Translations under genes and position numbers: made by a program
Source of the DNA: Neptunomonas concharum
GTDB lineage: Bacteria; Pseudomonadota; Gammaproteobacteria; Pseudomonadales; Balneatricaceae
Length of the DNA stretch: 64,000 bases
Assembly (NCBI RefSeq): GCF_008630635.1
Contig: NZ_CP043869.1
Coordinates: 2,417,160-2,481,159 of the forward strand
Direction: 5' to 3'
The notes under the pieces: generated by a model
What the model was told of the DNA's origin: nothing
Database searches by the model: none
The model's input: the letters and a program-made list of their open reading frames with translations, nothing else
Shown here: positions 1-64,000 of the stretch, in pieces
Position numbering within the stretch: the stretch's first letter is position 1
How the letters are laid out: each line of letters opens with the position of its first letter

Positions 1-34
1 TAGATAGAGTTAATGAATCGAATGAGAATATGCA

Positions 35-328
35 ATGACAAGTAACTCGTTAATTGATAGATATATGAGCAGCGGTTTGATGGTAGTTGCTTCGATGTTT
101 CTCTATATTTGGTTTTCATACGAATTTTACGAGCAGGTGCCTACAATATTTTGGTTAGTATCAGTATTTTTTGTCATGTTCCAAGCAGAGCACATCTACA
201 ATTTCATTGGCCGTAATCGATATAAATCATTGCTGTTTTTGTCTGGAACAATCTGGCATCGGCTCATTGCTTGTTTAATACCCTCTATTATCGTTGCAAT
301 AACGTGGTGGCCTGTAAGCGGCTTATAA
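35..328 (+). CDS. small multi-spanning membrane protein, unknown
   Basis: A 97-residue protein with about three hydrophobic segments (near residues 14-32, 37-55 and 67-92) and short polar links. It has no motif I recognise. ATG is the first in-frame start, but no strong ribosome binding site precedes it. The hydrophobic composition over the whole length argues for a real integral membrane protein; the family and function are unknown. Confidence 0.5.
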   Translation: MTSNSLIDRYMSSGLMVVASMFLYIWFSYEFYEQVPTIFWLVSVFFVMFQAEHIYNFIGRNRYKSLLFLSGTIWHRLIACLIPSIIVAITWWPVSGL

Positions 329-387
329 TCGGATCTAATAACCCTCAGCCCCCACAACTCCCTACATGCAGGTTCGCACAGGGCGTT

Positions 388-636
388 TCACAGGTCATCA
401 ATATTTACCGATATGCTCTCTTCAGATTCACGCTCGTTAGCAATAGCAAGCAGCTCAAGATCTTCGAGTCTGTCGAGCATCAATTCATACGCTTCAGCAG
501 GCACGCAATAAAACGCTGGTTCATTTCGGTTTAATACAGCTACAGGTTCACCATAAGCGCTAGTTGCAACTTTCATAGGGTTAGCTTTTAGCTCTGTAAT
601 ACTGGCTGCAACATCGGCCAAAATCCTAGTGGTCAT
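388..636 (-). CDS. Phd/YefM-family antitoxin, apparently without its toxin
   Basis: An 82-residue protein with the layout of Phd/YefM (StbD-like) antitoxins: an N-terminal DNA-binding part beginning MTTRILADVAASITELKANP, a central segment that mentions the usual 'GEPVAVLNRNEPAFYCVP' block, and an acidic C-terminal tail that would wrap the toxin. Such antitoxins repress their own operon and neutralise a RelE/Doc-type toxin encoded just downstream. Here only about 60 bases separate its stop from the convergent gene at 35-328, with no room for a toxin, so it is an orphan or the remnant of a pair. The family call is firm; current function is uncertain. Confidence 0.8.
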   Translation of the reverse strand: MTTRILADVAASITELKANPMKVATSAYGEPVAVLNRNEPAFYCVPAEAYELMLDRLEDLELLAIANERESEESISVNIDDL

Positions 637-723
637 ACAATAGGTCTCTTAAGTGGTCTTTATATCGGTCATTATAGTCTCAACTAAGCAGTATCACAAG
701 GCGTCACTAAGCTACAGAATGAT

Positions 724-1146
724 TTACCCCTCTGTTAGATTCCTTTCACTTGGTGCATCACTGAGATACTGTACAAACTCCACTTCAAACCCATCGGGGT
801 CGGTAAAGTAAACATTGCGCCGGTGGGTGTTTTTTGCCCCTGGGTTACTGATGCTAAAACCAGCTTTTTCTAGTCGGGCGATCATGGCATCAATATTATT
901 GGTGATAAATGCAAAGTGTGCCAACCCGACTTGGTGGCCTGTGTGGTCTCTATTCTCCCCTTCACCATATTCATTCAGCGCCAAGTACTGGAAGTCATCA
1001 CCAAAGTGTAACTAGGTTCTTGGTTTGCCGTACCATTCACCATGGCCTTTGTCGCGGATCACCCAATGGGGAAAGGCTGCTTGGTAAAACGCTAACGACG
1101 CGCTTAGGTCTTTTATCACAAGGTTTATATGTTCTAGCTGCATCAT
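724..1146 (-). pseudogene. VOC/glyoxalase-family protein interrupted by an in-frame TAG
   Basis: Read from the ATG at 1146 the frame gives a normal VOC start (MMQLEHINLVIKDLSASLAF...), reaches TAG at codon 45 (bases 1012-1014), then continues in the same frame as LHFGDDFQYLALNEYGEGEN and on to ...GFEVEFVQYLSD, ending at 724. Total 140 codons is the normal length for a single-module glyoxalase/bleomycin-resistance/dioxygenase protein. The stop sits where a Trp codon (TGG) would be natural, so a single base change explains it. The gene faces away from soxR across a SoxR operator, which suggests that it was, or is, a redox-stress gene. Alternatives are a sequencing error or suppression of the amber codon. 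Confidence 0.8.
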
Positions 1147-1187
1147 AATCGTGTTTCCTTAACAGTGTTTGATTCAAGATGCAGGGC

Positions 1188-1218
1188 ATGTTAAAACCTC
1201 AAGTTAAGTTGAGGTAAA
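1188..1218 (-). promoter_or_regulatory. SoxR-type promoter and operator
   Basis: Bases 1197-1214 read CCTCAAGTTAAGTTGAGG, which differs by one base from the enterobacterial SoxR box CCTCAAGTTAACTTGAGG. On the minus strand a -35-like TTTACC (1213-1218) and a -10-like TAACAT (1188-1193) flank it with a 19-base spacer, the overlong spacing typical of MerR/SoxR-activated promoters. The promoter faces the VOC gene at 724-1146 and lies beside soxR at 1247, so both target and autoregulation are plausible. Confidence 0.85.
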
Positions 1219-1246
1219 GCATTTTTTTAACTTTTTTATAGAGAGT

Positions 1247-1699
1247 ATGACAATGGGTGAATGGGCCGTAGGCCGAGTAGCAAAACGTGCAGGTGTAAAG
1301 GTAAGCACCCTGCACTTTTATGAAAGCAAAGGTCTGATATTTAGCTATCGCAATGCGGGCAACCAAAGGCGTTATTCTCCAGAGGTACTTAGGCGTATTT
1401 CGGTGATTAAAGCAGCGCAAAAGCTGGGGGTGACGTTAGAGGAAATCCGTGAGGCTTTTTCCAGTTTGCCAGATAATCGCACCCCCACCCAACACGACTG
1501 GGAGCAGCTGTCTAAACAATGGAATCATCAGTTGCAGCAGCGTATTCACTATTTAGAGAGGTTACGTGATTCATTAACGGGGTGCATCGGCTGCGGCTGT
1601 TTATCGATGAAAAACTGCCCCTTATATAACGAAGACGATAAATTGGCAGCTGAAGGCTCAGGGCCTGTGCTATTAAATCGTAAGAGAGAATCTGAGTAA
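1247..1699 (+). CDS. soxR: redox-sensitive transcriptional activator SoxR (2Fe-2S, MerR family)
   Basis: A 150-residue MerR-family regulator. The N-terminal winged helix-turn-helix (residues about 5-75) contains the usual R-x-A-G-V-x-V-S-T-L-H-F-Y-E-S-x-G-L-I block. A coiled dimerisation helix follows (about 83-112), then the iron-sulphur ligands C113, C116, C118 and C124 in the SoxR pattern CX2CXCX5C. Redox-cycling compounds or oxidants oxidise the cluster, and the protein then untwists and activates overlong-spacer promoters. A SoxR box lies 33 bases upstream. The adjacent VOC gene, the likely target, carries a stop codon. A second ATG two codons in is also usable. Confidence 0.95.
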   Translation: MTMGEWAVGRVAKRAGVKVSTLHFYESKGLIFSYRNAGNQRRYSPEVLRRISVIKAAQKLGVTLEEIREAFSSLPDNRTPTQHDWEQLSKQWNHQLQQRIHYLERLRDSLTGCIGCGCLSMKNCPLYNEDDKLAAEGSGPVLLNRKRESE

Positions 1700-1708
1700 T
1701 TGACACTT

Positions 1709-1743
1709 TGGCTTAAAGTTAACGATATATGTCTTTTAAGCCA
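1709..1743 (+). terminator. imperfect hairpin after soxR
   Basis: GGCTTAAAG (1710-1718) can pair with CTTTTAAGCC (1733-1742) just after the soxR stop. There is no T-run, so it may be a weak terminator or an mRNA end structure. Confidence 0.35.
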
Positions 1744-1807
1744 GCAGTATGAACAGCCTATTTGCTCGATACTGGCATGACATACATATCGAAAAGGAGT
1801 CATTGTT

Positions 1808-2215
1808 ATGTCATCTGCCGTATCTCGCGTAGCTGCCGCCAGCAGTGAAGAAGCATTACGCCATTTTGAAGGCTTATTACGTTTTGAGGCCGATTGCTGG
1901 GATGTACACCACGCGATCAGTAACGGTCGCCAAGACTTTGTATTGCTCGATGTACGTAGTATTGAGTGTTTTACCAAGGGCCATGTAGAAGGCGCCGAAA
2001 GCTTGCCTCATCCGCGTATCAACGAAGCCGCTTTATCACGCTACCCTGCCGATACATTGTTTGTGGTGTACTGTGCAGGCCCCCACTGTAATGGCACAGA
2101 GAAAGCCGCTATTCGCTTAGCCAAGCTGGGCCGTCCCGTAAAGAAGATGATCGGTGGTGTCACCGGCTGGATAGACGAGGGCTTCGTTTTAGTGTCAGGC
2201 ACACCCGATTCCTGA
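1808..2215 (+). CDS. rhodanese-like domain protein
   Basis: A 135-residue single-domain rhodanese. The substrate pocket start VLLDVRSIECFTKGHVEGA (about 46-63) and the active-site loop beginning at C89 (CAGPHCNGTEKAA) are both present, so sulphurtransferase activity is plausible. The C-terminal 'IGGVTGWIDEGF' segment is the usual family ending. No export signal is visible, so the protein is cytoplasmic. A good AAGGAG ribosome site precedes the ATG. The next gene encodes a PfpI/DJ-1 protein on the same strand 70 bases away. The physiological sulphur donor and acceptor cannot be inferred. Confidence 0.88.
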   Translation: MSSAVSRVAAASSEEALRHFEGLLRFEADCWDVHHAISNGRQDFVLLDVRSIECFTKGHVEGAESLPHPRINEAALSRYPADTLFVVYCAGPHCNGTEKAAIRLAKLGRPVKKMIGGVTGWIDEGFVLVSGTPDS

Positions 2216-2285
2216 GGTCACACTTCGCTGACGCACAACCTAGACTGCTCTTTGCCTGATTTAGATCTTATAACGATGGGAGTTC

Positions 2286-2870
2286 ATGATGAATATTGGC
2301 ATCTATTTTTACGACAACGCAGAAGTGCTCGACTTTGCTGGCCCTTTTGAGGTGTTTAGTACCGCCAAAAGGCTGGGAGCTGATCACTGGAACGTGAGCC
2401 TGATCGCTCAGGAATCAACCGTTATCGCCCGTGGAGGTTTTACTGTGCAGGCTGATTTCACCTTAGCGAATGCACCCGCGCTTGATGTGCTAGTCGTCGT
2501 CGGGGGCGTGCATACAGAAGAACTCAAAAAACCGCCTGTACTGGATTGGATAGCACGTACATCATCCAAGACTCAACTGACAGCATCCGTTTGTACCGGT
2601 GTCTTTTTACTAGCAGAAGCGGGTGTAGTCACTCATCAACAGGTAACTACACACTGGGAAGATATACCTGATCTAAAGAGTACCTACCCTGCATTGAATG
2701 TACTGGAAAAGCAACGCTGGGTTGAGGATGGCGCCATTGTCACTTCAGGCGGCATCTCTTCGGGTATCGATATGAGTCTGTTTTTGGTGAGCAAACTCGC
2801 CTCTCGCGAACTGGCTGAAAAGACAGCAACCCAGATGGAGTATCGCTGGAAGAACTCTGCGGCGCTATAG
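2286..2870 (+). CDS. DJ-1/PfpI (GATase1-like) family protein
   Basis: A 194-residue class I amidotransferase-like protein. It opens with the family strand MNIGIYFYDNAEVLDFAGPFEVF, and the nucleophile-elbow cysteine is C103 in SVCTGVFLLAEAG. The following TTHWEDIPDL and TSGGISSGIDMSLFL blocks resemble the DJ-1 branch containing isonitrile hydratase and the N-terminal domains of AraC-like GlxA regulators. No DNA-binding domain is attached. The substrate cannot be assigned; hydratase, glyoxalase III-like or peptidase-like roles are known in the family. GGGAG precedes the first ATG. Confidence 0.85.
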   Translation: MMNIGIYFYDNAEVLDFAGPFEVFSTAKRLGADHWNVSLIAQESTVIARGGFTVQADFTLANAPALDVLVVVGGVHTEELKKPPVLDWIARTSSKTQLTASVCTGVFLLAEAGVVTHQQVTTHWEDIPDLKSTYPALNVLEKQRWVEDGAIVTSGGISSGIDMSLFLVSKLASRELAEKTATQMEYRWKNSAAL

Positions 2871-2903
2871 AAACAACCGCTTCCGTTGTCTGAAGCTGGC
2901 TGT

Positions 2904-2944
2904 TAAGATCCCTTACCATGGGTGGCTCGTGTTTAGGGATCTTA
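2904..2944. repeat. 10-bp inverted repeat upstream of the PsiE-family gene
   Basis: TAAGATCCCT (2904-2913) and AGGGATCTTA (2935-2944) are exact reverse complements separated by 21 bases, ending 23 bases before the ATG at 2968. They could be an operator or a leader hairpin for the psiE-marC pair. No T-run follows, so a terminator is unlikely. Confidence 0.6.
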
Positions 2945-2967
2945 CGGCAGATGGGGAGCGTCACATT

Positions 2968-3408
2968 ATGGGTGAAGAAATCAATAAAGCCGTGTCATTA
3001 GTGCATTCGGTAAAACGGTTGATGTCGTTTATTGTTCTGATTCTAATGACCATCATTGTTGCCATCTCAATTGTTGAATTAGGCATTCTGCTCTACACAG
3101 ATCTATTTGATCCGACCGATGATGTCTTGTTTCTTGAGATTGATGAGCTTTTTAGAATCTTTGGTTTCTTTTTTATCATTTTGATTGGTTTTGAGCTGAT
3201 AGAAACCGTGGAGATGTATTTCAAAGAGAATGTTATCCATGCAGAGGTCGTGCTACTCGTTGCCGTGATAGCGGTTTCACGTAAGGTAATTCTGCTAGAT
3301 TTAGAAAAGTATGACCCTTTGGCAATCATCGGTTTAGGGATCATTATCATTGCCCTTGGTGGTTGTTATTTCCTGATCAAACTCAGTTATAGGCCTCGTA
3401 AGGCCTGA
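2968..3408 (+). CDS. PsiE-family (phosphate-starvation-inducible) membrane protein
   Basis: A 146-residue protein with four hydrophobic helices (about 16-40, 58-80, 90-108 and 118-138) and the family blocks FRIFGFFFIILIGFELIE and AVIAVSRKVILLDLEKYDP. Members are inner-membrane proteins of unknown biochemical role, named after E. coli psiE. ATG 2968 is chosen over an upstream in-frame GTG at 2929 because GGGGAG lies at the right distance and the extension is hydrophilic. No Pho box was seen upstream; instead there is an inverted repeat. A marC-like gene follows 33 bases later, so the two may be co-transcribed. Confidence 0.82.
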   Translation: MGEEINKAVSLVHSVKRLMSFIVLILMTIIVAISIVELGILLYTDLFDPTDDVLFLEIDELFRIFGFFFIILIGFELIETVEMYFKENVIHAEVVLLVAVIAVSRKVILLDLEKYDPLAIIGLGIIIIALGGCYFLIKLSYRPRKA

Positions 3409-3441
3409 CTCTGCTGTACTCATTGTACGAGGCTTTGATTG

Positions 3442-4050
3442 ATGGATGAATTTGCTTCGACCTTTATTTTCTTTTTTGCCGTAATTGACCCTATCGGCAC
3501 GGTACCTGTGTTTTTAGCGGTTACAGCCCACTATGACAGGCAGCTGAAACGTAAAATTGCATTGCAGGCAACTGCGATCTCAGCCGTTATTTTGCTCTTC
3601 TTTATTGTCGTTGGCGAACTCATTCTAACCGCGTTAGGCATACCACTTTCAGCCTTTGAAGTTGCAGGCGGAGTAATATTGTTTTTGTTTTCCTTAACGA
3701 TGATCTTTGGGGACGGTAAGCCAGAGGAGGAGCTTAAACTTACCCACAGCAGTACTGAAAAAGCAATTTTCCCTTTAGCTATCCCCTCAATTGCCAGCCC
3801 CGGGGCAATTCTTGCCGCCATCATGCTAACCGAGAAAGACCGCTTTCATGTTACTGAGCAACTACAAACCGCGTTTATCATGCTGCTGGTGCTTGTTGTC
3901 GTATTGATTCTTCTTCTGTGTGCTAGCTGGATCGATAAGTTGATTGGTAAAAGCGGCGCCAGCGTGATCAGTCGTATTATGGGGATCATTTTATCAGCCG
4001 TTGCGATCACCAGTATTTTGTCAGGTATCAAAAACTATTATGGTCTGTAA
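3442..4050 (+). CDS. MarC/UPF0056-family integral membrane protein
   Basis: A 202-residue protein with six predicted membrane helices and the family signature at the start (FFFAVIDPIGTVPVFLAVTA). The conserved IPSIASPGAILAAIML block sits before helix 4. MarC proteins are inner-membrane proteins of unresolved function; the old link to multiple antibiotic resistance has not held up. The ATG at 3442 is preferred over an adjacent TTG because GAGG lies nine bases upstream. It is co-directional with the PsiE-like gene. Confidence 0.9.
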   Translation: MDEFASTFIFFFAVIDPIGTVPVFLAVTAHYDRQLKRKIALQATAISAVILLFFIVVGELILTALGIPLSAFEVAGGVILFLFSLTMIFGDGKPEEELKLTHSSTEKAIFPLAIPSIASPGAILAAIMLTEKDRFHVTEQLQTAFIMLLVLVVVLILLLCASWIDKLIGKSGASVISRIMGIILSAVAITSILSGIKNYYGL

Positions 4051-4064
4051 GTGGGCTTAAATAG

Positions 4065-4445
4065 ATGTACATCCGATTTGTTATTGATGAGCTAGATGAG
4101 GACTCTAACCAACGAAGAGGGATTTTTCAGGCAGTATATTGCCTGAAAAACGAAGGCCATCTCTATGACTACGAGCTTAGTCATGTGGATGATGTAATGC
4201 ATTGGTTTGATGATAACTTAGCATCCCCTTTGGATTACCTGAATAAACAGAAAGCAAGGAAATCTGATGTATTTATTAGTTGGTTTAAAGCCTCTGCTTC
4301 AAACCATATTGCAAAAGCCAGAGAGCTATCCTCTCTGCTCGAGAACCGGGGTGTCGTTGTAGATCAGATTACAACGACTAACCCTGGAAAAATTGTCTAT
4401 TTTGATGATTATCAAGTATTTGCTAAGCCCTACACACGCTTTTAG
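4065..4445 (+). CDS. conserved-looking hypothetical protein
   Basis: A 126-residue soluble, acidic protein rich in aromatic residues and Asp, beginning MYIRFVIDELDEDSNQRRGI. It has no signal peptide, membrane segment or motif I recognise. Its start lies 14 bases after the marC-like stop, so it is likely the last gene of that operon. The motif 'HWFDDNLASPLDYLNKQKARKS' in the middle suggests an ordered fold but gives no function. Confidence 0.65.
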   Translation: MYIRFVIDELDEDSNQRRGIFQAVYCLKNEGHLYDYELSHVDDVMHWFDDNLASPLDYLNKQKARKSDVFISWFKASASNHIAKARELSSLLENRGVVVDQITTTNPGKIVYFDDYQVFAKPYTRF

Positions 4446-4452
4446 CAATAAG

Positions 4453-4472
4453 AGCGCTTTATTTTAAAGCGT
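4453..4472. terminator. bidirectional hairpin between convergent genes
   Basis: AGCGCTTTA and TAAAGCGT form a short stem with a tiny loop, placed exactly between the + strand hypothetical gene (stop 4445) and the azoR stop at 4464. A/T tracts next to the stem could serve either direction. Confidence 0.5.
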
Positions 4473-5141
4473 GGAAATGCTGGTTGATAATTCGGATGCA
4501 AGTACCTCGGCCTGATTAAGCGCATTAGCAACAGATGCTTGATGCCGGCTATCACCAAACTCTTGGTATTCACATGCAATTTCATACGTTGTCTCTACCC
4601 CTAAATATTTACTAAGGGTTCGCAGATGAGGTGCCAAATGACCAGAGCCTTCTCTAACTCCACCTTTTTCAAAACCAAACTCCCCACTCGATGTGATCGT
4701 CACTAGCGTTTTCCCCGATAGTATCGGTTGCAATGGAAAGTCCCCTCTGGATAGATCAAAGCTAAAGGTTTTATTTATACGCACGATTTGATCAAACCAT
4801 GCCTTTAACTGAGCCGGCATGCCGTAGTTATACATGGGAGAAGATATTACAATAATGTCTGAAGACGACACTTCGTCTATCATTTCATCCGACAATGCTA
4901 GTATGCTTTTTTGATCTTCGCTTCTCTTTTCGTCAGGCGTAAACACCGCGCCAATCCAATCTTGGGTGATAAACTCTGGCGGATTAACTCCCACATCACG
5001 ATAGATATACTCATCTTTAGGCCGTTTATCGTTCCACACATCTACAAAGCGTAGTGCTATGCTCTTTGAAAGCGAATTATGCTCTGGGTTTAGGTTATTA
5101 ATAGCCCTTACGCTTGAATCTATATGTAATAATTTACTCAT
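4464..5141 (-). CDS. azoR: FMN-dependent NADH-azoreductase
   Basis: A 225-residue flavodoxin-fold quinone/azo reductase of the AzoR type. The FMN-phosphate loop lies near the start (LLHIDSSVR...NSLSKSIALRF), the PMYNYGMPAQLKAWFDQIVR block is at about 103-120, and TSSGEFGF lies at about 150-157. The enzyme reduces quinones and azo dyes with NADH in two-electron steps and helps with thiol and quinone stress. It is transcribed divergently from a LysR regulator, with paired palindromes in the gap, so it is the probable regulated gene. Confidence 0.9.
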   Translation of the reverse strand: MSKLLHIDSSVRAINNLNPEHNSLSKSIALRFVDVWNDKRPKDEYIYRDVGVNPPEFITQDWIGAVFTPDEKRSEDQKSILALSDEMIDEVSSSDIIVISSPMYNYGMPAQLKAWFDQIVRINKTFSFDLSRGDFPLQPILSGKTLVTITSSGEFGFEKGGVREGSGHLAPHLRTLSKYLGVETTYEIACEYQEFGDSRHQASVANALNQAEVLASELSTSISTL

Positions 5142-5218
5142 TTGCCAATACCTGATTTGGTTAAATACTCGGTATATTTTGCGTATTTTATGCAGAGTAG
5201 AACAAACGATAAAAGCAC

Positions 5219-5249
5219 ATCTATAGATGAGCTATACTTATCTATAGAT
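5219..5249. promoter_or_regulatory. twin ATCTATAGAT palindromes (probable LysR operator)
   Basis: Two exact copies of the 10-base palindrome ATCTATAGAT lie at 5219-5228 and 5240-5249. They start 21 bases apart, about two helical turns, so both face the same side of the DNA. They sit in the azoR-lysR intergenic space, 27 bases before the LysR start codon. This is a good candidate site for the adjacent LysR-type protein. Confidence 0.65.
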
Positions 5250-5275
5250 AACCTTTCTAAAAAAAGGAATTTACT

Positions 5276-6130
5276 GTGCAAGTATCTCTGCAAGCATTAA
5301 AAGCGTTCGAGGCTGCTGCTCGTCTTGGTAGTTTTAAACTGGCTGCTGAAGAGCTTTCGCTAACACCAACAGCTATTTCACACCATATAGGCAATCTCGA
5401 AAGCAGGCTGAATGTTAATTTATTTCATCGGGAGACAAGGAAAATTGTGCTTACCCGAGCAGGAAAACAACTGGCCAGAGGAACCTCTGATGGCTTTCGG
5501 AGAATAGAAAGCGCCTTGGCGGAGTTAAGAACCGCCGACTCTTTGATCAGGGTGACGACCACATCATCTTTAGCTGCCATGATTCTGATCCCCTCTATGC
5601 AAGAGTTTTCGCAGTCTAACCCCAATATCTCCGTGGAAATATCAACGGGAGAAGCGGTCGACAATCATGCATATACTCTACCTGTACGTTTTGGTAACTC
5701 AACAACAGTCGAACCCTCTAGCATACTCAAGCACGAATCCTTTGATATATTTGGGGCCCGTGAAGTGAATCCAGGGTCTTGGTCAACCACCCCTATTTCC
5801 CTTTTTACTACCGAATGGAAAAACGAGGAACTACCAGAACCACCACTGGCTGCTTGGCTACAGGCCAATAAACTCAGCGAGGAAAACTTTATTATTAAGA
5901 AGTTTGATCAGGAGCTTTTTGGCATTCAGCAGGCCATGACAGAAAACGGGCTGGTCTTCTGCTCCACTACGCTTACACAAAGACTCGTAAAAGCTAATTT
6001 ATTGCAACAATTTGGAACCCAGTCGGTCCAATCTGAGCTGTGTTACTACGTGCCAGATAAAGAACATTACGACCACAGACATATCGTTACATTTCTAAAC
6101 TGGCTTGAAGTACTATTAAGCAATAACTAA
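5276..6130 (+). CDS. LysR-family transcriptional regulator (GcvA-like branch)
   Basis: A 284-residue LysR-type regulator. The N-terminal helix-turn-helix (about 3-62) reads LQALKAFEAAARLGSFKLAAEELSLT..AISHHIGNLE, and the effector-binding domain follows from about 90. The start is GTG at 5276, eight bases after AAGGA; no nearby in-frame ATG keeps the full helix-turn-helix. It is divergent from azoR, so control of azoreductase by quinone-like or electrophilic effectors is the simplest inference, as with other divergently arranged LysR-reductase pairs. The effector itself is unknown. Confidence 0.9.
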   Translation: MQVSLQALKAFEAAARLGSFKLAAEELSLTPTAISHHIGNLESRLNVNLFHRETRKIVLTRAGKQLARGTSDGFRRIESALAELRTADSLIRVTTTSSLAAMILIPSMQEFSQSNPNISVEISTGEAVDNHAYTLPVRFGNSTTVEPSSILKHESFDIFGAREVNPGSWSTTPISLFTTEWKNEELPEPPLAAWLQANKLSEENFIIKKFDQELFGIQQAMTENGLVFCSTTLTQRLVKANLLQQFGTQSVQSELCYYVPDKEHYDHRHIVTFLNWLEVLLSNN

Positions 6131-6223
6131 TTCTCTATGCGTACTCAGTGCAGTAACTAAATTTCTAATGTCGCTATGTTAAGGTTTCATAACCTACTCT
6201 GATTAATCCAAGAGCTGAACACT

Positions 6224-6775
6224 ATGACTTTTCTCGTGCCAAATAAAGTTGAGACCAAGCGCCTAATTCTTAGACAGTTTACAGAATCGGACTGGGAAGA
6301 CCTGCATCACTATTATTCTTCAGACGCAGCTACTAAGTTTACGGTAGGTAGGCCCTTTACTGAGGGTGAAACCTGGAGAACAATGTGTAGCATGATTGGC
6401 CATTGGCAAATTCGCGGTTATGGCCCCTATGCTATAGAGGAAAAACAGAGTGGGCGAGTGCTAGGAACCGCCGGTTTTTGGTTTCCTAACGATTGGCCAA
6501 GCCCTGAAATAAAGTGGGCATTGGCGCCTGATTATTGGGGTAAAGGGTTTGCGAGTGAGGCCGCCAGAGCGGTTCAGAAAACAGGACAGGATTTTTTACC
6601 CCACATCTCTCTGATCAGTTTTATTAATGCAGATAACCATGCATCCATACAATTAGCAAAGGCTATTGGCGCATGCTTTGAAGAGGAAGTCCCCTTTCGG
6701 GGTGCACAGTGGCATATCTACCGCCATCCAAGAAAAAGTGTAGAGAGGGAGGGAACTAGCCATTCTCATTCGTAA
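6224..6775 (+). CDS. GNAT-family N-acetyltransferase (RimJ/RimL type)
   Basis: A 183-residue GNAT protein. The RimJ-like beginning (VETKRLILRQFTESDWEDL) is followed by the GRVLGTAGFW strand and the acetyl-CoA loop APDYWGKGFASEAARA at about 105-120, then ISLISFINADNHASIQLAKAIG. Proteins like this acetylate N-terminal amino groups of ribosomal proteins or small amines; the substrate is not predictable. The last 14 bases overlap the next GNAT gene, so translation of the two is likely coupled. Confidence 0.85.
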   Translation: MTFLVPNKVETKRLILRQFTESDWEDLHHYYSSDAATKFTVGRPFTEGETWRTMCSMIGHWQIRGYGPYAIEEKQSGRVLGTAGFWFPNDWPSPEIKWALAPDYWGKGFASEAARAVQKTGQDFLPHISLISFINADNHASIQLAKAIGACFEEEVPFRGAQWHIYRHPRKSVEREGTSHSHS

Positions 6776-7241
6776 TTATCATCCCGACGATGCAGCCAAA
6801 CTAGCCACTCTCTTTCATGACGCTGTTCATGCCATCTCCTCCGATGATTACACAGACGCTGAACGAGAAGCTTGGGCACCTACCCCGCCTGATTATGATT
6901 TCTGGCAGCTCCGCTGTAACACAAAACGCCCCTTTGTTGCAGAGAACAAAGGTAAGCTAGTCGGTTTTATTGAGCTGGAAGAGGACGGCCATATTGATTG
7001 CCTATATGTTGCCCCTTTATTTCAAGGCCAAGGTATAGCGAGTGCGCTTTTAACATATGCGCGCCGAATGGCAAAAGAGCGAAACATTGGTTCATTGTAT
7101 GTGGAGGCCAGCAAGCCAGCCAAACACTTTTTTGAGTCAGAAGGTTTTCTTTTAACTCAGGTAAACAAGGTTACATTAAGAGGTGAGACACTGATTAATT
7201 ACACGATGGTTGGTCAAATAGAGTTGAATAGCCCAGCCTAA
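6762..7241 (+). CDS. second GNAT acetyltransferase with apparent ATT start codon
   Basis: The frame from 6762 encodes a complete 159-residue GNAT domain: ILIRNYHPDDAAKLATLFHD at the start, IDCLYVAPLFQGQGIASALL as the acetyl-CoA loop and HFFESEGFLLTQVNKV near the end. There is no ATG, GTG or TTG in frame in the first half; the first in-frame ATG is past the cofactor loop. The stop upstream in frame is at 6741. Codon 6762 is ATT, exactly where MLIR is expected, seven bases after a GGGAGGGA ribosome site, and it overlaps the upstream GNAT gene by 14 bases. Either it starts at ATT, as infC does, or the start was lost by ATG to ATT. Confidence 0.78.
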   Translation: MLIRNYHPDDAAKLATLFHDAVHAISSDDYTDAEREAWAPTPPDYDFWQLRCNTKRPFVAENKGKLVGFIELEEDGHIDCLYVAPLFQGQGIASALLTYARRMAKERNIGSLYVEASKPAKHFFESEGFLLTQVNKVTLRGETLINYTMVGQIELNSPA

Positions 7242-7262
7242 CAAAAGCTTAGCCGGGCTTTT
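7230..7262 (+). terminator. terminator after the GNAT pair
   Basis: AGCCC...TAA pairs with TTAGC..GGGCT around a short loop, and a run of four T follows, beginning at the last codons of the second GNAT gene. The opposite strand carries the end of the envelope operon, so it may work in both directions. Confidence 0.6.
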
Positions 7263-7268
7263 AACTTG

Positions 7269-7799
7269 TTACAGGAACTTCTGCTGTGCGCGGCCTAGTG
7301 GCAGAACATCAGACCATTGGCCTACCATTTCGCCATCTATTTTGAACATTTTAAATTCTAGTTTAAAGAAAGCCAGCTCTGCACCGTCCGCTCCATATTG
7401 GCGTGTAGATGAGAGTTCGGTACGCACGACATAGTCAAAACGCGTAGCGGAGGTATCAACCAAACGAGCAACGCCTGAGTTCAGGATAGTCTCTGTAATA
7501 CGGTCATGAATATCCTGCATACGGATGTTTTCGTTATCTGTATTATTTTGCAGTCGAGAAACGATAAGACGTGGCTTTTTAGAACCCCATTTTTGTACCA
7601 GCTGAGAGCTCAGCATTTTATTAGTCACGTTTTCTGCAAACGCTGTGTAGTCAGCCATGGTGAGTTCAGTATCTAAATGAGCACGACTATTTGGGTCCAT
7701 CACAGAGACACCAGCCTGCCCACCTTTACCCGGCATGGTATTACACCCTGCTAATACTACAGCCATCAGACTAACGGAAAAAAGTTGTTTGATATTCAT
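7269..7799 (-). CDS. LpoB-like outer-membrane lipoprotein
   Basis: A 176-residue lipoprotein precursor. The signal peptide ends in a lipobox VVLAGC with the lipidated C19, and there is no Asp at +2, so it should go to the outer membrane. The rest fits the LpoB/CsgG-N-like fold: PRLIVSRLQNNTDNENIRMQ, then DIHDRITETILNSGVARLVD. In enterobacteria LpoB activates the peptidoglycan synthase PBP1B. The protein is the last gene of a five-gene leftward operon together with YcfL, which is also its neighbour in E. coli. The PBP-activator role here is inferred by family. Confidence 0.8.
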   Translation of the reverse strand: MNIKQLFSVSLMAVVLAGCNTMPGKGGQAGVSVMDPNSRAHLDTELTMADYTAFAENVTNKMLSSQLVQKWGSKKPRLIVSRLQNNTDNENIRMQDIHDRITETILNSGVARLVDTSATRFDYVVRTELSSTRQYGADGAELAFFKLEFKMFKIDGEMVGQWSDVLPLGRAQQKFL

Positions 7800-7823
7800 T
7801 AGGTATGTCCCTTCGTTTCAAGA

Positions 7824-8282
7824 TTACTTTTTAGCTTTTTCAAGTTTATGTGACTCTATGAACAAGTCATCTGGGTATCTAACCGTGACTTGGATTTTGT
7901 ATGCATTTTCTGATTTACCTACACTCTGCAGCGTCTTCACTTGGCGTGGCCCAAGAGTAAAACGGTGCCAAGCATTGTTACTGAGTACCGTGAACCCTTG
8001 GTTATCTAACCAGTTGATCTGATATTCAAGACTCATACGCTGATCACTGAGGTTCTCTAGCTGAAATTGAGCACGGGTGAAGTTACCCACTTGTCCAAAA
8101 ATCACATCACGAAAAATGACATTATCCAGCAGATCTTTATTACCTAACACTAACTGGGCACGAGGATGATCTGAGTTAACCAAAGCTCTTTGGGTTTCAT
8201 CTGGGGTTCTTACGCTATTACAGCCAGTGAGCACCACAACAGAGAGAATACTGAAAATGAGTAGCTTAGCTTTACGAATCAT
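7824..8282 (-). CDS. ycfL: YcfL-like (DUF1425) lipoprotein
   Basis: A 152-residue lipoprotein precursor with lipobox VVLTGC (C21). The C-terminal half has the DUF1425 pattern: FTRAQFQLENLSDQRMSLEYQINWLDNQGF, followed by a TLGPRQVKTLQ segment. The fold is immunoglobulin-like, and the function is unknown even in E. coli. It sits 24 bases upstream of the LpoB-like gene, the same neighbourhood as ycfL-lpoB in E. coli, and 9 bases after the COG3014-like gene. Confidence 0.8.
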   Translation of the reverse strand: MIRKAKLLIFSILSVVVLTGCNSVRTPDETQRALVNSDHPRAQLVLGNKDLLDNVIFRDVIFGQVGNFTRAQFQLENLSDQRMSLEYQINWLDNQGFTVLSNNAWHRFTLGPRQVKTLQSVGKSENAYKIQVTVRYPDDLFIESHKLEKAKK

Positions 8283-8291
8283 ATGCTTTCC

Positions 8292-9842
8292 TTAGCGCAC
8301 AGGCGCCCATAGTTTGTTGGTATTGGAAGAAACTTTCATTGTTTTGCCAATGTTGCGGGCATAAACAAAGTTATGGCTTTGCTTGTTTAGTTTCACCACT
8401 TCATTCACCAATGTACGGCCCCGCTTGTCATACCCTTTAATACGAATGCGATCTAAATTTTTCGGAACCTCTAAACGCGCCGCCAAAAACTTTTCGGGTA
8501 GGGATATCCATGAGCGCATATCCGGATTAGCAACTTCTTGGCGTTTATCACTGACCATCTTTCCGATAAAGCCAAGCTTGTTGAGCGCTCGGTTTTCAAA
8601 ATAGCTACGGATAACCGATACCGTCATATTCAGCTGTTGAAAAGGTAGACTATCGTATTGATGTCTTAGCGCGATGCTGTTTATATCAGCAACTGGATAA
8701 ACACGAGATAGACGTTTACCCGACACGGTTTGGATCTCAAATCGGTAGATTGGTGATGTTTCCGCCTCATAAACCGGAATCTTCACCGGTAACATGACTC
8801 CACCCACGTTATAGTCAAACCTTACCGTGCGTTTCTCAGGCGCAAACCCATCGGCTACAACAACATGAACAAGTCGCCGACCTTTACGGGGGGCCTTTTT
8901 CATCGCGGCAGCAGCCGCCTGAATCACTTTACTTTTTGGGTTTAACTCCAACGCTTTTTTATAGGAGATGCGAGCATTATCACGCAGGGAGCGATCATCA
9001 TAACTATCAAACTCCTGTACCATGCCAGTCATGTAAAAACCAAATGGATTAACATAAGCACTAGGCAGTTGTGTGGCCTGTTTCTTAGTCTCTCCATAGT
9101 ATTTATTCATGGTGTCAGTGAAACCAAATCCCGTAAGATCGTTTCCCTTCTCTTCCTGCTCGGCAACTTGCTTTTCAAGTTCTTCTTTCGCTGCTTGAAC
9201 TTCGGCTCTGAATCGGTCTCGTTCTATGTTTTGCCAATCGATAGAACGACGTGCGACGTTGTATGCCTTTCGCTCACCTTGTAACATGTAGGCTATCGAC
9301 TTGTAGTTAAGCATTAAAATGCGCTCGAATGATTCGCCCGGATAATCAGTCAACTCTCCTGCACCGGTAATCATCGATAGTATATTTTTGGAAGAGCCTG
9401 CCAGCATACTGCCAATTTTAGACCCTGCGTACTCTTCCCCTAAAATGCGCTCAGCTTTGGCAAACGCCTCGATAGCCACTTCAGGGTTTTTAGTATCCAG
9501 TGCTACAACCCCATGCTCTACCTGAGATAAGAAGCTAGCGTCTTTATCCAGAAAAGCTTCTTTATGGGTTTTAAGCGCCTGCTCTGAAGCCCCTGACTTT
9601 AATTGCTCTTTGACAGGATAAAACGCTTGGCTGTAACCCGCAGCGTATTTTTCACCGCCTTCCGCTGTAACCTGCGCTTGCTGTGCTTCAGGTTTTACTT
9701 CCTCTTTTTGGGCAGGTTGTGACTGAAGTTGATTGAGGTTGTTAATTAAACCCGATAGCGGGTTAGCCAATGCGGTGGAGGAGATAGCAATTAAGGCGGT
9801 ACTTAAACAAAGTGGTGTTACTTTGCTCTTTAAAAGTGACAT
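8292..9842 (-). CDS. COG3014-type exported repeat protein
   Basis: A protein of about 516 residues with a signal peptide ending near ALANP. A long helical middle (about 60-320) has TPR-like character, including KKALELNPKSKVIQAAAAAMKK, and a beta-rich C-terminus contains LVHVVVADGFAPEKRTVRFDYNV. It matches my recollection of COG3014 proteins, which occur beside YcfL and LpoB homologues in several gammaproteobacteria. No catalytic motif is visible. It is probably periplasmic or outer-membrane associated. The genuine start is the second Met (9842); a TTG lies just upstream. Function is unknown. Confidence 0.72.
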   Translation of the reverse strand: MSLLKSKVTPLCLSTALIAISSTALANPLSGLINNLNQLQSQPAQKEEVKPEAQQAQVTAEGGEKYAAGYSQAFYPVKEQLKSGASEQALKTHKEAFLDKDASFLSQVEHGVVALDTKNPEVAIEAFAKAERILGEEYAGSKIGSMLAGSSKNILSMITGAGELTDYPGESFERILMLNYKSIAYMLQGERKAYNVARRSIDWQNIERDRFRAEVQAAKEELEKQVAEQEEKGNDLTGFGFTDTMNKYYGETKKQATQLPSAYVNPFGFYMTGMVQEFDSYDDRSLRDNARISYKKALELNPKSKVIQAAAAAMKKAPRKGRRLVHVVVADGFAPEKRTVRFDYNVGGVMLPVKIPVYEAETSPIYRFEIQTVSGKRLSRVYPVADINSIALRHQYDSLPFQQLNMTVSVIRSYFENRALNKLGFIGKMVSDKRQEVANPDMRSWISLPEKFLAARLEVPKNLDRIRIKGYDKRGRTLVNEVVKLNKQSHNFVYARNIGKTMKVSSNTNKLWAPVR

Positions 9843-9861
9843 CAAATTCGCTCCTTCGAGT

Positions 9862-9893
9862 GCTCCATGGCTAATAAATATGAACCATGGAGC
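9862..9893 (-). repeat. intercistronic 9-bp inverted repeat inside the envelope operon
   Basis: GCTCCATGG (9862-9870) and CCATGGAGC (9885-9893) are exact complements with a 14-base loop, in the 64-base gap between the CsgG-triplicate gene and the COG3014 gene. No T-run follows, so attenuation, partial termination or RNA stability are more likely than full termination. Confidence 0.6.
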
Positions 9894-9909
9894 TGTGTTA
9901 AATATTCAA

Positions 9910-12621
9910 TTAAAACGTCGGTTTATTCACTTTTTTGACCTGTTTTTGAGTGGTCACTTTTTTCGGCACTGGACGCAAAATATCACCGGCGGCGAATCCT
10001 GTACCCGATACGGCATTGGCAATTGAGCGAGCAACTTCTACCGATTGAATCTCGACCACACCTACTTCGGTTTCTGTTTTTCCAAAACTAATACCCGTAT
10101 CCGGATCAACCAAATCAGCCCCAGGACGGGTGACATTAAAACGCCCTCCAACTTTTATCCCTGTATCACTGCCTCTATTGATATAGATTTTACCGTCAGG
10201 CGTCGCTCCTAACACTTTGATGGGGTAGATGTGATTGATGACCCCAGCCACCATTTTCGTGCTAAGCTTCTCTATTAATTCATTAAAAACCTGCTGTTGA
10301 TCTGCGGTATCGTTTAAAAGATTCTGCATAACAATCTTATCCGCCGATACCGTTTTACCCGTATGCACATCAATGATTCTAACGGTGGCATTGGATTTCC
10401 CGGTCTGCTTAACTTGGGTCCGGTTTACAGCACTTATCTGCTTTCTTTCAGTTTCGATATAAAAATCATCAATAGTGGCATGAATAAGATAATCAGCACC
10501 TAACAACTCGCCTAGGGCCGGATCAATATCTTGACCTTGTGCGATTGCTGTAAACGCTTTTTGGTCCAGTACTTGATCAATTTGGCTGCGTTCTAACACA
10601 TCAAAGCGGTTGGATTGAGTCAGCTTCACGTAGAGATCGTTGACGACTCGCTCCACATTCGCCGGCGATAAGTTTTGCGTTTTTCCGGCAGGGTTCACTT
10701 TGATTTGCCCAATTGCCAATGTCGCTTTACCCTTTTGTTTCTGCATCTCTGCACCCGAGCGAGCCGTTGCCTGCTGAGCGTTTGCGGCCCCTCTTTTCTG
10801 GGTGTTTTCAGGTAGTCGTTTTAGTAACATCCCAACTTGCAGGCTAGCAAGCTGCTCAGAACGCGCTTTACTGCGAGACTCTTCCACTTCGGTAAGCGTC
10901 ACTTCACCAATTTTTAGCTCTGTTTTACCTAATGAAATCCCTGTATCTGGGTCTACGACGGCTTCACCTTGCTGGTAAACGAGTAAAGTCTCTTGCTCAG
11001 ATAAGCCACCATCAGTGCCTCGATTAAGATAAATCGTGCCGTCTGCGGTTAGTGCCGCTATTTTGATAGGGTAAACGGCATGCATCAGCTCCATGGTCAC
11101 CTGCTCTGCATAGGCATCGGCTAATAGAGTAATAAGACGCGCCTCTGAGATATCATTTTCTACGGTTTGTTTGACACTCACTTTACGAGAGGCCATCACC
11201 TCACCACTGAGCGCATTTACGATGCGCATGTTGCCTTCAACCATACCCACTTTTTTGAGCAGTGTTTGGCTGGAGCCAGGTAGACGCAGGCGCTCTTCTT
11301 TGAACATAAAGCTGGAAACACTGCCATATACCAAATAATCAGCACCCTGCAGTTGCCCCATATCCGATGGCAGCTCTTGGTTGTCAGTCAGGGCTTGCGC
11401 TAGCTGCTCATTGAGCAACTGGTCAACCTCTTGGCGATCAATCAGTGTAAAGCGCTTCGTTTGCACCAAGCGTGTCATGAGGGAGTCTGTAAATGCTGGA
11501 ATGTGTGCAGACGCATCTAATCCAGTCGTTGCAGTCGATCGTGCTTTAACTAATCCAATGGCGACTTTAGGACGGCTCTGGGGAACGCTATTCGGTGAAG
11601 CTAAAGTCGCCGTCGCACCTACTTTATTTGTTGCAGTGGTAGTTGTACCCTTTTTGACAAGAAGATCCTCTTTTTGAGGCTCTCCTGAGATCACTTCAAA
11701 CAAACTCAAATTATCTTGAACGTTCGTTAGCTTAATTTTTCCCGCCGGTATCTGAATACGTCCAATAACAATACCAGACTCATCTTTAATCTCTTTGCCA
11801 TTACGCACTAACTCAAATTGATCCCCAGCTTTGACTCGATCATTAGCGCCTCGGTTAATAACCCATGGGTCATTCCCAACGACTTTGGCAGGAAAAATGA
11901 TATCAATAATTTTATCAGAAGCTTCCGCCGCAGCACTGTCATAAGCAGCAAGTACTGTGGCCGTTGGGGTTCGAGCATTGCGCTCAACTAAACGTGTACT
12001 AACGTTTGTGGCGCCAGCCACGCGACTGTTTGCGACTTCGATAATACGGATGGATAAAACGGCGTTAGTTTCTTGTTTCCTGATCGTTTCGCCGGTGTCA
12101 CTGTAAGGGCGCTTTGTAGTCTGGCTACTAGACTCCAAACGTTCAACCTTCATATACACTATATAATCGGCCCCTGTGGCCGTACCTAAGTCTTTAAAGT
12201 CTTTGAGGGAGTCGTTAGCTGCTCCCAACAAACCGGATGCGGCAACAGTGATGCCGCTGACATTTGGCATCTCATCGACCGCTTTATCCAGTACTCGATC
12301 AAGGTCAGACGCTTTCTGCTCTTGCCCGAAGCGTTGCTCCAAAATAGATCGCCTTAATACGGTCCTATCCAAGACATTAAAACGCTTACTACGATCAAGT
12401 TGTTGTATCAAACGGCTTGCCAATGCCTCAGGGACACCACCTTGGGCGGCATTGGTAACGGCATCCGGTACAAAGTCGTTTTCTCCCATAACCGCAATAG
12501 AAACAGCATTAGTCTTTTCAGATAGTGCAGCAGGAGCGGCCGCACTATTAGAAGCCCATGAAAGTAATAAAAATAGACTTAGCAGAACCTGAGATCCTGC
12601 TCGTTTTGATAGGTTATACAT
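9910..12621 (-). CDS. exported protein with three tandem CsgG-like modules
   Basis: A 903-residue protein with a signal peptide ending SNSAAA. Three homologous modules of about 250-290 residues follow (about 40-325, 350-605 and 632-885). Each has a CsgG/LpoB/TolB-N-like part (LIQQLDRSKRFNVLDR at 71; LMTRLVQTKRFTLIDR at 381; LYVKLTQSNRFDVLER at 663), then GADY[IL] at 150, 426 and 708, and a small beta domain carrying NRG (256, 533, 815) and DPDTGISxGKTE (557 and 839; degenerate in the first module). The shorter upstream neighbour is a single copy of the same module. This suggests outer-membrane assembly or scaffold work. The function is unknown. Confidence 0.82.
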   Translation of the reverse strand: MYNLSKRAGSQVLLSLFLLLSWASNSAAAPAALSEKTNAVSIAVMGENDFVPDAVTNAAQGGVPEALASRLIQQLDRSKRFNVLDRTVLRRSILEQRFGQEQKASDLDRVLDKAVDEMPNVSGITVAASGLLGAANDSLKDFKDLGTATGADYIVYMKVERLESSSQTTKRPYSDTGETIRKQETNAVLSIRIIEVANSRVAGATNVSTRLVERNARTPTATVLAAYDSAAAEASDKIIDIIFPAKVVGNDPWVINRGANDRVKAGDQFELVRNGKEIKDESGIVIGRIQIPAGKIKLTNVQDNLSLFEVISGEPQKEDLLVKKGTTTTATNKVGATATLASPNSVPQSRPKVAIGLVKARSTATTGLDASAHIPAFTDSLMTRLVQTKRFTLIDRQEVDQLLNEQLAQALTDNQELPSDMGQLQGADYLVYGSVSSFMFKEERLRLPGSSQTLLKKVGMVEGNMRIVNALSGEVMASRKVSVKQTVENDISEARLITLLADAYAEQVTMELMHAVYPIKIAALTADGTIYLNRGTDGGLSEQETLLVYQQGEAVVDPDTGISLGKTELKIGEVTLTEVEESRSKARSEQLASLQVGMLLKRLPENTQKRGAANAQQATARSGAEMQKQKGKATLAIGQIKVNPAGKTQNLSPANVERVVNDLYVKLTQSNRFDVLERSQIDQVLDQKAFTAIAQGQDIDPALGELLGADYLIHATIDDFYIETERKQISAVNRTQVKQTGKSNATVRIIDVHTGKTVSADKIVMQNLLNDTADQQQVFNELIEKLSTKMVAGVINHIYPIKVLGATPDGKIYINRGSDTGIKVGGRFNVTRPGADLVDPDTGISFGKTETEVGVVEIQSVEVARSIANAVSGTGFAAGDILRPVPKKVTTQKQVKKVNKPTF

Positions 12622-12646
12622 ATCAGCTAACTTCCTGTAACCGCGA

Positions 12647-13540
12647 TTATTTTTGTGGCGCTCTTAGAATATCGCCCGTGTTAATCGGCGCATTGGTGGC
12701 ATCCACTTCTTCTATGACTTTAGCAATCGTAAACTTGGGATTGATTCGGCTGATTTTTACTTTACCCACATACTCTTCTGAAGAACCGAGTGAGTTACCT
12801 GTATCCGGGTCTATCATCTCTTCACCGGCATAGAAAACTTCATATACTTGGCCAACCTTTAAACCACCATCTTTACCCCGATTGATGACGACATCACCGC
12901 GTCGATCTCGCTTAACCACTTTCATAGGGTAAACAGCATTGACAAACTGATCTGCTAATTGCGCTGAAACTTCATTAGAGAGCTGCGTAAAGCGTTTACT
13001 ACTAGGCTTGCCACCGCGTCCGTTCACAACACCTTGATTGAGATGAAATTTGCTCGATAAGCTAAACGTGGTAACAATCTGACCTGAGGAGGTATCAATC
13101 ATTTTTGCACTAACTTGTAACAAGCCAACATCTGAACGTTTGTACTTGTCATCAAAGTTAGGCAGTTTGCTGTAGGCACTATAGAACTTAAAATCCTGTA
13201 CTGTAGGAAGGATTAGATAATTAGCATTATCTAATTGGCCTGATGCTGCTGCATCGCCTTTAGCCAGATCTGACTTTGCAAAATCCTGCTCTTCTAAAAC
13301 AGCAGCTAAATCGGCTTTATTACGGCTTAAAACACGAAATTTGCGGGTTGCTCTAAAAGAGGCCTCCATCTCATCCCAAAGAATCCCTAAATTCAGATCC
13401 TTACCGGCTCGTGAGGATACCCCCTCTCCAACGGTCGGCTCTTTAATGGCAACAGACGGCTGGCTATCAGTTTGAGCAGAAACCTGGCAGGTAACTAGAA
13501 GGGAAAGGAGCAATGCAGCATTACGGAAAAACTTAACCAT
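12647..13540 (-). CDS. exported single CsgG-like module protein
   Basis: A 297-residue protein with a signal peptide (cleavage likely near VSAQ). It contains one copy of the module repeated three times in the next gene: a CsgG-like N-terminal part with ATRKFRVLSRNKADL, then NYLILPTVQDFKFYS, and the C-terminal beta domain with VVINRGKDGGLKVGQVYEV and DPDTGNSLG. CsgG proteins form outer-membrane curli secretion pores and FlgT forms a flagellar ring, but no curlin, CsgE/F or flagellar gene is near. It is the first gene of the leftward operon ending at the LpoB-like gene. Confidence 0.8.
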   Translation of the reverse strand: MVKFFRNAALLLSLLVTCQVSAQTDSQPSVAIKEPTVGEGVSSRAGKDLNLGILWDEMEASFRATRKFRVLSRNKADLAAVLEEQDFAKSDLAKGDAAASGQLDNANYLILPTVQDFKFYSAYSKLPNFDDKYKRSDVGLLQVSAKMIDTSSGQIVTTFSLSSKFHLNQGVVNGRGGKPSSKRFTQLSNEVSAQLADQFVNAVYPMKVVKRDRRGDVVINRGKDGGLKVGQVYEVFYAGEEMIDPDTGNSLGSSEEYVGKVKISRINPKFTIAKVIEEVDATNAPINTGDILRAPQK

Positions 13541-13949
13541 GAGGTACTAACATCCATTACTTGTTAACAAGGGGGGAAGCTAGTAATTGATTCACTCAAT
13601 ATTGAGCAAAAGCGTCGCACTTCCCTGTTAAAACTCACATGCAATCCAATCTACAGAAAGCAAACGAATATATACATCAATCAGATAACAATGATCTAAT
13701 TGAATCCTTAGTGCTCAAGCAAACTAACAATATAAGAAGCCAAAGCGCCCGAAGTATCCCATAAAGGTGATTCTTAGTCACTCCCTGAATGGAAGATTAA
13801 CTTATCAAATCATGACTAGCATTATGGCGGCACATAGCACGCGCCTTACCAATGACAAACTTGTCATCTATCTGTCACCCGTCTTTCAAATAAGTGTCAT
13901 GTAGTTGCCATATTCTGTTAGATAATATCTACAGATACAGGTAGCCCGC
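13541..13949. other. divergent intergenic region of the envelope operon and olsF
   Basis: A 409-base AT-rich gap between the leftward CsgG-module operon and the rightward ornithine-lipid gene. Its right part holds the tandem Pho-like half-sites and promoter listed separately, plus TGACAAACTTGTCA (13853-13866), an inverted repeat whose right arm overlaps the first half-site. The left 300 bases must carry the envelope-operon promoter, but I see no element I would assign with confidence. No open frame or RNA gene was recognised. Confidence 0.6.
13861..13916 (+). promoter_or_regulatory. four tandem PhoB-like half-sites and -10 box before olsF
   Basis: Seven-base units lie at exact 11-base steps: TTGTCAT (13861), CTGTCAC (13872), CTTTCAA (13883) and GTGTCAT (13894). 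The PhoB half-site consensus is CTGTCAT, spaced 11 bases. The first two form a near-perfect Pho box. Ten bases after the last unit is TATTCT (13911-13916), the position of the -10 box when PhoB replaces a -35. The GTG of the ornithine-lipid gene is at 13950. Phosphate-starvation induction of this gene fits known practice for ornithine lipids. Confidence 0.8.
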
Positions 13950-15674
13950 GTGATCAATGTTGAACAAGTTTTGACGAACAAATTCCCGTCTTTTTCCTCT
14001 AAGCCCGCCCCTCTTCGTCGCTCAGCTATTTTTTGTTTGAGACGTCTGGTGCATGAAGATGAGATCAATCATTTCCTTGCAGAAAATAAGGAAGTTAAGG
14101 GTTTTGAGTTTATTGATCGTGTTTTGGATTACTTTAACTTCAGTTACAGCCTGAGCCACACTGATCGTATGAATATTCCTGCATCAGGTCGTGTGGTTAT
14201 CGTAGCCAACCATCCTCTAGGCGCATTGGATGGGCTGGCGTTACTCAAGCTGGTTGGTGAGGTACGCAGGGATGTTCGTATCGTAGCGAATGATGTACTC
14301 AATCATGTGGATCAGCTGAGCTCACTGTTTCTTCCCGTGGATAATTTGGGGCGTAGCACCCGCAAACGCGATATTGGTCGCATTGTGGAGTCGTTACACA
14401 ACGAAGAAGCGGTCATTGTATTTCCTGCCGGCGAGGTTTCCCGAGCAGGTATGACAGGTATCAAAGATGGCAAGTGGAACAGCGGTTTTCTACGTTTTGC
14501 TAAGAAAGCGAATGCCCCCATACTTCCTGTTTACCTCGGCGGTAAAAATTCATCGCTGTTTTACGGCATGTCCTATCTGAACAAATCGATGTCTGGCCTG
14601 CTGTTAGTCCAAGAGATGTTTAATAAGCGCTCGGTTACGATCCCTGTCCGTATCGGCGAGCCGATCCCTTTCAGCCATATTGATGCTGTTCCACTAACAC
14701 TGAATGAAAAAACCAAACTACTGCGTAAGCATTTGTATCGCATCGCTAAGCGCAAAAGTCCGTTATTCGTAACAGAGAAAACAATTAGCCACCCCCAAGA
14801 CCGGCAGAGCATCAAGCTTGAGCTTAAAGATTCGCAGCTCTTGGGAGAAACGTCAGATGGTAAGAAAATCTACCTGTTTGACTACCGCCCTGATTCAATT
14901 GTTATGCAAGAAGTCGGTCGCTTACGGGAAGTTTCATTTCGCTGTGTAGGTGAAGGTACTGGACAGAAAAAAGATCTAGATAAGTACGATCGCTATTATC
15001 GCCATCTAATTTTATGGGATGAAGAGGATCTTGAAATTGCCGGCGCTTATCGGTTGGCTGAGTCTTTCAACCTCGTTCATGATGAAAGCAGCCCCTTGTA
15101 TAGCCAGACACTTTTTCAATTTAGCCCACAGATGCAGCCTTTTTTTGAGCAAGGTATCGAACTAGGCCGAAGCTTTGTTCAACCGAAATATTGGGGCAAA
15201 CGGAGTTTAGATTATCTTTGGTATGGAATTGGTGCTTATTTAAGACAGCATCCTCATGTCCGCTATATGTTTGGACCGGTTAGTTTGAGCAACAGCTACC
15301 CCAAACCCGCTAAGAACATGCTTGTCTGGTTTTACAGACATTATTTCAAGGATGTAGATCAGCTCGCCAAAGCCAACGTACCTTACAAATTGACCCATGA
15401 AGAGCAGTCAGGATTAGAGGCCCTCTTTTGCGGCGAAGATTATCGCCAAGATTTTAGGGTGCTCAAAGAACAACTGGAATACCTTGGTGTTTCTGTCCCT
15501 ACGCTTTATAAACAATACAGCGAACTCTGTGAAGAGGGTGGTGTACGCTTTCTCGATTTTGGTGTGGATGCGGACTTTAATTTCTGTGTAGACGGGCTCG
15601 TGATGGTAGATATGCAGTTTGTTAAAGAGAAGAAATATCATCGCTATGTTGGGAAGCACGTCAATACGAAATAG
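13950..15674 (+). CDS. olsF: bifunctional ornithine-lipid synthase, OlsF type
   Basis: A 574-residue fusion. The N-terminal half is a PlsC-like acyltransferase with NHPLGALDG (H88, D94) and FPAGEVSR (158-165). The C-terminal half (about 300-560) is a GNAT/OlsB-like N-acyltransferase containing LREVSFRCVGEGTG, DKYDRYYRHLILWD and RSFVQPKYWG. In OlsF proteins the C-terminal part makes lyso-ornithine lipid and the N-terminal part adds the second acyl chain, giving a phosphorus-free membrane lipid at the inner membrane. The start is GTG. The Pho-like sites immediately upstream support a membrane-remodelling role under phosphate limitation. Confidence 0.85.
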   Translation: MINVEQVLTNKFPSFSSKPAPLRRSAIFCLRRLVHEDEINHFLAENKEVKGFEFIDRVLDYFNFSYSLSHTDRMNIPASGRVVIVANHPLGALDGLALLKLVGEVRRDVRIVANDVLNHVDQLSSLFLPVDNLGRSTRKRDIGRIVESLHNEEAVIVFPAGEVSRAGMTGIKDGKWNSGFLRFAKKANAPILPVYLGGKNSSLFYGMSYLNKSMSGLLLVQEMFNKRSVTIPVRIGEPIPFSHIDAVPLTLNEKTKLLRKHLYRIAKRKSPLFVTEKTISHPQDRQSIKLELKDSQLLGETSDGKKIYLFDYRPDSIVMQEVGRLREVSFRCVGEGTGQKKDLDKYDRYYRHLILWDEEDLEIAGAYRLAESFNLVHDESSPLYSQTLFQFSPQMQPFFEQGIELGRSFVQPKYWGKRSLDYLWYGIGAYLRQHPHVRYMFGPVSLSNSYPKPAKNMLVWFYRHYFKDVDQLAKANVPYKLTHEEQSGLEALFCGEDYRQDFRVLKEQLEYLGVSVPTLYKQYSELCEEGGVRFLDFGVDADFNFCVDGLVMVDMQFVKEKKYHRYVGKHVNTK

Positions 15675-15735
15675 GCACTTCACATCCGCCTCGGGTACAG
15701 CTACTCTTTCCTGAACACTTTAAAAAGAGTATGAA

Positions 15736-16206
15736 ATGAGCCCTTTCGTAATCATTGTACTAGGTGCATTGCTCATGGCAGGTATGCTTTGGTTAAAAGC
15801 TTTACCGCCTCATCGACGAGGCCCTGCCGTTATTAAGCTAGTAATCCTCTCCCTGATTGCTGCCTTAGTTATTTTAACCGTCACTGGCCGTATACATTGG
15901 ATTGGCGCACTCTTTGCCGGTGTTTTTTTACTCTATAAAAAATACGGTTTTTTGTTAAAAGCCATACCCTTTTTAGGAAAACTATTCAAATCTCACGCTA
16001 AAGCAAAACAACCCCCGTCGCCTAACAATCAACACATGCAACGTACTGAAGCGCTCAAAGTTCTTGGGCTTGAAGAGGGTTGTTCGGATGAGGAAATCAT
16101 TCTCGCTCATCGCAAACTGATGCAGAAGTTTCATCCCGATCACGGTGGTAACAGCTATCTAGCCGCTCAATTGAACGAAGCTAGAGCTTGTTTACTAAAA
16201 CGGTAA
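15736..16206 (+). CDS. membrane-anchored J-domain protein
   Basis: A 156-residue protein with two or three hydrophobic helices (about 3-18, 32-52 and 55-70), a basic linker, and a C-terminal J-domain (about 100-155) with the required HPD tripeptide in KFHPDHGG. The layout resembles TIM14/DjlA-type short membrane J proteins that recruit DnaK to the membrane. It is preceded by a spaced GAGT/AAAGAG site after olsF and may be read through from that gene. It ends at base 16206, immediately next to the convergent lipoprotein gene. The client is unknown. Confidence 0.82.
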   Translation: MSPFVIIVLGALLMAGMLWLKALPPHRRGPAVIKLVILSLIAALVILTVTGRIHWIGALFAGVFLLYKKYGFLLKAIPFLGKLFKSHAKAKQPPSPNNQHMQRTEALKVLGLEEGCSDEEIILAHRKLMQKFHPDHGGNSYLAAQLNEARACLLKR

Positions 16207-17163
16207 CTACTCAGACCGACTTAAAGACAGCCCTGCCCGTCCAAACTCCGATGAGAAACCTTGCTGAACAAACCCGTTAACGGTTCTGCGTAACAGCAGG
16301 AAGGATTGCTGTCTGCGCCCATCCTGCTCACTAAATTCCAGCAAAAGCGTATCACTGCTTTTCCATTTCCAAACACCGTTCATAACGATCAGCGGTTGTC
16401 CATTGCGGTAGTCCAGCAGCATGCTAGCCTTTTGATCATCTAATAGATCTAATACAACAAACACATTTTCTTGAGTTAGGTCATTGCTGTAGCGCCCCTT
16501 CACAGAGCGAGAGGTTAAATCCCCCTCCCGTGCACAGCCATAGAAAAGATCACCATCTAAGTCGAGCGATGCTGTCCAACGATACCACGCATTATGCTTA
16601 TCACGACAAGACTGATCTAGAATTTCCAAACGAAACCGGTGGGTACGGTTCTTGACACTTTTAAGTGCCCCTTCCCAAATACCACCACTCCCCGAAGAGA
16701 GACTTAATGGAAATGTCAGGGTACGTAAGTTGTCATATGACTGCACCCGAACACTATCAGTCAACACATCGGCAATCCACAAGGGGTCACTTCCTGCAGC
16801 TCTATACTGAATACCGATAAGATCAAATTCACAAGCATTGCTGCCGCCACCAGCAACTTGAACATCGCTAACGTCCCAGCTTAAATCGGTAAGCGGTGAA
16901 GCACGTAGTTCCATATAAACTGGCAAGCTCCCCTCAGGGGTTTGCTCGCGATAACGCTTTTTTACCAACCCACGCTTATCTTGCAGCTTGCGGCGCTCTT
17001 GGCTATAGCAAGGCGTAATCGTGAATTCACCCTGAGAATAGTTCACAGCACCACGTATCAGTTGCCGGGAGGAATCCGCTGTATCTTTAACGCCTAGGCA
17101 TCCAGTCAAAAACAAAAAAGTAGAAAAAAATATGAACAAAGACAATGCATTATGGGGAAGCAT
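16207..17163 (-). CDS. COG3650-like outer-membrane lipoprotein, unknown
   Basis: A 318-residue lipoprotein precursor; the lipobox is LFLTGC with C22. The central part has three features that I associate with COG3650-like domains: AVNYSQGEFTITPCYSQERR, CRDKHNAWYRWTASLDLDGDLFYGCA and a cysteine pair around residues 165-215. A NlpE-like beta-sheet tail follows (KGRYSNDLT.. and GVWKWKSSDTLLLEFSE). This may mean a copper/envelope-stress-related sensor or an inhibitor-type lipoprotein, but the assignment is tentative. It stands alone, divergent from the TetR gene. Confidence 0.6.
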   Translation of the reverse strand: MLPHNALSLFIFFSTFLFLTGCLGVKDTADSSRQLIRGAVNYSQGEFTITPCYSQERRKLQDKRGLVKKRYREQTPEGSLPVYMELRASPLTDLSWDVSDVQVAGGGSNACEFDLIGIQYRAAGSDPLWIADVLTDSVRVQSYDNLRTLTFPLSLSSGSGGIWEGALKSVKNRTHRFRLEILDQSCRDKHNAWYRWTASLDLDGDLFYGCAREGDLTSRSVKGRYSNDLTQENVFVVLDLLDDQKASMLLDYRNGQPLIVMNGVWKWKSSDTLLLEFSEQDGRRQQSFLLLRRTVNGFVQQGFSSEFGRAGLSLSRSE

Positions 17164-17252
17164 AGTTGACTAAATCCTTTATATGTATCATAACTAAACT
17201 TTGAAAATAAAAATGCGCACCAAGGCGTATACGTACTAACGGAGCAGCAACA

Positions 17253-17843
17253 ATGGCCAGGCCTGCAGAGTTTGACAGGAAAGAAGTCCTTGATAAAGCC
17301 ATGAAGGTGTTCTGGCGAACGGGCTACACTGCTACATCTGTAACCGACTTGGTCAACGCAACCGACTTAAAACCAGGTTCCATCTATGGTGCTTTCAATA
17401 GTAAGCGCGGCTTATTTCTAGAAGTTATCGATGCTTATGCGAACAATAGCTTAACACGGATCCAACACTGTATGGAGCAACGTGACTCCGCTATTGAATC
17501 GATCCATCTTTTCTTCTCTCGAATGACAGAAGAAATATCCTGCGACACCATCGGTAAGGGATGTTTAATGATCAATACCTTACTGGAGCTTGCCACTGAG
17601 GATGATGAGGTTCGCGAGAGAGTTACTCAGTACCTGAACCAAATTGAGCACCACCTTTATCTGACTCTAGAAAAAGGCCGACTTAACGGCGAATTACAAC
17701 CGGATACTGACACTGAAAGCCTTGCTAAAATGCTTATGACAGGCATTTGGGGCTTACGTGTGCTCAGTACAACCCGCCCTGATCCGAGTGTCTACCCAGG
17801 GGTTGTCAGCCACCTCCTGTCAGCCATTCCTGCAATACACTAA
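17253..17843 (+). CDS. TetR-family transcriptional regulator
   Basis: A 196-residue TetR/AcrR-type repressor. The N-terminal helix-turn-helix (about 6-55) contains RKEVLDKAMKVFWRTGYTATSVTDLVNATDLKPGSIYGAF. The ligand domain includes CLMINTLLELA and LARMLMTGIWGLRVL-like helices, as in the branch that includes regulators of short-chain dehydrogenases and quinone reductases. The start is an ATG after AGGAGCAGC-like sequence. No divergent efflux or reductase gene is beside it, so the target is unclear. Confidence 0.88.
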   Translation: MARPAEFDRKEVLDKAMKVFWRTGYTATSVTDLVNATDLKPGSIYGAFNSKRGLFLEVIDAYANNSLTRIQHCMEQRDSAIESIHLFFSRMTEEISCDTIGKGCLMINTLLELATEDDEVRERVTQYLNQIEHHLYLTLEKGRLNGELQPDTDTESLAKMLMTGIWGLRVLSTTRPDPSVYPGVVSHLLSAIPAIH

Positions 17844-17848
17844 TCACG

Positions 17849-17931
17849 AGTCGCAAAAAAGAGACACTCCAGCGCTTTGTTTTATAAGAACTTATTACTA
17901 AGCCAAGGCAGACTGTCGCCAAAAAAAGACA
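17849..17931 (+). promoter_or_regulatory. two TGTC-N10-GACA type GlrR (QseF) binding sites
   Basis: Site 2, TGTC-GCCAAAAAAA-GACA at 17914-17931, matches the TGTC-N10-GACA site of GlrR exactly. Site 1, AGTC-GCAAAAAAGA-GACA at 17849-17866, matches in seven of the eight arm bases. A third half-site TGTC lies at 17947. Starts of sites 1 and 2 are 65 bases apart, about six helical turns. They lie 84-167 bases upstream of a sigma-54-like promoter, and the gene for GlrR is 2.5 kb downstream. Confidence 0.7.
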
Positions 17932-18014
17932 AAACATACTTAAAACTGTCTTAAAACAGCAAACTTTATTAAAGAAAAAATCTACTTCATTGATTTATAA
18001 GATGAAAATTATCA

Positions 18015-18030
18015 TGGCATAAAACTTGAT
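18015..18030 (+). promoter_or_regulatory. sigma-54-like promoter of the EF-hand gene
   Basis: TGGCAT at 18015 and TTGAT at 18026 keep the GG-N10-G spacing of -24/-12 promoters (consensus TGGCAC-N5-TTGCA). The -12 element has GA in place of GC, so it would be weaker than consensus. Transcription would begin near 18041, 25 bases before the EF-hand gene start, downstream of two GlrR sites. Confidence 0.55.
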
Positions 18031-18065
18031 GTCTACTATCTGTGTACCAGAAGTGGAGAGCATTT

Positions 18066-18386
18066 ATGCGAGTACTGCCCTACCTATCAGCCTTTCTAAT
18101 AGTACTATTCACGGCAACGGCTAACGCAGAGCCTATCCAACCCCCTTATCAAGGCGCTATTGAAGCGACTGAAGCTGATGAGATACTTCGTCGGTTAGAT
18201 AAAAACAGGGATGGCCGCTTAGGCTATATGGAAGCCATGATTGAGGTAGAGATTGCTGATAAATTTATCGAGCGTGACACAAACCGTGATGGTTTTTTAA
18301 GTAAAGAGGAGTTAACTATTACTAAACAGATGAGTACTAATCGGCTAAAAGTCATGCTGACACTCTCATCACTACAACACATCTGA
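18066..18386 (+). CDS. exported small protein with two EF-hands
   Basis: A 106-residue protein. A signal peptide ends at ATANA (about residue 21), followed by two canonical EF-hand loops: DKNRDGRLGYME (45-56) and DTNRDGFLSKEE (71-82), each with the Asp/Glu ligand pattern. It should bind calcium in the periplasm. The ATG at 18066 follows GGAG; an upstream in-frame GTG is disfavoured because it spoils the signal peptide start. The gene stands between GlrR-like sites plus a sigma-54-like promoter and its own terminator, so it appears to be a separate unit controlled by the glr system. Confidence 0.85.
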   Translation: MRVLPYLSAFLIVLFTATANAEPIQPPYQGAIEATEADEILRRLDKNRDGRLGYMEAMIEVEIADKFIERDTNRDGFLSKEELTITKQMSTNRLKVMLTLSSLQHI

Positions 18387-18411
18387 TAAGATCTATTTAA
18401 ACCATTTCCCT

Positions 18412-18437
18412 AGCGAGCCAGACCCGGCTCGCTTAAA
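18412..18437 (+). terminator. hairpin after the EF-hand gene
   Basis: AGCGAGCC (18412-18419) pairs perfectly with GGCTCGCT (18426-18433) around a six-base loop. It lacks a long T-run, but the stem is strong and it separates the EF-hand gene from glrK. Confidence 0.6.
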
Positions 18438-18483
18438 CTAAAGTACATAACACTGCCCGCTCACTTAACAGAGTATCCTGCGC

Positions 18484-19881
18484 ATGATGCCAGCCCCAAA
18501 GTCGTGGCGACCTAACTCACTGAGGCACTTAGTTTTTATCGCCTTTACACTGATTATCACACCCATTGGCTTCATGCTGTATAAAACCAGTATCGTACTT
18601 GAGCAGCAATTACAGCAGAGCTACAACCAAACCCAAACAGCTTTGGAGCTAAACCAGCAAAACAATACTCTCGAGAGACTAGCGGAGGACATTGTCAGAT
18701 CTGCCAGCCAATACCGCATTGTAAAACAGGAAGCGATCGCAACCCGATTGCTTGAGCAGGTTGAAGCTTACCAAAACCAACTTGCGGTACAGATGTTTAT
18801 CAGTGAGCAAAATACTCAAAAGGCTAAGTTGATATCCATTATTAGTCAGTTACGAGAAACACCGTTGAGTGAAGAGATCAATACCCTCCCCATGTTGACC
18901 CGGGAACTTGCTGAAACCAGCCATCAAAAGATGATTGGCGAACTGCAAAGTCTGCAGAAACAAGCAGGGGAAACCCGACAAGCACTGTGGCTGCAAACAG
19001 CACTTCTTGTCATGACAACATTAGGGCTAATGCTGTTTTTCTCATCGGTCATCACCCGCCCTATCGCTGAACTAATTCGACGTATTAAATCAATTGGCCG
19101 CAGAGAACAGCTAACCTATCAAACACTGCGAGGCCCAGGTGAAATAGTTGAGCTGGATAAGCAATTGCTGTGGCTTGATAACCATCTATCTGAACTTGAG
19201 CAGCACAAAGGGCTCTTTATTCAACATATTTCTCATGAATTAAAAACTCCCTTGACCACCTTAAGAGAAGGAGCAGACCTACTGGCAGAAGAGGTTCCTG
19301 GTCCTTTGAACGATCGCCAGCATCATGTTGTTGGGCTGCTACAAAGCAGTAGTATTAATTTGCAAAAGCTAATAGAGCAACTATTAGATTACAACCGGTT
19401 ACAACAACCCAACGTCTTAAAACCTCAGCGCGTGGACTTGAAAAAGCTCATTAGCGAAGCCATTGGCCCACTACAACTTGTGATCTCTGAAAAAGAGATC
19501 AATCTTAAATTGCCTGATAAATACCCTGTGATAGAACAGGATATTGATATGTTAAAACGAGTCATCAACAATCTTATCTCAAATGCGATTTATTACACGG
19601 ATAAATCTGGATTTATTACCGTTGCAACCCAGTCCCAAGGAAGGAGCTTAATCGTGGATGTAGAAAATAGCGGCACCCCTATCTCAGCAGAAGATGCAGA
19701 ACGTATTTTTGAACCCTTCTATCAAGGTGGTAAAAAACGACAAGGGCCGCTAAAAGGAACAGGCATTGGCTTGAGCATTGCTCATGAAGCAACCAAAGCA
19801 ATGCATGGTAAACTGACGTTGTTAACTAATAAGGAAGGGCATATCGTATTTCGCCTGACACTTCCATTGGAACTCAAATGA
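18484..19881 (+). CDS. glrK: sensor histidine kinase GlrK (QseE)
   Basis: A 465-residue membrane kinase. TM1 is at about 17-38, a helical periplasmic region follows, then TM2 at about 168-190, HAMP, and HisKA with the phospho-acceptor H251 in HISHELKTPLTTL. HATPase_c follows with NNLISNAIYYT and GTGIGLSIAHEA. It phosphorylates GlrR in response to envelope signals. Its stop overlaps the qseG start by 4 bases. Gene order glrK-qseG-glrR is the same as in enterobacteria, which makes the assignment firm. Confidence 0.92.
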   Translation: MMPAPKSWRPNSLRHLVFIAFTLIITPIGFMLYKTSIVLEQQLQQSYNQTQTALELNQQNNTLERLAEDIVRSASQYRIVKQEAIATRLLEQVEAYQNQLAVQMFISEQNTQKAKLISIISQLRETPLSEEINTLPMLTRELAETSHQKMIGELQSLQKQAGETRQALWLQTALLVMTTLGLMLFFSSVITRPIAELIRRIKSIGRREQLTYQTLRGPGEIVELDKQLLWLDNHLSELEQHKGLFIQHISHELKTPLTTLREGADLLAEEVPGPLNDRQHHVVGLLQSSSINLQKLIEQLLDYNRLQQPNVLKPQRVDLKKLISEAIGPLQLVISEKEINLKLPDKYPVIEQDIDMLKRVINNLISNAIYYTDKSGFITVATQSQGRSLIVDVENSGTPISAEDAERIFEPFYQGGKKRQGPLKGTGIGLSIAHEATKAMHGKLTLLTNKEGHIVFRLTLPLELK

Positions 19882-20387
19882 CTCGTCTAATACCTACTAG
19901 CTTACTCGTATGCACACTGCTCATCAGTAGTGGATGCCAAACATTGGAATCGCTAACAGCGCTCGACAGCCATCAACAACCTAACTGCCTTCTTCCAGCC
20001 TCCCTGCTAAAAGATCTGGTTGAAGAAGAGCAACGTTTTTTGACATCAGACAACACTTTAAGAAAGCAGATGTTGCAAGATGTTAAAGATAAGCCAGCGC
20101 GGCTGGTTAACCTGCTAAGTTCAATTACCACAGATCGTAGCGCTAAAGAGCAAGCGTTAAGTATATATGCACAGTTGCCTCTATTACCCAACCAAAGTTG
20201 TAGTAGCGATCGCTATCTTTATCTAAGGTTCAGGCAAGCTCAGGCAAACTTACAGATGCTCGACGAATTAGCTGCGCTCAACCGACAGTTAAATGCTGCA
20301 AACACAACCATCAGTGAGCAGCAACAACAGATTGACGCACTTACTCAGCTTGAGCAGGCAATTACCCGTCAACGTGAGGAACACTGA
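19878..20387 (+). CDS. qseG: QseG-like lipoprotein of the GlrK-GlrR operon
   Basis: A 169-residue lipoprotein precursor with lipobox near ISSGC (C20). The mature part is helical, ending in a coiled coil (AALNRQLNAANTTISEQQQQ and on). In E. coli QseG is an outer-membrane lipoprotein that contacts the GlrK (QseE) sensor domain and promotes its activity. The position exactly between glrK and glrR is stronger evidence than sequence, as the family is variable. ATG overlaps the glrK stop, and glrR starts 3 bases after the stop. Confidence 0.8.
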   Translation: MTRLIPTSLLVCTLLISSGCQTLESLTALDSHQQPNCLLPASLLKDLVEEEQRFLTSDNTLRKQMLQDVKDKPARLVNLLSSITTDRSAKEQALSIYAQLPLLPNQSCSSDRYLYLRFRQAQANLQMLDELAALNRQLNAANTTISEQQQQIDALTQLEQAITRQREEH

Positions 20388-20390
20388 GTA

Positions 20391-21770
20391 ATGACACAAC
20401 AATCCCGAATTCTTCTGGTCGATGATGATGATGGCGTCCTGTCTTTACTATCGATGCGCTTGGAAGCCTCTGGCTACCAAGTACTGACGGCTACAAGCGG
20501 CCCTGAAGCTTTAAGGATTCTCCCAACAGAACCCGTCGATTTGGTCATTAGTGATCTCTGCATGGACGAAATGAGTGGCTTGGTTCTTTTTAAGCATATT
20601 CAGCAAAACTGGCCAGCGCTCCCAGTGATTATCATTACTGCCCACGGCTCTATCTCCGAAGCTGTCACGGCAACTCAGCAAGGCATTTTCGGTTTCTTAA
20701 CCAAACCTATCGACAAAGTGCAATTGCTGGATACAGTAAAAGCCGCACTTGTCTCTGCCGAAAAGCGTCGCGATACCCAATGGCGCGACAATATCATTAC
20801 GAAAAGCCCTGCAATGCTGCACGTTCTGGATCAAGCCCATCGAGTCGCTGAGTCGGATGTCAGCGTCCTTATTACCGGGCCAAGTGGTAGTGGTAAAGAA
20901 CTGATGGCTAAAGCGATCCATCAGGCAAGCTCCCGTTCAAAAGGTAAGTTCGTGGCAATTAATTGTGGCGCACTACCCGAGCAACTGCTCGAATCAGAAC
21001 TTTTTGGCCATACAAAAGGGGCATTTACTGGTGCAATTGCAAATCACCAAGGTTTATTCCTGTCAGCACAAGGTGGAACCTTATTTTTAGATGAGATTGG
21101 CGATATGCCAATGGCGTTACAGGTTAAGCTGTTACGGGTCATCCAAGAACGCCTTGTTCGCCCGGTTGGTTCTGTTGAAAGCCAGCCTATTGATGTGCGT
21201 ATTATTTCCGCGACTCACCGTAACCTTGAACAGGCGATGCTCAGCGAAGACTTCCGTGAAGACCTTTATTATCGCTTAAATGTTGTCAATATCGACTTGC
21301 CCGCTCTGCGTGAAAGACCTGAAGATATTCCTGTTTTGGCTAGACACTTCTTAGCAAAAGCAGCTGAACAACATAATCGCAAAGTACGTAATATTTCTCC
21401 TGGTGCATTACACTTGTTGGCGCAGGCTGCATGGCCGGGCAATGTCCGTCAGTTACAAAATGTGATAGAGAAAGTTGTCGCACTTAGCACCAGCCCTGTC
21501 ATCTCTGAAGGCTTGATCTCCAATGCCCTATCAAATCAGGAATTGGTCATCCCATCTTTCAGCGAAGCACGCGCCGACTTTGAAAAACGCTACCTGATAA
21601 AGCTGATGCAAGTCACAGAGGGGAACGTAACTCATGCTGCACGCATCGCTCAGAGAAATCGCACTGATTTCTATAAACTACTCAATCGCCATAATATTGA
21701 AGCAGCAGAATATAAACCCAAAACAAAAGTAAAAGAAGCGCCCCCTACAGAGCTCAAACTACGCGCATAG
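20391..21770 (+). CDS. glrR: sigma-54-dependent response regulator GlrR (QseF)
   Basis: A 459-residue NtrC-family activator: receiver domain (about 5-120) with phospho-acceptor D55 in LVISDLCMDE, AAA+ domain (about 135-370) with Walker A GPSGSGKE, GAFTGA loop for sigma-54 contact, and LFLDEIGDM as Walker B, and a C-terminal Fis-like helix-turn-helix (ending RNRTDFYKLLNRHNI). In E. coli it activates the small RNA gene glmY and rpoE-type targets through TGTC-N10-GACA sites; such sites lie 2.5 kb upstream before the EF-hand gene. Confidence 0.95.
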   Translation: MTQQSRILLVDDDDGVLSLLSMRLEASGYQVLTATSGPEALRILPTEPVDLVISDLCMDEMSGLVLFKHIQQNWPALPVIIITAHGSISEAVTATQQGIFGFLTKPIDKVQLLDTVKAALVSAEKRRDTQWRDNIITKSPAMLHVLDQAHRVAESDVSVLITGPSGSGKELMAKAIHQASSRSKGKFVAINCGALPEQLLESELFGHTKGAFTGAIANHQGLFLSAQGGTLFLDEIGDMPMALQVKLLRVIQERLVRPVGSVESQPIDVRIISATHRNLEQAMLSEDFREDLYYRLNVVNIDLPALRERPEDIPVLARHFLAKAAEQHNRKVRNISPGALHLLAQAAWPGNVRQLQNVIEKVVALSTSPVISEGLISNALSNQELVIPSFSEARADFEKRYLIKLMQVTEGNVTHAARIAQRNRTDFYKLLNRHNIEAAEYKPKTKVKEAPPTELKLRA

Positions 21771-21779
21771 TGCCAAGAT

Positions 21780-22253
21780 TTATCGCCCAATAGGTGCAAA
21801 AATCGCAGATGTCAGTTGCTGCAGATCAGCCGCTGACATCTCTATCTCCAACCCTCTTCTACCCGCGCTCATATAGAGAGTCGGATAAGCTAAAGCGGTC
21901 TCATCAACCACTGTCGGCAAGCGCCTTTTCTGTCCTAAAGGACTAATTCCACCGACAATATAGCCACTGCTTCGCTCTGCCGCTGCTGGATCTGCCATCA
22001 ACACCTTTTTAACTTTTAACGCAGCAGCTATCGCTTTTAAGTTAAGCTGCCCCGACACGGGTACCACACCAACTGCCAGCCGTTTTTGGTCTCCCTCTAA
22101 GGCAACCATTAGTGTTTTAAATACGCGCCCAGGATCTTGATTTAACAACCTAGCGGCTTCTTCACCATAAGAGGTACTCTCTGCATGGTGTTCATATTCA
22201 TGCAGCTTATAGGCAATCCCTGCTTTTTTGGCGGCTTGTACTGCGGGTGTCAT
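21780..22253 (-). CDS. ybaK: Cys-tRNA(Pro)/Cys-tRNA(Cys) deacylase YbaK
   Basis: A 157-residue editing-domain protein of the YbaK/EbsC type. It contains the marker segments YEHHAESTSYGEEAARLL, RVFKTLMVAL with the lysine that binds the tRNA 3' end, GGISPLGQKRRLPTVVDE and the C-terminal SAGRRGLEIEMS. It clears Cys wrongly charged on tRNA-Pro in trans, in the cytoplasm. The gene stops 9 bases before the convergent glrR stop and lies 5 bases after the DUF3820 gene. Confidence 0.92.
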   Translation of the reverse strand: MTPAVQAAKKAGIAYKLHEYEHHAESTSYGEEAARLLNQDPGRVFKTLMVALEGDQKRLAVGVVPVSGQLNLKAIAAALKVKKVLMADPAAAERSSGYIVGGISPLGQKRRLPTVVDETALAYPTLYMSAGRRGLEIEMSAADLQQLTSAIFAPIGR

Positions 22254-22258
22254 GATAT

Positions 22259-22492
22259 TTAATCGCCTCTATTAGATTCTCGTAAAGGTGTTAACAAGCT
22301 TTCTAAGCCGTTTAATTTAATTTCATAGAGCGTTTTCAGCAATGCTCCCAACTCACCATTTGGATACCCTTTCTTCTCAAACCAACAGATGTAAGGTTCG
22401 GGAAGGTCCACCAATATACGGCCGGCATATTTGCCAAACGGCATCTTCATCGTTGCGATTTTTTTTAGCTGCTGAGGTTGTAATTCATTCAT
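22259..22492 (-). CDS. DUF3820 (QSregVF-like) small protein
   Basis: A 77-residue protein if read from ATG 22492; an in-frame TTG at 22519 would add nine residues. It carries the DUF3820 pattern MKMPFGKYAGRILVDLPEPYICWFEKKGYPNGELG. The family includes a Pseudomonas protein reported as a quorum-sensing-regulated virulence factor; the fold is small and alpha/beta, and the biochemistry is unknown. It lies in an operon with ybaK. Confidence 0.82.
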   Translation of the reverse strand: MNELQPQQLKKIATMKMPFGKYAGRILVDLPEPYICWFEKKGYPNGELGALLKTLYEIKLNGLESLLTPLRESNRGD

Positions 22493-22546
22493 GAATTTAT
22501 CGTTGTTTTCCCTTTGCAAATGGATAAAATACCGCTGCTATTTTGA

Positions 22547-23938
22547 ATGATAACAAAGATGATGAAACACTCCGAAAAGTGGATCAGTAAAGCAATGGCT
22601 TTGCTAGCACAAGGTAAGCTTGGACAGGCAAAAGCGATCGCCACTAAGATTTTAAAAGAGTCTCCCAAGCATTACCAAGCTAACCTGCTTCTGGGAGTCA
22701 TTTACCTAAAACTAGGTGATAATGAACAAGCTATTCCTCTCCTTCAAGTTGCCGTGCAGACAGCTAGGACAGCTACTGAAAAGGTGCAAGCCCTTAATAA
22801 TCTGTCGTTACCCCTAAGTAGTACGAATCGCCTTGATGATGCGCTACAAGCAATCAATGAAGCTATTGCTATAAAACCAACTCAAGCCATTTTTTATTGC
22901 AACCGAGCCAACCTACACGAGAAATTACAAAACTGGCACGCAATGCAAGAAGATTTACAGCAAGCACTTTCCATAGATGCAGAGATTGAAGAAGCCATCA
23001 TTAGCTTGTCTGTGTGCCTAAGAAAACAAAAGCGACTCAACGAAGCCCTCAATCTACTTGATGCTCACCCGTTGCATGAGCCTGACTGGCACAATGAGTG
23101 GGTGCTACTTTGCTGTCTTACCGGTAACGCCCAAAGAGCACTAGACTGGATATCACAACAACCCTCAACCAAACAAGAGTTACTCATTGGCATCGCCGAC
23201 TATGCAGCAGAGCAAGGCGATCTTGGCATTGCCTGCCAACTTTATGAAGCGCTACTAAAACGTTGGCCTGATAACCAACGCCTACTGCACCCTTACCATT
23301 CGTTGGCTGGCATACCTTCAGATCGTGCACCTAGGGAGTATGTTACTTCACTCTATAACCAACACGCCGAACAGTTTAATCAGCGATTATTAGATACTCT
23401 GGGGTATCGTGTACCTGAACGCTTAGCCACCCGTTTGGCGAGTTTCTTACCCTCCTCCCCTATTCATGTACTCGACTTAGGCTGCGGAACAGGCCTTGCT
23501 GGGCAAGAATTGGGTATCCATGCTCAACTAAAAAGCCTGATAGGTGTCGATCTTTCTGAACAAATGCTCAAGCAAGCTGAACTGACTGGGGTTTATTCCC
23601 ACTTGGTTCAAGAGGATATATTCGACTATTTACACACTCGTCCAAAAGTTGATCTCATCTTAGCCACAGATGTATTGATCTACATCGGAGCGCTTTCTCC
23701 CCTCTTTAAACAGGTCAGCCACTGCCTAACCCAACAGGGTATATTCGCTTTTAGCACCGAAGCCTGCGACAACGACTGGCAACTAACACCCAGCGGTCGT
23801 TTCCAGCATAGCCTGTCACATGTGCTCACACTGGCAAAAGCGCATCATTTTCAACTATTGCATCACGAGCCCTGTGTTATTAGAAGCGAGCATGATCAAC
23901 CTGTTCACGGCGAAATCTATATTTTTAAAACCATTTGA
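22547..23938 (+). CDS. TPR-repeat protein with C-terminal SAM methyltransferase
   Basis: A 463-residue protein. About six TPR-like helix pairs fill residues 10-260 (for instance HYQANLLLGVIYLKLGDNEQAIPLLQVA and FYCNRANLHEKLQNWHAMQEDL). A class I SAM-dependent methyltransferase follows (about 285-460) with motif I VLDLGCGTGLAGQELG and LIGVDLSEQMLKQAE. The substrate is probably a protein or small molecule held by the repeats; this domain order is seen in COG4976-like proteins. Several ATGs near 22547-22562 could start it. It converges with, and overlaps by 14 bases, the RMD1-like gene. Confidence 0.85.
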   Translation: MITKMMKHSEKWISKAMALLAQGKLGQAKAIATKILKESPKHYQANLLLGVIYLKLGDNEQAIPLLQVAVQTARTATEKVQALNNLSLPLSSTNRLDDALQAINEAIAIKPTQAIFYCNRANLHEKLQNWHAMQEDLQQALSIDAEIEEAIISLSVCLRKQKRLNEALNLLDAHPLHEPDWHNEWVLLCCLTGNAQRALDWISQQPSTKQELLIGIADYAAEQGDLGIACQLYEALLKRWPDNQRLLHPYHSLAGIPSDRAPREYVTSLYNQHAEQFNQRLLDTLGYRVPERLATRLASFLPSSPIHVLDLGCGTGLAGQELGIHAQLKSLIGVDLSEQMLKQAELTGVYSHLVQEDIFDYLHTRPKVDLILATDVLIYIGALSPLFKQVSHCLTQQGIFAFSTEACDNDWQLTPSGRFQHSLSHVLTLAKAHHFQLLHHEPCVIRSEHDQPVHGEIYIFKTI

Positions 23939-24707
23939 AAATATCATGGGCAAAAAATACAACAACTTCAAAAGCGATTAGCCAGATAATAATCCATTCT
24001 AGCGTCGCCGAGTGACTATGATTATGCTCTTCCGCCAGCATCTCTAAAATGCCATGAATAACTTCTAAGCGCTTATTCAACACATCGATTCGTCGCTTTA
24101 CATCCAGATAGTTTGAACTCATGGTGTAGCGATCTTCTAGCTCAGGAAACTCCCAAAAAAACTCGGGTGTATCCAGCAAATCGAACTTTAAATTAATATC
24201 CGATTGCGCTACGAATAAACGGCCTCTTAACTGAGCAATTTCCCTTCGACTCAAGCCACTGACACCATGATCAGCGATACGCTTTGGAATATGGTAAGTA
24301 TCAGAGATCGTTTGCTCAGCCCGCTGCTCAAACTCATCCAATTTGACCGATTGCGCTAATCCAAATGAAAACGCTAGCTTTTCAAGATCATCTCCACCGG
24401 CTAAGCGAATATGATCATTCTTTATCATCGCCAAGTCTGTTGTCTCAGAAGAGAATTCATCGACAACAATTTGGGATAACGGTGTGTTCATATAAGGAAA
24501 AACCAGCTGCTTTATCGCTTCAAGCTGTTGAGGAGTATGTCCCCAAGTGACAAGGCATCCAAAATCAAAAACAACGACTAAATGACCATCATACCGCCCC
24601 GTTAAAGCCCCTCTATAGACGAAACCTTCGTGTTCACGAATGAAAAATTCAGAAAGTTTTCGAAACTCAAACTCTTTACAAAGACAGATAGCTGTAACCC
24701 TATCCAT
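23925..24707 (-). CDS. RMD1/YagE-family (DUF155) membrane protein
   Basis: A 260-residue protein with the DUF155 pattern: YRGALTGRYDGHLVVVFDFGCLVTWG near residues 31-56, the LAFSFGLAQSVKLDEFE and SDINLKFDLLDTPEFFWEFPELEDRY blocks, and one C-terminal membrane helix (about 240-258). Homologues include yeast RMD1 and human RMND1, which act at mitochondrial membranes; bacterial function is unknown. Its start lies next to a terminator of tmcA, so it is a separate transcription unit. Confidence 0.85.
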   Translation of the reverse strand: MDRVTAICLCKEFEFRKLSEFFIREHEGFVYRGALTGRYDGHLVVVFDFGCLVTWGHTPQQLEAIKQLVFPYMNTPLSQIVVDEFSSETTDLAMIKNDHIRLAGGDDLEKLAFSFGLAQSVKLDEFEQRAEQTISDTYHIPKRIADHGVSGLSRREIAQLRGRLFVAQSDINLKFDLLDTPEFFWEFPELEDRYTMSSNYLDVKRRIDVLNKRLEVIHGILEMLAEEHNHSHSATLEWIIIWLIAFEVVVFFAHDIFKWF

Positions 24708-24787
24708 TTAAAAGCTCCTCTCGAATGAAGAAGAAACAAAACTGACAGTTACGGCTGCGAGCGTAGCTCAGTTGATGATCGGAAGAT

Positions 24788-24814
24788 ATAGTGTGACGCC
24801 CCCCCTCACACTAT
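24788..24814 (-). terminator. terminator of tmcA
   Basis: ATAGTGTGA (24788-24796) and TCACACTAT (24806-24814) form a perfect stem around a C-rich loop. The tmcA stop codon (24811-24813) is inside one arm. The T-run is on the + strand side (ctatttttta), so it could also work rightward. Confidence 0.65.
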
Positions 24815-26901
24815 TTTTTATCGATTAGCAGGCTATCTTTAATTAGACAAAATTGCTGAGTCGCTTTTCGTAGCTCAGCTATTAACACTTTCTGGTTGGC
24901 AAGGCCATGGTTAACCATAACGGCCTCTTCAGGCTGCTGCTGTATCACACGTGTTTCAATTAACGAACGCGATAAATGACTAGAAATCTTTTCATACAAC
25001 TCGGGGTATACTTCAACCAGCCTTGCAAAAGTGGGCGCTGTACTTTCGTAAGGCCTATGATGAAAAGCGAAGCCATAAAGGTTTTGCCATAATCTATCTT
25101 CAGACAAGTGATCCGGCACTGTCGTAGGTGCTTGGTTGAAAAGCAACGTTTCGACTGATGACGATATTTTGTGCAACCAACCCTTTCGAATATAAGGATA
25201 ATCGTGAAAAAATTTCTGCCGCCATTCTTCCACACCTTCTTGTCCTACGCGTGAAATACCTTTAAGCACCAATAACGCATATGATCCACTAACAGGATCC
25301 AGCTGCGTACCTATACGCACAACCTGATATCCATTGGCTTGCCAAAAGGACAGTAGAGGGGGCGCTGCCGCAAAAGCCGCGCCCATGAGTTCTACACCTT
25401 TCTCCCTTGCCCACGTTTCTGCATGGTCTATAAGTGCCATCGCCACACCCTGCCGTCGGTACTCATCAACCACAGCAATTCTCACCACCCTTAAACACCT
25501 TAAAGCACCCGCACTACGGTGTCCTTCTTGAGCAACCAGCAATTGTGGAATCAAGTGCCCTCGGGGCCGACGACGGCCTTGCCATATCTGTTCTGTTAGC
25601 GCCTCGTCTAACTCCCCTTCAATGGCAATAAGTAGCGCTCCTACAATCTGTTGATTATTTTCCGCCAACCAAATAGTGGTGTTGGGACTATCTAATAAAA
25701 TACGAAGGTCACCTGGCGTTGTTCGATAATGCGCATCTACAAGCAACCCAAACAGTGCCGATAATTTCTCAGGATGATCAATCAGCTCTTGCGGGCTTAT
25801 CTCACGATAATGGGTATTACCCATAAAAGCGTACTGTGTCGGGGTATGTTTCAGTAGCAATATTTGATTAAGCAGCGCCTCTAGAGGATCACCATCCGAC
25901 CAACGAATCGGCTTCTCTAGGTCATAGCGATCCAGCTCTGGGCGTAAATCAACTAGACGAGCCATAAAACGCAAGCCAAACCCTCGCCCTGTTCCCTCAT
26001 AACCCTCTGTCGTTGTCGCATAGACAACATGGCGGTAATGCAGCGCAAACGCTTCTAGCAAGTTGACAGATATACCCGCCGCTTCATCAATAATAAGTAC
26101 ATCAGCGCAGTCCTTATGCAAGGGAACATCAGCAGGTAACGCAAAGTGCGGCGTATCACCAGCCTGCTCAAAGAGCGGATGAACAGCCAATTTGGTGGGT
26201 GCTGTTACTTGAACGCTCAACCCCGCTTCATTTAATTTGGCTGCTACTTTGCCTAATGCTGTCGACTTTCCCCGCCCTCTGGGGGCGAGTAACACCGCTG
26301 CTGAATATACTTGAGATAGACAACTGGCCGAAATCTGATCTACCACTGTTTGCTGAGCTAACAATGCACTTTGTAAAGATGGTCGAGCGTGACTAGGCTT
26401 GGGCAGAGATAAACAACCTTTATTCTGGTCAATCCACAAGATATGCGACGATGCCAATAGGCATCGCTTTAGGTGTTCTAAAAAGTAGTTACCCACCGCT
26501 GACAAGGCAAAAGGCAGTACTTTAAGGTGCTCTTTTTGGGGGTCATCAAAAAACGTATCAGCATCCGCTGGTGAGGAGATAAATATGCAAACACCACCAC
26601 CTTTAATCAGACCGGATACTTGTCCAAGGGCATCAGGGTTAATACCACTAAAGCCGTCGTACACAAGAATATCAAACTCTTGGCCTAACAGGCCTTTCGC
26701 CCCTCGAATAGAGCATACGGACAAGCTATCCCAATCGCGCTCTGAAACAACCATGCTCTTAGCCGATGGATGCTGCGTTAAGTACGCCAAAACACTTTCG
26801 TAACACCAATCTGCGGTTCCTGTTATCCAGGCCAAACCTCGAACATAAGGCAACTGCAGATCTTGTCTGTACTGATCGATTAAATGGCTAACGATGCTCA
26901 A
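24811..26901 (-). CDS. tmcA: tRNA(Met) cytidine acetyltransferase
   Basis: A 696-residue enzyme of the usual length. An N-terminal RNA-helicase-like ATPase has a Walker A GRGKSTALG at about 210, DEAAGI near 272-277, and the GNAT domain (about 400-530) has RIAVVDEYRRQGVAMALI as the acetyl-CoA loop, followed by a tRNA-binding tail. It makes N4-acetylcytidine at position 34 of elongator tRNA-Met in the cytoplasm, using acetyl-CoA and ATP or GTP. A degenerate GGDEF-type gene lies 13 bases upstream on the same strand. Confidence 0.95.
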   Translation of the reverse strand: MSIVSHLIDQYRQDLQLPYVRGLAWITGTADWCYESVLAYLTQHPSAKSMVVSERDWDSLSVCSIRGAKGLLGQEFDILVYDGFSGINPDALGQVSGLIKGGGVCIFISSPADADTFFDDPQKEHLKVLPFALSAVGNYFLEHLKRCLLASSHILWIDQNKGCLSLPKPSHARPSLQSALLAQQTVVDQISASCLSQVYSAAVLLAPRGRGKSTALGKVAAKLNEAGLSVQVTAPTKLAVHPLFEQAGDTPHFALPADVPLHKDCADVLIIDEAAGISVNLLEAFALHYRHVVYATTTEGYEGTGRGFGLRFMARLVDLRPELDRYDLEKPIRWSDGDPLEALLNQILLLKHTPTQYAFMGNTHYREISPQELIDHPEKLSALFGLLVDAHYRTTPGDLRILLDSPNTTIWLAENNQQIVGALLIAIEGELDEALTEQIWQGRRRPRGHLIPQLLVAQEGHRSAGALRCLRVVRIAVVDEYRRQGVAMALIDHAETWAREKGVELMGAAFAAAPPLLSFWQANGYQVVRIGTQLDPVSGSYALLVLKGISRVGQEGVEEWRQKFFHDYPYIRKGWLHKISSSVETLLFNQAPTTVPDHLSEDRLWQNLYGFAFHHRPYESTAPTFARLVEVYPELYEKISSHLSRSLIETRVIQQQPEEAVMVNHGLANQKVLIAELRKATQQFCLIKDSLLIDKK

Positions 26902-26914
26902 TCTCTACCCCAAA

Positions 26915-27625
26915 TCAGTAGGAGTAAGTCACAGAAGGGTCGGTATGTTCCTGAGCCTCAAAGCAGACAACACCGCCTTCAAGCAGCGCTTTATTCAGTT
27001 GGGATTGTGCTTTTTCTATTGCGAATGATACCGTCAGCTCGGCTGTCGGCTGCAAAGTACAAACGCCAATACTCACAGGCTCACCAAGATTCAGCTCGTT
27101 GATCGTGCTCAGGCAACGATCTGCCAACTGCTGAACCAGTTCATTCGTGGAGGGAAGTAAGAGGGCGAAGGTTGTATCACTCAAGCGAGCCACGACATCT
27201 CCCGGACGACACACACTTTGTTTTAAGTGTTGGGCCAGTGCTGAAAGATCATTTTGGGCTAATGGGTTAGGGGTGCCTACCAGCATAACGGTCAGAGGTA
27301 CAAACTCTCTCACACAGCGACGACACTCTAACTCCAACTTCGAGAGAAGCTTGCTATTGTCGGGTAAACCTGTAGCCATATCCGTCCCTTTATCAACTGG
27401 GACTTTAGTGCTTTGTTGATATGTAAATTGGGTAAGCCAAACAACCAATGTAGCAGCGCCTAAAAAAGCCAGAACCTTGATGACTAACCCTATGTTGCTG
27501 GGTAGATAGACTACATAAGGCAGAACCAGCGACACAAAAAGCAACCCACACAGACCTATAGCCAACCATAAGATGTGTGTCAGCGATGTATTTTGCTTCG
27601 TAGCCAATACTCTTTCCTCAATCAA
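26915..27625 (-). CDS. membrane protein with degenerate GGDEF-like domain
   Basis: A protein of about 230-236 residues with two N-terminal membrane helices (about 15-38 and 45-65) and a GGDEF-fold domain (about 80-225). The domain keeps ATGLPDNSKLLSKLELECRR and VVARL...TFALLLP, but the signature GG(D/E)EF is replaced by SDTTF, so it cannot be an active diguanylate cyclase. The family call rests on the flanking pattern. Start is uncertain: TTG 27607 has a good GAGGA site, TTG 27625 is the longer choice. It lies 13 bases upstream of tmcA and was likely co-transcribed. Confidence 0.75.
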   Translation of the reverse strand: MIEERVLATKQNTSLTHILWLAIGLCGLLFVSLVLPYVVYLPSNIGLVIKVLAFLGAATLVVWLTQFTYQQSTKVPVDKGTDMATGLPDNSKLLSKLELECRRCVREFVPLTVMLVGTPNPLAQNDLSALAQHLKQSVCRPGDVVARLSDTTFALLLPSTNELVQQLADRCLSTINELNLGEPVSIGVCTLQPTAELTVSFAIEKAQSQLNKALLEGGVVCFEAQEHTDPSVTYSY

Positions 27626-27655
27626 CCGGTTGTTTCAATCAAAGTATAACGTAGA

Positions 27656-28261
27656 TTATTGTCCCCAACGAGCGTGAGACTGATTCAAATAAGCTAATTC
27701 CTCTTCTGTTGACTCGCGCCCCAACACATCATTGCGATGAGGGAAACGACCAAAAGCTTGGATGATGTCACGATGCTGTACTGCAAAATCTAATGCATTA
27801 TCGATACGATGACGGTGCTCCTTTGGCACTTCAGCTAATAGCCCTTCTAAGCACGAAATACAGGTATTTTGATCCACTAGCGACTCTGAGTGTTCAAGGG
27901 GCATGTAGAAAAAGCAGCGCTCACTCGCCTCTAACGCACAATCATGCTGCAGCGGCAAACTCTCTTTCACCAGCTTAAGTGCTAAACCATCACCACTAAA
28001 CGCCTCAGCGGTTCCGCGATAGATGTTCCGTGTAAATTGATCCAACAACAACACTAAGGCTAAACGACCCCTTGGCGTCTCTTTCCAATCCATCAGCTCA
28101 CCCCGCAAGGCTGAGCGAACTTGTGCACCAAACAATCGTTCAATGTCTCTGTCTTGTGCTTCACTCCCCTGCCACCACAAACCCTCCTTGGGAGTGGCCG
28201 GAAAGCCCTCTTCTAACTCACCAAACCAATAAAAGAGTATTTCGTCTATTTCAGCTCTCAT
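27656..28261 (-). CDS. DUF924 family protein
   Basis: A 201-residue protein with the DUF924 markers ILFYWFG at the start, GLWWQGSEAQDRDIERLFG, LALVLLLDQFTRNIYRGTAEAF, and FFYMPLEHSESLVDQ. The fold is all-alpha and TPR-like; no catalytic residues are known for this family and the role is unknown. It lies 30 bases upstream of the degenerate GGDEF gene and 28 bases after smrA on the same strand. Confidence 0.85.
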   Translation of the reverse strand: MRAEIDEILFYWFGELEEGFPATPKEGLWWQGSEAQDRDIERLFGAQVRSALRGELMDWKETPRGRLALVLLLDQFTRNIYRGTAEAFSGDGLALKLVKESLPLQHDCALEASERCFFYMPLEHSESLVDQNTCISCLEGLLAEVPKEHRHRIDNALDFAVQHRDIIQAFGRFPHRNDVLGRESTEEELAYLNQSHARWGQ

Positions 28262-28289
28262 CTCTCCCCCTCAGGGATACCGTTTCTGA

Positions 28290-28868
28290 TTACCGTCGTT
28301 TTTGGTGTTTTTCTAGATTATCTAAACGCGCTTGTTCGCTTTTTCTTAACATTATGTACAAAGCCCCTGTTCCGCCATGTTGTGATTGGGCTGAGTGAAA
28401 AGCCATGACTGACGGCAATTGGGGTAGCCATGCGTTTAAATAAGTTTTTAGCTGATTACCTGAAGAGGTAGGTGATCGCCCGCGCCCTATATTGATCACG
28501 AAGCAACGGATGTTCAAACGCAAGCATTCATCGATGAAGTTGGTCAATTCATCCCTCGCCTGCATCGGAGTTTTCCCCAGTAGATCCAGTCGCGCATCAA
28601 TCGCATAACGGGCTAAGCGTAGATTCCGGTATACACCCTCCTGAACACCATCATGCCGCCACCCAACCGGGTCAAGAGGGTTAAGCATAGGTATAGGAGC
28701 AAGAGACAAGCCACTATCATCTCCGTCCGTAGCCGCCCTTCGACGTTCAATAAAAGTTTCACTATCGATCTCACCCCTCGCTAGCCGGGCTCGATGGCTA
28801 CTGTGTTTAATAGGTTTCACACCTTCCTGCTTCATCTCATCCAAAAAGCTACTTTCTTGAGTGATCAT
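28290..28868 (-). CDS. smrA: Smr-domain endonuclease-like protein SmrA
   Basis: A 192-residue protein from ATG 28868 (an upstream in-frame TTG is less likely). The C-terminal Smr domain (about 95-180) has LDLLGKTPMQARDELTNFI, CFVINIGRGRSPTSSGN and HGGTGALYIMLRK. The usual LDxHG and HGxG motifs are changed to LDLLG and IGRG, though the final HGGTG is kept. Smr domains nick DNA or cleave RNA in ribosome rescue (SmrB). The degree of activity is uncertain because of the substitutions. The next upstream gene is divergent. Confidence 0.8.
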   Translation of the reverse strand: MITQESSFLDEMKQEGVKPIKHSSHRARLARGEIDSETFIERRRAATDGDDSGLSLAPIPMLNPLDPVGWRHDGVQEGVYRNLRLARYAIDARLDLLGKTPMQARDELTNFIDECLRLNIRCFVINIGRGRSPTSSGNQLKTYLNAWLPQLPSVMAFHSAQSQHGGTGALYIMLRKSEQARLDNLEKHQKRR

Positions 28869-28994
28869 AATGAAAATTCCAAGCAAAAGTTTTGAAGGTC
28901 TCTTGAAAATGACTATTCATGATTTTCACCCTTTATTCAACATCAAATCTGCATTAGAGTCGTATGATAGAGGGAAATTATTGAGGCGAAGGTT

Positions 28995-29840
28995 ATGGTT
29001 CGGGCGATTTTAGTGATTCTTATTCTAATACTCATGGCTGTGGGCTACTTCTACTTATCGCCCACCTCTATGAACATATCCGACCAGCAACAGCCAATAA
29101 AGCCAGAGCATTCACTTGTAGAATCTAAACCCTTGACTGAGCATGAACTGGCAAATGCTAAAGCACATATCAGTGAGATCACGTCCAACCCTGATTCAAC
29201 CCTTGATGCAACGACCGCCAGCCACTTTGTGACAAAAGACCAACTGCTCAAACTCCCTGCCCTAAGCAACGAAGCAACCTCGACTGAAATCGTCAACTCT
29301 GACAGCAGTGAACAACCGGGTAGCGCTAAGACATTTGCAGTGTCTCTCAATAACCTCTACTCACAAGACAAGTCGACAAAAGTTAACAAGGTAGCCGATA
29401 TTAGGGCCTCCATTCAGTCAGGAGAAGCCACATCGGGCTCTCTGGTTAGGTTACAGGAACTATTGGACCAACCGGATGGTGATGGCAAGCGAATTTTCTA
29501 CATACATGCTGTGAAGCCAAACGACGAGCAGGGTATCTGGGGTATCCTACAGAGCGGCCTTACCGAAACGTTTGCTAGGGGTATTAAACTTCCCCAAAAT
29601 GAGAAAGTGGTAACCGCAAACATACCGATAGAAGCGGATGAAGTCTTAGCTAACCGAAAAAGTTCATATCTGGGTAAACTCCTACATGATAAAGTAGAAA
29701 CCACTTACATCTACAACTACCGACAGGGTTTACTCGGGCAGAACCCGAACCTGATCTCTCCTGGTCAACAACTCATTATTGTGACCTTTACCGAGGATGA
29801 GTTATTGAACGTGTACCAACACTTCTCCCAATCGGAATAG
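28995..29840 (+). CDS. membrane-anchored periplasmic protein, unknown
   Basis: A 281-residue protein: one N-terminal anchor (about 4-22), a Ser/Thr/Glu-rich linker (about 25-110), then a folded C-terminal domain (about 165-280). It contains RIFYIHAVKPNDEQGIWGIL, LPQNEKVVTANIP and NPNLISPGQQLIIVTF. The last part resembles the shape of a LysM/SH3-like ending, but the match is not good enough to name a family. ATG follows GAGGCGAAGG-like sequence. It is a single gene with yaiI next, 50 bases on. Confidence 0.65.
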   Translation: MVRAILVILILILMAVGYFYLSPTSMNISDQQQPIKPEHSLVESKPLTEHELANAKAHISEITSNPDSTLDATTASHFVTKDQLLKLPALSNEATSTEIVNSDSSEQPGSAKTFAVSLNNLYSQDKSTKVNKVADIRASIQSGEATSGSLVRLQELLDQPDGDGKRIFYIHAVKPNDEQGIWGILQSGLTETFARGIKLPQNEKVVTANIPIEADEVLANRKSSYLGKLLHDKVETTYIYNYRQGLLGQNPNLISPGQQLIIVTFTEDELLNVYQHFSQSE

Positions 29841-29890
29841 GTCACCTCGATCACACTGCCATAAGATACCAATAGATCTCAGGAGTAATT

Positions 29891-30340
29891 ATGCATATCT
29901 GGGTTGATGCCGATGCCTGTCCACGGGTCATTAAAGATATTTTATTTCGGGCCGCGGAGCGTACCCAAACCCCCATGACATTGGTCGCCAATCAGTTTCT
30001 ATCAACACCACCTTGCCCAATTATCACCTCAGTACAAGTAGCAGCAGGCTTTGATGTGGCTGATAACTATATAGTACAGAAAGCCCAACCTGGGGATTTG
30101 GTCATTACCGCTGACATACCATTGGCCTCCGAAGTTGTCGACAAAAAAGCCGTTGCTCTCAATCCCAGAGGGGAGCTTTATACAAAAGAAAACATTCGAC
30201 AACGGCTGTCTATGCGCGACTTTTTAGATACGCTAAGAAGCAGCGGTGTGGATACCGGTGGACCTAAAAGCTTTAGCGAACAAGATAGGCGTGAATTTGC
30301 GAACCAGCTTGATCGTTTGTTAGCCAAACTGGCCCGGTAA
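29891..30340 (+). CDS. yaiI: UPF0178/YaiI family protein
   Basis: A 149-residue protein with the whole family pattern: [29 protein letters not shown], the [27 protein letters not shown] block, and [17 protein letters not shown] at the end. The fold is PIN-like (NYN-related), with acidic residues near D6, D8 and D55, so RNA nuclease activity has been suggested, but the function is not established. AGGAG precedes the ATG. It converges with the DUF1285 gene. Confidence 0.9.
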
Positions 30341-30349
30341 CGGAGCTAT

Positions 30350-30925
30350 TTATTCATTCTGCCCTAAGATAAAGCGCTCCCCATGGCTGTGAACAACTAA
30401 GCAGGAGATCCCGTTTACCTCTTCCTCTTGAGCTAAACTCACCAACTCATAAAAAACGGTACGGTTAATCAGCCCTTCCATACCATAACGTACAGCCAAA
30501 TAGGGGGAGGGCTCGCCACTCTCAGTGCTCGTCTCGACTCGTAGAGGAAACTGCTTGCTCGCCTCAATACGATCTCCTGTTTGGCTGGTAAATAACAGTA
30601 CCTGATCATCACCTGAGCCGCACACTTCCATATGTATGAAGTGAAAAGGCACATCATCAACCTGTATACCTACCTTTTCTACAGGAGTTTTTAAAAAATA
30701 CGCGTCACCCTCTTTCCACAAAACCGTCGAAAACAGTTTAACCATCGAGGCTCTACCAATCGGTGTACCTTCATATAACCATGTTCCGTCTCGTTTGATG
30801 CGAAGATTAATATCGCCACAAAATTCAGGGTTCCATTTATCTAAGGGGGGATGACCTTTACCTGAAGCCTCATCTATCTGTCGGCTCACTTGAGTAAAAT
30901 CAAATGTCGGTTTATCCAGCTTCAT
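30350..30925 (-). CDS. DUF1285 family protein
   Basis: A 191-residue soluble protein beginning MKLDKPTFDFTQVSRQIDEA. Family markers include PPLDKWNPEFCGDINLRIKRDGTWLYEGTPIGR, LVKLFSTVLWKEGD-like and YFLKTPVEKVGIQVDDVPFHF. ATG 30925 is chosen over in-frame upstream starts because GAGGAG lies nine bases before it and the extension is low in pattern. The protein folds as two beta modules in known structures; its function is not known. Confidence 0.82.
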   Translation of the reverse strand: MKLDKPTFDFTQVSRQIDEASGKGHPPLDKWNPEFCGDINLRIKRDGTWLYEGTPIGRASMVKLFSTVLWKEGDAYFLKTPVEKVGIQVDDVPFHFIHMEVCGSGDDQVLLFTSQTGDRIEASKQFPLRVETSTESGEPSPYLAVRYGMEGLINRTVFYELVSLAQEEEVNGISCLVVHSHGERFILGQNE

Positions 30926-31079
30926 TAGGGGCACTCCTCTTTTCTTTGTGAACATCATCTTATCTTCATTAAAAAAGCTCAACTTAAATCAAAAAAATTT
31001 CACCTCCATCAACAAACACATGAATAGTATTCACTGTTAGAATAACCTTAATCTAATTTCAGACATCGGCCTTCTCGTT

Positions 31080-32033
31080 ATGAACCCTACGCTTAAATCT
31101 CGTTTTTCTGACCCATCCCGCGGCGTCTACTTCGTGGGTACAACGCCTCCTAAAGACAATACATCGCAGGAGAATGTCAGTGATATTGCCGATAAACTGT
31201 TAGGGCGTCTATCAGCCATCGACTATGACGGTATGATTGTCTACGATATTCAGGATGAGAGCAGCCGCACGGATAAGCCTCGCCCCTTCCCATTCATGAA
31301 AACCTATGATCCCCGTGAATACTCGCGCATCATTCGTGAGAAATCCCAACATCCAGTGATCACTTACAAAAGCGTCTCACAAAGAGATCGAGCTGATTTC
31401 GATAACTGGCTAGAAGAGGCATGGGAACATTATGGTATTCGAGATATTGTCATGGTCGGTAGCCCATCATCTGACGGAGAGGTGCGTTTATCACTCAATG
31501 AGGCCTATAAAGCGTTGGCAGAACATCGTGCCGATTACAATCTTGGTGGTGTCACCATTGCAGAACGCCATGCAAAAAAAGGGGATGAGCATCTACGTTT
31601 AATGCAAAAAGGGGATCAAGGCTGTACTTTTTTTGTTTCCCAAGCCGTTTACAATGCGCAAGCCACGATTGATATGCTGAGCCGGTACGCTCGCGAGTGC
31701 AAAGAAAGAGAGGTTGAACCGCGCCGTGTGATTCTCACCTTTACTCCTTGCGGAAGTGCGAAAACCTTGGAATTTATGGAGTGGCTGGGGATCTCTGTCC
31801 CAGAAGCGACACGCTATCGGGTTCTGGATGCGCATAACCCTCTTGCTGAGTCTATTCGGGTTTGCCGAAGCAATCTGGAGCAAATCCTTGAAGCTTGCTT
31901 ACCTCTAGGTATTCCATTGGGTCTGAATATAGAGAGTTTGACTAATCGTAAAGATGAGATCGATGCCTCCATTCGTTTATTTAAACTCCTGAAGGCAACA
32001 CTGGACCTCAAGTTAGCTGAGCAAACCCTCTAA
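31080..32033 (+). CDS. methylenetetrahydrofolate reductase-like protein
   Basis: A 317-residue TIM-barrel protein related to MetF but diverged. It has GVYFVGTTPPKD at the start, where MetF has its FEFFPP strand, an IVMVGSPSSDG segment, GGVTIAERHAKKGDEHLRLMQKGDQGCTFFVSQAVYN (the flavin-domain region), and VILTFTPCGSAKTLEFMEWLGI. It may be a folate or flavin enzyme other than authentic MetF; its physiological substrate is uncertain. It stands alone with its own promoter space. Confidence 0.7.
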   Translation: MNPTLKSRFSDPSRGVYFVGTTPPKDNTSQENVSDIADKLLGRLSAIDYDGMIVYDIQDESSRTDKPRPFPFMKTYDPREYSRIIREKSQHPVITYKSVSQRDRADFDNWLEEAWEHYGIRDIVMVGSPSSDGEVRLSLNEAYKALAEHRADYNLGGVTIAERHAKKGDEHLRLMQKGDQGCTFFVSQAVYNAQATIDMLSRYARECKEREVEPRRVILTFTPCGSAKTLEFMEWLGISVPEATRYRVLDAHNPLAESIRVCRSNLEQILEACLPLGIPLGLNIESLTNRKDEIDASIRLFKLLKATLDLKLAEQTL

Positions 32034-32047
32034 ATCTATTAATGTAA

Positions 32048-32800
32048 CTATTCCTGAGCGCTGCTGAGCTTCTGCAGCGCATCGGATACCTCTTGGTATC
32101 GCTTGGGTGTCCAGATGATCACCTGCCGCTGCTTATCTAGCTCATATTCAACATTCATCAAAAAATCCATTCCCAGCAGACCATCAAAGGCGCCGCCAGG
32201 TGCTTTATTATCGATCACCGATGAGCGGATGTTTTTCGCCTGAAAAGGCCCTACTTTGATACGATCCAGTTCAAGACTACTGACCTTAATCACGCCTCCA
32301 CCAGCTACTCTCGCGTACCCCGAAAACTCGCTGTCCGCATTTAAACGCTCTAAAGCGTCTCGATGAAACACCGTGCCACTGGCTCCGGTATCCATTAATA
32401 GCGTCACATCTGTACTTTTTCCTTGGTAGGTTACTGAAACAGGCACCAAAACCTGATTGTTCTTAATAACCACCGGTGTTTCCATCATATTTAACATGCG
32501 CTGTAAACGGCGCAGATCAGACCGTCCTTTTAGTGAGGAGGAGGCTTTCTTGTTAGATTCAGAAAATTGGCTGGTATTGCTGACCTGTGCCGACGGGTTC
32601 TGTAACTTAATTTGATCCAAATACTCCCTCGGTACTTTACTTAAGCTACCTACATAAATCTTCTTACCTTTACTATCCGTGTAATGGTAAATCTCCGCCT
32701 GAGCCTTACCCATCATGAGTAGCAATAACACTGCTATCATGCAAAACAGGATAGCGACTACCCTGATTTGCTGACAACGTTTGCATTTTTTCTTTTGCAT
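32048..32800 (-). CDS. DUF4124 + retropepsin-like aspartic protease
   Basis: A 250-residue protein: a signal anchor (about 12-32), a DUF4124 region (EIYHYTDSKGKKIYVGSLSKVP), a linker, and a retropepsin-like domain (about 108-235) with the catalytic triplet DTGAS at 137-141 and the flap-side GLLGMDFL later. These clan AA proteases act in the periplasm; the known bacterial members of this layout have unclear substrates. It is last in the dgt-yciH operon, 3 bases after yciH. Confidence 0.8.
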   Translation of the reverse strand: MQKKKCKRCQQIRVVAILFCMIAVLLLLMMGKAQAEIYHYTDSKGKKIYVGSLSKVPREYLDQIKLQNPSAQVSNTSQFSESNKKASSSLKGRSDLRRLQRMLNMMETPVVIKNNQVLVPVSVTYQGKSTDVTLLMDTGASGTVFHRDALERLNADSEFSGYARVAGGGVIKVSSLELDRIKVGPFQAKNIRSSVIDNKAPGGAFDGLLGMDFLMNVEYELDKQRQVIIWTPKRYQEVSDALQKLSSAQE

Positions 32801-32803
32801 TTA

Positions 32804-33178
32804 CTAGCCTCCCGCCAGCTTAACCTTATATCCTTTCTTCTCAAGAAACGCCTTAAGTGTATCTCGATGATCTCCCTGAATCTCAATAACAGCTTCTTTC
32901 AAAGACCCACCCGTACCACAATGTTGCTTGAGTTGCTTTGCAAGTTGTTTCAACTTATTCGAGTCTAATGGCACACCGGACACCGTCGTCACGCCTTTAC
33001 CCTTGCGGCCTGATGTTTCTCTACGAATCCGGACAATACCATCTAATGAAGCAAGACGCGCCTCATCAGCATTTTCGCTACAACAACAGCGATCTTTGGC
33101 CTGGCGACAGTCTGGGCACGTATCGCCATTCTCTGTGGAGTAAACCAATCGACTAAGTTGATCCTGTAATGATGCCAT
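32804..33178 (-). CDS. yciH: SUI1/eIF1-like translation factor YciH
   Basis: A 124-residue protein. The N-terminal segment has a CPDCRQAKDRCCC cysteine cluster, and the SUI1 domain (about 45-120) includes TVSGVPLDSNKLKQLAKQLK, GTGGSLKEAVIEIQGDHRD and LEKKGYKVKLAGG. YciH resembles eukaryotic eIF1 and influences start-codon fidelity. It lies 11 bases after dgt. Because a gene in this window seems to use ATT, this start-fidelity factor is of some added interest. Confidence 0.9.
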   Translation of the reverse strand: MASLQDQLSRLVYSTENGDTCPDCRQAKDRCCCSENADEARLASLDGIVRIRRETSGRKGKGVTTVSGVPLDSNKLKQLAKQLKQHCGTGGSLKEAVIEIQGDHRDTLKAFLEKKGYKVKLAGG

Positions 33179-33189
33179 TGTTCCTTTCT

Positions 33190-34512
33190 CTACCGTGATA
33201 AGCCGCCAATTTGCCTCGCTAAGTAGGCAGCATAGTTATCTGTCATACCGCTGATAAAATCCAACGCGCGCATATAAGCATGATACAACGACCAACTCGG
33301 ATCTGGGGCATGAATACTCATTAAGCTGATAATTTTTTCACTACGATAGCTCAAATCTTCGCTGCCACCCTTTTGATGCTGCTCATAAACGGCGTGGCAG
33401 AATGCCTCTAATAAAGTCCCTAGACAACTGTAAGCACCAACTTCCAATTCAGTTTTTCGCGTATCGGGGAAAACCTTCATTTTCGCTAATGTTTTAGCCG
33501 CCCCGACCCCTTCTTTCACACCCTTATCACCATCACTTAACAGCTCACCTTGATAGTCACCGGACATAATCGCATCATAGTTGCCAATAAATGCACTCAC
33601 TGCCGAGTTAACCATATTCTCAATAGCCTTACCCCGAAGCGCCGAGATCTTTCGACGGGCCGATGCTTGAGAGTGGAAGATAGCATCCTCAAACTCTTCA
33701 TCCCCGCATAGCTGCAGCAAAATAGGCTTAATCGAGTCAAACGTAAGAATGTTCAGTTCTATCGCATCTTCAAGGTCAAGAATGGTATAGCAAATATCAT
33801 CCGCAGCCTCCATCAAGTAGGCCAAGGGGTGACGGCACCAATGGTGCTGGCCTAAAGACACCAAACCTAGCTCGCGACCTAGTTTATCTAAGGTCTCTAC
33901 TTCTGTAAGGTAACTGCTGAATTTACCTTTTCCCGTAGCATGCGTAGCCGTCCAAGGGTATTTAAGCAACGTACCCAGCGTTGGATACGTAAGACGAAGC
34001 CCACCGTCATATAGGTGGTTTTCAATGCAAGTTACAACCCGAAAACCCTGTGCATTACCCTCAAAGGTTTCAAGATCTAAGCGCTCTAAAGGAGAAAGAG
34101 GCTCCAAAAAACGTGTATGTTGAGGCTGCTTAAACCAATCTCGAATCGCATACTCACCTGCATGTCCGAAAGGAGGATTACCAATATCGTGAGCAAGACA
34201 GGCTGACTGAACAATCATCCCCATATCATGTGAGTTCGCCCAAGGCGGCAATCGTTCAGCTAACAACTCGCCCACCCGAATACCTAAACTCCGACCGACA
34301 CTACCTACCTCGATAGAGTGGGTCAGACGTGTGTGAATGTGATCATTCAAAGCGAGTGGGTGAACTTGCGTTTTTCGCCCTAAACGACGAAATGCACTGG
34401 AAAACACAATCCGATCATGATCCTTATGAAAATGACTGCGCCCCACTTCGGGCAGTCCTACTAACTCATGACCATGGCGCTTGATAGTTAGCAGTTTATC
34501 CCACTGCATCAT
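33190..34512 (-). CDS. dgt: deoxyguanosinetriphosphate triphosphohydrolase (HD-domain)
   Basis: A 440-residue dNTPase of the Dgt type. It contains the HD-domain residues in RLTHSIEVGSVGRSLG, HDIGNPPFGHAGE, and EAADDICYTILDLEDAIE. The enzyme splits dGTP to deoxyguanosine plus triphosphate and helps balance nucleotide pools. It is the first gene of the leftward operon dgt-yciH-protease. Length and motifs are full. Confidence 0.93.
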   Translation of the reverse strand: MMQWDKLLTIKRHGHELVGLPEVGRSHFHKDHDRIVFSSAFRRLGRKTQVHPLALNDHIHTRLTHSIEVGSVGRSLGIRVGELLAERLPPWANSHDMGMIVQSACLAHDIGNPPFGHAGEYAIRDWFKQPQHTRFLEPLSPLERLDLETFEGNAQGFRVVTCIENHLYDGGLRLTYPTLGTLLKYPWTATHATGKGKFSSYLTEVETLDKLGRELGLVSLGQHHWCRHPLAYLMEAADDICYTILDLEDAIELNILTFDSIKPILLQLCGDEEFEDAIFHSQASARRKISALRGKAIENMVNSAVSAFIGNYDAIMSGDYQGELLSDGDKGVKEGVGAAKTLAKMKVFPDTRKTELEVGAYSCLGTLLEAFCHAVYEQHQKGGSEDLSYRSEKIISLMSIHAPDPSWSLYHAYMRALDFISGMTDNYAAYLARQIGGLSR

Positions 34513-34558
34513 TGTTTAGCTTCCTTCTAACGCGACTATTTGCTAAAGCCTGACACAC

Positions 34559-34593
34559 AAAGGCCAATTGAAGCAAATACTCAATTGGCCTTT
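34559..34593 (-). terminator. terminator between the chemoreceptor gene and dgt
   Basis: AAAGGCCAATTGA (34559-34571) pairs exactly with TCAATTGGCCTTT (34581-34593) around a nine-base loop, with T/A tracts on both sides. It follows the stop of the leftward chemoreceptor gene at 34609. Confidence 0.85.
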
Positions 34594-34608
34594 TTGATGG
34601 GGTCGCTA

Positions 34609-36300
34609 TTAGACTTTAAACTGGCTCACAATCTGCTTGAGCCGTCCTTCCAACATAGACATTTCGTTAGTTGTTTGAGACAAATCATCAGCATTTGCAG
34701 CGGCATGCTCGGCTATATCTGCGATCTGTTGAACGCTTTGGCTGATTTCATCTGCCACGGCCGTTTGTTCTTCTGCAGCACTGGCAATTTGAGTGTTCAT
34801 CTGTGTGATTGTGCTCACTGATCCTGTAATCACATTAAGTGAATCGCTCGCCTTCGCAGCCCTTTCCACCGTTGATTCACCCTGTTTGCGACTGGTTTCC
34901 ATCACCCCTACCGCTTCTTTAGCACCCGCCTGAAGCCGTTCAATCATATTTTGAATCTCTTGGGTACTTTGCTGTGTTCGATTAGCTAACGTGCGTACTT
35001 CATCAGCCACTACGGAGAAACCACGCCCATATTCCCCAGCACGTGCAGCTTCTATTGCTGCATTTAACGCAAGCAGGTTTGTTTGATCGGCAATCTCTTT
35101 AATAACATTCACCACAGTACCAATCTTATCGGCGTCCAAACCCAATTGCCCGATAACATCTGAGGCCCGGTTCAAATCATTAGAGAGTTTCTGAATTGCA
35201 TCAATGGTTTCTTCGACGACTTTTTGGCCGCTGTTGGTTTCATCGTCAGCCTCTTGGGCTGCTGATGCCGCACCCACCGCGTTGCCCGCAACTTCCTGCG
35301 CGGCGGCGGCCATTTGGTGCACTGCTGCTGCCGCTTGAGCCGTTTCATGTCGCTGGCTTTGTACATCTGAGTGGGTTTTATCAACCACCCCACTCATTTT
35401 CCCAGTAGAGCGAGATAAATCTTCAACACCGCTTTTTAGTTCCGTAACGAGATTCTGAATTTTAATAACAAAATCATTAAACCCCTGAGCCACCATTCCA
35501 ACCTCGTCCGAAGTGCTAACGACCAAACGTCGGGTCAGGTCGCCCTCACCTTGGCTAATATCGATCAGAGCATCTGCCGTTTCACGAAGCGGGTTTGTCA
35601 CTTTAGACGCAATATAGAGAGAAGCTAAAACGAAAAAGATCAATATCCCCAAACCAATCAGAGCAATGACCACCATGGTAGAGGATACCTCATCATCGAT
35701 ACGTTTTTGAGCCGCAGCAACCGCATCGTCAATATCATCAATATAAAACCCCGTCCCGATCATCCAGTTTAAACCTGGAACGGCTAACGCATAGCTCAGT
35801 TTCTCAACATCTGCATTTTTTGAGGGTTTATTCCAAACGTAGGTTACAAATCCCCCACCTTGCTTTGCTGCATCAATGAGGTCCTTGATAATAAGAACGC
35901 CATTTGTATCTTTAAGCCCGATCAGATTTTTACCTTCCAACGCAGGCTTGGGTCGGTTGGCAAAGCCAACGCCATCAAAATCATAGGCAAAGATATATCC
36001 ATCTTTTTTCTCACCATAGCTGAGTTCACGCAGTATGTTAGCTGCTTGCTTTTTAACTTCCTCGGACTGCGGATCTGATGCAGCTGAAACAAGCGGCATA
36101 ACCGCGGAGTAGGCCATATCCATATAGTTTTTCAGGGTTTCTTGCTTAGATAGCATCATAGCCGAGCGCGTATGAGAAATTTCGGTATTACCCAAGTCCA
36201 CTAGCTGCTGCCTGACCACCAACATGACAACAACTGTTGATATGACAAGGGGTAAAATAGTCAACAAAAGCATCTTGTGTTTGAGTTTGAGTTTACTCAT
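34609..36300 (-). CDS. methyl-accepting chemotaxis protein with periplasmic cache domain
   Basis: A 563-residue chemoreceptor: TM1 (about 10-30), a single-cache-type periplasmic domain (about 35-190) with [16 protein letters not shown]-like and [11 protein letters not shown] segments, TM2 (about 205-228), HAMP, and a cytoplasmic signalling hairpin. The conserved tip [27 protein letters not shown] is present. Such cache domains bind small organic acids or amines; the ligand is not assigned. No pentapeptide for CheR/CheB docking is visible at the C-terminus. Confidence 0.95.
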
Positions 36301-36587
36301 CTAGAAGGCCTCAGATTAAGTTATTATGTTTGATCGACCTTGACTCGAGACACCACTACCTGATGTCGCAACCTACCGGTGCATGACATTAGAAGCGAAG
36401 TCTTTCTTTGCCATTCAACGTTAAAAACGCCCTTGACTGTATTCCCTTCTCCTATTAACTATAGTTGAGATCTGAAAAAATACCGCACAGCGTACTTACA
36501 TTTGATGTAAATCGGTTAGTTATATCGAAAACGTAACTTTTCTTTTAAACTCGGCCTTTAAATAACACCACTTCATAGGAGAGAACG

Positions 36588-37148
36588 ATGGTTTTTAAGT
36601 TACGATCTGCATTTATGGCTGCTGTACTGTTTATATTTAGCCATATAGCACTTGCCGATAATCCTCGGGTTATCCTTGAAACATCTCAAGGTAATATTAC
36701 AATCGAGCTGTTTGCTGAGAAGGCTCCTGTCACCGTAGAGAACTTTTTAGCCTACGTAGACGAGGGCTTCTATGAAGGAACTCAATTCCACCGAGTTATC
36801 CCAGGCTTCATGGTTCAGGGAGGTGGGTTTACTGCTGATATGCAACAAAAAAGTGGGCGCGCTCCCATTGTGAATGAGGCATCTAATCTCATCAGTAACA
36901 AACGAGGTACTATCGCTATGGCTCGTACACGCGTGCCCGATAGTGCAACCAGTCAATTCTTTATCAATCTTGTTGATAACCTAAACCTTAATTACACTGG
37001 CGGAAATCCAGGCTATGCGGTCTTTGGTCAAGTCATTGAAGGGCTTGATGTAGTTGATAGCATTGCCACAGTTAAAACTACGTCTAAAAATCGCCACCGT
37101 GACGTGCCTGCCGAACCCATTCTGATTACTAAAGCATCGCGTCTATAA
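36588..37148 (+). CDS. ppiA: periplasmic peptidyl-prolyl cis-trans isomerase (cyclophilin)
   Basis: A 186-residue cyclophilin with a signal peptide ending IALAD (cleavage near 23). The cyclophilin core is complete: GNITIELFAEKAPVTVENFLAYVDEGFYEGTQFHRVIPGFMVQGG, followed by MARTRVPDSATSQFFINLVDN and GYAVFGQVIEGLDVVDSI. The R-FM-Q residues of the active site are in place. It assists folding in the periplasm. A GGAGAG ribosome site precedes ATG. The 286 bases upstream hold no gene I can see. Confidence 0.93.
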   Translation: MVFKLRSAFMAAVLFIFSHIALADNPRVILETSQGNITIELFAEKAPVTVENFLAYVDEGFYEGTQFHRVIPGFMVQGGGFTADMQQKSGRAPIVNEASNLISNKRGTIAMARTRVPDSATSQFFINLVDNLNLNYTGGNPGYAVFGQVIEGLDVVDSIATVKTTSKNRHRDVPAEPILITKASRL

Positions 37149-37161
37149 GTAGAGACATAAG

Positions 37162-37195
37162 ATAGGCACCTATGCTTGATAAGCTAGGTGCCTAT
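37162..37195. terminator. bidirectional terminator hairpin after ppiA
   Basis: ATAGGCACCTA (37162-37172) and TAGGTGCCTAT (37185-37195) pair exactly, and the inner GCTT/AAGC extends the stem. The right arm covers the stop codon of the convergent thioesterase gene. Confidence 0.75.
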
Positions 37196-37650
37196 GTGCG
37201 TGTAACCGCTACATAGTTGGCTGCCATCAGTAATTTGCTCTGCTCTGACTGTAAAATAGCGATGTTAAGACCCAAGCGGGCTTTGCCTTTTTCAGCTAAT
37301 CTGGCTAGAAACCCTTCCACTTCTAATTCCGAGGGTAAACTCACTTTCGCGATAAAATCATCTGTGACAGGTGCCTGAAAATTTAACTGACAGTCGCGAA
37401 TCATCACATCACAATTAAGGCCTCTCTCTCTTAACAATAACGTCGTCAACGACCAACCTGATATCGTTGCTAATGTGGCTAAAGATCCACCAAAGCCGGT
37501 ACCCTTATCATTAACATTCGGAGACAAAGCAGCAGCCATCGTTAACGATTCGCCATTAAAATTCAGTTTTTCAATGCCCATATGATTTAACAAAGGGATC
37601 TCTGCTTTTAGCCATTCCAAAAATACCTTTGGATCCTGCTCTATAGCCAT
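37192..37650 (-). CDS. YiiD-C-terminal-like thioesterase family protein
   Basis: A 152-residue protein from ATG 37650 (AATGGAGATAGTG ribosome site), beginning MAIEQDPKVFLEWLKAEIPL. It has the YiiD_C/hot-dog pattern: LSPNVNDKGTGFGGSLATLATISGWSLTTLLL. Members are hot-dog-fold proteins presumed to be acyl-CoA thioesterases. The substrate is unknown. It lies 4 bases after the nitroreductase gene and is the last of the yadG-yadH-queF-ydjA series. Confidence 0.8.
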   Translation of the reverse strand: MAIEQDPKVFLEWLKAEIPLLNHMGIEKLNFNGESLTMAAALSPNVNDKGTGFGGSLATLATISGWSLTTLLLRERGLNCDVMIRDCQLNFQAPVTDDFIAKVSLPSELEVEGFLARLAEKGKARLGLNIAILQSEQSKLLMAANYVAVTRT

Positions 37651-37654
37651 ATCA

Positions 37655-38209
37655 CTATCTCCATTCAGACACAAAATCCTTTTCAGTAAGTGGTTTAGCT
37701 TCACGAAACCGCAAAGCACTGCCTAAATAGATAAAACCAATAACTTGCTCATGGGCTTTCAACCCTAATCCCGCTTTAACAACTGGATCATAAGCCATAT
37801 CGCCCGTACGCCACATAGCGCCCAAGCCTTGAGCGTAGGCAGCTTGAATAACGCCATGGGCTGCACAACCTGCGGTAATCAGTTGTTCAAACTCAGGCAC
37901 CTTAGGGTGCTCTTGTATACTGGCGACAGCAACCAAAATCATCGGTGCTCGAACAGGCATTTTACGAAGCCTCGCCTCCTGCTCTTCAGGTAGATCCGCA
38001 TCCTGATGTTTAGCCGCCTTAACGAACAGCTCTCCTAAACGCTCTAGTGCAGCTCCTTTTATTTCTAAAAATCGCCATGGCCTAAGCGAAGCATGGTCAG
38101 GGGCTCTCATCGCAGCCTTATACATTTCATGCAGCTGCTCACTCGTGGGGCCAGGCCCACATAAAGCTGGGCAAGAAACTCGATTTTGTAAAAGCTCTAA
38201 GGCTGTCAT
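37655..38209 (-). CDS. ydjA: YdjA-like nitroreductase family protein
   Basis: A 184-residue FMN enzyme of the YdjA type with the phosphate-site segment RAPDHASLRPWRFLEIKG, TAGCAAHGVIQAAYAQGLGAMWRTGDMAYDP and GFIYLGSALRF. It probably reduces nitroaromatics or quinones using NAD(P)H. It is a compact one-domain protein with the usual length. It is 12 bases downstream of queF. Confidence 0.88.
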   Translation of the reverse strand: MTALELLQNRVSCPALCGPGPTSEQLHEMYKAAMRAPDHASLRPWRFLEIKGAALERLGELFVKAAKHQDADLPEEQEARLRKMPVRAPMILVAVASIQEHPKVPEFEQLITAGCAAHGVIQAAYAQGLGAMWRTGDMAYDPVVKAGLGLKAHEQVIGFIYLGSALRFREAKPLTEKDFVSEWR

Positions 38210-38221
38210 AGGGCTTCCTTA

Positions 38222-39049
38222 TTATTGGCGACTTAAACGTAAGTTTGTCGGTTCGTTTTGATCACTGCTACGGTAGGGGTTGATATCCAAACCACCCCGT
38301 CGCACATAACGAGCATAGACTGTCAGTTTTTTAGGGTGACAGTGGTTCCAAATATCCATAAAAATATTTTCGACACACTGCTCATGAAAATCACCATGCT
38401 CTCGGTAAGAGATCAGGTACTTCAACAAGCCTTCCTGATCAATCTCTTTTCCCGAATAGCCTATATGAATGCTCGCCCAATCAGGTTGCCCCGTTACAGG
38501 ACAGTTGGATTTAAGTAGATGGCTATATAGCGATTCATCTTTTTTCTCGGCCGCGCCTGTTTTGAGTAGTGCCGTATCAGGCTCGTATTGATCAATCGAT
38601 ATATCCAGATCATCCAAACACGTTCCTTCAAAGCGAGAGAACTCACTCAGTGAGTCAGGATCAAAAAATTCTACTTTCACAGTACCTCCTGCGGCCTGCG
38701 ACAAGTCCTTTTCCATTAAGGCAATCACGTGCGCTTCTGACTCAAAACGACTCAAGTTGAAGGAGTTTAAATACAACTTAAATGATTTCGATTCGATAAT
38801 GCTGTGAGAGCTTGCCGGTATGATGAATGCTGCAATTCTCACCAAGGGCTTCCCTTTGGAATTCAGCCATGAGACCTCGTAACCGTTCCAGATATCCACA
38901 CCATAAAACGGTAATGAGCTGCGCTCAATTCCCCGCTTTTTCCAATTCAAAGAACGCTCAATTGGGAACAGCTGGCTAGGGTCATACTCGTTTACGTAAC
39001 TGGTATCACTGCCTAACGGCGAGGCATGTAAAGCTTGTTCTTCATTCAT
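38222..39049 (-). CDS. queF: NADPH-dependent 7-cyano-7-deazaguanine reductase
   Basis: A 275-residue two-domain (long-type) QueF. The catalytic Cys is C183 in LLKSNCPVTGQPDWAS, and the C-terminal REHGDFHEQCVENIF block carries the substrate-binding Glu. It reduces preQ0 to preQ1 in queuosine synthesis in the cytoplasm. The start overlaps the yadH stop by one base. No preQ1 riboswitch was seen, since the gene is inside an operon led by yadG. Confidence 0.95.
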   Translation of the reverse strand: MNEEQALHASPLGSDTSYVNEYDPSQLFPIERSLNWKKRGIERSSLPFYGVDIWNGYEVSWLNSKGKPLVRIAAFIIPASSHSIIESKSFKLYLNSFNLSRFESEAHVIALMEKDLSQAAGGTVKVEFFDPDSLSEFSRFEGTCLDDLDISIDQYEPDTALLKTGAAEKKDESLYSHLLKSNCPVTGQPDWASIHIGYSGKEIDQEGLLKYLISYREHGDFHEQCVENIFMDIWNHCHPKKLTVYARYVRRGGLDINPYRSSDQNEPTNLRLSRQ

Positions 39050-39822
39050 TACTGTCTGATTCCTCTGCCAGAATTAAGCAGTTTTAGCGCAACAAAAAAT
39101 AGCAAAGCGGTGAATATTAAGATCATCGTAAAGGCAAACGCCACGTTGATATCACTGACCCCCAGTATTCCATAGCGAAACGTATTCACCATATAAAGAA
39201 TTGGGTTCAGTTGAGATACCATCTGCCAAAATTCAGGCAATAGTTGAATTGAATAAAATACACCGCCTAAATAGGTAAGTGGCGTTAAAATAAAGGTTGG
39301 GATAATCGATACATCATCGAACGAGTTGGCAAAGATCGCATTAATAAAACCACCTAATGAAAACAGAACCGACGTCAAAGCAACCGTCGCAACCGTCACC
39401 CATAAGTTATGAATCTGCAGTTGCGTAAAAAACAATGATAGCAAAGTCACAATCAACCCAACGGCTAGCCCACGTGAGACGCCACCAACTACATACCCAG
39501 ACAAGATGACCCAATTAGGGATAGGCGAAACCAATAGTTCTTCTATATTGCGCTGAAACTTTGTGCTAAAAAAAGAGGAGACAACATTTCCATAAGAGTT
39601 CGTAATCACTGACATCATGATCAGACCAGGAACGATAAACTCCATATAATTGAAGCCTCCCATTTCACCAATTCGGCTGCCTATCAAGTTGCCAAAAATG
39701 ATGAAGTAAAGCGTCATGGTAATCGCAGGCGGCAACAGTGTTTGCCCCCAAATACGTGTAAAACGACGTATCTCTTTAATCACAATAGTCGTGAATGCGA
39801 TCCAAAGTTCACGATAGCTCAT
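39049..39822 (-). CDS. yadH: ABC-2 type transporter permease YadH
   Basis: A 257-residue ABC-2 permease with six hydrophobic segments and the family segment GGFNYMEFIVPGLIMMSVITNSYGNVVSSFFSTKFQRNIEELLVSP. It pairs with the adjacent ATPase YadG, whose start is just upstream and overlaps by 4 bases. The substrate of YadGH is not established. Gene order yadG-yadH-queF is conserved in many gammaproteobacteria, as I recall. Confidence 0.92.
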   Translation of the reverse strand: MSYRELWIAFTTIVIKEIRRFTRIWGQTLLPPAITMTLYFIIFGNLIGSRIGEMGGFNYMEFIVPGLIMMSVITNSYGNVVSSFFSTKFQRNIEELLVSPIPNWVILSGYVVGGVSRGLAVGLIVTLLSLFFTQLQIHNLWVTVATVALTSVLFSLGGFINAIFANSFDDVSIIPTFILTPLTYLGGVFYSIQLLPEFWQMVSQLNPILYMVNTFRYGILGVSDINVAFAFTMILIFTALLFFVALKLLNSGRGIRQ

Positions 39823-40754
39823 ACTTTCTCCACTTGCAGATTTTTCTCAACCATGGACACAAATAACTCTTCTAAGCGATTAGATTTATTGCGCATACTG
39901 GTCACATCAATACCCTGCTCTGCCAGCTGGCTAAATAAGCTGTTCAAGCCTTTGTCCTTTTCAACCTCCACCACTAAGGTATGATCATCCTGTAGGATAA
40001 CGTTATATCCTTCAACGCTCGGAGCTGACTGCTGCAACGGTTTTATATCCAAGATAAATGATTCCGTATTAAGCTGCTGTAGTAGCGCTTTGATAGACGT
40101 ATTTTGAACAATCTGCCCATGATCAATAATCGCTATGTTACGACACAAACTTTCGGCTTCTTCTAAGTAATGGGTTGTCAGAATAATGGTTGTGCCTGCT
40201 GCGTTGATCTCTTGCAAAAAGGACCACATCGAGCGACGTAGTTCAATATCAACGCCAGCTGTTGGTTCATCCAAAATAAGCAGCTTTGGCTCGTGCACTA
40301 ACGCTCGTGCAATCATTAAACGTCGTTTCATCCCTCCAGATAACATCCTTGCCCGCTCATCCCGCTTATCCCACAGCCCTAACTTTCGTAGGTAATATTC
40401 AGCGCGTTCTTTCGCAACCTTTGGTTCGATACCATAGTAACCAGCCTGCGTACGAACAATATCGCCGACTTTCTCAAACATATTGAAATTAAATTCTTGA
40501 GGCACAACACCTAAACTACGCTTGGCTACCGCTTGCTCCTTGTCCAAATCAAAACCAAAGATTTTCACCTCACCGCTGGTTTTGTTGACCAACGATGACA
40601 CAATACCCAGTGTCGTAGATTTGCCAGCCCCATTAGGGCCTAAAAGTGCAAAAAAGTCTCCTTGATGCACTTCAAACGAAATACCTTTTAAAGCTTCAAA
40701 ACCATTTCCATAAACTTTGCGTAACCCTGTGACCGAAAGCGCTTGTGGCGACAT
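39819..40754 (-). CDS. yadG: ABC transporter ATP-binding protein YadG
   Basis: A 311-residue ATPase: Walker A GPNGAGKSTTLG, signature LSGGMKRRLMIARAL, Walker B LLILDEPTAGVD, and switch H in TTHYLEEAE. The extra C-terminal region after residue 220 is typical of this subfamily. It powers the YadH permease. It is divergent from a gene starting at 40862, so the gap holds the promoter for the leftward operon. Confidence 0.93.
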   Translation of the reverse strand: MSPQALSVTGLRKVYGNGFEALKGISFEVHQGDFFALLGPNGAGKSTTLGIVSSLVNKTSGEVKIFGFDLDKEQAVAKRSLGVVPQEFNFNMFEKVGDIVRTQAGYYGIEPKVAKERAEYYLRKLGLWDKRDERARMLSGGMKRRLMIARALVHEPKLLILDEPTAGVDIELRRSMWSFLQEINAAGTTIILTTHYLEEAESLCRNIAIIDHGQIVQNTSIKALLQQLNTESFILDIKPLQQSAPSVEGYNVILQDDHTLVVEVEKDKGLNSLFSQLAEQGIDVTSMRNKSNRLEELFVSMVEKNLQVEKV

Positions 40755-40861
40755 ACTGCTCCCTACCTGACCGGATGAATCTGTACACAGAAAATTTTCA
40801 CTGCGACGCTATTGTATCAGTTAAACTAGGCGGTTTAAGTAGCACAACAGAGTTATTCGGT

Positions 40862-41263
40862 ATGACTAACAATTACCTCCAGTTCCATCTCGAACTTTTA
40901 CAACAAACCTATAATCAGTTGATAGCGTTTTCGCCTTTCACAAAAGAAGACTTGGCCTTTGAAGATGATGAGTTTCTCACCCAATTTCGAACGCTTATTG
41001 CATCTATGAGTGACTCCTCGAATAATTATATCGATGCAGGGCAATCACTGCTTAATCGGTGGATTAGAAATTACCCAGAATTAGTACCACTAATGCCAAG
41101 GGATCTGCTTTGGTTTTTTGGAGGGGACTGTTTACATTACATGCCCGATGAAGAAATCGAGCAATTTCAGCGACTCGACGAGAAGCGATATGAGGCAGAG
41201 AGCTGTGGAAAAACGTTTGAATACTCACGGGAGCGGGCTTTGATCTTAGGCTTACTCCATTAA
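40862..41263 (+). CDS. PA2817-family protein
   Basis: A protein of about 133 residues from ATG 40862 (MTNNYLQFHLELLQQTYNQL). An in-frame start lies at 40745, but the extension has no family pattern and overlaps yadG. The conserved block AGQSLLNRWIRNYPELVPLMPRDLLWFFGGDCLHYMPDEEIEQFQ matches proteins I know as the PA2817 family, which are found widely in gammaproteobacteria. The function is unknown. It ends 4 bases into the convergent GGDEF/EAL gene. Confidence 0.7.
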   Translation: MTNNYLQFHLELLQQTYNQLIAFSPFTKEDLAFEDDEFLTQFRTLIASMSDSSNNYIDAGQSLLNRWIRNYPELVPLMPRDLLWFFGGDCLHYMPDEEIEQFQRLDEKRYEAESCGKTFEYSRERALILGLLH

Positions 41264-44064
41264 GCCTCTGGGGTTACTAACATGTCTAAGCTCTCAACAT
41301 AAGCGGAAAATTGCGCTGGCGTTCTGGCTGTTGAGTAATAGCTTCCAACGCCCTCTGTGCATCCTATGCTCAGGAGCTCAGCAACCTGCTCTGACGAAAC
41401 TACGCCTGAAGCTACAAAAACCATGTCCATCTCTCGCCCTAGAAGGACGAGTTTTCTGACAAAGTCTTGTTGTTTTTTATCACCGTTTAATAGCGTATCA
41501 ACCGACACCCTTACTCTTTTGTTATGGCATCCTGAGTCAATAAAAGAGCCCAAAATCTCATGACTACTGCTATCAATAGATATCGAAAGTCCTAATGCTG
41601 CTATTTGGCGAATTAGATCTTGAAAAAGCATCCGCTGGCTTAGTACATCTTCACCATCCAATCGTATTTCAATCGATTCAGTTGGCAACTGATAAAGAGC
41701 CAACCCTCGCCTGAACGTAGTAACCAAGGCTGGATCTTGTAACTGTCGACGACTCAGCCGTATCACCATTCTAAGTGACTTATTTCGACCAAACTGCCAA
41801 AGGCTTCTTTGTTTAAAGATCTCAAAAAGCATGCTTTCATTCAGCTGAGACCCCATGCTGGCATCAAATACGTGATCTATAAACTCGTTGCAATCGAGCG
41901 TGCCGCTTGCAGGGTGCTGCCAATAGACCCTTGCCTCAGCCGCAACAACTTTTTCTGATTGCATATCCACTACTGGCTGGTAGGTTATTTGTAACTGTTC
42001 AGCCTCTAAAGCATTCGAAAAGTCCATAATAAAAGAGCTTTGATCACTTTCGGAGCTTTCAGCATCGGAGGTGAATATATGATATCCACGCTTACCACCC
42101 TGTCTGGCGTGATACATAGCTACCTCTGAGCTATTCACAAGTTCAGCCACCGTTTTGCCATGCTCAGGAAACAAACTCACCCCAATACAAACATCGAAAG
42201 CTATCCGTTTATCCGATATGACGAAAGGCTCATTAAAGGCCGATAGTATTTTTTGAGCGACGAGTGAAGCATTCTCAACACATTTCATCTCTTGCAATAC
42301 AATCATGAACAGATCATCTGCAAAACGCGACAAAAGGTCCCTATCGCGAAGACAACCCGCTAAACGCTTCGTAACACTATTCATTAGATGGTCACCGTCG
42401 GAAGCACTAAGCGGCATTGAAAAGTCCCTTAAACCCTCAAAGTCACAACAAAGCACCGCAAGAGACCGGCCACTTTCACCATTGGTCAGCAACATTTCAG
42501 GCAATTGCTCCAAAAAAAGCCGCTTGTTTGCAATGGCGGTAACCGGATCATGAAAAGCCAGCCAAGCTAAGCGCTCTTCGGCTTTTCGCTTCTCAGTAAC
42601 ATCAATTCCAATCGATAAAATTAAAGGCTGTCTATTGCCATCATCAGAATGTACGAAAGAGTGAATCCACGAGAGATAATGATACTCGCCTTCACGACAC
42701 AAACTTCGGCTTTCTTGTCGTATGAGTGTGTCATGGCCAAGGTAGAATTGTTCTAATAGTGTTTTCGTTACGCTGTTATATTCACCAGCAAGAAATAGCT
42801 CACTAAAGGAGCTACCCACTATCTCACCTTGGCAACCATATTCCCTTACACCAAACTCATTACAAGATACGATATGTCCAGAAGCATTTTGAGTCAGAAC
42901 AATACTTTGAGTATTGTCCATTAAATTGGTGAGCAGTTCCTGTTCTTTATTCAGGGCGCTACACGTGTCTTCAAATCGGCTTTCAGCTGAAGATACTCTC
43001 TGATGTAACACCTCTGTTTGAGCAAAAATCGACGCTAAGTTATCTAAAAGTTCATCCGTTTCATCAAGATATTTATTGAGAGATAGTTCAGATACGTTAT
43101 GAGTTAGAGCCAGCTGTTGGACTCTATTAATACGCCGCACCAAATAACATGACAAAAAATAAGCAGATAAACCCAATATAAAAGCACTTAGCAGTAACAC
43201 AAACAGCAATCGGCCGTAAGGAGAGTAGAAAAAGCTCGGCTTCGAGATTTGCTCTGATATCAGTACCCATATCGACTCATTACTTTGTACACTCTCTGGC
43301 ACCGTAAAAAACAGATCGTAAGTTTTACCAAATGCTTCTACGCTATATAAACTATCCATCTCAAAGCCCACAACATCTTTACTCAGGATATTGAGAATTT
43401 GAAGATTTCTGTTTCGTTGTGTCATCTGCCCAAAATTCAGTTGCCATCCTGAAACATCAGACCAAGACCCCTGACTAGCTTTTGCAATTCCAATATCAAC
43501 CCCGGTCAGTTGCTTAAAATCCAGCAACATATCATGCATACGCCGCCCAAGGACCATTACCGTATTCACTTTACCATCTGTCAGTTGAGGAATAGCAAGA
43601 AACCGGAAGCAGTGGCTTTGACACCCCATACCCCTGACAGGAAACTCATTTTCCAGCACTGCACGAATGGCAGAGGTTTCCCGTTCGCTCGTATCCCCCC
43701 AGGCATAAATAAGTTGCCCATCAGCCCCGTATAAGGCTGCGCTATCAAGCATGCCCTGAGCCTGAAATAGTGAGAAATTACTTTCCAGAACTTTTTCAAT
43801 ATGACGGGGGAACTGGTCCTTCCCAACCGCCTGAGTCAAGAGGGAGATCGTCTGAGCTACTTCCAATAATTTGTGGTACGAAGTCGTCATTGCACCGTTA
43901 AGTGCTTTGAGATTGCGCTTGTGTAACTCTAATTGTGTATTAGCAAAATGTTGATCGATTTGACTCGACAAAGCGGTGTAAATAAACATATGTGAAATAA
44001 AGATGATGCTAATCAGAGGCCAAAAGATTTTGTGCCGTAGGCTGACAAAGTAAGCTCTTTTCAT
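41260..44064 (-). CDS. membrane cache-PAS-GGDEF-EAL protein with both catalytic motifs lost
   Basis: A 934-residue protein: TM1 (about 10-35), a dCache-like periplasmic region (about 36-280), TM2 (about 285-310), PAS (about 365-490), GGDEF fold (about 500-660), EAL fold (about 680-930). The GGDEF signature is replaced by FADDLF, and EAL reads EAR; the later DDFGTGYSSL-type motif is replaced by SIDSSSHEILGS. It can therefore neither make nor cleave c-di-GMP and may be a receptor or scaffold. ATG 44064 follows a strong AGGAGGG site. Confidence 0.85.
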   Translation of the reverse strand: MKRAYFVSLRHKIFWPLISIIFISHMFIYTALSSQIDQHFANTQLELHKRNLKALNGAMTTSYHKLLEVAQTISLLTQAVGKDQFPRHIEKVLESNFSLFQAQGMLDSAALYGADGQLIYAWGDTSERETSAIRAVLENEFPVRGMGCQSHCFRFLAIPQLTDGKVNTVMVLGRRMHDMLLDFKQLTGVDIGIAKASQGSWSDVSGWQLNFGQMTQRNRNLQILNILSKDVVGFEMDSLYSVEAFGKTYDLFFTVPESVQSNESIWVLISEQISKPSFFYSPYGRLLFVLLLSAFILGLSAYFLSCYLVRRINRVQQLALTHNVSELSLNKYLDETDELLDNLASIFAQTEVLHQRVSSAESRFEDTCSALNKEQELLTNLMDNTQSIVLTQNASGHIVSCNEFGVREYGCQGEIVGSSFSELFLAGEYNSVTKTLLEQFYLGHDTLIRQESRSLCREGEYHYLSWIHSFVHSDDGNRQPLILSIGIDVTEKRKAEERLAWLAFHDPVTAIANKRLFLEQLPEMLLTNGESGRSLAVLCCDFEGLRDFSMPLSASDGDHLMNSVTKRLAGCLRDRDLLSRFADDLFMIVLQEMKCVENASLVAQKILSAFNEPFVISDKRIAFDVCIGVSLFPEHGKTVAELVNSSEVAMYHARQGGKRGYHIFTSDAESSESDQSSFIMDFSNALEAEQLQITYQPVVDMQSEKVVAAEARVYWQHPASGTLDCNEFIDHVFDASMGSQLNESMLFEIFKQRSLWQFGRNKSLRMVIRLSRRQLQDPALVTTFRRGLALYQLPTESIEIRLDGEDVLSQRMLFQDLIRQIAALGLSISIDSSSHEILGSFIDSGCHNKRVRVSVDTLLNGDKKQQDFVRKLVLLGREMDMVFVASGVVSSEQVAELLSIGCTEGVGSYYSTARTPAQFSAYVESLDMLVTPEA

Positions 44065-44252
44065 CAACCCTCCTAAATTCCCGTTAGAGCAAAAGCGCTT
44101 TAAATATACAGACGTTATAGCTCTATTGACACGTCACACCAAATTTACAAATGACCCGTTCAGAAAAGCATCGTATGGCGGTTAGTTTAGGTCATTTCAT
44201 TCTGAGAACGAAGCTTAGCGCACATTTAAATATACCTACAAAAAAACGTAAC

Positions 44253-44678
44253 CTAATCAACCTCAATAACCTTTATCCCTTCAGGTAGCGGCATACCGAT
44301 GGAGTCTATATAACCAATAGCTCCTCGAGTTGTCCGAATCATTAATAACATCTCCTCCCTTGACTCAACGAGCGCAGGTGCACGACCCAAGCCACTATAT
44401 GTAGAACGCTCCCAAATCATTCTTAATTGGTACGGAAGCATACATAAATGTTTTTTTACAAATGAGCGGTGCAACGGGTGATTATCCGGCATAACAAACA
44501 CTTGGATAGCACTTGAGTCATCCCAATGAGTCGAGCGCAGCGTAAATACTGAACGAAGAAACTCACGTGACAAATGTCCAGATACCACATCCTTATTAGC
44601 GATGATTACATCTGCTCGAATGCCGGAAGCCAACGTGAAAGAAACGAGTGATAAAAAAATGAAAAGTTTATGCGCCAC
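44253..44678 (-). CDS. small PstS-like substrate-binding protein
   Basis: A 141-residue protein with a signal peptide ending GIRA (cleavage about 22). It shows the PBP-like pattern seen in short 'phosphate ABC transporter substrate-binding' proteins: IANKDVVSGHLSREFLRSVFTLRSTHWDDSSAIQV, SFVKKHLCML, and TRGAIGYIDS near the end. It is much shorter than true PstS and no permease is beside it. It sits just upstream of the membrane GGDEF/EAL-like protein (gap 185 bases), a pairing that suggests a periplasmic sensor partner. Confidence 0.75.
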   Translation of the reverse strand: MAHKLFIFLSLVSFTLASGIRADVIIANKDVVSGHLSREFLRSVFTLRSTHWDDSSAIQVFVMPDNHPLHRSFVKKHLCMLPYQLRMIWERSTYSGLGRAPALVESREEMLLMIRTTRGAIGYIDSIGMPLPEGIKVIEVD

Positions 44679-44778
44679 TACACTCCCTCGTGATGTTGCA
44701 TAATTGTGTCAGTATATTAGCGTACTATTGTATAGGAAAGATCTAAATATGGGCTAGTGTTTTGGAAAATTTAGAAAG

Positions 44779-44854
44779 TGGCGTCCCATAGGGGGTTCGA
44801 ACCCCTGTTACCGCCGTGAAAGGGCGGTGTCCTAGACCACTAGACGAATGGGAC
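44779..44854 (-). tRNA. tRNA-Glu (anticodon UUC)
   Basis: On the minus strand, a 76-base cloverleaf: acceptor GTCCCAT/ATGGGAC, anticodon loop CTTTCAC (UUC), T-arm GGGGTTCGAACCCC and encoded CCA. The sequence is identical to the other Glu copies in the array. It is the last tRNA of the lower array and lies inside the lower copy of the 257-base direct repeat. Confidence 0.98.
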
Positions 44855-44864
44855 GTATAAGAAT

Positions 44865-44939
44865 TGGAGCGGGAAACGAGGTTCGAACTCGCGACCCCAA
44901 CCTTGGCAAGGTTGTGCTCTACCACTGAGCTATTCCCGC
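44865..44939 (-). tRNA. tRNA-Gly (anticodon GCC)
   Basis: A 75-base minus-strand cloverleaf: acceptor GCGGGAA/TTCCCGC, D-arm TAGCTCAGTGGTAGAGCA, anticodon loop TTGCCAA (GCC), T-loop GTTCGAAC and encoded CCA. It is located between two Glu copies of the lower array. Confidence 0.98.
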
Positions 44940-44958
44940 AATACTTTCTTTAAGAAAG

Positions 44959-45034
44959 TGGCGTCCCATAGGGGGTTCGAACCCCTGTTACCGCCGTGAA
45001 AGGGCGGTGTCCTAGACCACTAGACGAATGGGAC
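44959..45034 (-). tRNA. tRNA-Glu (anticodon UUC)
   Basis: Identical in sequence to the copy at 44779-44854; 76 bases with encoded CCA. It is the first tRNA behind the promoter at 45060-45088. Confidence 0.98.
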
Positions 45035-45059
45035 GCTGTACCTCATTGAGGAGGCGCAA

Positions 45060-45088
45060 ATATTATTGATTCGACCTTCAGCTGTCAA
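45060..45088 (-). promoter_or_regulatory. strong promoter for the lower tRNA array
   Basis: On the minus strand TTGACA (45083-45088), a 17-base spacer and TAATAT (45060-45065) give a near-consensus sigma-70 promoter, followed by a GC-rich stretch GCGCCTCC at the start region, typical of stringently controlled stable-RNA promoters. It lies 9 bases beyond the stop of the MshQ-like gene and 25 bases before the first tRNA-Glu of the lower array. CCTCAATGAGG can form a small leader hairpin. Confidence 0.85.
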
Positions 45089-45096
45089 GAAAAAAG

Positions 45097-48000
45097 TTAC
45101 TGATGTCGCTGGAAAATCACCTTATCGTGGCTACGGTATTTCCCAAAGTAAATATCTGCAGATGGATCATCATCAAACCCACCAAGACCATTCCAGTCAT
45201 AGCGCAAATAAGGTAAGCGGGATAGATCTACTCCAAGCCCAATAGTCCCATTTTTACCCTCCCCTGGCGCACTCATCTGTAAACCAGCATCCCCAACATC
45301 GACCCTAAAGTCGCTTGCTGGATAGGCAAAGGATGGTGACGTGCTTCCATCAGCCATCAACGACCCCATTTGATCAATAAAACTGACTTCACTATTTAGC
45401 CACGAAGTGCAGCTATCAAGAGTATTCGTTACAAAGTCATTACCATCATAGTATTCCACTGACCAAGGCACTGGCAGAATCTGGGTTTCTGGACCATAGG
45501 CATCGGATAGATGAAGTCGCCCAAATCGCAGCTCCCACACCGGTATACTGCTGACCGTGTAATCACTGCAACTCTCTTCTAGCCAATCACCATCACCATC
45601 TGAATCTACTCGGTAACAAGCACCATCGCTGTCTGTTAAGTCAGGAGAAGGAACCAATAAATCCGTTATACCACTGAAAGGAGCCTCTAGCGCCACGCGT
45701 TGATAAATAATCTCATCACCCGATAAGCGATTCAGACCAATGCCATCATAATTCTGATCAGAACTACCCCAGCTTCCCCCTGTCGCATTAATAACATCAC
45801 TAAAGGTTGCTGCTGCAGTACTCCTATCAATGTAAGCTCTACTTGACCATTGAGGTGACAACTTCCATAAAGCCGCCCCGTAGTTGTTAACGCGTACACC
45901 TGATGCGTTAAAAGCCGTCACCGTCAATTCAGGATCGTCTTGATAGGCAATACGCTTGTCCAGATAATTAAATTGATTCATACCACAATGAGATTGCCAT
46001 TGCGGTGAATTTGCTGCCAGCCCAAAATGCGAAGGTATGAATCGCCCCAAAGGGGTCGACATCACTGCAATCAAATGCCCAAAATAGTTGGTATCTCGTG
46101 TGAATAATTGCAGACTCCCTACTTCTGAGTACGTCACCGCAGTATCGAGTAACTCCCCTCCACTAAAGTCGGTAGAGACATTGAGCCAAGAAGCACTATC
46201 GGCCACAGTTAAGCTTGAAGCCGCCAGATTCAGACTACCAGAACTCCCACCAACAGCTAGGGTAGGTAAAAGCAACTGGGCACCTATTTCTGCCTGGGAG
46301 GGCTGATAATTAGACGTCAGCCGCCCATCCGCACACTGCGCGGATACTTTTAAGTTAAAAGGATTTGCCGCAGCCCAAGTGATCCCTCCGACACTACTTC
46401 CATTATGCAAAAGCGCACCACTTGGCGTTGTCGCTTGCGCCGTCAATTGTGCTGGATAGACTACAAAATCATCCGACCCTGTCAGGATTTTTTGCCCTGC
46501 GGTTAGCGATGCATAAAGCCCCATACGGCCTGCATCTGCATAACGCACCGTCATAGATGCAACACCTTGTGCATTGAAGTTCATCGTAACTGGCGTACCA
46601 GGAGCAGTACCTGCTACGATGTAACTATTACCACTGCTTGTTATTTGCACCGGCTCAGTACCCGAGCTAGGCTGCAGATATTGACTATAAAAGTTAACTG
46701 TTCGACTTCCTGCAACGGCACTGCCGCAACTCAATGTCTCCGGCTGAGTTCTGACCGCACTCACATTAACCGTCACAGATGATTGACAAGATTCCGTATC
46801 CGGCACATCGAACACTAAGCCTGAATCGGAAACACTTAAATTCAAATCTTCAGCATGATTACTATCGCGCTTATCGGTTGCTGTGCCATCGCTTACATCA
46901 AAATTAACCAACTCTGGATCAGTAGCCAGAGAAGGGTAAGAGAACGCCAAAGTAACGCTTGTCTCGCCATTATCCGGGAATTGATAGGTCGCTTGCCCAT
47001 TACCTAAGTCCGTTAATACTCCACTACCCGCTATAACGGACAACCATCGCCCTTTACTTGTACTCGTCGAAATTTGCAGTAACGCATCTTCTGCATCAAC
47101 GGCTAAGTCTCCACTATCATGAGCGGTAAAGGTCACATGCTCAGTTAAACAACTCACTAAAGAACCACTATGAGACACGGAGTAATGATCAACTGATGGT
47201 GGCGGTGTGCAATTACAGGGCCTGACACTGCCATCGTAATTTCTTCCTGCTTGCTCATTAGCAAAAATATCTTCGACCTCAAAGGGAGTTAGCGCCACAT
47301 CAAAAACTTTAACCTCATCAATATCACCATTGAAAAAGCGCGCAGCAACACCTTGATCTTGGCCAATCTGCAACTCCCGATTATTTATGACCAAACCATC
47401 GGGATATGATTGACGAGCCACTTCAACCCCATCTAAATAGATGATTTGCTGATCTGGTTGATAGGTCACTACCACATGATGCCATTGGCCAACACTCACT
47501 TGAGCGCTAGACGTTAAGTTTCGTGTCACACCATTACTATCATTCCACCACCAATATATTTGGCGATTTTGATTGATATGAATTTCATAGTTTGTATCTT
47601 TAGATATGAAGCTTTTTAGCTCCGTCGGGATTGCATCTAACTTGACCCACGCTGTCACAGTGAGACTCGTTGATAAATCAAGCAGCCCGTTATCCGGTAA
47701 ACGAATAAAGTCATCCACACCATCAAACTGAGCCAGACCGCATACTTGACCTCCCACTGTAGATATCACACCATTGACAGAGTATGCATCCAAACTATTA
47801 GGCCCACTATCTACAACATCCTGATTATCGGACCAGTTGCAATCATCCATGTGGTAATTGACAACAGGGGCCGGAAGAATGCAATGTCTCGGGGTTCCAT
47901 CATAGTTATTCCCCGCTCGCTGATTATTGTAAATCTCGGCAATCTGTTGCGTGTTAAGTTCACTTGAGAACAGCATGGGCTCGTCAATCCAACCATCCCA

Positions 48001-49008
48001 GTCCTGACTTAGATCAAAACCACCACCCAATGCATCTTGTTCTTGACCCATCACAACGCTGCCAGGGGACAGATTTAATGGACCTTGAGCAACGCCATAT
48101 CTACAACCTTGAAGTGCACCATCAATATAGAGGCAGTTTTTATCCGCTCGTCTGGTATAGACAAAATGGTGCCATTGGTTATCAGCAAAGTCTGTGACTG
48201 CAAAACCGTTAGCGCCTATGCTAAAAGAGTCGTTTTTCACCAACGGTTGGAAATAGTTACTCCTATCAAACCATAGCAGCAACTCATTACCATGATCCGG
48301 CCCAAAAGCTGAGAGCAATGCTTGTGTATTACGTTCAGATGTCTTACCCCAAACAGAGAATGACATCTCATCTTGACCATGAAAAGCAGCAGAATCTAAA
48401 GAGATAAAATCAGTTAATGTGTCCGGAGTGAAATCTATTGCTCGACACACAACGCCTGCAGCATCAGTATTTAGGGTCGTTCCTGCCTGACCGTGAAAGG
48501 AGTTACCGCTATAATCTTTAATTTCATCGGGTGTGCCGGTCCAAGATAGCTCATCTAGGTGCCAATCAGCTCTAGGGGCGGGTATGACAACTGGGCCAGA
48601 AGGCGTAAATGCCCAGCTAGACCTAAATCCCGGTGCAGTAATGATGTAGTCACTAACAAAACGGATATACATAGCTCCGGAAGAAGCAGAGTATGTACCT
48701 GTCGTTGTACCTGTGATCTGAGCGATTAGTGGTGCAGCGGCACTCGTGCCGTCATATAGATAAAGGTAGTCATATCCAGTTTCTATTGAGGCCGCAGAAA
48801 TAGTTAATGTAACCGTGCCAGCCCCCCCTGGCTGTATCAGAAAGCCACAGCTTTCATTATTGTTATAATTTGCAGTAGTTCCGCCGGAGTCGTATAAATA
48901 TCCAGTGTTAGCAGAGCTTCCTGAAGTTGAGCAAATATTTTCAGCATGGGCCTGCGAGACAATGCAAAATAAAACCCAATATAAACAAAACTGAACTAAT
49001 CTCACCAT
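45097..49008 (-). CDS. large exported MshQ-like protein (CUB, LamG and DUF6701-like)
   Basis: A 1303-residue protein with a signal peptide ending SQAHA. A CUB-like domain (about 25-133; ICSTSGSSANTGYLYDSGG, DYLYLYDG), two LamG/concanavalin-like domains (about 140-375 and 378-600; e.g. FDGVDDFIRLPDNGLL, TVTAWVKLD), and a beta-rich C-terminal half (about 600-1303) of the MshQ/DUF6701 type, with repeated Cys pairs, follow. MshQ is encoded in MSHA pilus clusters; none is near. A surface adhesin or pilus-tip role is inferred. The gene is embedded in a tRNA array and probably has its own promoter near 49035-49045 (-10-like TATACT). Confidence 0.8.
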   Translation of the reverse strand: MVRLVQFCLYWVLFCIVSQAHAENICSTSGSSANTGYLYDSGGTTANYNNNESCGFLIQPGGAGTVTLTISAASIETGYDYLYLYDGTSAAAPLIAQITGTTTGTYSASSGAMYIRFVSDYIITAPGFRSSWAFTPSGPVVIPAPRADWHLDELSWTGTPDEIKDYSGNSFHGQAGTTLNTDAAGVVCRAIDFTPDTLTDFISLDSAAFHGQDEMSFSVWGKTSERNTQALLSAFGPDHGNELLLWFDRSNYFQPLVKNDSFSIGANGFAVTDFADNQWHHFVYTRRADKNCLYIDGALQGCRYGVAQGPLNLSPGSVVMGQEQDALGGGFDLSQDWDGWIDEPMLFSSELNTQQIAEIYNNQRAGNNYDGTPRHCILPAPVVNYHMDDCNWSDNQDVVDSGPNSLDAYSVNGVISTVGGQVCGLAQFDGVDDFIRLPDNGLLDLSTSLTVTAWVKLDAIPTELKSFISKDTNYEIHINQNRQIYWWWNDSNGVTRNLTSSAQVSVGQWHHVVVTYQPDQQIIYLDGVEVARQSYPDGLVINNRELQIGQDQGVAARFFNGDIDEVKVFDVALTPFEVEDIFANEQAGRNYDGSVRPCNCTPPPSVDHYSVSHSGSLVSCLTEHVTFTAHDSGDLAVDAEDALLQISTSTSKGRWLSVIAGSGVLTDLGNGQATYQFPDNGETSVTLAFSYPSLATDPELVNFDVSDGTATDKRDSNHAEDLNLSVSDSGLVFDVPDTESCQSSVTVNVSAVRTQPETLSCGSAVAGSRTVNFYSQYLQPSSGTEPVQITSSGNSYIVAGTAPGTPVTMNFNAQGVASMTVRYADAGRMGLYASLTAGQKILTGSDDFVVYPAQLTAQATTPSGALLHNGSSVGGITWAAANPFNLKVSAQCADGRLTSNYQPSQAEIGAQLLLPTLAVGGSSGSLNLAASSLTVADSASWLNVSTDFSGGELLDTAVTYSEVGSLQLFTRDTNYFGHLIAVMSTPLGRFIPSHFGLAANSPQWQSHCGMNQFNYLDKRIAYQDDPELTVTAFNASGVRVNNYGAALWKLSPQWSSRAYIDRSTAAATFSDVINATGGSWGSSDQNYDGIGLNRLSGDEIIYQRVALEAPFSGITDLLVPSPDLTDSDGACYRVDSDGDGDWLEESCSDYTVSSIPVWELRFGRLHLSDAYGPETQILPVPWSVEYYDGNDFVTNTLDSCTSWLNSEVSFIDQMGSLMADGSTSPSFAYPASDFRVDVGDAGLQMSAPGEGKNGTIGLGVDLSRLPYLRYDWNGLGGFDDDPSADIYFGKYRSHDKVIFQRHQ

Positions 49009-49097
49009 TACTCCATAGCAAACACTCTGAACTCGTTGGATTAGTATAGATAAAAATCAGGCAGATGTGCGAAATGACAGTTGTATCAACCCAAGTA

Positions 49098-49172
49098 TGG
49101 AGCGGGAAACGAGGTTCGAACTCGCGACCCCAACCTTGGCAAGGTTGTGCTCTACCACTGAGCTATTCCCGC
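49098..49172 (-). tRNA. tRNA-Gly (anticodon GCC)
   Basis: Same 75-base sequence as the other Gly copies. It is the last tRNA of the upper array, 90 bases upstream of the MshQ-like gene start. The spacer before it (gaatatgtaactattgctaaagaa) differs from the duplicated ones, so it is outside the 257-base repeat. Confidence 0.98.
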
Positions 49173-49196
49173 GAATATGTAACTATTGCTAAAGAA

Positions 49197-49272
49197 TGGC
49201 GTCCCATAGGGGGTTCGAACCCCTGTTACCGCCGTGAAAGGGCGGTGTCCTAGACCACTAGACGAATGGGAC
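49197..49272 (-). tRNA. tRNA-Glu (anticodon UUC)
   Basis: Identical 76-base tRNA-Glu(UUC) with CCA; third gene of the upper array. Confidence 0.98.
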
Positions 49273-49282
49273 GTATAAGAAT

Positions 49283-49357
49283 TGGAGCGGGAAACGAGGT
49301 TCGAACTCGCGACCCCAACCTTGGCAAGGTTGTGCTCTACCACTGAGCTATTCCCGC
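49283..49357 (-). tRNA. tRNA-Gly (anticodon GCC)
   Basis: Identical 75-base tRNA-Gly(GCC) with CCA; second gene of the upper array. Confidence 0.98.
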
Positions 49358-49376
49358 AATACTTTCTTTAAGAAAG

Positions 49377-49452
49377 TGGCGTCCCATAGGGGGTTCGAAC
49401 CCCTGTTACCGCCGTGAAAGGGCGGTGTCCTAGACCACTAGACGAATGGGAC
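49377..49452 (-). tRNA. tRNA-Glu (anticodon UUC)
   Basis: Identical 76-base tRNA-Glu(UUC) with CCA; first gene of the upper array, behind the promoter at 49490-49518. Confidence 0.98.
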
Positions 49453-49489
49453 GTAATCACAAAGAGGCATTGCCTCAAATGCGGGGCGT

Positions 49490-49518
49490 ATAATATGCTC
49501 GATTAAAAAGATCGTCAA
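49490..49518 (-). promoter_or_regulatory. strong promoter for the upper tRNA array
   Basis: On the minus strand TTGACG (49513-49518), 17-base spacer and TATTAT (49490-49495), followed by the GC-rich discriminator ACGCCCCGC. This is the standard form of a ppGpp-sensitive stable-RNA promoter. GAGGCAATGCCTC (49464-49476) can form a leader hairpin before the first tRNA-Glu. Confidence 0.9.
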
Positions 49519-49585
49519 GCGTTTTTTTCAAACCTTTTTCCTATAAAATCAATTACTTTATTTTTATGAGTTAAGTGTACTGAAT

Positions 49586-50362
49586 ATGACCTCAGCTGAA
49601 ACCGGCATGCTTATCGTTGCAGTAATCGGAGCCCTTGCAGGTACTGCATTCGTCATTCAAGGATTAGAAAACCAACGCCAGCAAAAGAAAGCCATAACTC
49701 AAGCCATCCGATCAGAAATCAGAACAGTTCAGGAGCTAGTTGAGGGGTTAACAGGGCCTTTCATGACTGAGTCACTCTATCGCTTTCTTCATCAGTATAT
49801 GTTGCTGCAATGGAAACGACTTCTGGAGCTAGATCACTCCTCCCATACCCAAACCAGTTTACAAGCCTGTCAGCAAGCGATGTCCTCTCCACCTGCAAAC
49901 TATAACTATCCAGCTGGATCTCTGACACTCTGTTCAGATAGGGCGGCCGCGCTAAAAGCGACTTCAGCCATCAAACTACTCGCTAAGTGGTTAAATGGGT
50001 TATTAAAACAGTCTGCCCAAACCAACAAAAAAGTCATACATGAGCAACTCAAATATGCAAAAATTTGTTATGAAAAGCTCAAAATCGAAGGCATGTTATT
50101 TGATGCAATAGAGTGTGAGCAAACTCGCGGTGCAAGCGTCGCTTTATATCAATACCAGAACTGCTTAAATGCGTTGGAACAACTGGACTATCGACAGCAG
50201 CTTGACCGGCAACTCTACGAGCTGCGCACACATATGGACAATATCGCTGAACCTTCTGAGCAACCAGATTCTGCCGATCCCGAGCAGGCTAATACCGAAC
50301 TCAATGATCCCGATAATCTTCCTGAGGCATCTAGTCAGGATAAAGGAAAACACCTACCATAG
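49586..50362 (+). CDS. membrane-anchored hypothetical protein
   Basis: A 258-residue protein with one N-terminal membrane helix (about 7-27), a helical cytoplasmic body (about 30-215) and an acidic, low-complexity tail rich in Pro, Glu and Asp. Residues KKAITQAIRSEIRTVQELVEGL suggest a coiled helix after the membrane. I recognise no family. It is co-directional with the GST gene 27 bases downstream. Confidence 0.6.
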   Translation: MTSAETGMLIVAVIGALAGTAFVIQGLENQRQQKKAITQAIRSEIRTVQELVEGLTGPFMTESLYRFLHQYMLLQWKRLLELDHSSHTQTSLQACQQAMSSPPANYNYPAGSLTLCSDRAAALKATSAIKLLAKWLNGLLKQSAQTNKKVIHEQLKYAKICYEKLKIEGMLFDAIECEQTRGASVALYQYQNCLNALEQLDYRQQLDRQLYELRTHMDNIAEPSEQPDSADPEQANTELNDPDNLPEASSQDKGKHLP

Positions 50363-50389
50363 AAAAAATAATAAACATTTGGATCTTTT

Positions 50390-51043
50390 ATGAAGCCTAA
50401 AATTTATGGTGCTCCACTCTCTCCTTACGTTCGTAAAGTCCGCCTTTTTTTGGAGACAAAAGGAGTAGAGTACGATAGTAAAATGATCGTTCCCTACGCA
50501 ACACCTGATGATTACAGCGCACTTAACCCACTGAGGCGTGTTCCCGCTCTTGAGTTTGATGGGCAAACACTCGCTGATTCTGCGGTTATCTGCCACTTTC
50601 TTGAGGATAAATTCCCTGAAACAACGTTGATACCCAAAGATGCCTACTTAAGAGCCCGTTGCGCGTGGTTCGAGAAATATGCTGACTATGAGCTAGCTCC
50701 CTTAACCACGTTTACAGCTTTCAAGGAGCGCGTACTGACGCGACTTTCTGGCGGTGAGCCTGATGAAACACGCATTCGCAAAGCGGTCGATTTAAAGCTT
50801 CCTCCCTTATTCGACTATTTAGAAGAGGAGCTATCTGGCAACCACTTTGTTGGTAACAGCTTATCCCTCGCGGATATAGCCATTGCTAGCCAGCTAATTT
50901 CATTTAAGCATTCTGGGGAGCAACTAGACGGCGCTCGCTGGCCTAAGCTTTCGCAATTTCTAGCTACGTTTTGCGGCCGTACCTACGTGCAGCAAATGAT
51001 CGAAAGTGAACAGGCAGCACTCAAAAAGCTACTAGGACATTAA
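50390..51043 (+). CDS. glutathione S-transferase family protein
   Basis: A 217-residue GST. The N-terminal thioredoxin-like domain (about 1-78) has MKPKIYGAPLSPYVRKVRLFLETKGVEYD and LADSAVICHFLEDKFP (glutathione gamma-glutamyl contact). The helical C-terminal domain includes LADIAIASQLISFKHSG. S12 or Y14 may serve as the catalytic residue. The substrate is unknown. It is convergent with, and 4 bases into, the DUF2845 gene. Confidence 0.9.
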   Translation: MKPKIYGAPLSPYVRKVRLFLETKGVEYDSKMIVPYATPDDYSALNPLRRVPALEFDGQTLADSAVICHFLEDKFPETTLIPKDAYLRARCAWFEKYADYELAPLTTFTAFKERVLTRLSGGEPDETRIRKAVDLKLPPLFDYLEEELSGNHFVGNSLSLADIAIASQLISFKHSGEQLDGARWPKLSQFLATFCGRTYVQQMIESEQAALKKLLGH

Positions 51044-51315
51044 CGGTAGGTCCACTTGATATTCACTACCGTTCCGTTTTTGGTATCTATAAACCACTTT
51101 CGGCCATCGAATCGATAGACTAAGCGGGTCACAGAACACGTTCTGCCTGATCCGCAACGAGCCTTCGTTTTATATTTTGTAATCGGTTTACCAAGATGCT
51201 CATAAACTTTTGAGACCTCATCACCAGAAGAGAGCAACTGACCATTTGATAAACGAAGCGCAAAGGCCTGAACAGACCAACATAAGACAAGTAGGGAAAC
51301 CATCATCCTGAACAT
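51040..51315 (-). CDS. DUF2845 exported small protein
   Basis: A 91-residue precursor from ATG 51315, which follows GGAG at six bases; the upstream ATGs are less well placed. A signal peptide ends QAFA, and the mature part carries the DUF2845 pattern: LLSSGDEVSKVYEHLGKPITK, the Cys pair in RCGSGRTCSVTRL, and LVYRFDGRKWFI. It is periplasmic, of unknown function. Confidence 0.82.
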   Translation of the reverse strand: MFRMMVSLLVLCWSVQAFALRLSNGQLLSSGDEVSKVYEHLGKPITKYKTKARCGSGRTCSVTRLVYRFDGRKWFIDTKNGTVVNIKWTYR

Positions 51316-51385
51316 TTTTTTCTCCATCATCCGTGATGTTGATGGTTAGCTTAAAGGCTCAAACAAAAATGTCAATTGGCTGCCT

Positions 51386-52516
51386 TCAAGAAGTTACTGA
51401 GTGTGTAGCAATCGAGCCGACTGATTGGCTACTGTGGCTATCCTCAGCCTGTCTATTTTTCTTACGAAGTAATTCACGATCCACAATAGCATCGGTTAAT
51501 GCAGCCCCTGCCCACATAGCCGCCAAGGCAATCCATGCTGTAATAGAAAATGCAGAACCTCCTGTTAATCCTGCCCCTACTGCGCAACCTCCTGCCAACA
51601 TACCTCCCATACCCATAAAAACTGCACCTACAATGTACCTAACCATACTCTTCCCATCCTGAAAACCTTGCAGTTTCAGTTCTTTAGAAAACAGTGCTGC
51701 TAAGAAAGAGCCAAGGAACACGCCCGGTACTAAGCCAACATCAAAGTCGAGGTCAGCTCCGCCGGGCGTTAAAAGATACATCAACGTATCTGCTGATGGG
51801 CCTGTAAAAGTCATACTTTCAACTTGGGTGGGATTAAATGTCTGATAAGAAAGGTGATAAGTAAACCACCAGCCAGCCACCACCATCGTACCGACCCCTA
51901 AAGAGCCAACCCAGGCCCATAGGCGCAAACGATTTCGAATACCATAAAAAACAGCGACGAGCATGCATGCCAAGCCGACATAGATACCGGTATAAGTTCC
52001 CCACCCTAAAAAAGAGATAAGCTCTAAACCTCCATCATTATGCAGTAACCATGCTCCCGCTAAATTATCTCTGACAGGTGCTAACACCCCACGCAAAGAA
52101 GCTTGGGCTACTGCCGCAAATAAAAGACCAGAAAAGAGCGCTCGCAAATTACCCGTTGCCGCTAGCACTAGCAACCGAGCACCACAACCGCGTGCCAGCA
52201 CCATACCAGCACCGAACATTAACCCGCCAAGAACCGCACCGGATAAACTGCCATAACTGGCTAACATCCTTGAATCCGATATGTCTAACTCCCCTAACGT
52301 AATCAGTGCTTGGGTGCCCGCAACGGCTGCTGAAAAAGTCAGCAACCAGATCGCAACCTTTTCACCAATTTTTCCCCGAGCAAACTCGGCAACAGCCGCT
52401 CTTAAACAAAATCGGCTACGTTGGGCAAATACACCAAATAAAGCGCCTAATACCAAACCACCCAATGCCGTTGTGCCAGCCTCACCAAAACGCGATAGGA
52501 GAAATTCAAAGTCCAA
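51386..52516 (-). CDS. YeeE/YedE-family (sulphur transport) membrane protein
   Basis: A 376-residue protein with about nine hydrophobic helices. Family motifs with conserved cysteines are present: FAQRSRFCLRAAVAEF near the start, GAGMVLARGCGARLLVLAATGNLRA, and GGMLAGGCAVGAGLTGGSAFS. Thiosulphate transporter TsuA (YeeE) uses such cysteines. It stands alone without a TusA/YeeD partner in view. The transport role is a family inference. Confidence 0.85.
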   Translation of the reverse strand: MDFEFLLSRFGEAGTTALGGLVLGALFGVFAQRSRFCLRAAVAEFARGKIGEKVAIWLLTFSAAVAGTQALITLGELDISDSRMLASYGSLSGAVLGGLMFGAGMVLARGCGARLLVLAATGNLRALFSGLLFAAVAQASLRGVLAPVRDNLAGAWLLHNDGGLELISFLGWGTYTGIYVGLACMLVAVFYGIRNRLRLWAWVGSLGVGTMVVAGWWFTYHLSYQTFNPTQVESMTFTGPSADTLMYLLTPGGADLDFDVGLVPGVFLGSFLAALFSKELKLQGFQDGKSMVRYIVGAVFMGMGGMLAGGCAVGAGLTGGSAFSITAWIALAAMWAGAALTDAIVDRELLRKKNRQAEDSHSSQSVGSIATHSVTS

Positions 52517-52576
52517 AGGGCACCTCTAAGCTTTTAGGAATTAACTTATATCTTAAAATTATATAAATTTTTAGAT

Positions 52577-52608
52577 ATAAAAAAGACCTCTTTAGTCATG
52601 AGGCCTCT
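52577..52608 (-). terminator. terminator of the LuxP-kinase operon
   Basis: On the minus strand AGGCCTC pairs with GAGGTCT (one G-U) around ATGACTAAA, and TTTTTTAT follows. It is 70 bases after the kinase stop at 52677 and before the YeeE-like gene. Confidence 0.75.
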
Positions 52609-52676
52609 CTTTGATTGAGGAATCCTACCTTAATAGTTAAAAATGCGACTTGTTTTAGATCAAAAAATAGACAATC

Positions 52677-54353
52677 TCAGCCTTTTAACGTTATCCGTAA
52701 GTGAATAGTCACACCCTGCTCTGAGGTGATTTTTAGTTGTGCACCCATATATTCACATCGCTCTTTGATGCCTAGCAACCCAAAACCAATATGAGCCTCA
52801 TTGGTTAGTTGATCTAAAGGAAACCCTTGGCCGTCATCTGAAATAACCAGATCAATAGCCTCTTTATGCTTCTTCAAACTCACTGAGACACGCTTAGCCA
52901 TAGCATGTTTTAAGGCATTCGTTAATGCTTCTTGAACAATACGGTAGAGATGAATATCAGTCCCTATAGGCATATTCACCTCCTCTATATCCAAACAAAC
53001 ATCAACACCGCTTTGACGTAAACTATTTAATGTCGGTATTTGTTGGATAGACTGCGATAAACCCAGCGTATCCAACTCTACTGGGCGCAATGCCATTATT
53101 CGGTCATACACCGTTTCATACATATCAGCCACCAGCGCTTTAATTTTCGCGCTATGGGCTATAGAAGGGCTACCTTCGGGGGACTCCTGTTCTAATAAAA
53201 ACGCCTCAACCCTGACAGCAGTCAGCAATTGGCCAAGTTCATCATGGAGCTCTTGAGCAAGATGGCTTCTCTCCTGCTCTTGGCTTTTAATCAACTGATG
53301 TAAAATAAGACGCTTTTCATCAAGTGCTTTGCTTAACCGCTGATTAGCATCTTTCAGGTCAGATCGCCGCTTGAGCAACTCATCCACGATGATATCAATC
53401 TCTTTTCTAAGGTAATTTACCTCTTTAATCCGGCTTGGTTGCCACTGGGTTGCATGCCCCTTAGACGAAAAGTTTTGCACTCCATTAATGAAGCGCTGTA
53501 GATGCTTGTCTAAAACAGACGATAAGTAGGCAGCAGCTAAGCCACTGACAAGCAAACCCGTTAGCACACCGACCATTAACAACTGCCATAATTGCTGAGC
53601 TAATGAGCGAAGGCTATCGCCTTCAGATTCAACCTGCAGTATTAACCCTTTTCCATACTTGTCTATCGATACAGGTAAGGACTGGTATTCATCTCCCTCA
53701 CTAGTCTGCTTGGGATGATATTCTGTGATAGGTATGCCTTCATAGATCAGCGTCGTTTTTGAAATGGCTTGAGTTGAGCGGTTCACAAGCTGATTGAGTA
53801 GAAGCGTGTTATTCGATAATTTGATTCCACCAACTAAACGACCTATCACTTCGTGATTATCATCGCTGAGCAGATAATCCTTTGCCATTAATACCTGCCC
53901 ACCATTTCTGAATAATCGCCAGTTACCCGAAGCGGCTAATTGATAATTTTCATAAAGTTGGCGACAGAGCTGAGGGCCAATATCAACCAATCGACTTCTG
54001 ATTAAATAGCAATGTTGGCGATCAAGCGTGATAAACAACGCAAATTGATAGCGGCTCTGCGAAGCAGCTTCAGTGCTATTCATTACCCACTCTCTCAGCT
54101 CAGTTTCCGACTGCTTTTCTAGAGCACGGAGCACATTGTCCTTTGTACTCAACGTAAGCAGTTCTTGACCCATGAGGCGTAAGTGGGCATCCAGTTCATT
54201 AACGATAGCGTGTGCGCTTCGAGACAGAAACAGTTGGGATTCATCTTTCAGAATCTCTTTGCTAGACATATAGGCATTAAAAGCAAAAATGGAGAGAAAT
54301 CCCATAATGGCTGCCAAAAAGACCAGAAAGATCAGCGTTCTGAATCGAATCAT
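52677..54353 (-). CDS. NarX/LytS-type (HisKA_3) sensor kinase paired with LuxP
   Basis: A 558-residue kinase: TM1 (about 5-28), a roughly 225-residue periplasmic region (29-255) that could hold two PAS/cache folds, TM2 (about 256-278), HAMP, coiled coil, HisKA_3 with phospho-acceptor H370 in LAQELHDELGQLLTAVRVE, and HATPase_c with NALKHA and GFGLLGIKERCEYMGA. It has no receiver or Hpt domain. The start overlaps the LuxP-like stop as TGATG. A NarL/LuxR-type response regulator is expected but is not in the window. Confidence 0.9.
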   Translation of the reverse strand: MIRFRTLIFLVFLAAIMGFLSIFAFNAYMSSKEILKDESQLFLSRSAHAIVNELDAHLRLMGQELLTLSTKDNVLRALEKQSETELREWVMNSTEAASQSRYQFALFITLDRQHCYLIRSRLVDIGPQLCRQLYENYQLAASGNWRLFRNGGQVLMAKDYLLSDDNHEVIGRLVGGIKLSNNTLLLNQLVNRSTQAISKTTLIYEGIPITEYHPKQTSEGDEYQSLPVSIDKYGKGLILQVESEGDSLRSLAQQLWQLLMVGVLTGLLVSGLAAAYLSSVLDKHLQRFINGVQNFSSKGHATQWQPSRIKEVNYLRKEIDIIVDELLKRRSDLKDANQRLSKALDEKRLILHQLIKSQEQERSHLAQELHDELGQLLTAVRVEAFLLEQESPEGSPSIAHSAKIKALVADMYETVYDRIMALRPVELDTLGLSQSIQQIPTLNSLRQSGVDVCLDIEEVNMPIGTDIHLYRIVQEALTNALKHAMAKRVSVSLKKHKEAIDLVISDDGQGFPLDQLTNEAHIGFGLLGIKERCEYMGAQLKITSEQGVTIHLRITLKG

Positions 54354-55423
54354 CAAAGCTCCGGTTTCCCTGAATAGATAAAAGCTTGCTCTATTAGCTG
54401 ATCAATAGTCTTAGTCGGCATATCTGTCGTTATAATATGAAAGTCCCCCGCAAAGACTTGAGGGATTTGAACATTATGCATATCAAGTCGTATCGCTTCC
54501 GCTATTGCAATACCGCTTTGGTCATTCATGCGCATCAAAACGATATCTAGCTTTCCCTGCTTGAGCACTTTCAGTTCAGCCTCTCCTCCACCCCAACCAT
54601 TAACGAATACGTCATCACGCCCAATTGCTTGCAAAGCATCCAGTGCCCCCAAAGCGACATCTGTTGAGCAGGCGTAGATGTACCGAATACTGGGGTAGTC
54701 GGCCAGCATATTTAGCGTCGCATGTTTCGCTTTTTCCCGACTGGCATCCGTAAAATAACTAACTTTTAAATCGTGGTAATCGCCGATATTGTTTTCAAAT
54801 ACTCCGCCTCTTTGCTCACTGAGCACGCCTTCTCCCCAAAACAAAATTCCATAAGGCGTGTTCTGGGGGAATGTAGCTTTAAAGTGTTCTGCAAGATAAC
54901 GAGCACCTTGCGCATGATCAAAACCCACGTACATAAGTGGCTGAATATCAAACCATGTTGCGATAGGCTGTGTTAGGTTCTGAATAATGAGCTTGGGGCG
55001 CGCGCGCGTTAATAGAGACTCAACAATACGCTGTTGGCGGTGACTGTTGATGGTATAGATAAGATAGTCAGGGTCTTTCTCAAGTATTTCTAAAATTTGT
55101 GTTTCCTGAAGATCCGACTCCACGTAGGGTTTGGAGAAACGAATATCCAATGAATACGGAATATCTAGATCATCTAATCGCCCTCGTAGTGCCTTAATAC
55201 TACGCTGCCAATAGTCCGACTCTTGTAAACCCGGATAAATAATCGCTATACGAACGGGCTCACCTAAAGGCTCAGTGGCAGCTCGATCTAAGCTGGACAC
55301 TAACTGACGAAACTGTAAATCTGAAATCTTTTTCTCTGAGGCAGTCGCAGAGAAAGCGATCATGGAAAAACCGATAATAATGTTCAACCATAATACATAT
55401 GAGAGTCTCGAACGAATATCCAT
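54353..55423 (-). CDS. LuxP-like periplasmic AI-2 (autoinducer) binding protein
   Basis: A 356-residue type I periplasmic-binding protein with a signal peptide (ending ATASE, about 29). It resembles Vibrio LuxP over the whole length. Residues that contact AI-2 in V. harveyi LuxP (Gln77, Ser79, Trp82, Asn159, Arg215, Trp289, Arg310) appear here as Q67, S69, W72, N149, R205, W277 and R298, and the S-T-D in YACSTDVALGA (253-255) is kept. ATG 55423 follows GTGGGA; an in-frame GTG lies four codons earlier. The downstream gene is a kinase, so the pair should form a sensor complex. Confidence 0.88.
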   Translation of the reverse strand: MDIRSRLSYVLWLNIIIGFSMIAFSATASEKKISDLQFRQLVSSLDRAATEPLGEPVRIAIIYPGLQESDYWQRSIKALRGRLDDLDIPYSLDIRFSKPYVESDLQETQILEILEKDPDYLIYTINSHRQQRIVESLLTRARPKLIIQNLTQPIATWFDIQPLMYVGFDHAQGARYLAEHFKATFPQNTPYGILFWGEGVLSEQRGGVFENNIGDYHDLKVSYFTDASREKAKHATLNMLADYPSIRYIYACSTDVALGALDALQAIGRDDVFVNGWGGGEAELKVLKQGKLDIVLMRMNDQSGIAIAEAIRLDMHNVQIPQVFAGDFHIITTDMPTKTIDQLIEQAFIYSGKPEL

Positions 55424-55517
55424 ATATGATCCCACTTCTCTTGTTTTCTCTTAACTAGTCTAGTCCACAGAGCAAGAATAAACAGATTACATCTTCACTT
55501 TTTAACGCAAAAATCGA

Positions 55518-56126
55518 CTAAGACATTGTGAATGACTGGCGGGACTTAATGTAGCGTTCCAGATCTTCAGGACAATCCAAATCCCAAAGTACCTTAGGTT
55601 CCTTCCAAGTATAGTTAAGGAGGCGGAGTCGTTCTCTGGTTTGCATCATTACTCTATCAGTGCTCCAGTGAACACCCTCAAAGAGAGCCTTATGTGGTTT
55701 TTTAACACCGACCAAGGCATAACCACCATCTTCAGTTGGCAAGAACACGCCATCTTTACACGTGAGCACATTAGCGCACTGTGTCAGCAGGTCAGCGGTA
55801 ATATCGGGGCAATCAGAGCCTATTAAAACACCCCCGCCCACCTCAGCCAGTGCGTTGTACATACGCTCGCCTAATCCAGTACCTTGCTGCTCACGGTGAA
55901 TGAGGGAATACTTTTGCATCATCTCATCTAAAAAAGGATGGTTATGCTCTCCCGCCGTATATAGATAAACCGGAAAACAATCCGAGCTCATCGCTTCAGA
56001 CAGAGTGTAGTCTAAGAGTTCGCAATACAGCCGAGCTGCATTCTCTTTCCCAATTGCAGGTATCAAGCGGGTCTTCACATGACCAGGCTCGGGTGCCTTA
56101 GCAAAGATGATTAAAGGCGTCGACAT
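55518..56126 (-). CDS. TIGR04282-type (rSAM/arsenosugar-associated) glycosyltransferase
   Basis: A 202-residue nucleotidyl/glycosyl-transferase-like protein (CofC-like, DUF2064) with PLIIFAKAPEPGHVKTRLIPAIGKENAARLYCELL, GSDCPDITADLL and LPTEDGGYALVGVKKP. Family members go with the radical SAM protein ArsS and are annotated for arsenosugar assembly; the exact step is not shown. It overlaps the preceding glycosyltransferase gene by 16 bases. It is the last gene of the arsenic set before LuxP. Confidence 0.85.
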   Translation of the reverse strand: MSTPLIIFAKAPEPGHVKTRLIPAIGKENAARLYCELLDYTLSEAMSSDCFPVYLYTAGEHNHPFLDEMMQKYSLIHREQQGTGLGERMYNALAEVGGGVLIGSDCPDITADLLTQCANVLTCKDGVFLPTEDGGYALVGVKKPHKALFEGVHWSTDRVMMQTRERLRLLNYTWKEPKVLWDLDCPEDLERYIKSRQSFTMS

Positions 56127-56827
56127 TCAGAATCTCCTTCTTCATCTACCCGGTATCCATAAAGCATGGCTAATGTTTTGGGAGAACACCCAATCCAATA
56201 AGCCAATCTTAAAAACCACATCAAAAAAATTGTTTTTAATACACCCTTCTGTTCCCAGCGCCGCCCAGATGTTTCGACCGGTTCACGAATACATCGTGGA
56301 TTTTGCAACGCTTTTAATCGCTTTGAAAACTCAATATCTTCCATCAAAGGCTGATCAGGGAATCCTTGTGCCATCGCAAAGGCCGTGCGCTTTACAAAGA
56401 TCGCCTGATCACCCGTCGCGATCCCTGTTACCCGAGATCGGACGTTCATCATTTTAGCTATTACCTTCAGCATAGGATGTTTTCCGAGGATTACCACATC
56501 AAAGCGCCCCCAAACCACTTGCTCTTGCATGGCACGCTCTAAGTTTTTCAAATCGCACGGTAAGCGGGTATCGATATGTAGAAATAGCAGATAAGGAGAC
56601 GCTGCCAAGGCTGCCCCATTGTTCATTTGCCGCGCACGCCCCGGTGAGCTGATAACAAGGTGATCAACCCAAGGCTTAGCAAGTTCAGGTGTGCTATCGT
56701 GACTCCCACCATCCACGACAATGATTTCAGCCCAAGGGCGTAATACCTGAAGAGAAACAAGCTTTTCCTCAATGATCGCTGATTCATTCAATACAGGAAT
56801 AATGATAGAAAGCTGGGGGTCACTCAC
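56111..56827 (-). CDS. TIGR04283-type (rSAM/arsenosugar-associated) GT2 glycosyltransferase
   Basis: A 238-residue GT-A glycosyltransferase: IIIPVLNESAIIEEKL, IIVVDGGSHDSTPELA, SSPGRARQMNNGAALA, FLHIDTRLP with the DXD-like HIDTR, and ATGDQAIFVKRTAF. The family co-occurs with ArsS and the previous family and is thought to help build the sugar part of arsenosugars. It overlaps the desaturase-like gene by 8 bases and the next gene by 16, so it is tightly coupled. Confidence 0.87.
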   Translation of the reverse strand: MSDPQLSIIIPVLNESAIIEEKLVSLQVLRPWAEIIVVDGGSHDSTPELAKPWVDHLVISSPGRARQMNNGAALAASPYLLFLHIDTRLPCDLKNLERAMQEQVVWGRFDVVILGKHPMLKVIAKMMNVRSRVTGIATGDQAIFVKRTAFAMAQGFPDQPLMEDIEFSKRLKALQNPRCIREPVETSGRRWEQKGVLKTIFLMWFLRLAYWIGCSPKTLAMLYGYRVDEEGDSECRRL

Positions 56828-57629
56828 GACGTAAGGTCTTTTTCAGCTCAAAGTTGAATGGGGATACCAACAGTGCTTTGAGACCCAGCTCTTGTTGGTG
56901 CTGATAATCTTCTAAACCCAGCACCATGGTTTCGGGTGAGTCTTTCGGCTCCACACTATAGACTTTAAAGATCCGATCCCATACCGATAAGAAGAATCCG
57001 TAATTACTGTTGGTCTCATTTGGATAGATTGAATGATGGATACGATGCATATCTGGCGTACACACCAGCCAACGAAGTACACGATCGACTCCGCTTGGAA
57101 GGCGGATGTTTGCATGCGTAAAAATAGCCGCCGCATTAAGCACTGCTTCGAATACCAAAACAGTTAGCGGATCAACACCGAGCAAAATAACGAGTGCTGC
57201 TTTGTAAAGCAATGACAGAATAATTTCAATGGGGTGGAAACGAAGCGCCGTTGTGACATCCAAATCCAAATCCATATGATGCACACGATGCAACCGCCAT
57301 AACCAAGACCATTGGTGGCTTAACCAGTGTTGGAACCAGATAGCAGCATCAAGAATAATAAAGCCCAATATATGGGCCATAGGACCTTCCAGTGCAAACC
57401 AGCGAAACAAACCCACATTCTCCTGCTCCGCCCAAACCGCAGCGGTAACCGCCAACGCACCTAATGTTAATCGCACACACACGGTGTTCAGGAGGATCAG
57501 CCCCAAGTTAATCAGCCAACGGCGCAACCTTGACTCCCGCCAAGGGCGCTTAGGTCGTGCGAATTCTGCTACCATACACAGTAGAAAAACACCGCCAAAA
57601 ATCGCCAAGCGAAATAAGGACTCATCCAT
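56820..57629 (-). CDS. sterol desaturase/fatty acid hydroxylase superfamily protein
   Basis: A 269-residue di-iron membrane enzyme. The histidine clusters of the superfamily are present: WFQHWLSHQWSWLWRLHRVHHMD (HxxxH and HxxHH) and DMHRIHHSI. Several hydrophobic helices surround them. ATG 57629 forms a TAATG overlap with the upstream stop; the longer in-frame reading is a shadow of that gene. It may hydroxylate a lipid or the arsenolipid product, but this is only suggested by context. Confidence 0.85.
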   Translation of the reverse strand: MDESLFRLAIFGGVFLLCMVAEFARPKRPWRESRLRRWLINLGLILLNTVCVRLTLGALAVTAAVWAEQENVGLFRWFALEGPMAHILGFIILDAAIWFQHWLSHQWSWLWRLHRVHHMDLDLDVTTALRFHPIEIILSLLYKAALVILLGVDPLTVLVFEAVLNAAAIFTHANIRLPSGVDRVLRWLVCTPDMHRIHHSIYPNETNSNYGFFLSVWDRIFKVYSVEPKDSPETMVLGLEDYQHQQELGLKALLVSPFNFELKKTLRRE

Positions 57630-59770
57630 TAACGACCTCTTCTCCACTGATGATAACGTTGTAATCCATGTAGTATTTTTGGGGAAACATGAGCGCGCTT
57701 CCACTCACCCGCAGCATATTTATTGGCTTCGGCAAAGGTTGGATAGATATGTATTGTCCCAAGCAATTTATTCATACCAATGCCCTGCTTCATAGCCAGC
57801 ACAAACTCAGCGATAAGTTCCGCGCCATGCCGGCTGACAATAGTAACCCCTAAAATTTTGTCTTTACCCGGTACTGTCAGTACCTTAACAAAACCATGAT
57901 TATCACCGTCAGCAATCGCCCGATCTAAATCATCGATGCCATAGCGGGTAACCTCATAAGGGATGTGTCGCTCCTTCGCCTCACGTTCACTCAGCCCAAC
58001 TCGGGCGATATCGGGATCGGTAAAAGTCGCCCATGGAATCACGCGATAGTCCACCTTAAAACGTTTAAAGCTTCCAAAGAGTGCATTAACAGCAGCGTAC
58101 CACGCTTGATGTGCTGCTACATGCGTAAATTGGTAAGGGCCTGTTACATCGCCACATACATAGATATTCGGGAAACGTGTCTGTAAAAAAGCATTCGCCG
58201 ATACCGTACCGTTTTCACGAATATCAATATTAAGGCTCTCTAAACCAAAACCCGTTGTATTAGCCTCACGCCCAAGTGCTAACAGTAAACAATCAAAGGG
58301 GATTTCTTCTTCGCCACTGCCTGACACTTGCAGGTACGAAACGCCCTCACGCACAACAACCGCTTTTGCTTCTTTACCTAAGTACAGCGTGATACCTTCA
58401 TCAACAAAACGACGTTCGATCAATTGTTGAGCCTCAGCATCTTCACGAGGCATCAAAGTATTTTGCCGTTGTACCAGTGATACTTGGCTACCCAAGCGCT
58501 GAAAAGCCTGAGCGAGTTCGCAGCCGATAGGGCCACCACCCAGCACCAGAAGCCGTTTGGGTAAATCAGTCAGCTGCCAAAGAGTATCGGACGTAACAAA
58601 GTGAGACTGTTCTAGCCCTGGCAAATTAGGTATACGCGGCTTTGCCCCTGTAGCGACAACGATAGATTGGGCGCTAATCGTCTCAGAACTGCCATCCGCT
58701 CGCGTCACGCGAACCTCCCAAGGTGAAACTATACTGGCCTCACCCTCGATAACTTCAACACCCAAGCCGGTATAGCGCTCGACCGAATCATGAGGTTCGA
58801 TAGCATCAATGACTTCATGCACACGAGCCATAACGCGCTTAAAGTCGATCTCCGGTTCTGCCACCTGAATACCAAACTTATGCGCTTGGCGTATCTCATA
58901 AGCTTGGTGAGCTGCACGAATGAGTGCTTTGGAGGGTACACAACCCGTATTTAAGCAATCCCCCCCCATTTTATGCTTTTCTACCAAGGTGACTTTAGCT
59001 TTGACCGCGGCAGCGATATAAGCACTAACAAGCCCTCCACTACCGGCACCTATAACCAACAAATTACGATCAAAACTGCGGGGTTTTTCCCAGCCATCGT
59101 ACACCTGCTTGCTCTTGACCCAATCGACAATACCTCTCGCAATAAACGGGAACAGCCCAAGCAAGGCAAACGCACCGAGCAGTTGGAAAGATAAGATCCC
59201 CGATAGCGATTCAAGCTTACCCAACTGGGTACCGGCGTTAACATAAACCAGCGTCCCCGCAAGCATACCCAGCTGACTGACCCACCAAAATGTTCTAACA
59301 GACATTTGAGTTAATCCCATCAATAAATTGATAAGGAAAAAGGGAAAGATCGGTATAAGTCGCAAGGTAAAGAGATAAAAAGGGCCATCCTTTTTAACGC
59401 CTTCATCAATAGTATTGATGTGTGAGGAGAAGCGCTTGCGCACCCAATCACCTACTAGATAACGGGACGCCAACATGGCTAACGAAGCCCCTGCCGTAGA
59501 TGCAAAGGAGATCAGCACCGTTCCCCACAGCAGCCCGAACAGAGCCCCACCCGCCAGAGTCATCACCACAGCCCCAGGAATAGACAGGGCCGTAACTGCC
59601 ACATAAACAAGGAAGAAAATTGCACTACTGACCAAGAAGTTTTGATCTGTCCAACTTTGCAGCGCCAGCTGCTGCGCCTTTAAGTTTTCAAGCGTAAGTA
59701 ATGAAAAGCCCCCTTGAAGCCAAATCACACCAACAAGGACTAACAAACCGATAATAACAAGGCGTTTCAT
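57629..59770 (-). CDS. DedA/VTT membrane domain fused to FAD disulphide oxidoreductase
   Basis: A 713-residue fusion. Residues about 1-225 form a TVP38/DedA-type (VTT) membrane domain with GGALFGLLWGTVLISFASTAGASLA and RLIPIFPFFLINLLMG. Residues about 230-700 form a mercuric/dihydrolipoamide reductase-like enzyme with GAGSGGLVSAYIAAA, redox motif GGDCLNTGCVPSKALIRAA, VCGDVTGPYQFTHVAAHQAW and C-terminal dimer region HIYPTFAEA. ATG 59770 follows AGGAG. No mercury-binding Cys pair is seen at the end. A membrane redox step next to arsenic genes is inferred. Confidence 0.88.
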   Translation of the reverse strand: MKRLVIIGLLVLVGVIWLQGGFSLLTLENLKAQQLALQSWTDQNFLVSSAIFFLVYVAVTALSIPGAVVMTLAGGALFGLLWGTVLISFASTAGASLAMLASRYLVGDWVRKRFSSHINTIDEGVKKDGPFYLFTLRLIPIFPFFLINLLMGLTQMSVRTFWWVSQLGMLAGTLVYVNAGTQLGKLESLSGILSFQLLGAFALLGLFPFIARGIVDWVKSKQVYDGWEKPRSFDRNLLVIGAGSGGLVSAYIAAAVKAKVTLVEKHKMGGDCLNTGCVPSKALIRAAHQAYEIRQAHKFGIQVAEPEIDFKRVMARVHEVIDAIEPHDSVERYTGLGVEVIEGEASIVSPWEVRVTRADGSSETISAQSIVVATGAKPRIPNLPGLEQSHFVTSDTLWQLTDLPKRLLVLGGGPIGCELAQAFQRLGSQVSLVQRQNTLMPREDAEAQQLIERRFVDEGITLYLGKEAKAVVVREGVSYLQVSGSGEEEIPFDCLLLALGREANTTGFGLESLNIDIRENGTVSANAFLQTRFPNIYVCGDVTGPYQFTHVAAHQAWYAAVNALFGSFKRFKVDYRVIPWATFTDPDIARVGLSEREAKERHIPYEVTRYGIDDLDRAIADGDNHGFVKVLTVPGKDKILGVTIVSRHGAELIAEFVLAMKQGIGMNKLLGTIHIYPTFAEANKYAAGEWKRAHVSPKILHGLQRYHQWRRGR

Positions 59771-59815
59771 TGGCAACTCCTATGAGATAAAAACATCTCA
59801 ATCATGTAGCGCGCT

Positions 59816-60775
59816 TTAACTTAAAGCACCACCACAGCTAGAACCCTGACCCGCAGTACAACCATAACAATGATCACCTATTTTTATAGGTTGATCTTGC
59901 ATCATCTGATCAAACAGCTGAGACAAATGAATAGCGTCGGATTGATCTCCTAAGGGCATATTTAATTGCTGGTTAAAGTCACAATCATATACATAGCCCT
60001 GCCAATCGACCGAAATCAACGAACGGCACATTAAGCCATCTAAGGTACTCGCATTAAATGAACTTCGTAATAACTCCATGTAGGGTTTAAAGAGTCCTTT
60101 AGACAGCAGCATGCTACCGAAACGCTGAATTGGCATATTCGCTAACGTAAAGAGCTGATTAAATTGAATACCATAACGGGACTCAAGTTCTTGTTTATAG
60201 GCGATTTCCAAAGACGCTTGCGGCGGCGGCAACACAGGCCCCTGTGGGTTATACACCAGATTAATCACTAGATCCGAACCGGCCATGCCATAACCCAGCT
60301 CATTCAACTGCTGCAAACCCTCTAGGCTTGCGTTAAAAACCCCTTTGCCACGCTGTGCATTGACGTTATCTTCTAGGTAACAGGGCAATGAAGCGACAAT
60401 CTCGACTTTATGATCCGCCAGAAAAGTCGCCATATCTTCATAACCAGGCTCTGTAAGAATAGTCAGGTTGCAGCGATCCATTACATGAATTCCCTGGGAA
60501 GTCGCTGCCGAGACTAACCGCTTAAAGTGGGGGTTCATCTCCGGCGCACCACCTGTTAAATCCAGTGTCTTAGCACCACTTTGCTGCATAAACTGTAGTA
60601 ATAACTCCATGGTTTCCCATGACATCTCTTCGGTACGCTGAGGGCTTGCAGCAACATGACAATGCACACATGACTGATTGCAACGATAACCAATATTGGC
60701 TTGAAGCGTCGTTAATGCTGTACGACGAATTCTTGGAAAATCAGTCTGGATAAGGTGTGGCAGCATTTCGTGCAT
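59816..60775 (-). CDS. arsS: arsenosugar biosynthesis radical SAM protein ArsS
   Basis: A 319-residue radical SAM/Cys-rich protein. The cluster-binding Cys are C32, C36 and C39 in GYRCNQSCVHCHVAASP. DLTGGAPEMNPHF follows, then MDRCNLTI, GLMCRSLISVDWQGYVYDCDFNQQLNMPLG and the C-terminal HCYGCTAGQGSSCGGAL. In arsenosugar synthesis ArsS adds the 5'-deoxyadenosyl group to a methylated arsenical made by ArsM. No TGA-encoded selenocysteine is in frame. No arsM is in the window. It stands 97 bases after the ArsJ start-side gap and may have its own promoter. Confidence 0.92.
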   Translation of the reverse strand: MHEMLPHLIQTDFPRIRRTALTTLQANIGYRCNQSCVHCHVAASPQRTEEMSWETMELLLQFMQQSGAKTLDLTGGAPEMNPHFKRLVSAATSQGIHVMDRCNLTILTEPGYEDMATFLADHKVEIVASLPCYLEDNVNAQRGKGVFNASLEGLQQLNELGYGMAGSDLVINLVYNPQGPVLPPPQASLEIAYKQELESRYGIQFNQLFTLANMPIQRFGSMLLSKGLFKPYMELLRSSFNASTLDGLMCRSLISVDWQGYVYDCDFNQQLNMPLGDQSDAIHLSQLFDQMMQDQPIKIGDHCYGCTAGQGSSCGGALS

Positions 60776-60872
60776 GATGTGTCCTTTTGCTTTTGCTGTT
60801 TATGTATTAGTCGTCGCAGATCTGTAAACCTTACAAATCAATAGTTTTTATTTTTCAACAATACATCTTAGC

Positions 60873-62096
60873 TTAGATGTTCGACTTAGCGAATTCTCGC
60901 TGCGGAAGGAAAATCGACAAAAGTAAAGTTATCCCAAGAAAGAGTGAGGAGACATACAGGCAAGCAGCTATACCAAAATCCTGATAAACCCAACCCGACA
61001 AAACCGTTCCTAATAAACGTCCCATCGCATTAGCCATATAATAGAATCCGACATCCATCGATGCTCCTTCATCTCTTGCATAGCTGACAATCAAATAACT
61101 ATGTAAAGATGAATTAATCGCAAAAAACGCCCCAAAAATCAGCAAGCCAGCAACCATTAACAGCTCAGGGTTAGACGTCACACCCAAAAAGTACGCCATG
61201 ATTGCAGGAATCACCATTAAAGGCAGGCACCACCATAATGCTGCCTTACCACTTGGAACGCTTCCTTTGTGCTTACCGGTAATGCGCGGCGCGAATGACT
61301 GAATCACGCCATATCCGATAACCCACATCGCCATAAAACTGCCAACAGACCAATGATCCCACAACAGCACTTCACCAAAGAAGACGGGGACCGCAATCAC
61401 AAACCACACATCCCTAGCACCAAACAGGAACAGTCGTGCGCCAGAGAGCACATTAATCGCTACGCTTTTTGAGAAAACATCGGTAAATTTGGGTTTAAAC
61501 TGGCTCCGCCCTAATGATCCTTTTAACTTCACTAAAGAGATAATTAGCACGCTGCATAACAGAGCCGCCATCAAGACAACAGAGGCGCGAAAGCCAAACA
61601 GTGTCAGCAGCACACCTCCTAAGAAAAAGCCCACGCCTTTCAGTGCATTTTTTGAGCCTGTCAGCACTGCCACCCAATGATAGAGACGCCCCTGAGCATC
61701 AGGCGGCACCAAGAGCTTAATGGCACTTTTAGCACTCATTTTATTTAAGTCTTTGGCAACACCGGATATTGCCTGCGCCATCATCACCCAAGGAATACTC
61801 AACCACGAGGAGGGCACAGCTAACATACCTAACGCCACCACTTGCATAGCCAAGCCGATATTCATAGTGCGGTTAAGGCCAATGCGAGCTCCTAACCAAC
61901 CACCTATCAAGTTTGTGACAACACCAAAGAACTCATAAAAGATAAAAAGAAAAGCAATTTCCAAAGGCGAATACCCTAACGTATGAAAGTGCAGAACCAC
62001 TAACATACGTAAGGCACCATCCGTTAAGGTAAACGTCCAATAATTACCCGTGATCAGTAAGTACTGACGAATATCTGAAGATAATGAGGCAAGCAC
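60873..62096 (-). CDS. arsJ: organoarsenical efflux MFS transporter ArsJ
   Basis: A 407-residue MFS protein with about 12 hydrophobic segments and the ArsJ start: NYWTFTLTDGALRMLVVLHFHTLGYSPLEIAFLF, with KDLNKMSAKSAIKLLVP later. ArsJ exports 1-arseno-3-phosphoglycerate that the adjacent GAPDH makes, giving arsenate resistance. The start codon is GTG three bases after the GAPDH stop. The pair gapdh-arsJ is a known unit. Confidence 0.93.
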   Translation of the reverse strand: MLASLSSDIRQYLLITGNYWTFTLTDGALRMLVVLHFHTLGYSPLEIAFLFIFYEFFGVVTNLIGGWLGARIGLNRTMNIGLAMQVVALGMLAVPSSWLSIPWVMMAQAISGVAKDLNKMSAKSAIKLLVPPDAQGRLYHWVAVLTGSKNALKGVGFFLGGVLLTLFGFRASVVLMAALLCSVLIISLVKLKGSLGRSQFKPKFTDVFSKSVAINVLSGARLFLFGARDVWFVIAVPVFFGEVLLWDHWSVGSFMAMWVIGYGVIQSFAPRITGKHKGSVPSGKAALWWCLPLMVIPAIMAYFLGVTSNPELLMVAGLLIFGAFFAINSSLHSYLIVSYARDEGASMDVGFYYMANAMGRLLGTVLSGWVYQDFGIAACLYVSSLFLGITLLLSIFLPQREFAKSNI

Positions 62097-62098
62097 GA

Positions 62099-63109
62099 TT
62101 ACTTTTTATCCAACAAACCTACTTTTTTGACTAACTCAGCCGTACGGTTTGCATAACCCCACTCATTGTCATACCAGGTATATATTTTAACCTGAGTGTT
62201 ATTGATCACCATGGTCGAAAGCGCATCCACAATGCTGGAGCGTGGATCTGTCTTATAGTCGATAGACACCAACGGTCGCTCCTCATACCCCAAAATACCC
62301 TGCAGACTTCCCTCGGATGCGGTCTTGAAGAGCTGATTAACGGCTTGTGCCGTCGTCGGTTTCTCGACCTCAAAGACACAATCGGTTAACGAGGCATTGG
62401 CTAACGGAACCCGCACAGCATGACCATTCAGCTTTCCTTTAAGCTCAGGAAAGATATGAGTAATCGCCGTCGCAGAGCCAGTGGTTGTAGGTATCAAACT
62501 CATCCCGCAAGCACGAGCACGGCGTAGATCCTTATGGGGCGCATCCAAAATAGTTTGCGTATTGGTAACATCATGAATCGTTGTCATAGAACCGTGTCGA
62601 ATACCCAATGACTCATGAAGCACCTTAACAATCGGAGCAAGACAATTCGTCGTACATGAGGCAGCCGTTACAATCGGATACAGATCAGGATCATATAGAT
62701 CATCATTGACACCCATCACCACATTCAGCACACCCTCTTCTTTAACTGGCGCGCTGACAACAACCCGCTTAACCCCTTGCTCTAAATAGGCCTGTAAAAC
62801 CGATTTGGTTTTCATTTTACCGGACGCTTCAACTACGATGTCACAACCTGACCAATCGGTGTCTTCGATACTGCGGTTATGGCTTACCGTGAAACCTTGC
62901 TCGCCTACGAAAATTCTATAACCCTCAGCGTTAGCTTCATAAGCCCAGCGCCCATGCACAGAATCGAAATTCAGTAGATGAGCCAACGTTGCAGCATCGC
63001 CACCAGGGTCATTGATATGTACAAATTCAATCTCTGGCCACGACCATGCAGCTCGCATCATCAAACGCCCTATGCGACCAAAACCATTAATGCCTACTTT
63101 AATTGTCAT
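62099..63109 (-). CDS. ArsJ-associated glyceraldehyde-3-phosphate dehydrogenase
   Basis: A 336-residue GAPDH with [17 protein letters not shown] (NAD binding), catalytic Cys in [13 protein letters not shown] (about 153) and the partner His in [14 protein letters not shown]-like HDVTN, plus [11 protein letters not shown]. In arsenic loci this paralogue arsenates glyceraldehyde-3-phosphate, and ArsJ then removes the product. Position directly before arsJ supports this role and not glycolysis. Confidence 0.93.
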
Positions 63110-63121
63110 TGAAAAACTACC

Positions 63122-63355
63122 TTATACAATCCATGACTCAATATCTGCGCGATGAGGTATAGAACCACTGTGAACCACCACTTCATCGACAACAACGGCG
63201 GGTGTACTCATCACGCCATACCCCATGATAGCCATGGGATCTGTCACTTTGATGACATCAACCGCTACCGCTTTCTCTTTGGCAATCGCCTCGATAGCTT
63301 CCGCTGTTTTAGTACACTTAGCACACCCAGAACCCAGAACTTTGATGGATTTCAT
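63122..63355 (-). CDS. thioredoxin-like small redox protein
   Basis: A 77-residue thioredoxin-fold protein with a CAKC active site (C11, C14) in LGSGCAKCTKTAEAIEAIA and the cis-Pro segment MSTPAVVVDEVVV. This family often goes with ArsP-type permeases. It lies 12 bases before the GAPDH gene and 14 bases after the permease gene on the same strand, so it is co-transcribed. It likely reduces or handles metal(loid) thiol species. Confidence 0.9.
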   Translation of the reverse strand: MKSIKVLGSGCAKCTKTAEAIEAIAKEKAVAVDVIKVTDPMAIMGYGVMSTPAVVVDEVVVHSGSIPHRADIESWIV

Positions 63356-63369
63356 CTTTGTACCCTTTT

Positions 63370-64000
63370 CTATAGAAGAACAAACCAGTGACCCAAAGCA
63401 TTAAAGACCCAGCCCACCAACGTGAACGCACATAATAGTAAGACAAATAATATCACCAGCAAACGCCACTGCATGACTTGTTTAAGAAGAATAAACTCTG
63501 GGAAACTGGCAGCGACAGTACTCATACAAAACGCCAATGTTGTACCAATGGGCAGCCCCTTGGATATCAGACTTTCCATGACAGGGATCACACCGGTAGC
63601 ATTAGAGTACAGAGGGATACCTAGCCCTACAGCCGCGGGGACAGACCACCACTGCCCCTGCCCTAGATGCTGCTCAAACCACCCTTCTGGGACAAAACCG
63701 TGCAATGCCGCTCCCAGCCCAACACCAATGATGACCCACTTCCAAACACGACCAAAAATATCCTTGAGTTCATCTTTAGCAAATTGATGCCTATCCATAA
63801 GGCTCATTTTCCTAACTTCAGCTTGAACATTGGCCTGGGCTGCATCGGCATAGGCTTTCGCCGCAAAAGGTTGCAATAATCGTTCAGCCTTAATGGTATC
63901 GAGAAACAAACCGCCCAGCATACCTACCGCTAGCCCAACCAGCACATAAACAATAGTAAATTGCCAGCCTAACAAGCTCCCTAATAAAACAATGGCTACT
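63370..64000 (-). CDS. ArsP-type permease (DUF318), N-terminus beyond the window
   Basis: The frame is open to the window edge (residues VAIVLLGSLLGWQFTIVY precede the internal TTG often taken as a start), so this is a partial gene of at least 209 codons. It has four or more hydrophobic helices, ALHGFVPEGWFEQHLGQGQWWSVPAAVGLGIPLYSNATGVIPVME and CMSTVAASFPEFILLKQVM, matching the DUF318 permease family, whose member ArsP exports methylarsenite or related organoarsenicals. It is the most upstream gene of the arsenic series that is visible here. Confidence 0.85.
   Translation of the reverse strand, partial: VAIVLLGSLLGWQFTIVYVLVGLAVGMLGGLFLDTIKAERLLQPFAAKAYADAAQANVQAEVRKMSLMDRHQFAKDELKDIFGRVWKWVIIGVGLGAALHGFVPEGWFEQHLGQGQWWSVPAAVGLGIPLYSNATGVIPVMESLISKGLPIGTTLAFCMSTVAASFPEFILLKQVMQWRLLVILFVLLLCAFTLVGWVFNALGHWFVLL

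Follow-up and report, generated by a model that had tools for sequence, protein, structure and literature searches.

Through what output does a LuxP-type receptor signal when its neighbouring kinase is not built like the LuxQ of Vibrio? This question is raised by two genes in the window, the whole 64-kb stretch of Neptunomonas concharum DNA analysed here. We conclude that the pair is probably a two-gene AI-2 receptor, in which a LuxQ-type sensor is carried on a HisKA_3 transmitter and signals to a NarL-family regulator. The features of the locus are as follows.

54353..55423, (–) strand: predicted LuxP-type periplasmic AI-2 receptor (starting with the ATG at 55423; phmmer, Peripla_BP_4, pocket residues)
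54351..54355, (–) strand: TGATG overlap of the luxP stop and the kinase start (read directly from the sequence)
52677..54353, (–) strand: predicted sensor kinase with a LuxQ-type periplasmic domain, HisKA_3, and HATPase_c, and no receiver (Pfam/NCBIfam, profile and fold match to LuxQ)
53607..54269, (–) strand: predicted LuxQ-type periplasmic sensor domain, approximately residues 30–250 of the kinase, limits set by eye (AF2 model, fold search, profile)
53073..53273, (–) strand: HisKA_3 domain, residues 362–428, with the predicted phospho-acceptor H371 in ELHDE (Pfam E 8.2e-9)
52686..52958, (–) strand: HATPase_c domain, residues 467–557, with N480, DDGQG, and GFGLLGIKER (Pfam E 6.1e-14)

The receptor and its pocket

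By homology, the first gene encodes a LuxP-type receptor with a conserved AI-2 pocket, as a preliminary description of this DNA had claimed. In a phmmer search of the PDB, the receptor matched the V. harveyi LuxP structures 1jx6, 2hj9, and 1zhh (E 5e-86) over residues 53–355, the runner-up protein was far weaker (E 1.4e-10), and Pfam assigned Peripla_BP_4; the homology to LuxP is full-length and better than that to other sugar-binding proteins. The reading frame stays open upstream of the ATG, as far as a GTG at 55435.

Aligned to LuxP, the receptor carries Q71, S73, W76, N153, R209, S257, T258, D259, W281, and R302 at positions that we take to be the AI-2/borate contacts of the V. harveyi LuxP structure. 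All seven contacts named in the preliminary description are present, but they do not lie at a constant offset: the offset to V. harveyi LuxP amounts to 10 residues as far as R205 (numbered as in that description) and to 12 for the last two contacts, because the LuxP alignment contains a two-residue gap. We compared the pocket over 90 labelled LuxPs (the window receptor, nine from our survey of the order, and 80 loci kept from 278 LuxP relatives; L046, L047, L050, L051, and L053, duplicates of the same genomes, were left out). Asn153, Thr258, Trp281, and Arg302 were found in all 90, Gln71, Ser73, and Trp76 in 89 (one row being gapped), and Arg209 and Asp259 likewise each in 89. These nine positions are near-invariant irrespective of partner type, and all 11 LuxPs of the HisKA_3 form retain them, with S257 alone variable. 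The complete set was kept by none of 11 divergent LuxP-like paralogs (8 of the 16 in L028–L043, those with an ORF meeting our criteria, plus L045, L060, and L186), and two divergent paralog groups have changed pockets.

A LuxQ-type sensor half on a UhpB-like transmitter

The receptor stop overlaps the kinase start as TGATG (...GAGCTTTGATGATTCG...), as first described, and one-base luxP/kinase overlaps also occur in N. qingdaonensis (L104) and M. stanieri (L180). Several comparisons point to a LuxQ-type sensor half. First, two long membrane helices in the AF2 model (mean pLDDT 86.5) enclose ~220 periplasmic residues by eye, in keeping with an earlier estimate of about 225, and the six best PDB matches in a fold search were all LuxQ chains (E 6e-10 to 2e-9), a result that is not fully independent because LuxQ sequences, including that of V. 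harveyi, stood in the AF2 alignment. Second, a profile of eight HisKA_3-type N-termini, none from Vibrio, found LuxQ 3c30 as its only significant PDB match (hmmsearch E 8.6e-5). Third, the NCBIfam model LuxQ_Vibrio matched kinase residues 8–336 (E 4e-7), scoring 28.3 bits against an equivalog cut-off of 1200. The Pfam model LuxQ-periplasm (PF09308) was sub-threshold for the window kinase (19.4 vs 25.7 bits) and was listed for none of five further HisKA_3 members (L044, L046 = L109, L047, L180, and L104); two members, L052 and L138, passed its cut-off. The kinase had been described as standing in place of LuxQ. That wording no longer fits, as the sensor half itself is LuxQ-type by NCBIfam, profile, and fold, and so only the cytoplasmic half differs from LuxQ.

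In that cytoplasmic half, HisKA_3 and HATPase_c both scored above Pfam cut-offs, with intact H, N, and G boxes, and H371 and D372 are invariant in 11 of 11 aligned kinase rows. Pfam found HisKA_3 rather than the HisKA transmitter of LuxQ and no Response_reg match, and the protein stops after HATPase_c, which bears out the earlier reading of a HisKA_3 kinase without a receiver. UhpB-like is a better name for it than NarX/LytS-type, because NCBIfam gave E 2.6e-44 for UhpB vs 1.2e-14 for NarX; the UhpB match covers residues 334–554 only and lies below the full-length equivalog cut-off (151.8 vs 408 bits). In a tree with few outside rows and long-branch warnings, the transmitters of the 11 HisKA_3 LuxQs formed one clade against seven other HisKA_3 kinases (support 92/86). 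Sequence and model together describe the kinase as a LuxQ-type sensor half joined to a UhpB-like HisKA_3 transmitter.

LuxP partners in relatives

When the pair was surveyed in other genomes, the HisKA_3 form was found at 11 of the 90 labelled loci, and other LuxP partners among relatives were hybrid kinases, GGDEF-EAL proteins, and PAS kinases. Vibrio, by title, accounted for 53 of 59 "hybrid" rows. This label was given by default wherever a locus had not been assigned by hand, and it covers loci whose partner frame is split or short (L127, L140, L143, L148, and L178) as well as L182, where the receiver rests on one weak seed. PAS plus HATPase was confirmed by Pfam in L055, L057, and L058, in which LuxQ-periplasm was absent or sub-threshold, and the PAS label of L120, L122, L144, and L166 comes from seed matches. 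Under the ORF criteria of the survey, L185 and L187 had no LuxP frame. A wider class survey found strong LuxP (E<=1e-50) in 4 of 369 genomes, that of N. concharum included.

In a LuxP tree built by a quick method from 50 of the 90 LuxPs, with every fourth Vibrio kept, the HisKA_3 form needs two changes. The odd row L052 is a long branch, however, and the tree does not show several HisKA_3 origins on the LuxP side. LuxP and the LuxQ periplasmic domain look like a re-usable signal input joined to several outputs, of which we counted at least four kinds (hybrid HisKA-receiver, HisKA_3, PAS-HATPase, and GGDEF-EAL). A literature search returned no HisKA_3 or GGDEF-EAL partner form for LuxP.

AI-2 synthesis and the choice of ligand

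A search for luxS, proposed in the preliminary description, located the gene away from the pair, adjoining a pfs-type MTA/SAH nucleosidase gene; the bacterium could make its own AI-2 through pfs and luxS. LuxP-type receptor, HisKA_3 kinase, and luxS are thus all present in the same genome. Across the order, luxS occurs in 46 of 390 genomes; strong LuxP (E<1e-70) occurs in 14, of which 10 have luxS and 4 lack it, and the 10 include all 8 genomes of the HisKA_3 form. Within the family, the LuxP–luxS association gave p = 0.12 and is confounded by kinship.

The window pair lies directly behind an arsenosugar operon, a placement first read as either chance or a sign of a different ligand, and the pair of N. 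qingdaonensis (L104) follows such an operon too. Comparison with relatives favours the former. Downstream gene order in genome G296 is the same as in the window for ~30 kb, and the 57 kb read on either side of its pair yielded no arsenosugar match; in Marinobacterium loci, other genes stand where the operon would be. The operon looks like a chance neighbour, and arsenosugar as ligand was set aside because of this synteny. We think it quite improbable that the LuxP-like fold of this pair serves to sense something else than AI-2, be it a different sugar or furanose or an arsenosugar. Peripla_BP_4 proteins bind many different sugars, and altered pockets in the two paralog groups, the operon preceding the pair in the window and L104, and the four strong-LuxP genomes lacking luxS would fit such a ligand, but the nine pocket positions kept in every HisKA_3-form LuxP, the want of an arsenosugar match around the G296 pair, the other genes in that place at the Marinobacterium loci, and luxS in all eight HisKA_3-form genomes of the order survey argue against it.

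The response regulator

In the proposed circuit, LuxP would bind borated AI-2 in the periplasm and, as in Vibrio, act through the LuxQ-type domain that its membrane-bound partner exposes there. The kinase would phosphorylate itself on H371 and signal directly to a NarL-family response regulator whose gene lies elsewhere, a route that would need no receiver of its own, no LuxU, and no LuxO. We infer AI-2 binding, the LuxP–kinase complex, and kinase/phosphatase switching, and the identity of the regulator is the weakest step.

The 64-kb window contains no GerE gene, and seed matches at other HisKA_3 loci recognised no NarL-family regulator directly beside the pair. The N. concharum genome (G000) encodes nine GerE proteins, seven with receivers (five named by NCBIfam, the rest by reading and kinase/receiver matches), and six of these seven stand beside a kinase. 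The orphan without an adjacent kinase is GacA-like (G000:C1:1767341-1768003), but the genome also has a GacS/BarA-like hybrid kinase (544 bits against a cut-off of 890), which could already serve it. Among the GerE loci read (11 of 12 in G296 and 6 of 9 in G348), the GacA-like protein is the only unlinked NarL-type regulator common to the pair-bearing genomes G000, G296, and G348; G296 also encodes other regulators that have no kinase next to them. In G258, 3 of 12 GerE loci were read. The GacA-like orphan occurs in 16 of 17 other family genomes (G365 lacks it), and its presence alone is no mark of a partner because it is found with or without the pair. By elimination, we tentatively regard it, at less than even odds, as the best candidate target of the kinase.

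Marinobacterium-type loci suggest a different target. Behind the pair and on the same strand, a TRAP-type operon and then an sCache/HisKA_3 kinase occur in L109/L046, L131/L051, L179/L047, L048, and L180 (DctP, DctQ, and DctM were checked in L109 and DctP and DctM in L180, the other loci being assigned by length and likeness). A NarL-type receiver protein then follows in the four of these loci where the read extends far enough, that of L046 is MctR-like (261.9 bits, cut-off 300), and both N. concharum and G296 carry MctSR-like pairs. Accordingly the kinase might act, with MctS, on an MctR-like regulator and not on a GacA-like or other one, the pair tuning TRAP-type uptake. We consider this unlikely, as the stretch read behind the pair of M. 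marinum (G348, L134) contains no TRAP genes, the six strongest GerE loci among the nine in that genome include no MctR, and in N. concharum MctSR lies 87 kb from the pair, with MctS being the kinase linked to MctR.

The lack of an adjacent regulator, together with a best LuxO-model match in the genome of 365 bits vs a cut-off of 800 (among many NtrC-type regulators, with controls that lacked Vibrio), could also mean that the pair is a decaying LuxPQ without function. We give this reading very little credence, as the catalytic motifs are intact and invariant in 11 rows, the LuxP pocket is conserved, and three Neptunomonas-type genomes, along with several from Marinobacterium, share the arrangement.

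Relation to known systems

LuxP–LuxQ of V. harveyi and V. cholerae shares with the pair the LuxP pocket residues, the LuxQ-type periplasmic fold, and a receptor gene directly before the sensor gene, whereas LuxQ consists of HisKA, HATPase, and receiver and the window kinase has HisKA_3 and no receiver. Vibrio LuxQ feeds LuxU–LuxO. UhpB, NarX, and MctS have the same HisKA_3 and HATPase_c transmitter but other sensor halves, and NarX and MctS of N. concharum adjoin their regulators. In NspS–MbaA of V. cholerae, a binding protein controls a GGDEF-EAL membrane protein, as may be the case in the GGDEF-EAL relatives found here, but both the binding protein and the ligand (polyamines) are different.

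LuxP outside Vibrio was already reported in 2008. The available part of one report describes LuxP homologs beside PAS regulators in Neptuniibacter, Marinomonas, and Desulfuromonas (PMC2561040); like the present pair, these stand outside Vibrionales beside membrane regulators, but the neighbours have PAS domains, and that part records no luxS in Oceanospirillales and no HisKA_3 or GGDEF-EAL partner. LuxP is confined to Vibrio according to two sources (PMC7584622; PMC9540692) and occurs in Oceanospirillales too according to three (PMC2561040; PMC6022435; PMC11069264). The dCache AI-2 receptors include CahR types (PMC7584622; PMC12268683) and the V. furnissii kinase AsrK with AsrR (PMC11796354). 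They likewise link AI-2 to a two-component or c-di-GMP pathway of few steps and join one input domain to many outputs, including HisKA_3 and GGDEF, but the membrane protein itself binds AI-2 without LuxP, and AsrK prefers non-borated AI-2 (PMC11796354).

LuxPQ is usually drawn as one fixed phosphorelay; here, several output kinds appear in other marine bacteria, and in many cases of a non-Vibrio LuxP with the sensor domain luxS is in the same genome. A more speculative and rather doubtful extension is that LuxP and the LuxQ periplasmic domain form a portable AI-2 cassette with at least four outputs, which in Neptunomonas and Marinobacterium feeds the GacA-like regulator, bypassing LuxU, LuxO, and the Qrr RNAs and converging with GacS. 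Should AI-2 prove to be the ligand, these systems would show evolutionary rewiring of one signal input and would offer short receiver-less and c-di-GMP circuits in which LuxP control could be measured without LuxU and LuxO.

Gene pair and receptor

Both genes named in the preliminary description are real and placed as it stated:

54353-55423, minus strand, luxP-type receptor
52677-54353, minus strand, sensor kinase

They meet in the TGATG junction described there, in which the kinase ATG starts at 54353, the same base where the receptor ORF stops. Residues 53-355 of the receptor matched solved structures of LuxP with E 5e-86, and the next protein kind, sugar-binding proteins, followed from E 1.4e-10. 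Alignment to the LuxP structures located every AI-2 contact claimed for the receptor, at positions that we take to be those of the V. harveyi structure. The claim of a constant offset to V. harveyi was slightly wrong: numbering shifts by two residues ahead of the last contacts. The observation of the pair is confirmed, and its interpretation is partly supported.

A LuxQ-type sensor on a UhpB-like transmitter

The kinase had been proposed to stand in place of LuxQ, but it does not look like an unrelated kinase, as its sensor half is LuxQ-type by profile and fold. HisKA_3 and HATPase_c scored above their Pfam cut-offs, and NCBIfam assigned the transmitter to UhpB (E 2.6e-44). LuxQ-periplasm fell below the Pfam cut-off (19.4 vs 25.7 bits), and residues 8-336 matched NCBIfam LuxQ_Vibrio with E 4e-7, far under that model's cut-off. 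In a Vibrio-free test of the sensor half, a profile built from eight HisKA_3-type N-termini had LuxQ 3c30 as its sole significant PDB match (E 8.6e-5). A profile of 30 N-termini gave LuxQ at E 2e-64 but is no test of LuxQ likeness, because V. harveyi LuxQ is in it. An AF2 model of the kinase made from the same 30-row alignment (mean pLDDT 86.5) contained a periplasmic domain and two long membrane helices; when it was compared with the PDB in Foldseek, LuxQ chains took the first six places (E 6e-10 to 2e-9, with target-length TM of 0.70-0.76), ahead of other extracytoplasmic sensor domains from 4.8e-6. Two other HisKA_3-type kinases passed the LuxQ-periplasm cut-off of Pfam (loci L052, E 3.9e-18, and L138, E 4.7e-11), and Pfam listed this domain for none of five further ones (L044, L046 = L109, L047, L180, and L104 of N. 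qingdaonensis). Given the Pfam/NCBIfam, profile, and fold matches, the window kinase is best understood as a UhpB-like transmitter that carries a LuxQ sensor.

Neighboring genes

Upstream of the window pair lies an arsenosugar set (TIGR04282, TIGR04283, ArsS, ArsJ, and an ArsJ-linked GAPDH), and the five nearest upstream genes in N. qingdaonensis are identical in kind. The pair of G296, a genome of the same genus, occupies the same chromosomal place with the same downstream genes for ~30 kb; other genes (TIM-barrel/HPPD-like, HDOD) lie upstream, and no arsenosugar gene was matched in the 57 kb read. UvrB and TauE lie upstream of the Marinobacterium pair (assigned by Pfam in L046 and L179, and by resemblance in the others), and downstream a TRAP-type operon follows it in five of six loci. 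Because the neighbors differ in G296 and Marinobacterium, the arsenosugar operon is probably beside the pair by chance. Separately, a large protein at 45097-49008 (minus strand) has 49% identity to a G296 homolog with LamG and DUF6701 domains, whose gene shares the strand of the luxP-kinase pair in that genome and lies ~1 kb downstream.

Signal synthesis and candidate regulator

A search of the N. concharum genome for luxS, proposed earlier, found the gene (E 3.7e-50), divergent from an adjoining MTA/SAH nucleosidase gene. Across the order, 46 of 390 genomes carried luxS; among the 14 with a strong LuxP match, 10 did (p 1.4e-7, kinship uncorrected); within the family, the counts were 9/10 strong-LuxP genomes vs 4/8 without strong LuxP (p 0.12). 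All eight genomes of the order survey with a HisKA_3-form partner had luxS, as did two of the remaining six strong-LuxP genomes. At L061-L063 (G292, G150, and G065; e.g., L061:5368-9861), a divergent LuxP-like protein precedes an 857-861 aa protein, which in L061 matched LuxQ-periplasm only at E 0.07 and is followed by a nucleosidase-superfamily (pfs-like) gene; under the family code of these genomes, luxS was present in 17/17 genomes with a LuxP-like match. Passages of PMC2561040 describe a similar operon in Marinomonas MED121.

The N. concharum genome encodes three HisKA_3 kinases, and the two besides the window kinase adjoin their regulators. It also encodes nine GerE proteins; a single one of them has a receiver but no adjoining kinase, and this protein is UvrY/GacA-like (170 bits vs a cut-off of 280). 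In the loci read, it is also the only regulator lacking an adjoining kinase that N. concharum, G296, and G348 have in common. It is a tentative candidate for the partner of the window kinase, with the balance tilted somewhat against it: the GacA-like regulator occurs in 16 of the 17 remaining genomes of the family, whether or not they have the pair, and N. concharum already has a GacS/BarA-like hybrid kinase. Its gene lies, within L070:5064-7383 (G000:C1 about 1767063-1769382), beside a KfrA_N-type DNA-binding gene and genes for 147 aa and 92 aa proteins without a Pfam match, an order that recurs in G296 and is similar in G348; by eye, the receiver has a seeming insertion after the phospho-acceptor. 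The best LuxO match in the genome scored 365 bits vs a cut-off of 800, in a search from which the Vibrio control was absent.

Partner types and ligand pocket

Passages of a 2008 study report LuxP homologs adjoining PAS regulators in Oceanospirillales and delta-proteobacteria, and luxS as then not known from Oceanospirillales (PMC2561040); spread of LuxP beyond Vibrio is repeated in parts of PMC6022435 and PMC11069264. A 2016 Cache survey gives a total of 115 LuxQ-periplasm proteins, of which 112 stand under one output and one under another (PMC4822843); on our reading of the partly visible headings, these columns are kinases and GGDEF/EAL-type proteins, in which case the survey may include a rare non-kinase form. 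Passages of a 2025 survey cover 267 LuxPs, with AI-2 binding by three sampled LuxPs, and do not give LuxP partners (PMC12268683). Among the literature matches listed, as far as their text was available and with subscription papers mostly outside scope, none described HisKA_3 or GGDEF-EAL forms of LuxQ.

In the order survey, LuxP-like proteins were matched at E<=1e-20 in 32/390 genomes, and in 14 of these genomes the match was strong (E<1e-70). Scanning named genomes gave 278 LuxP relatives, of which 80 were taken in. With "hybrid kinase" as the default label, the neighbor was a hybrid kinase for 59 of 90 labeled LuxPs (53 of the 59 Vibrio by title), a HisKA_3 kinase for 11, GGDEF-EAL for seven, and PAS-HATPase for seven; PAS only, sensor only, and HisKA with a separate receiver occurred once each, and no partner was found beside three. 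The HisKA_3 form is held by the window, G296, N. qingdaonensis, five named Marinobacterium species, G258 (Marinobacterium genus code), one Motiliproteus, and G103, which has a LuxQ-like hybrid besides. The 11 HisKA_3 LuxQ transmitters grouped as a single clade apart from seven other HisKA_3 kinases; support was 92/86, long-branch warnings applied, and the grouping is consistent with one fusion. In a tree built from 50 of the 90 LuxPs, labels clustered by output (10 changes vs a shuffle mean of 28). In Marinobacterium jannaschii (L173:6969-7916), the protein encoded after LuxP has 315 aa and consists of a LuxQ-type sensor and a membrane helix, with next to nothing on the cytoplasmic side as judged by reading.

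Holders of the GGDEF-EAL form are Marinobacterium lacunae and zhoushanense, Oceanisphaera, Oceanospirillum, Pontibacterium, Amphritea, and G238. All six proteins given to Pfam (L053 = L151, L054, L154, L159, L161, L164) exceeded the LuxQ-periplasm cut-off; an EAL-type motif was present in 7/7 and a GGDEF motif in six (absent from L159). LuxP adjoins LuxQ-periplasm proteins with a PAS-GGDEF-EAL C-terminus at L053, L054, L154, L155, L159, L161, and L164, and such a set could be a direct switch from AI-2 to c-di-GMP. According to passages of PMC11796354, a dCache kinase of V. furnissii senses AI-2 and acts on c-di-GMP.

None of 11 divergent LuxP-like paralogs carried the full pocket set, and they form two other pocket patterns. 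One paralog group (L045:7482-12341, L060:7946-12730, and L186) has the pattern D-S-W-A-R-N-T-A-W-R; the L045 and L060 paralogs are divergent to a gene, encoding another Peripla_BP_4 protein in L045, and then comes a HAMP-GGDEF-EAL protein. In 15 LuxPs of the order survey, pocket columns (window LuxP numbering) were invariant save R209 (14/15) and S257 (variable). A larger comparison, of 90 LuxPs grouped by partner type, gave N153, T258, W281, and R302 in all 90, Q71, S73, and W76 in 89 (one row gapped), R209 in 89 (one C), and D259 in 89 (one S), with S257 variable (73 S, 13 A, 4 T). Conservation of the pocket is independent of output type, as would be expected if the ligand were unchanged.
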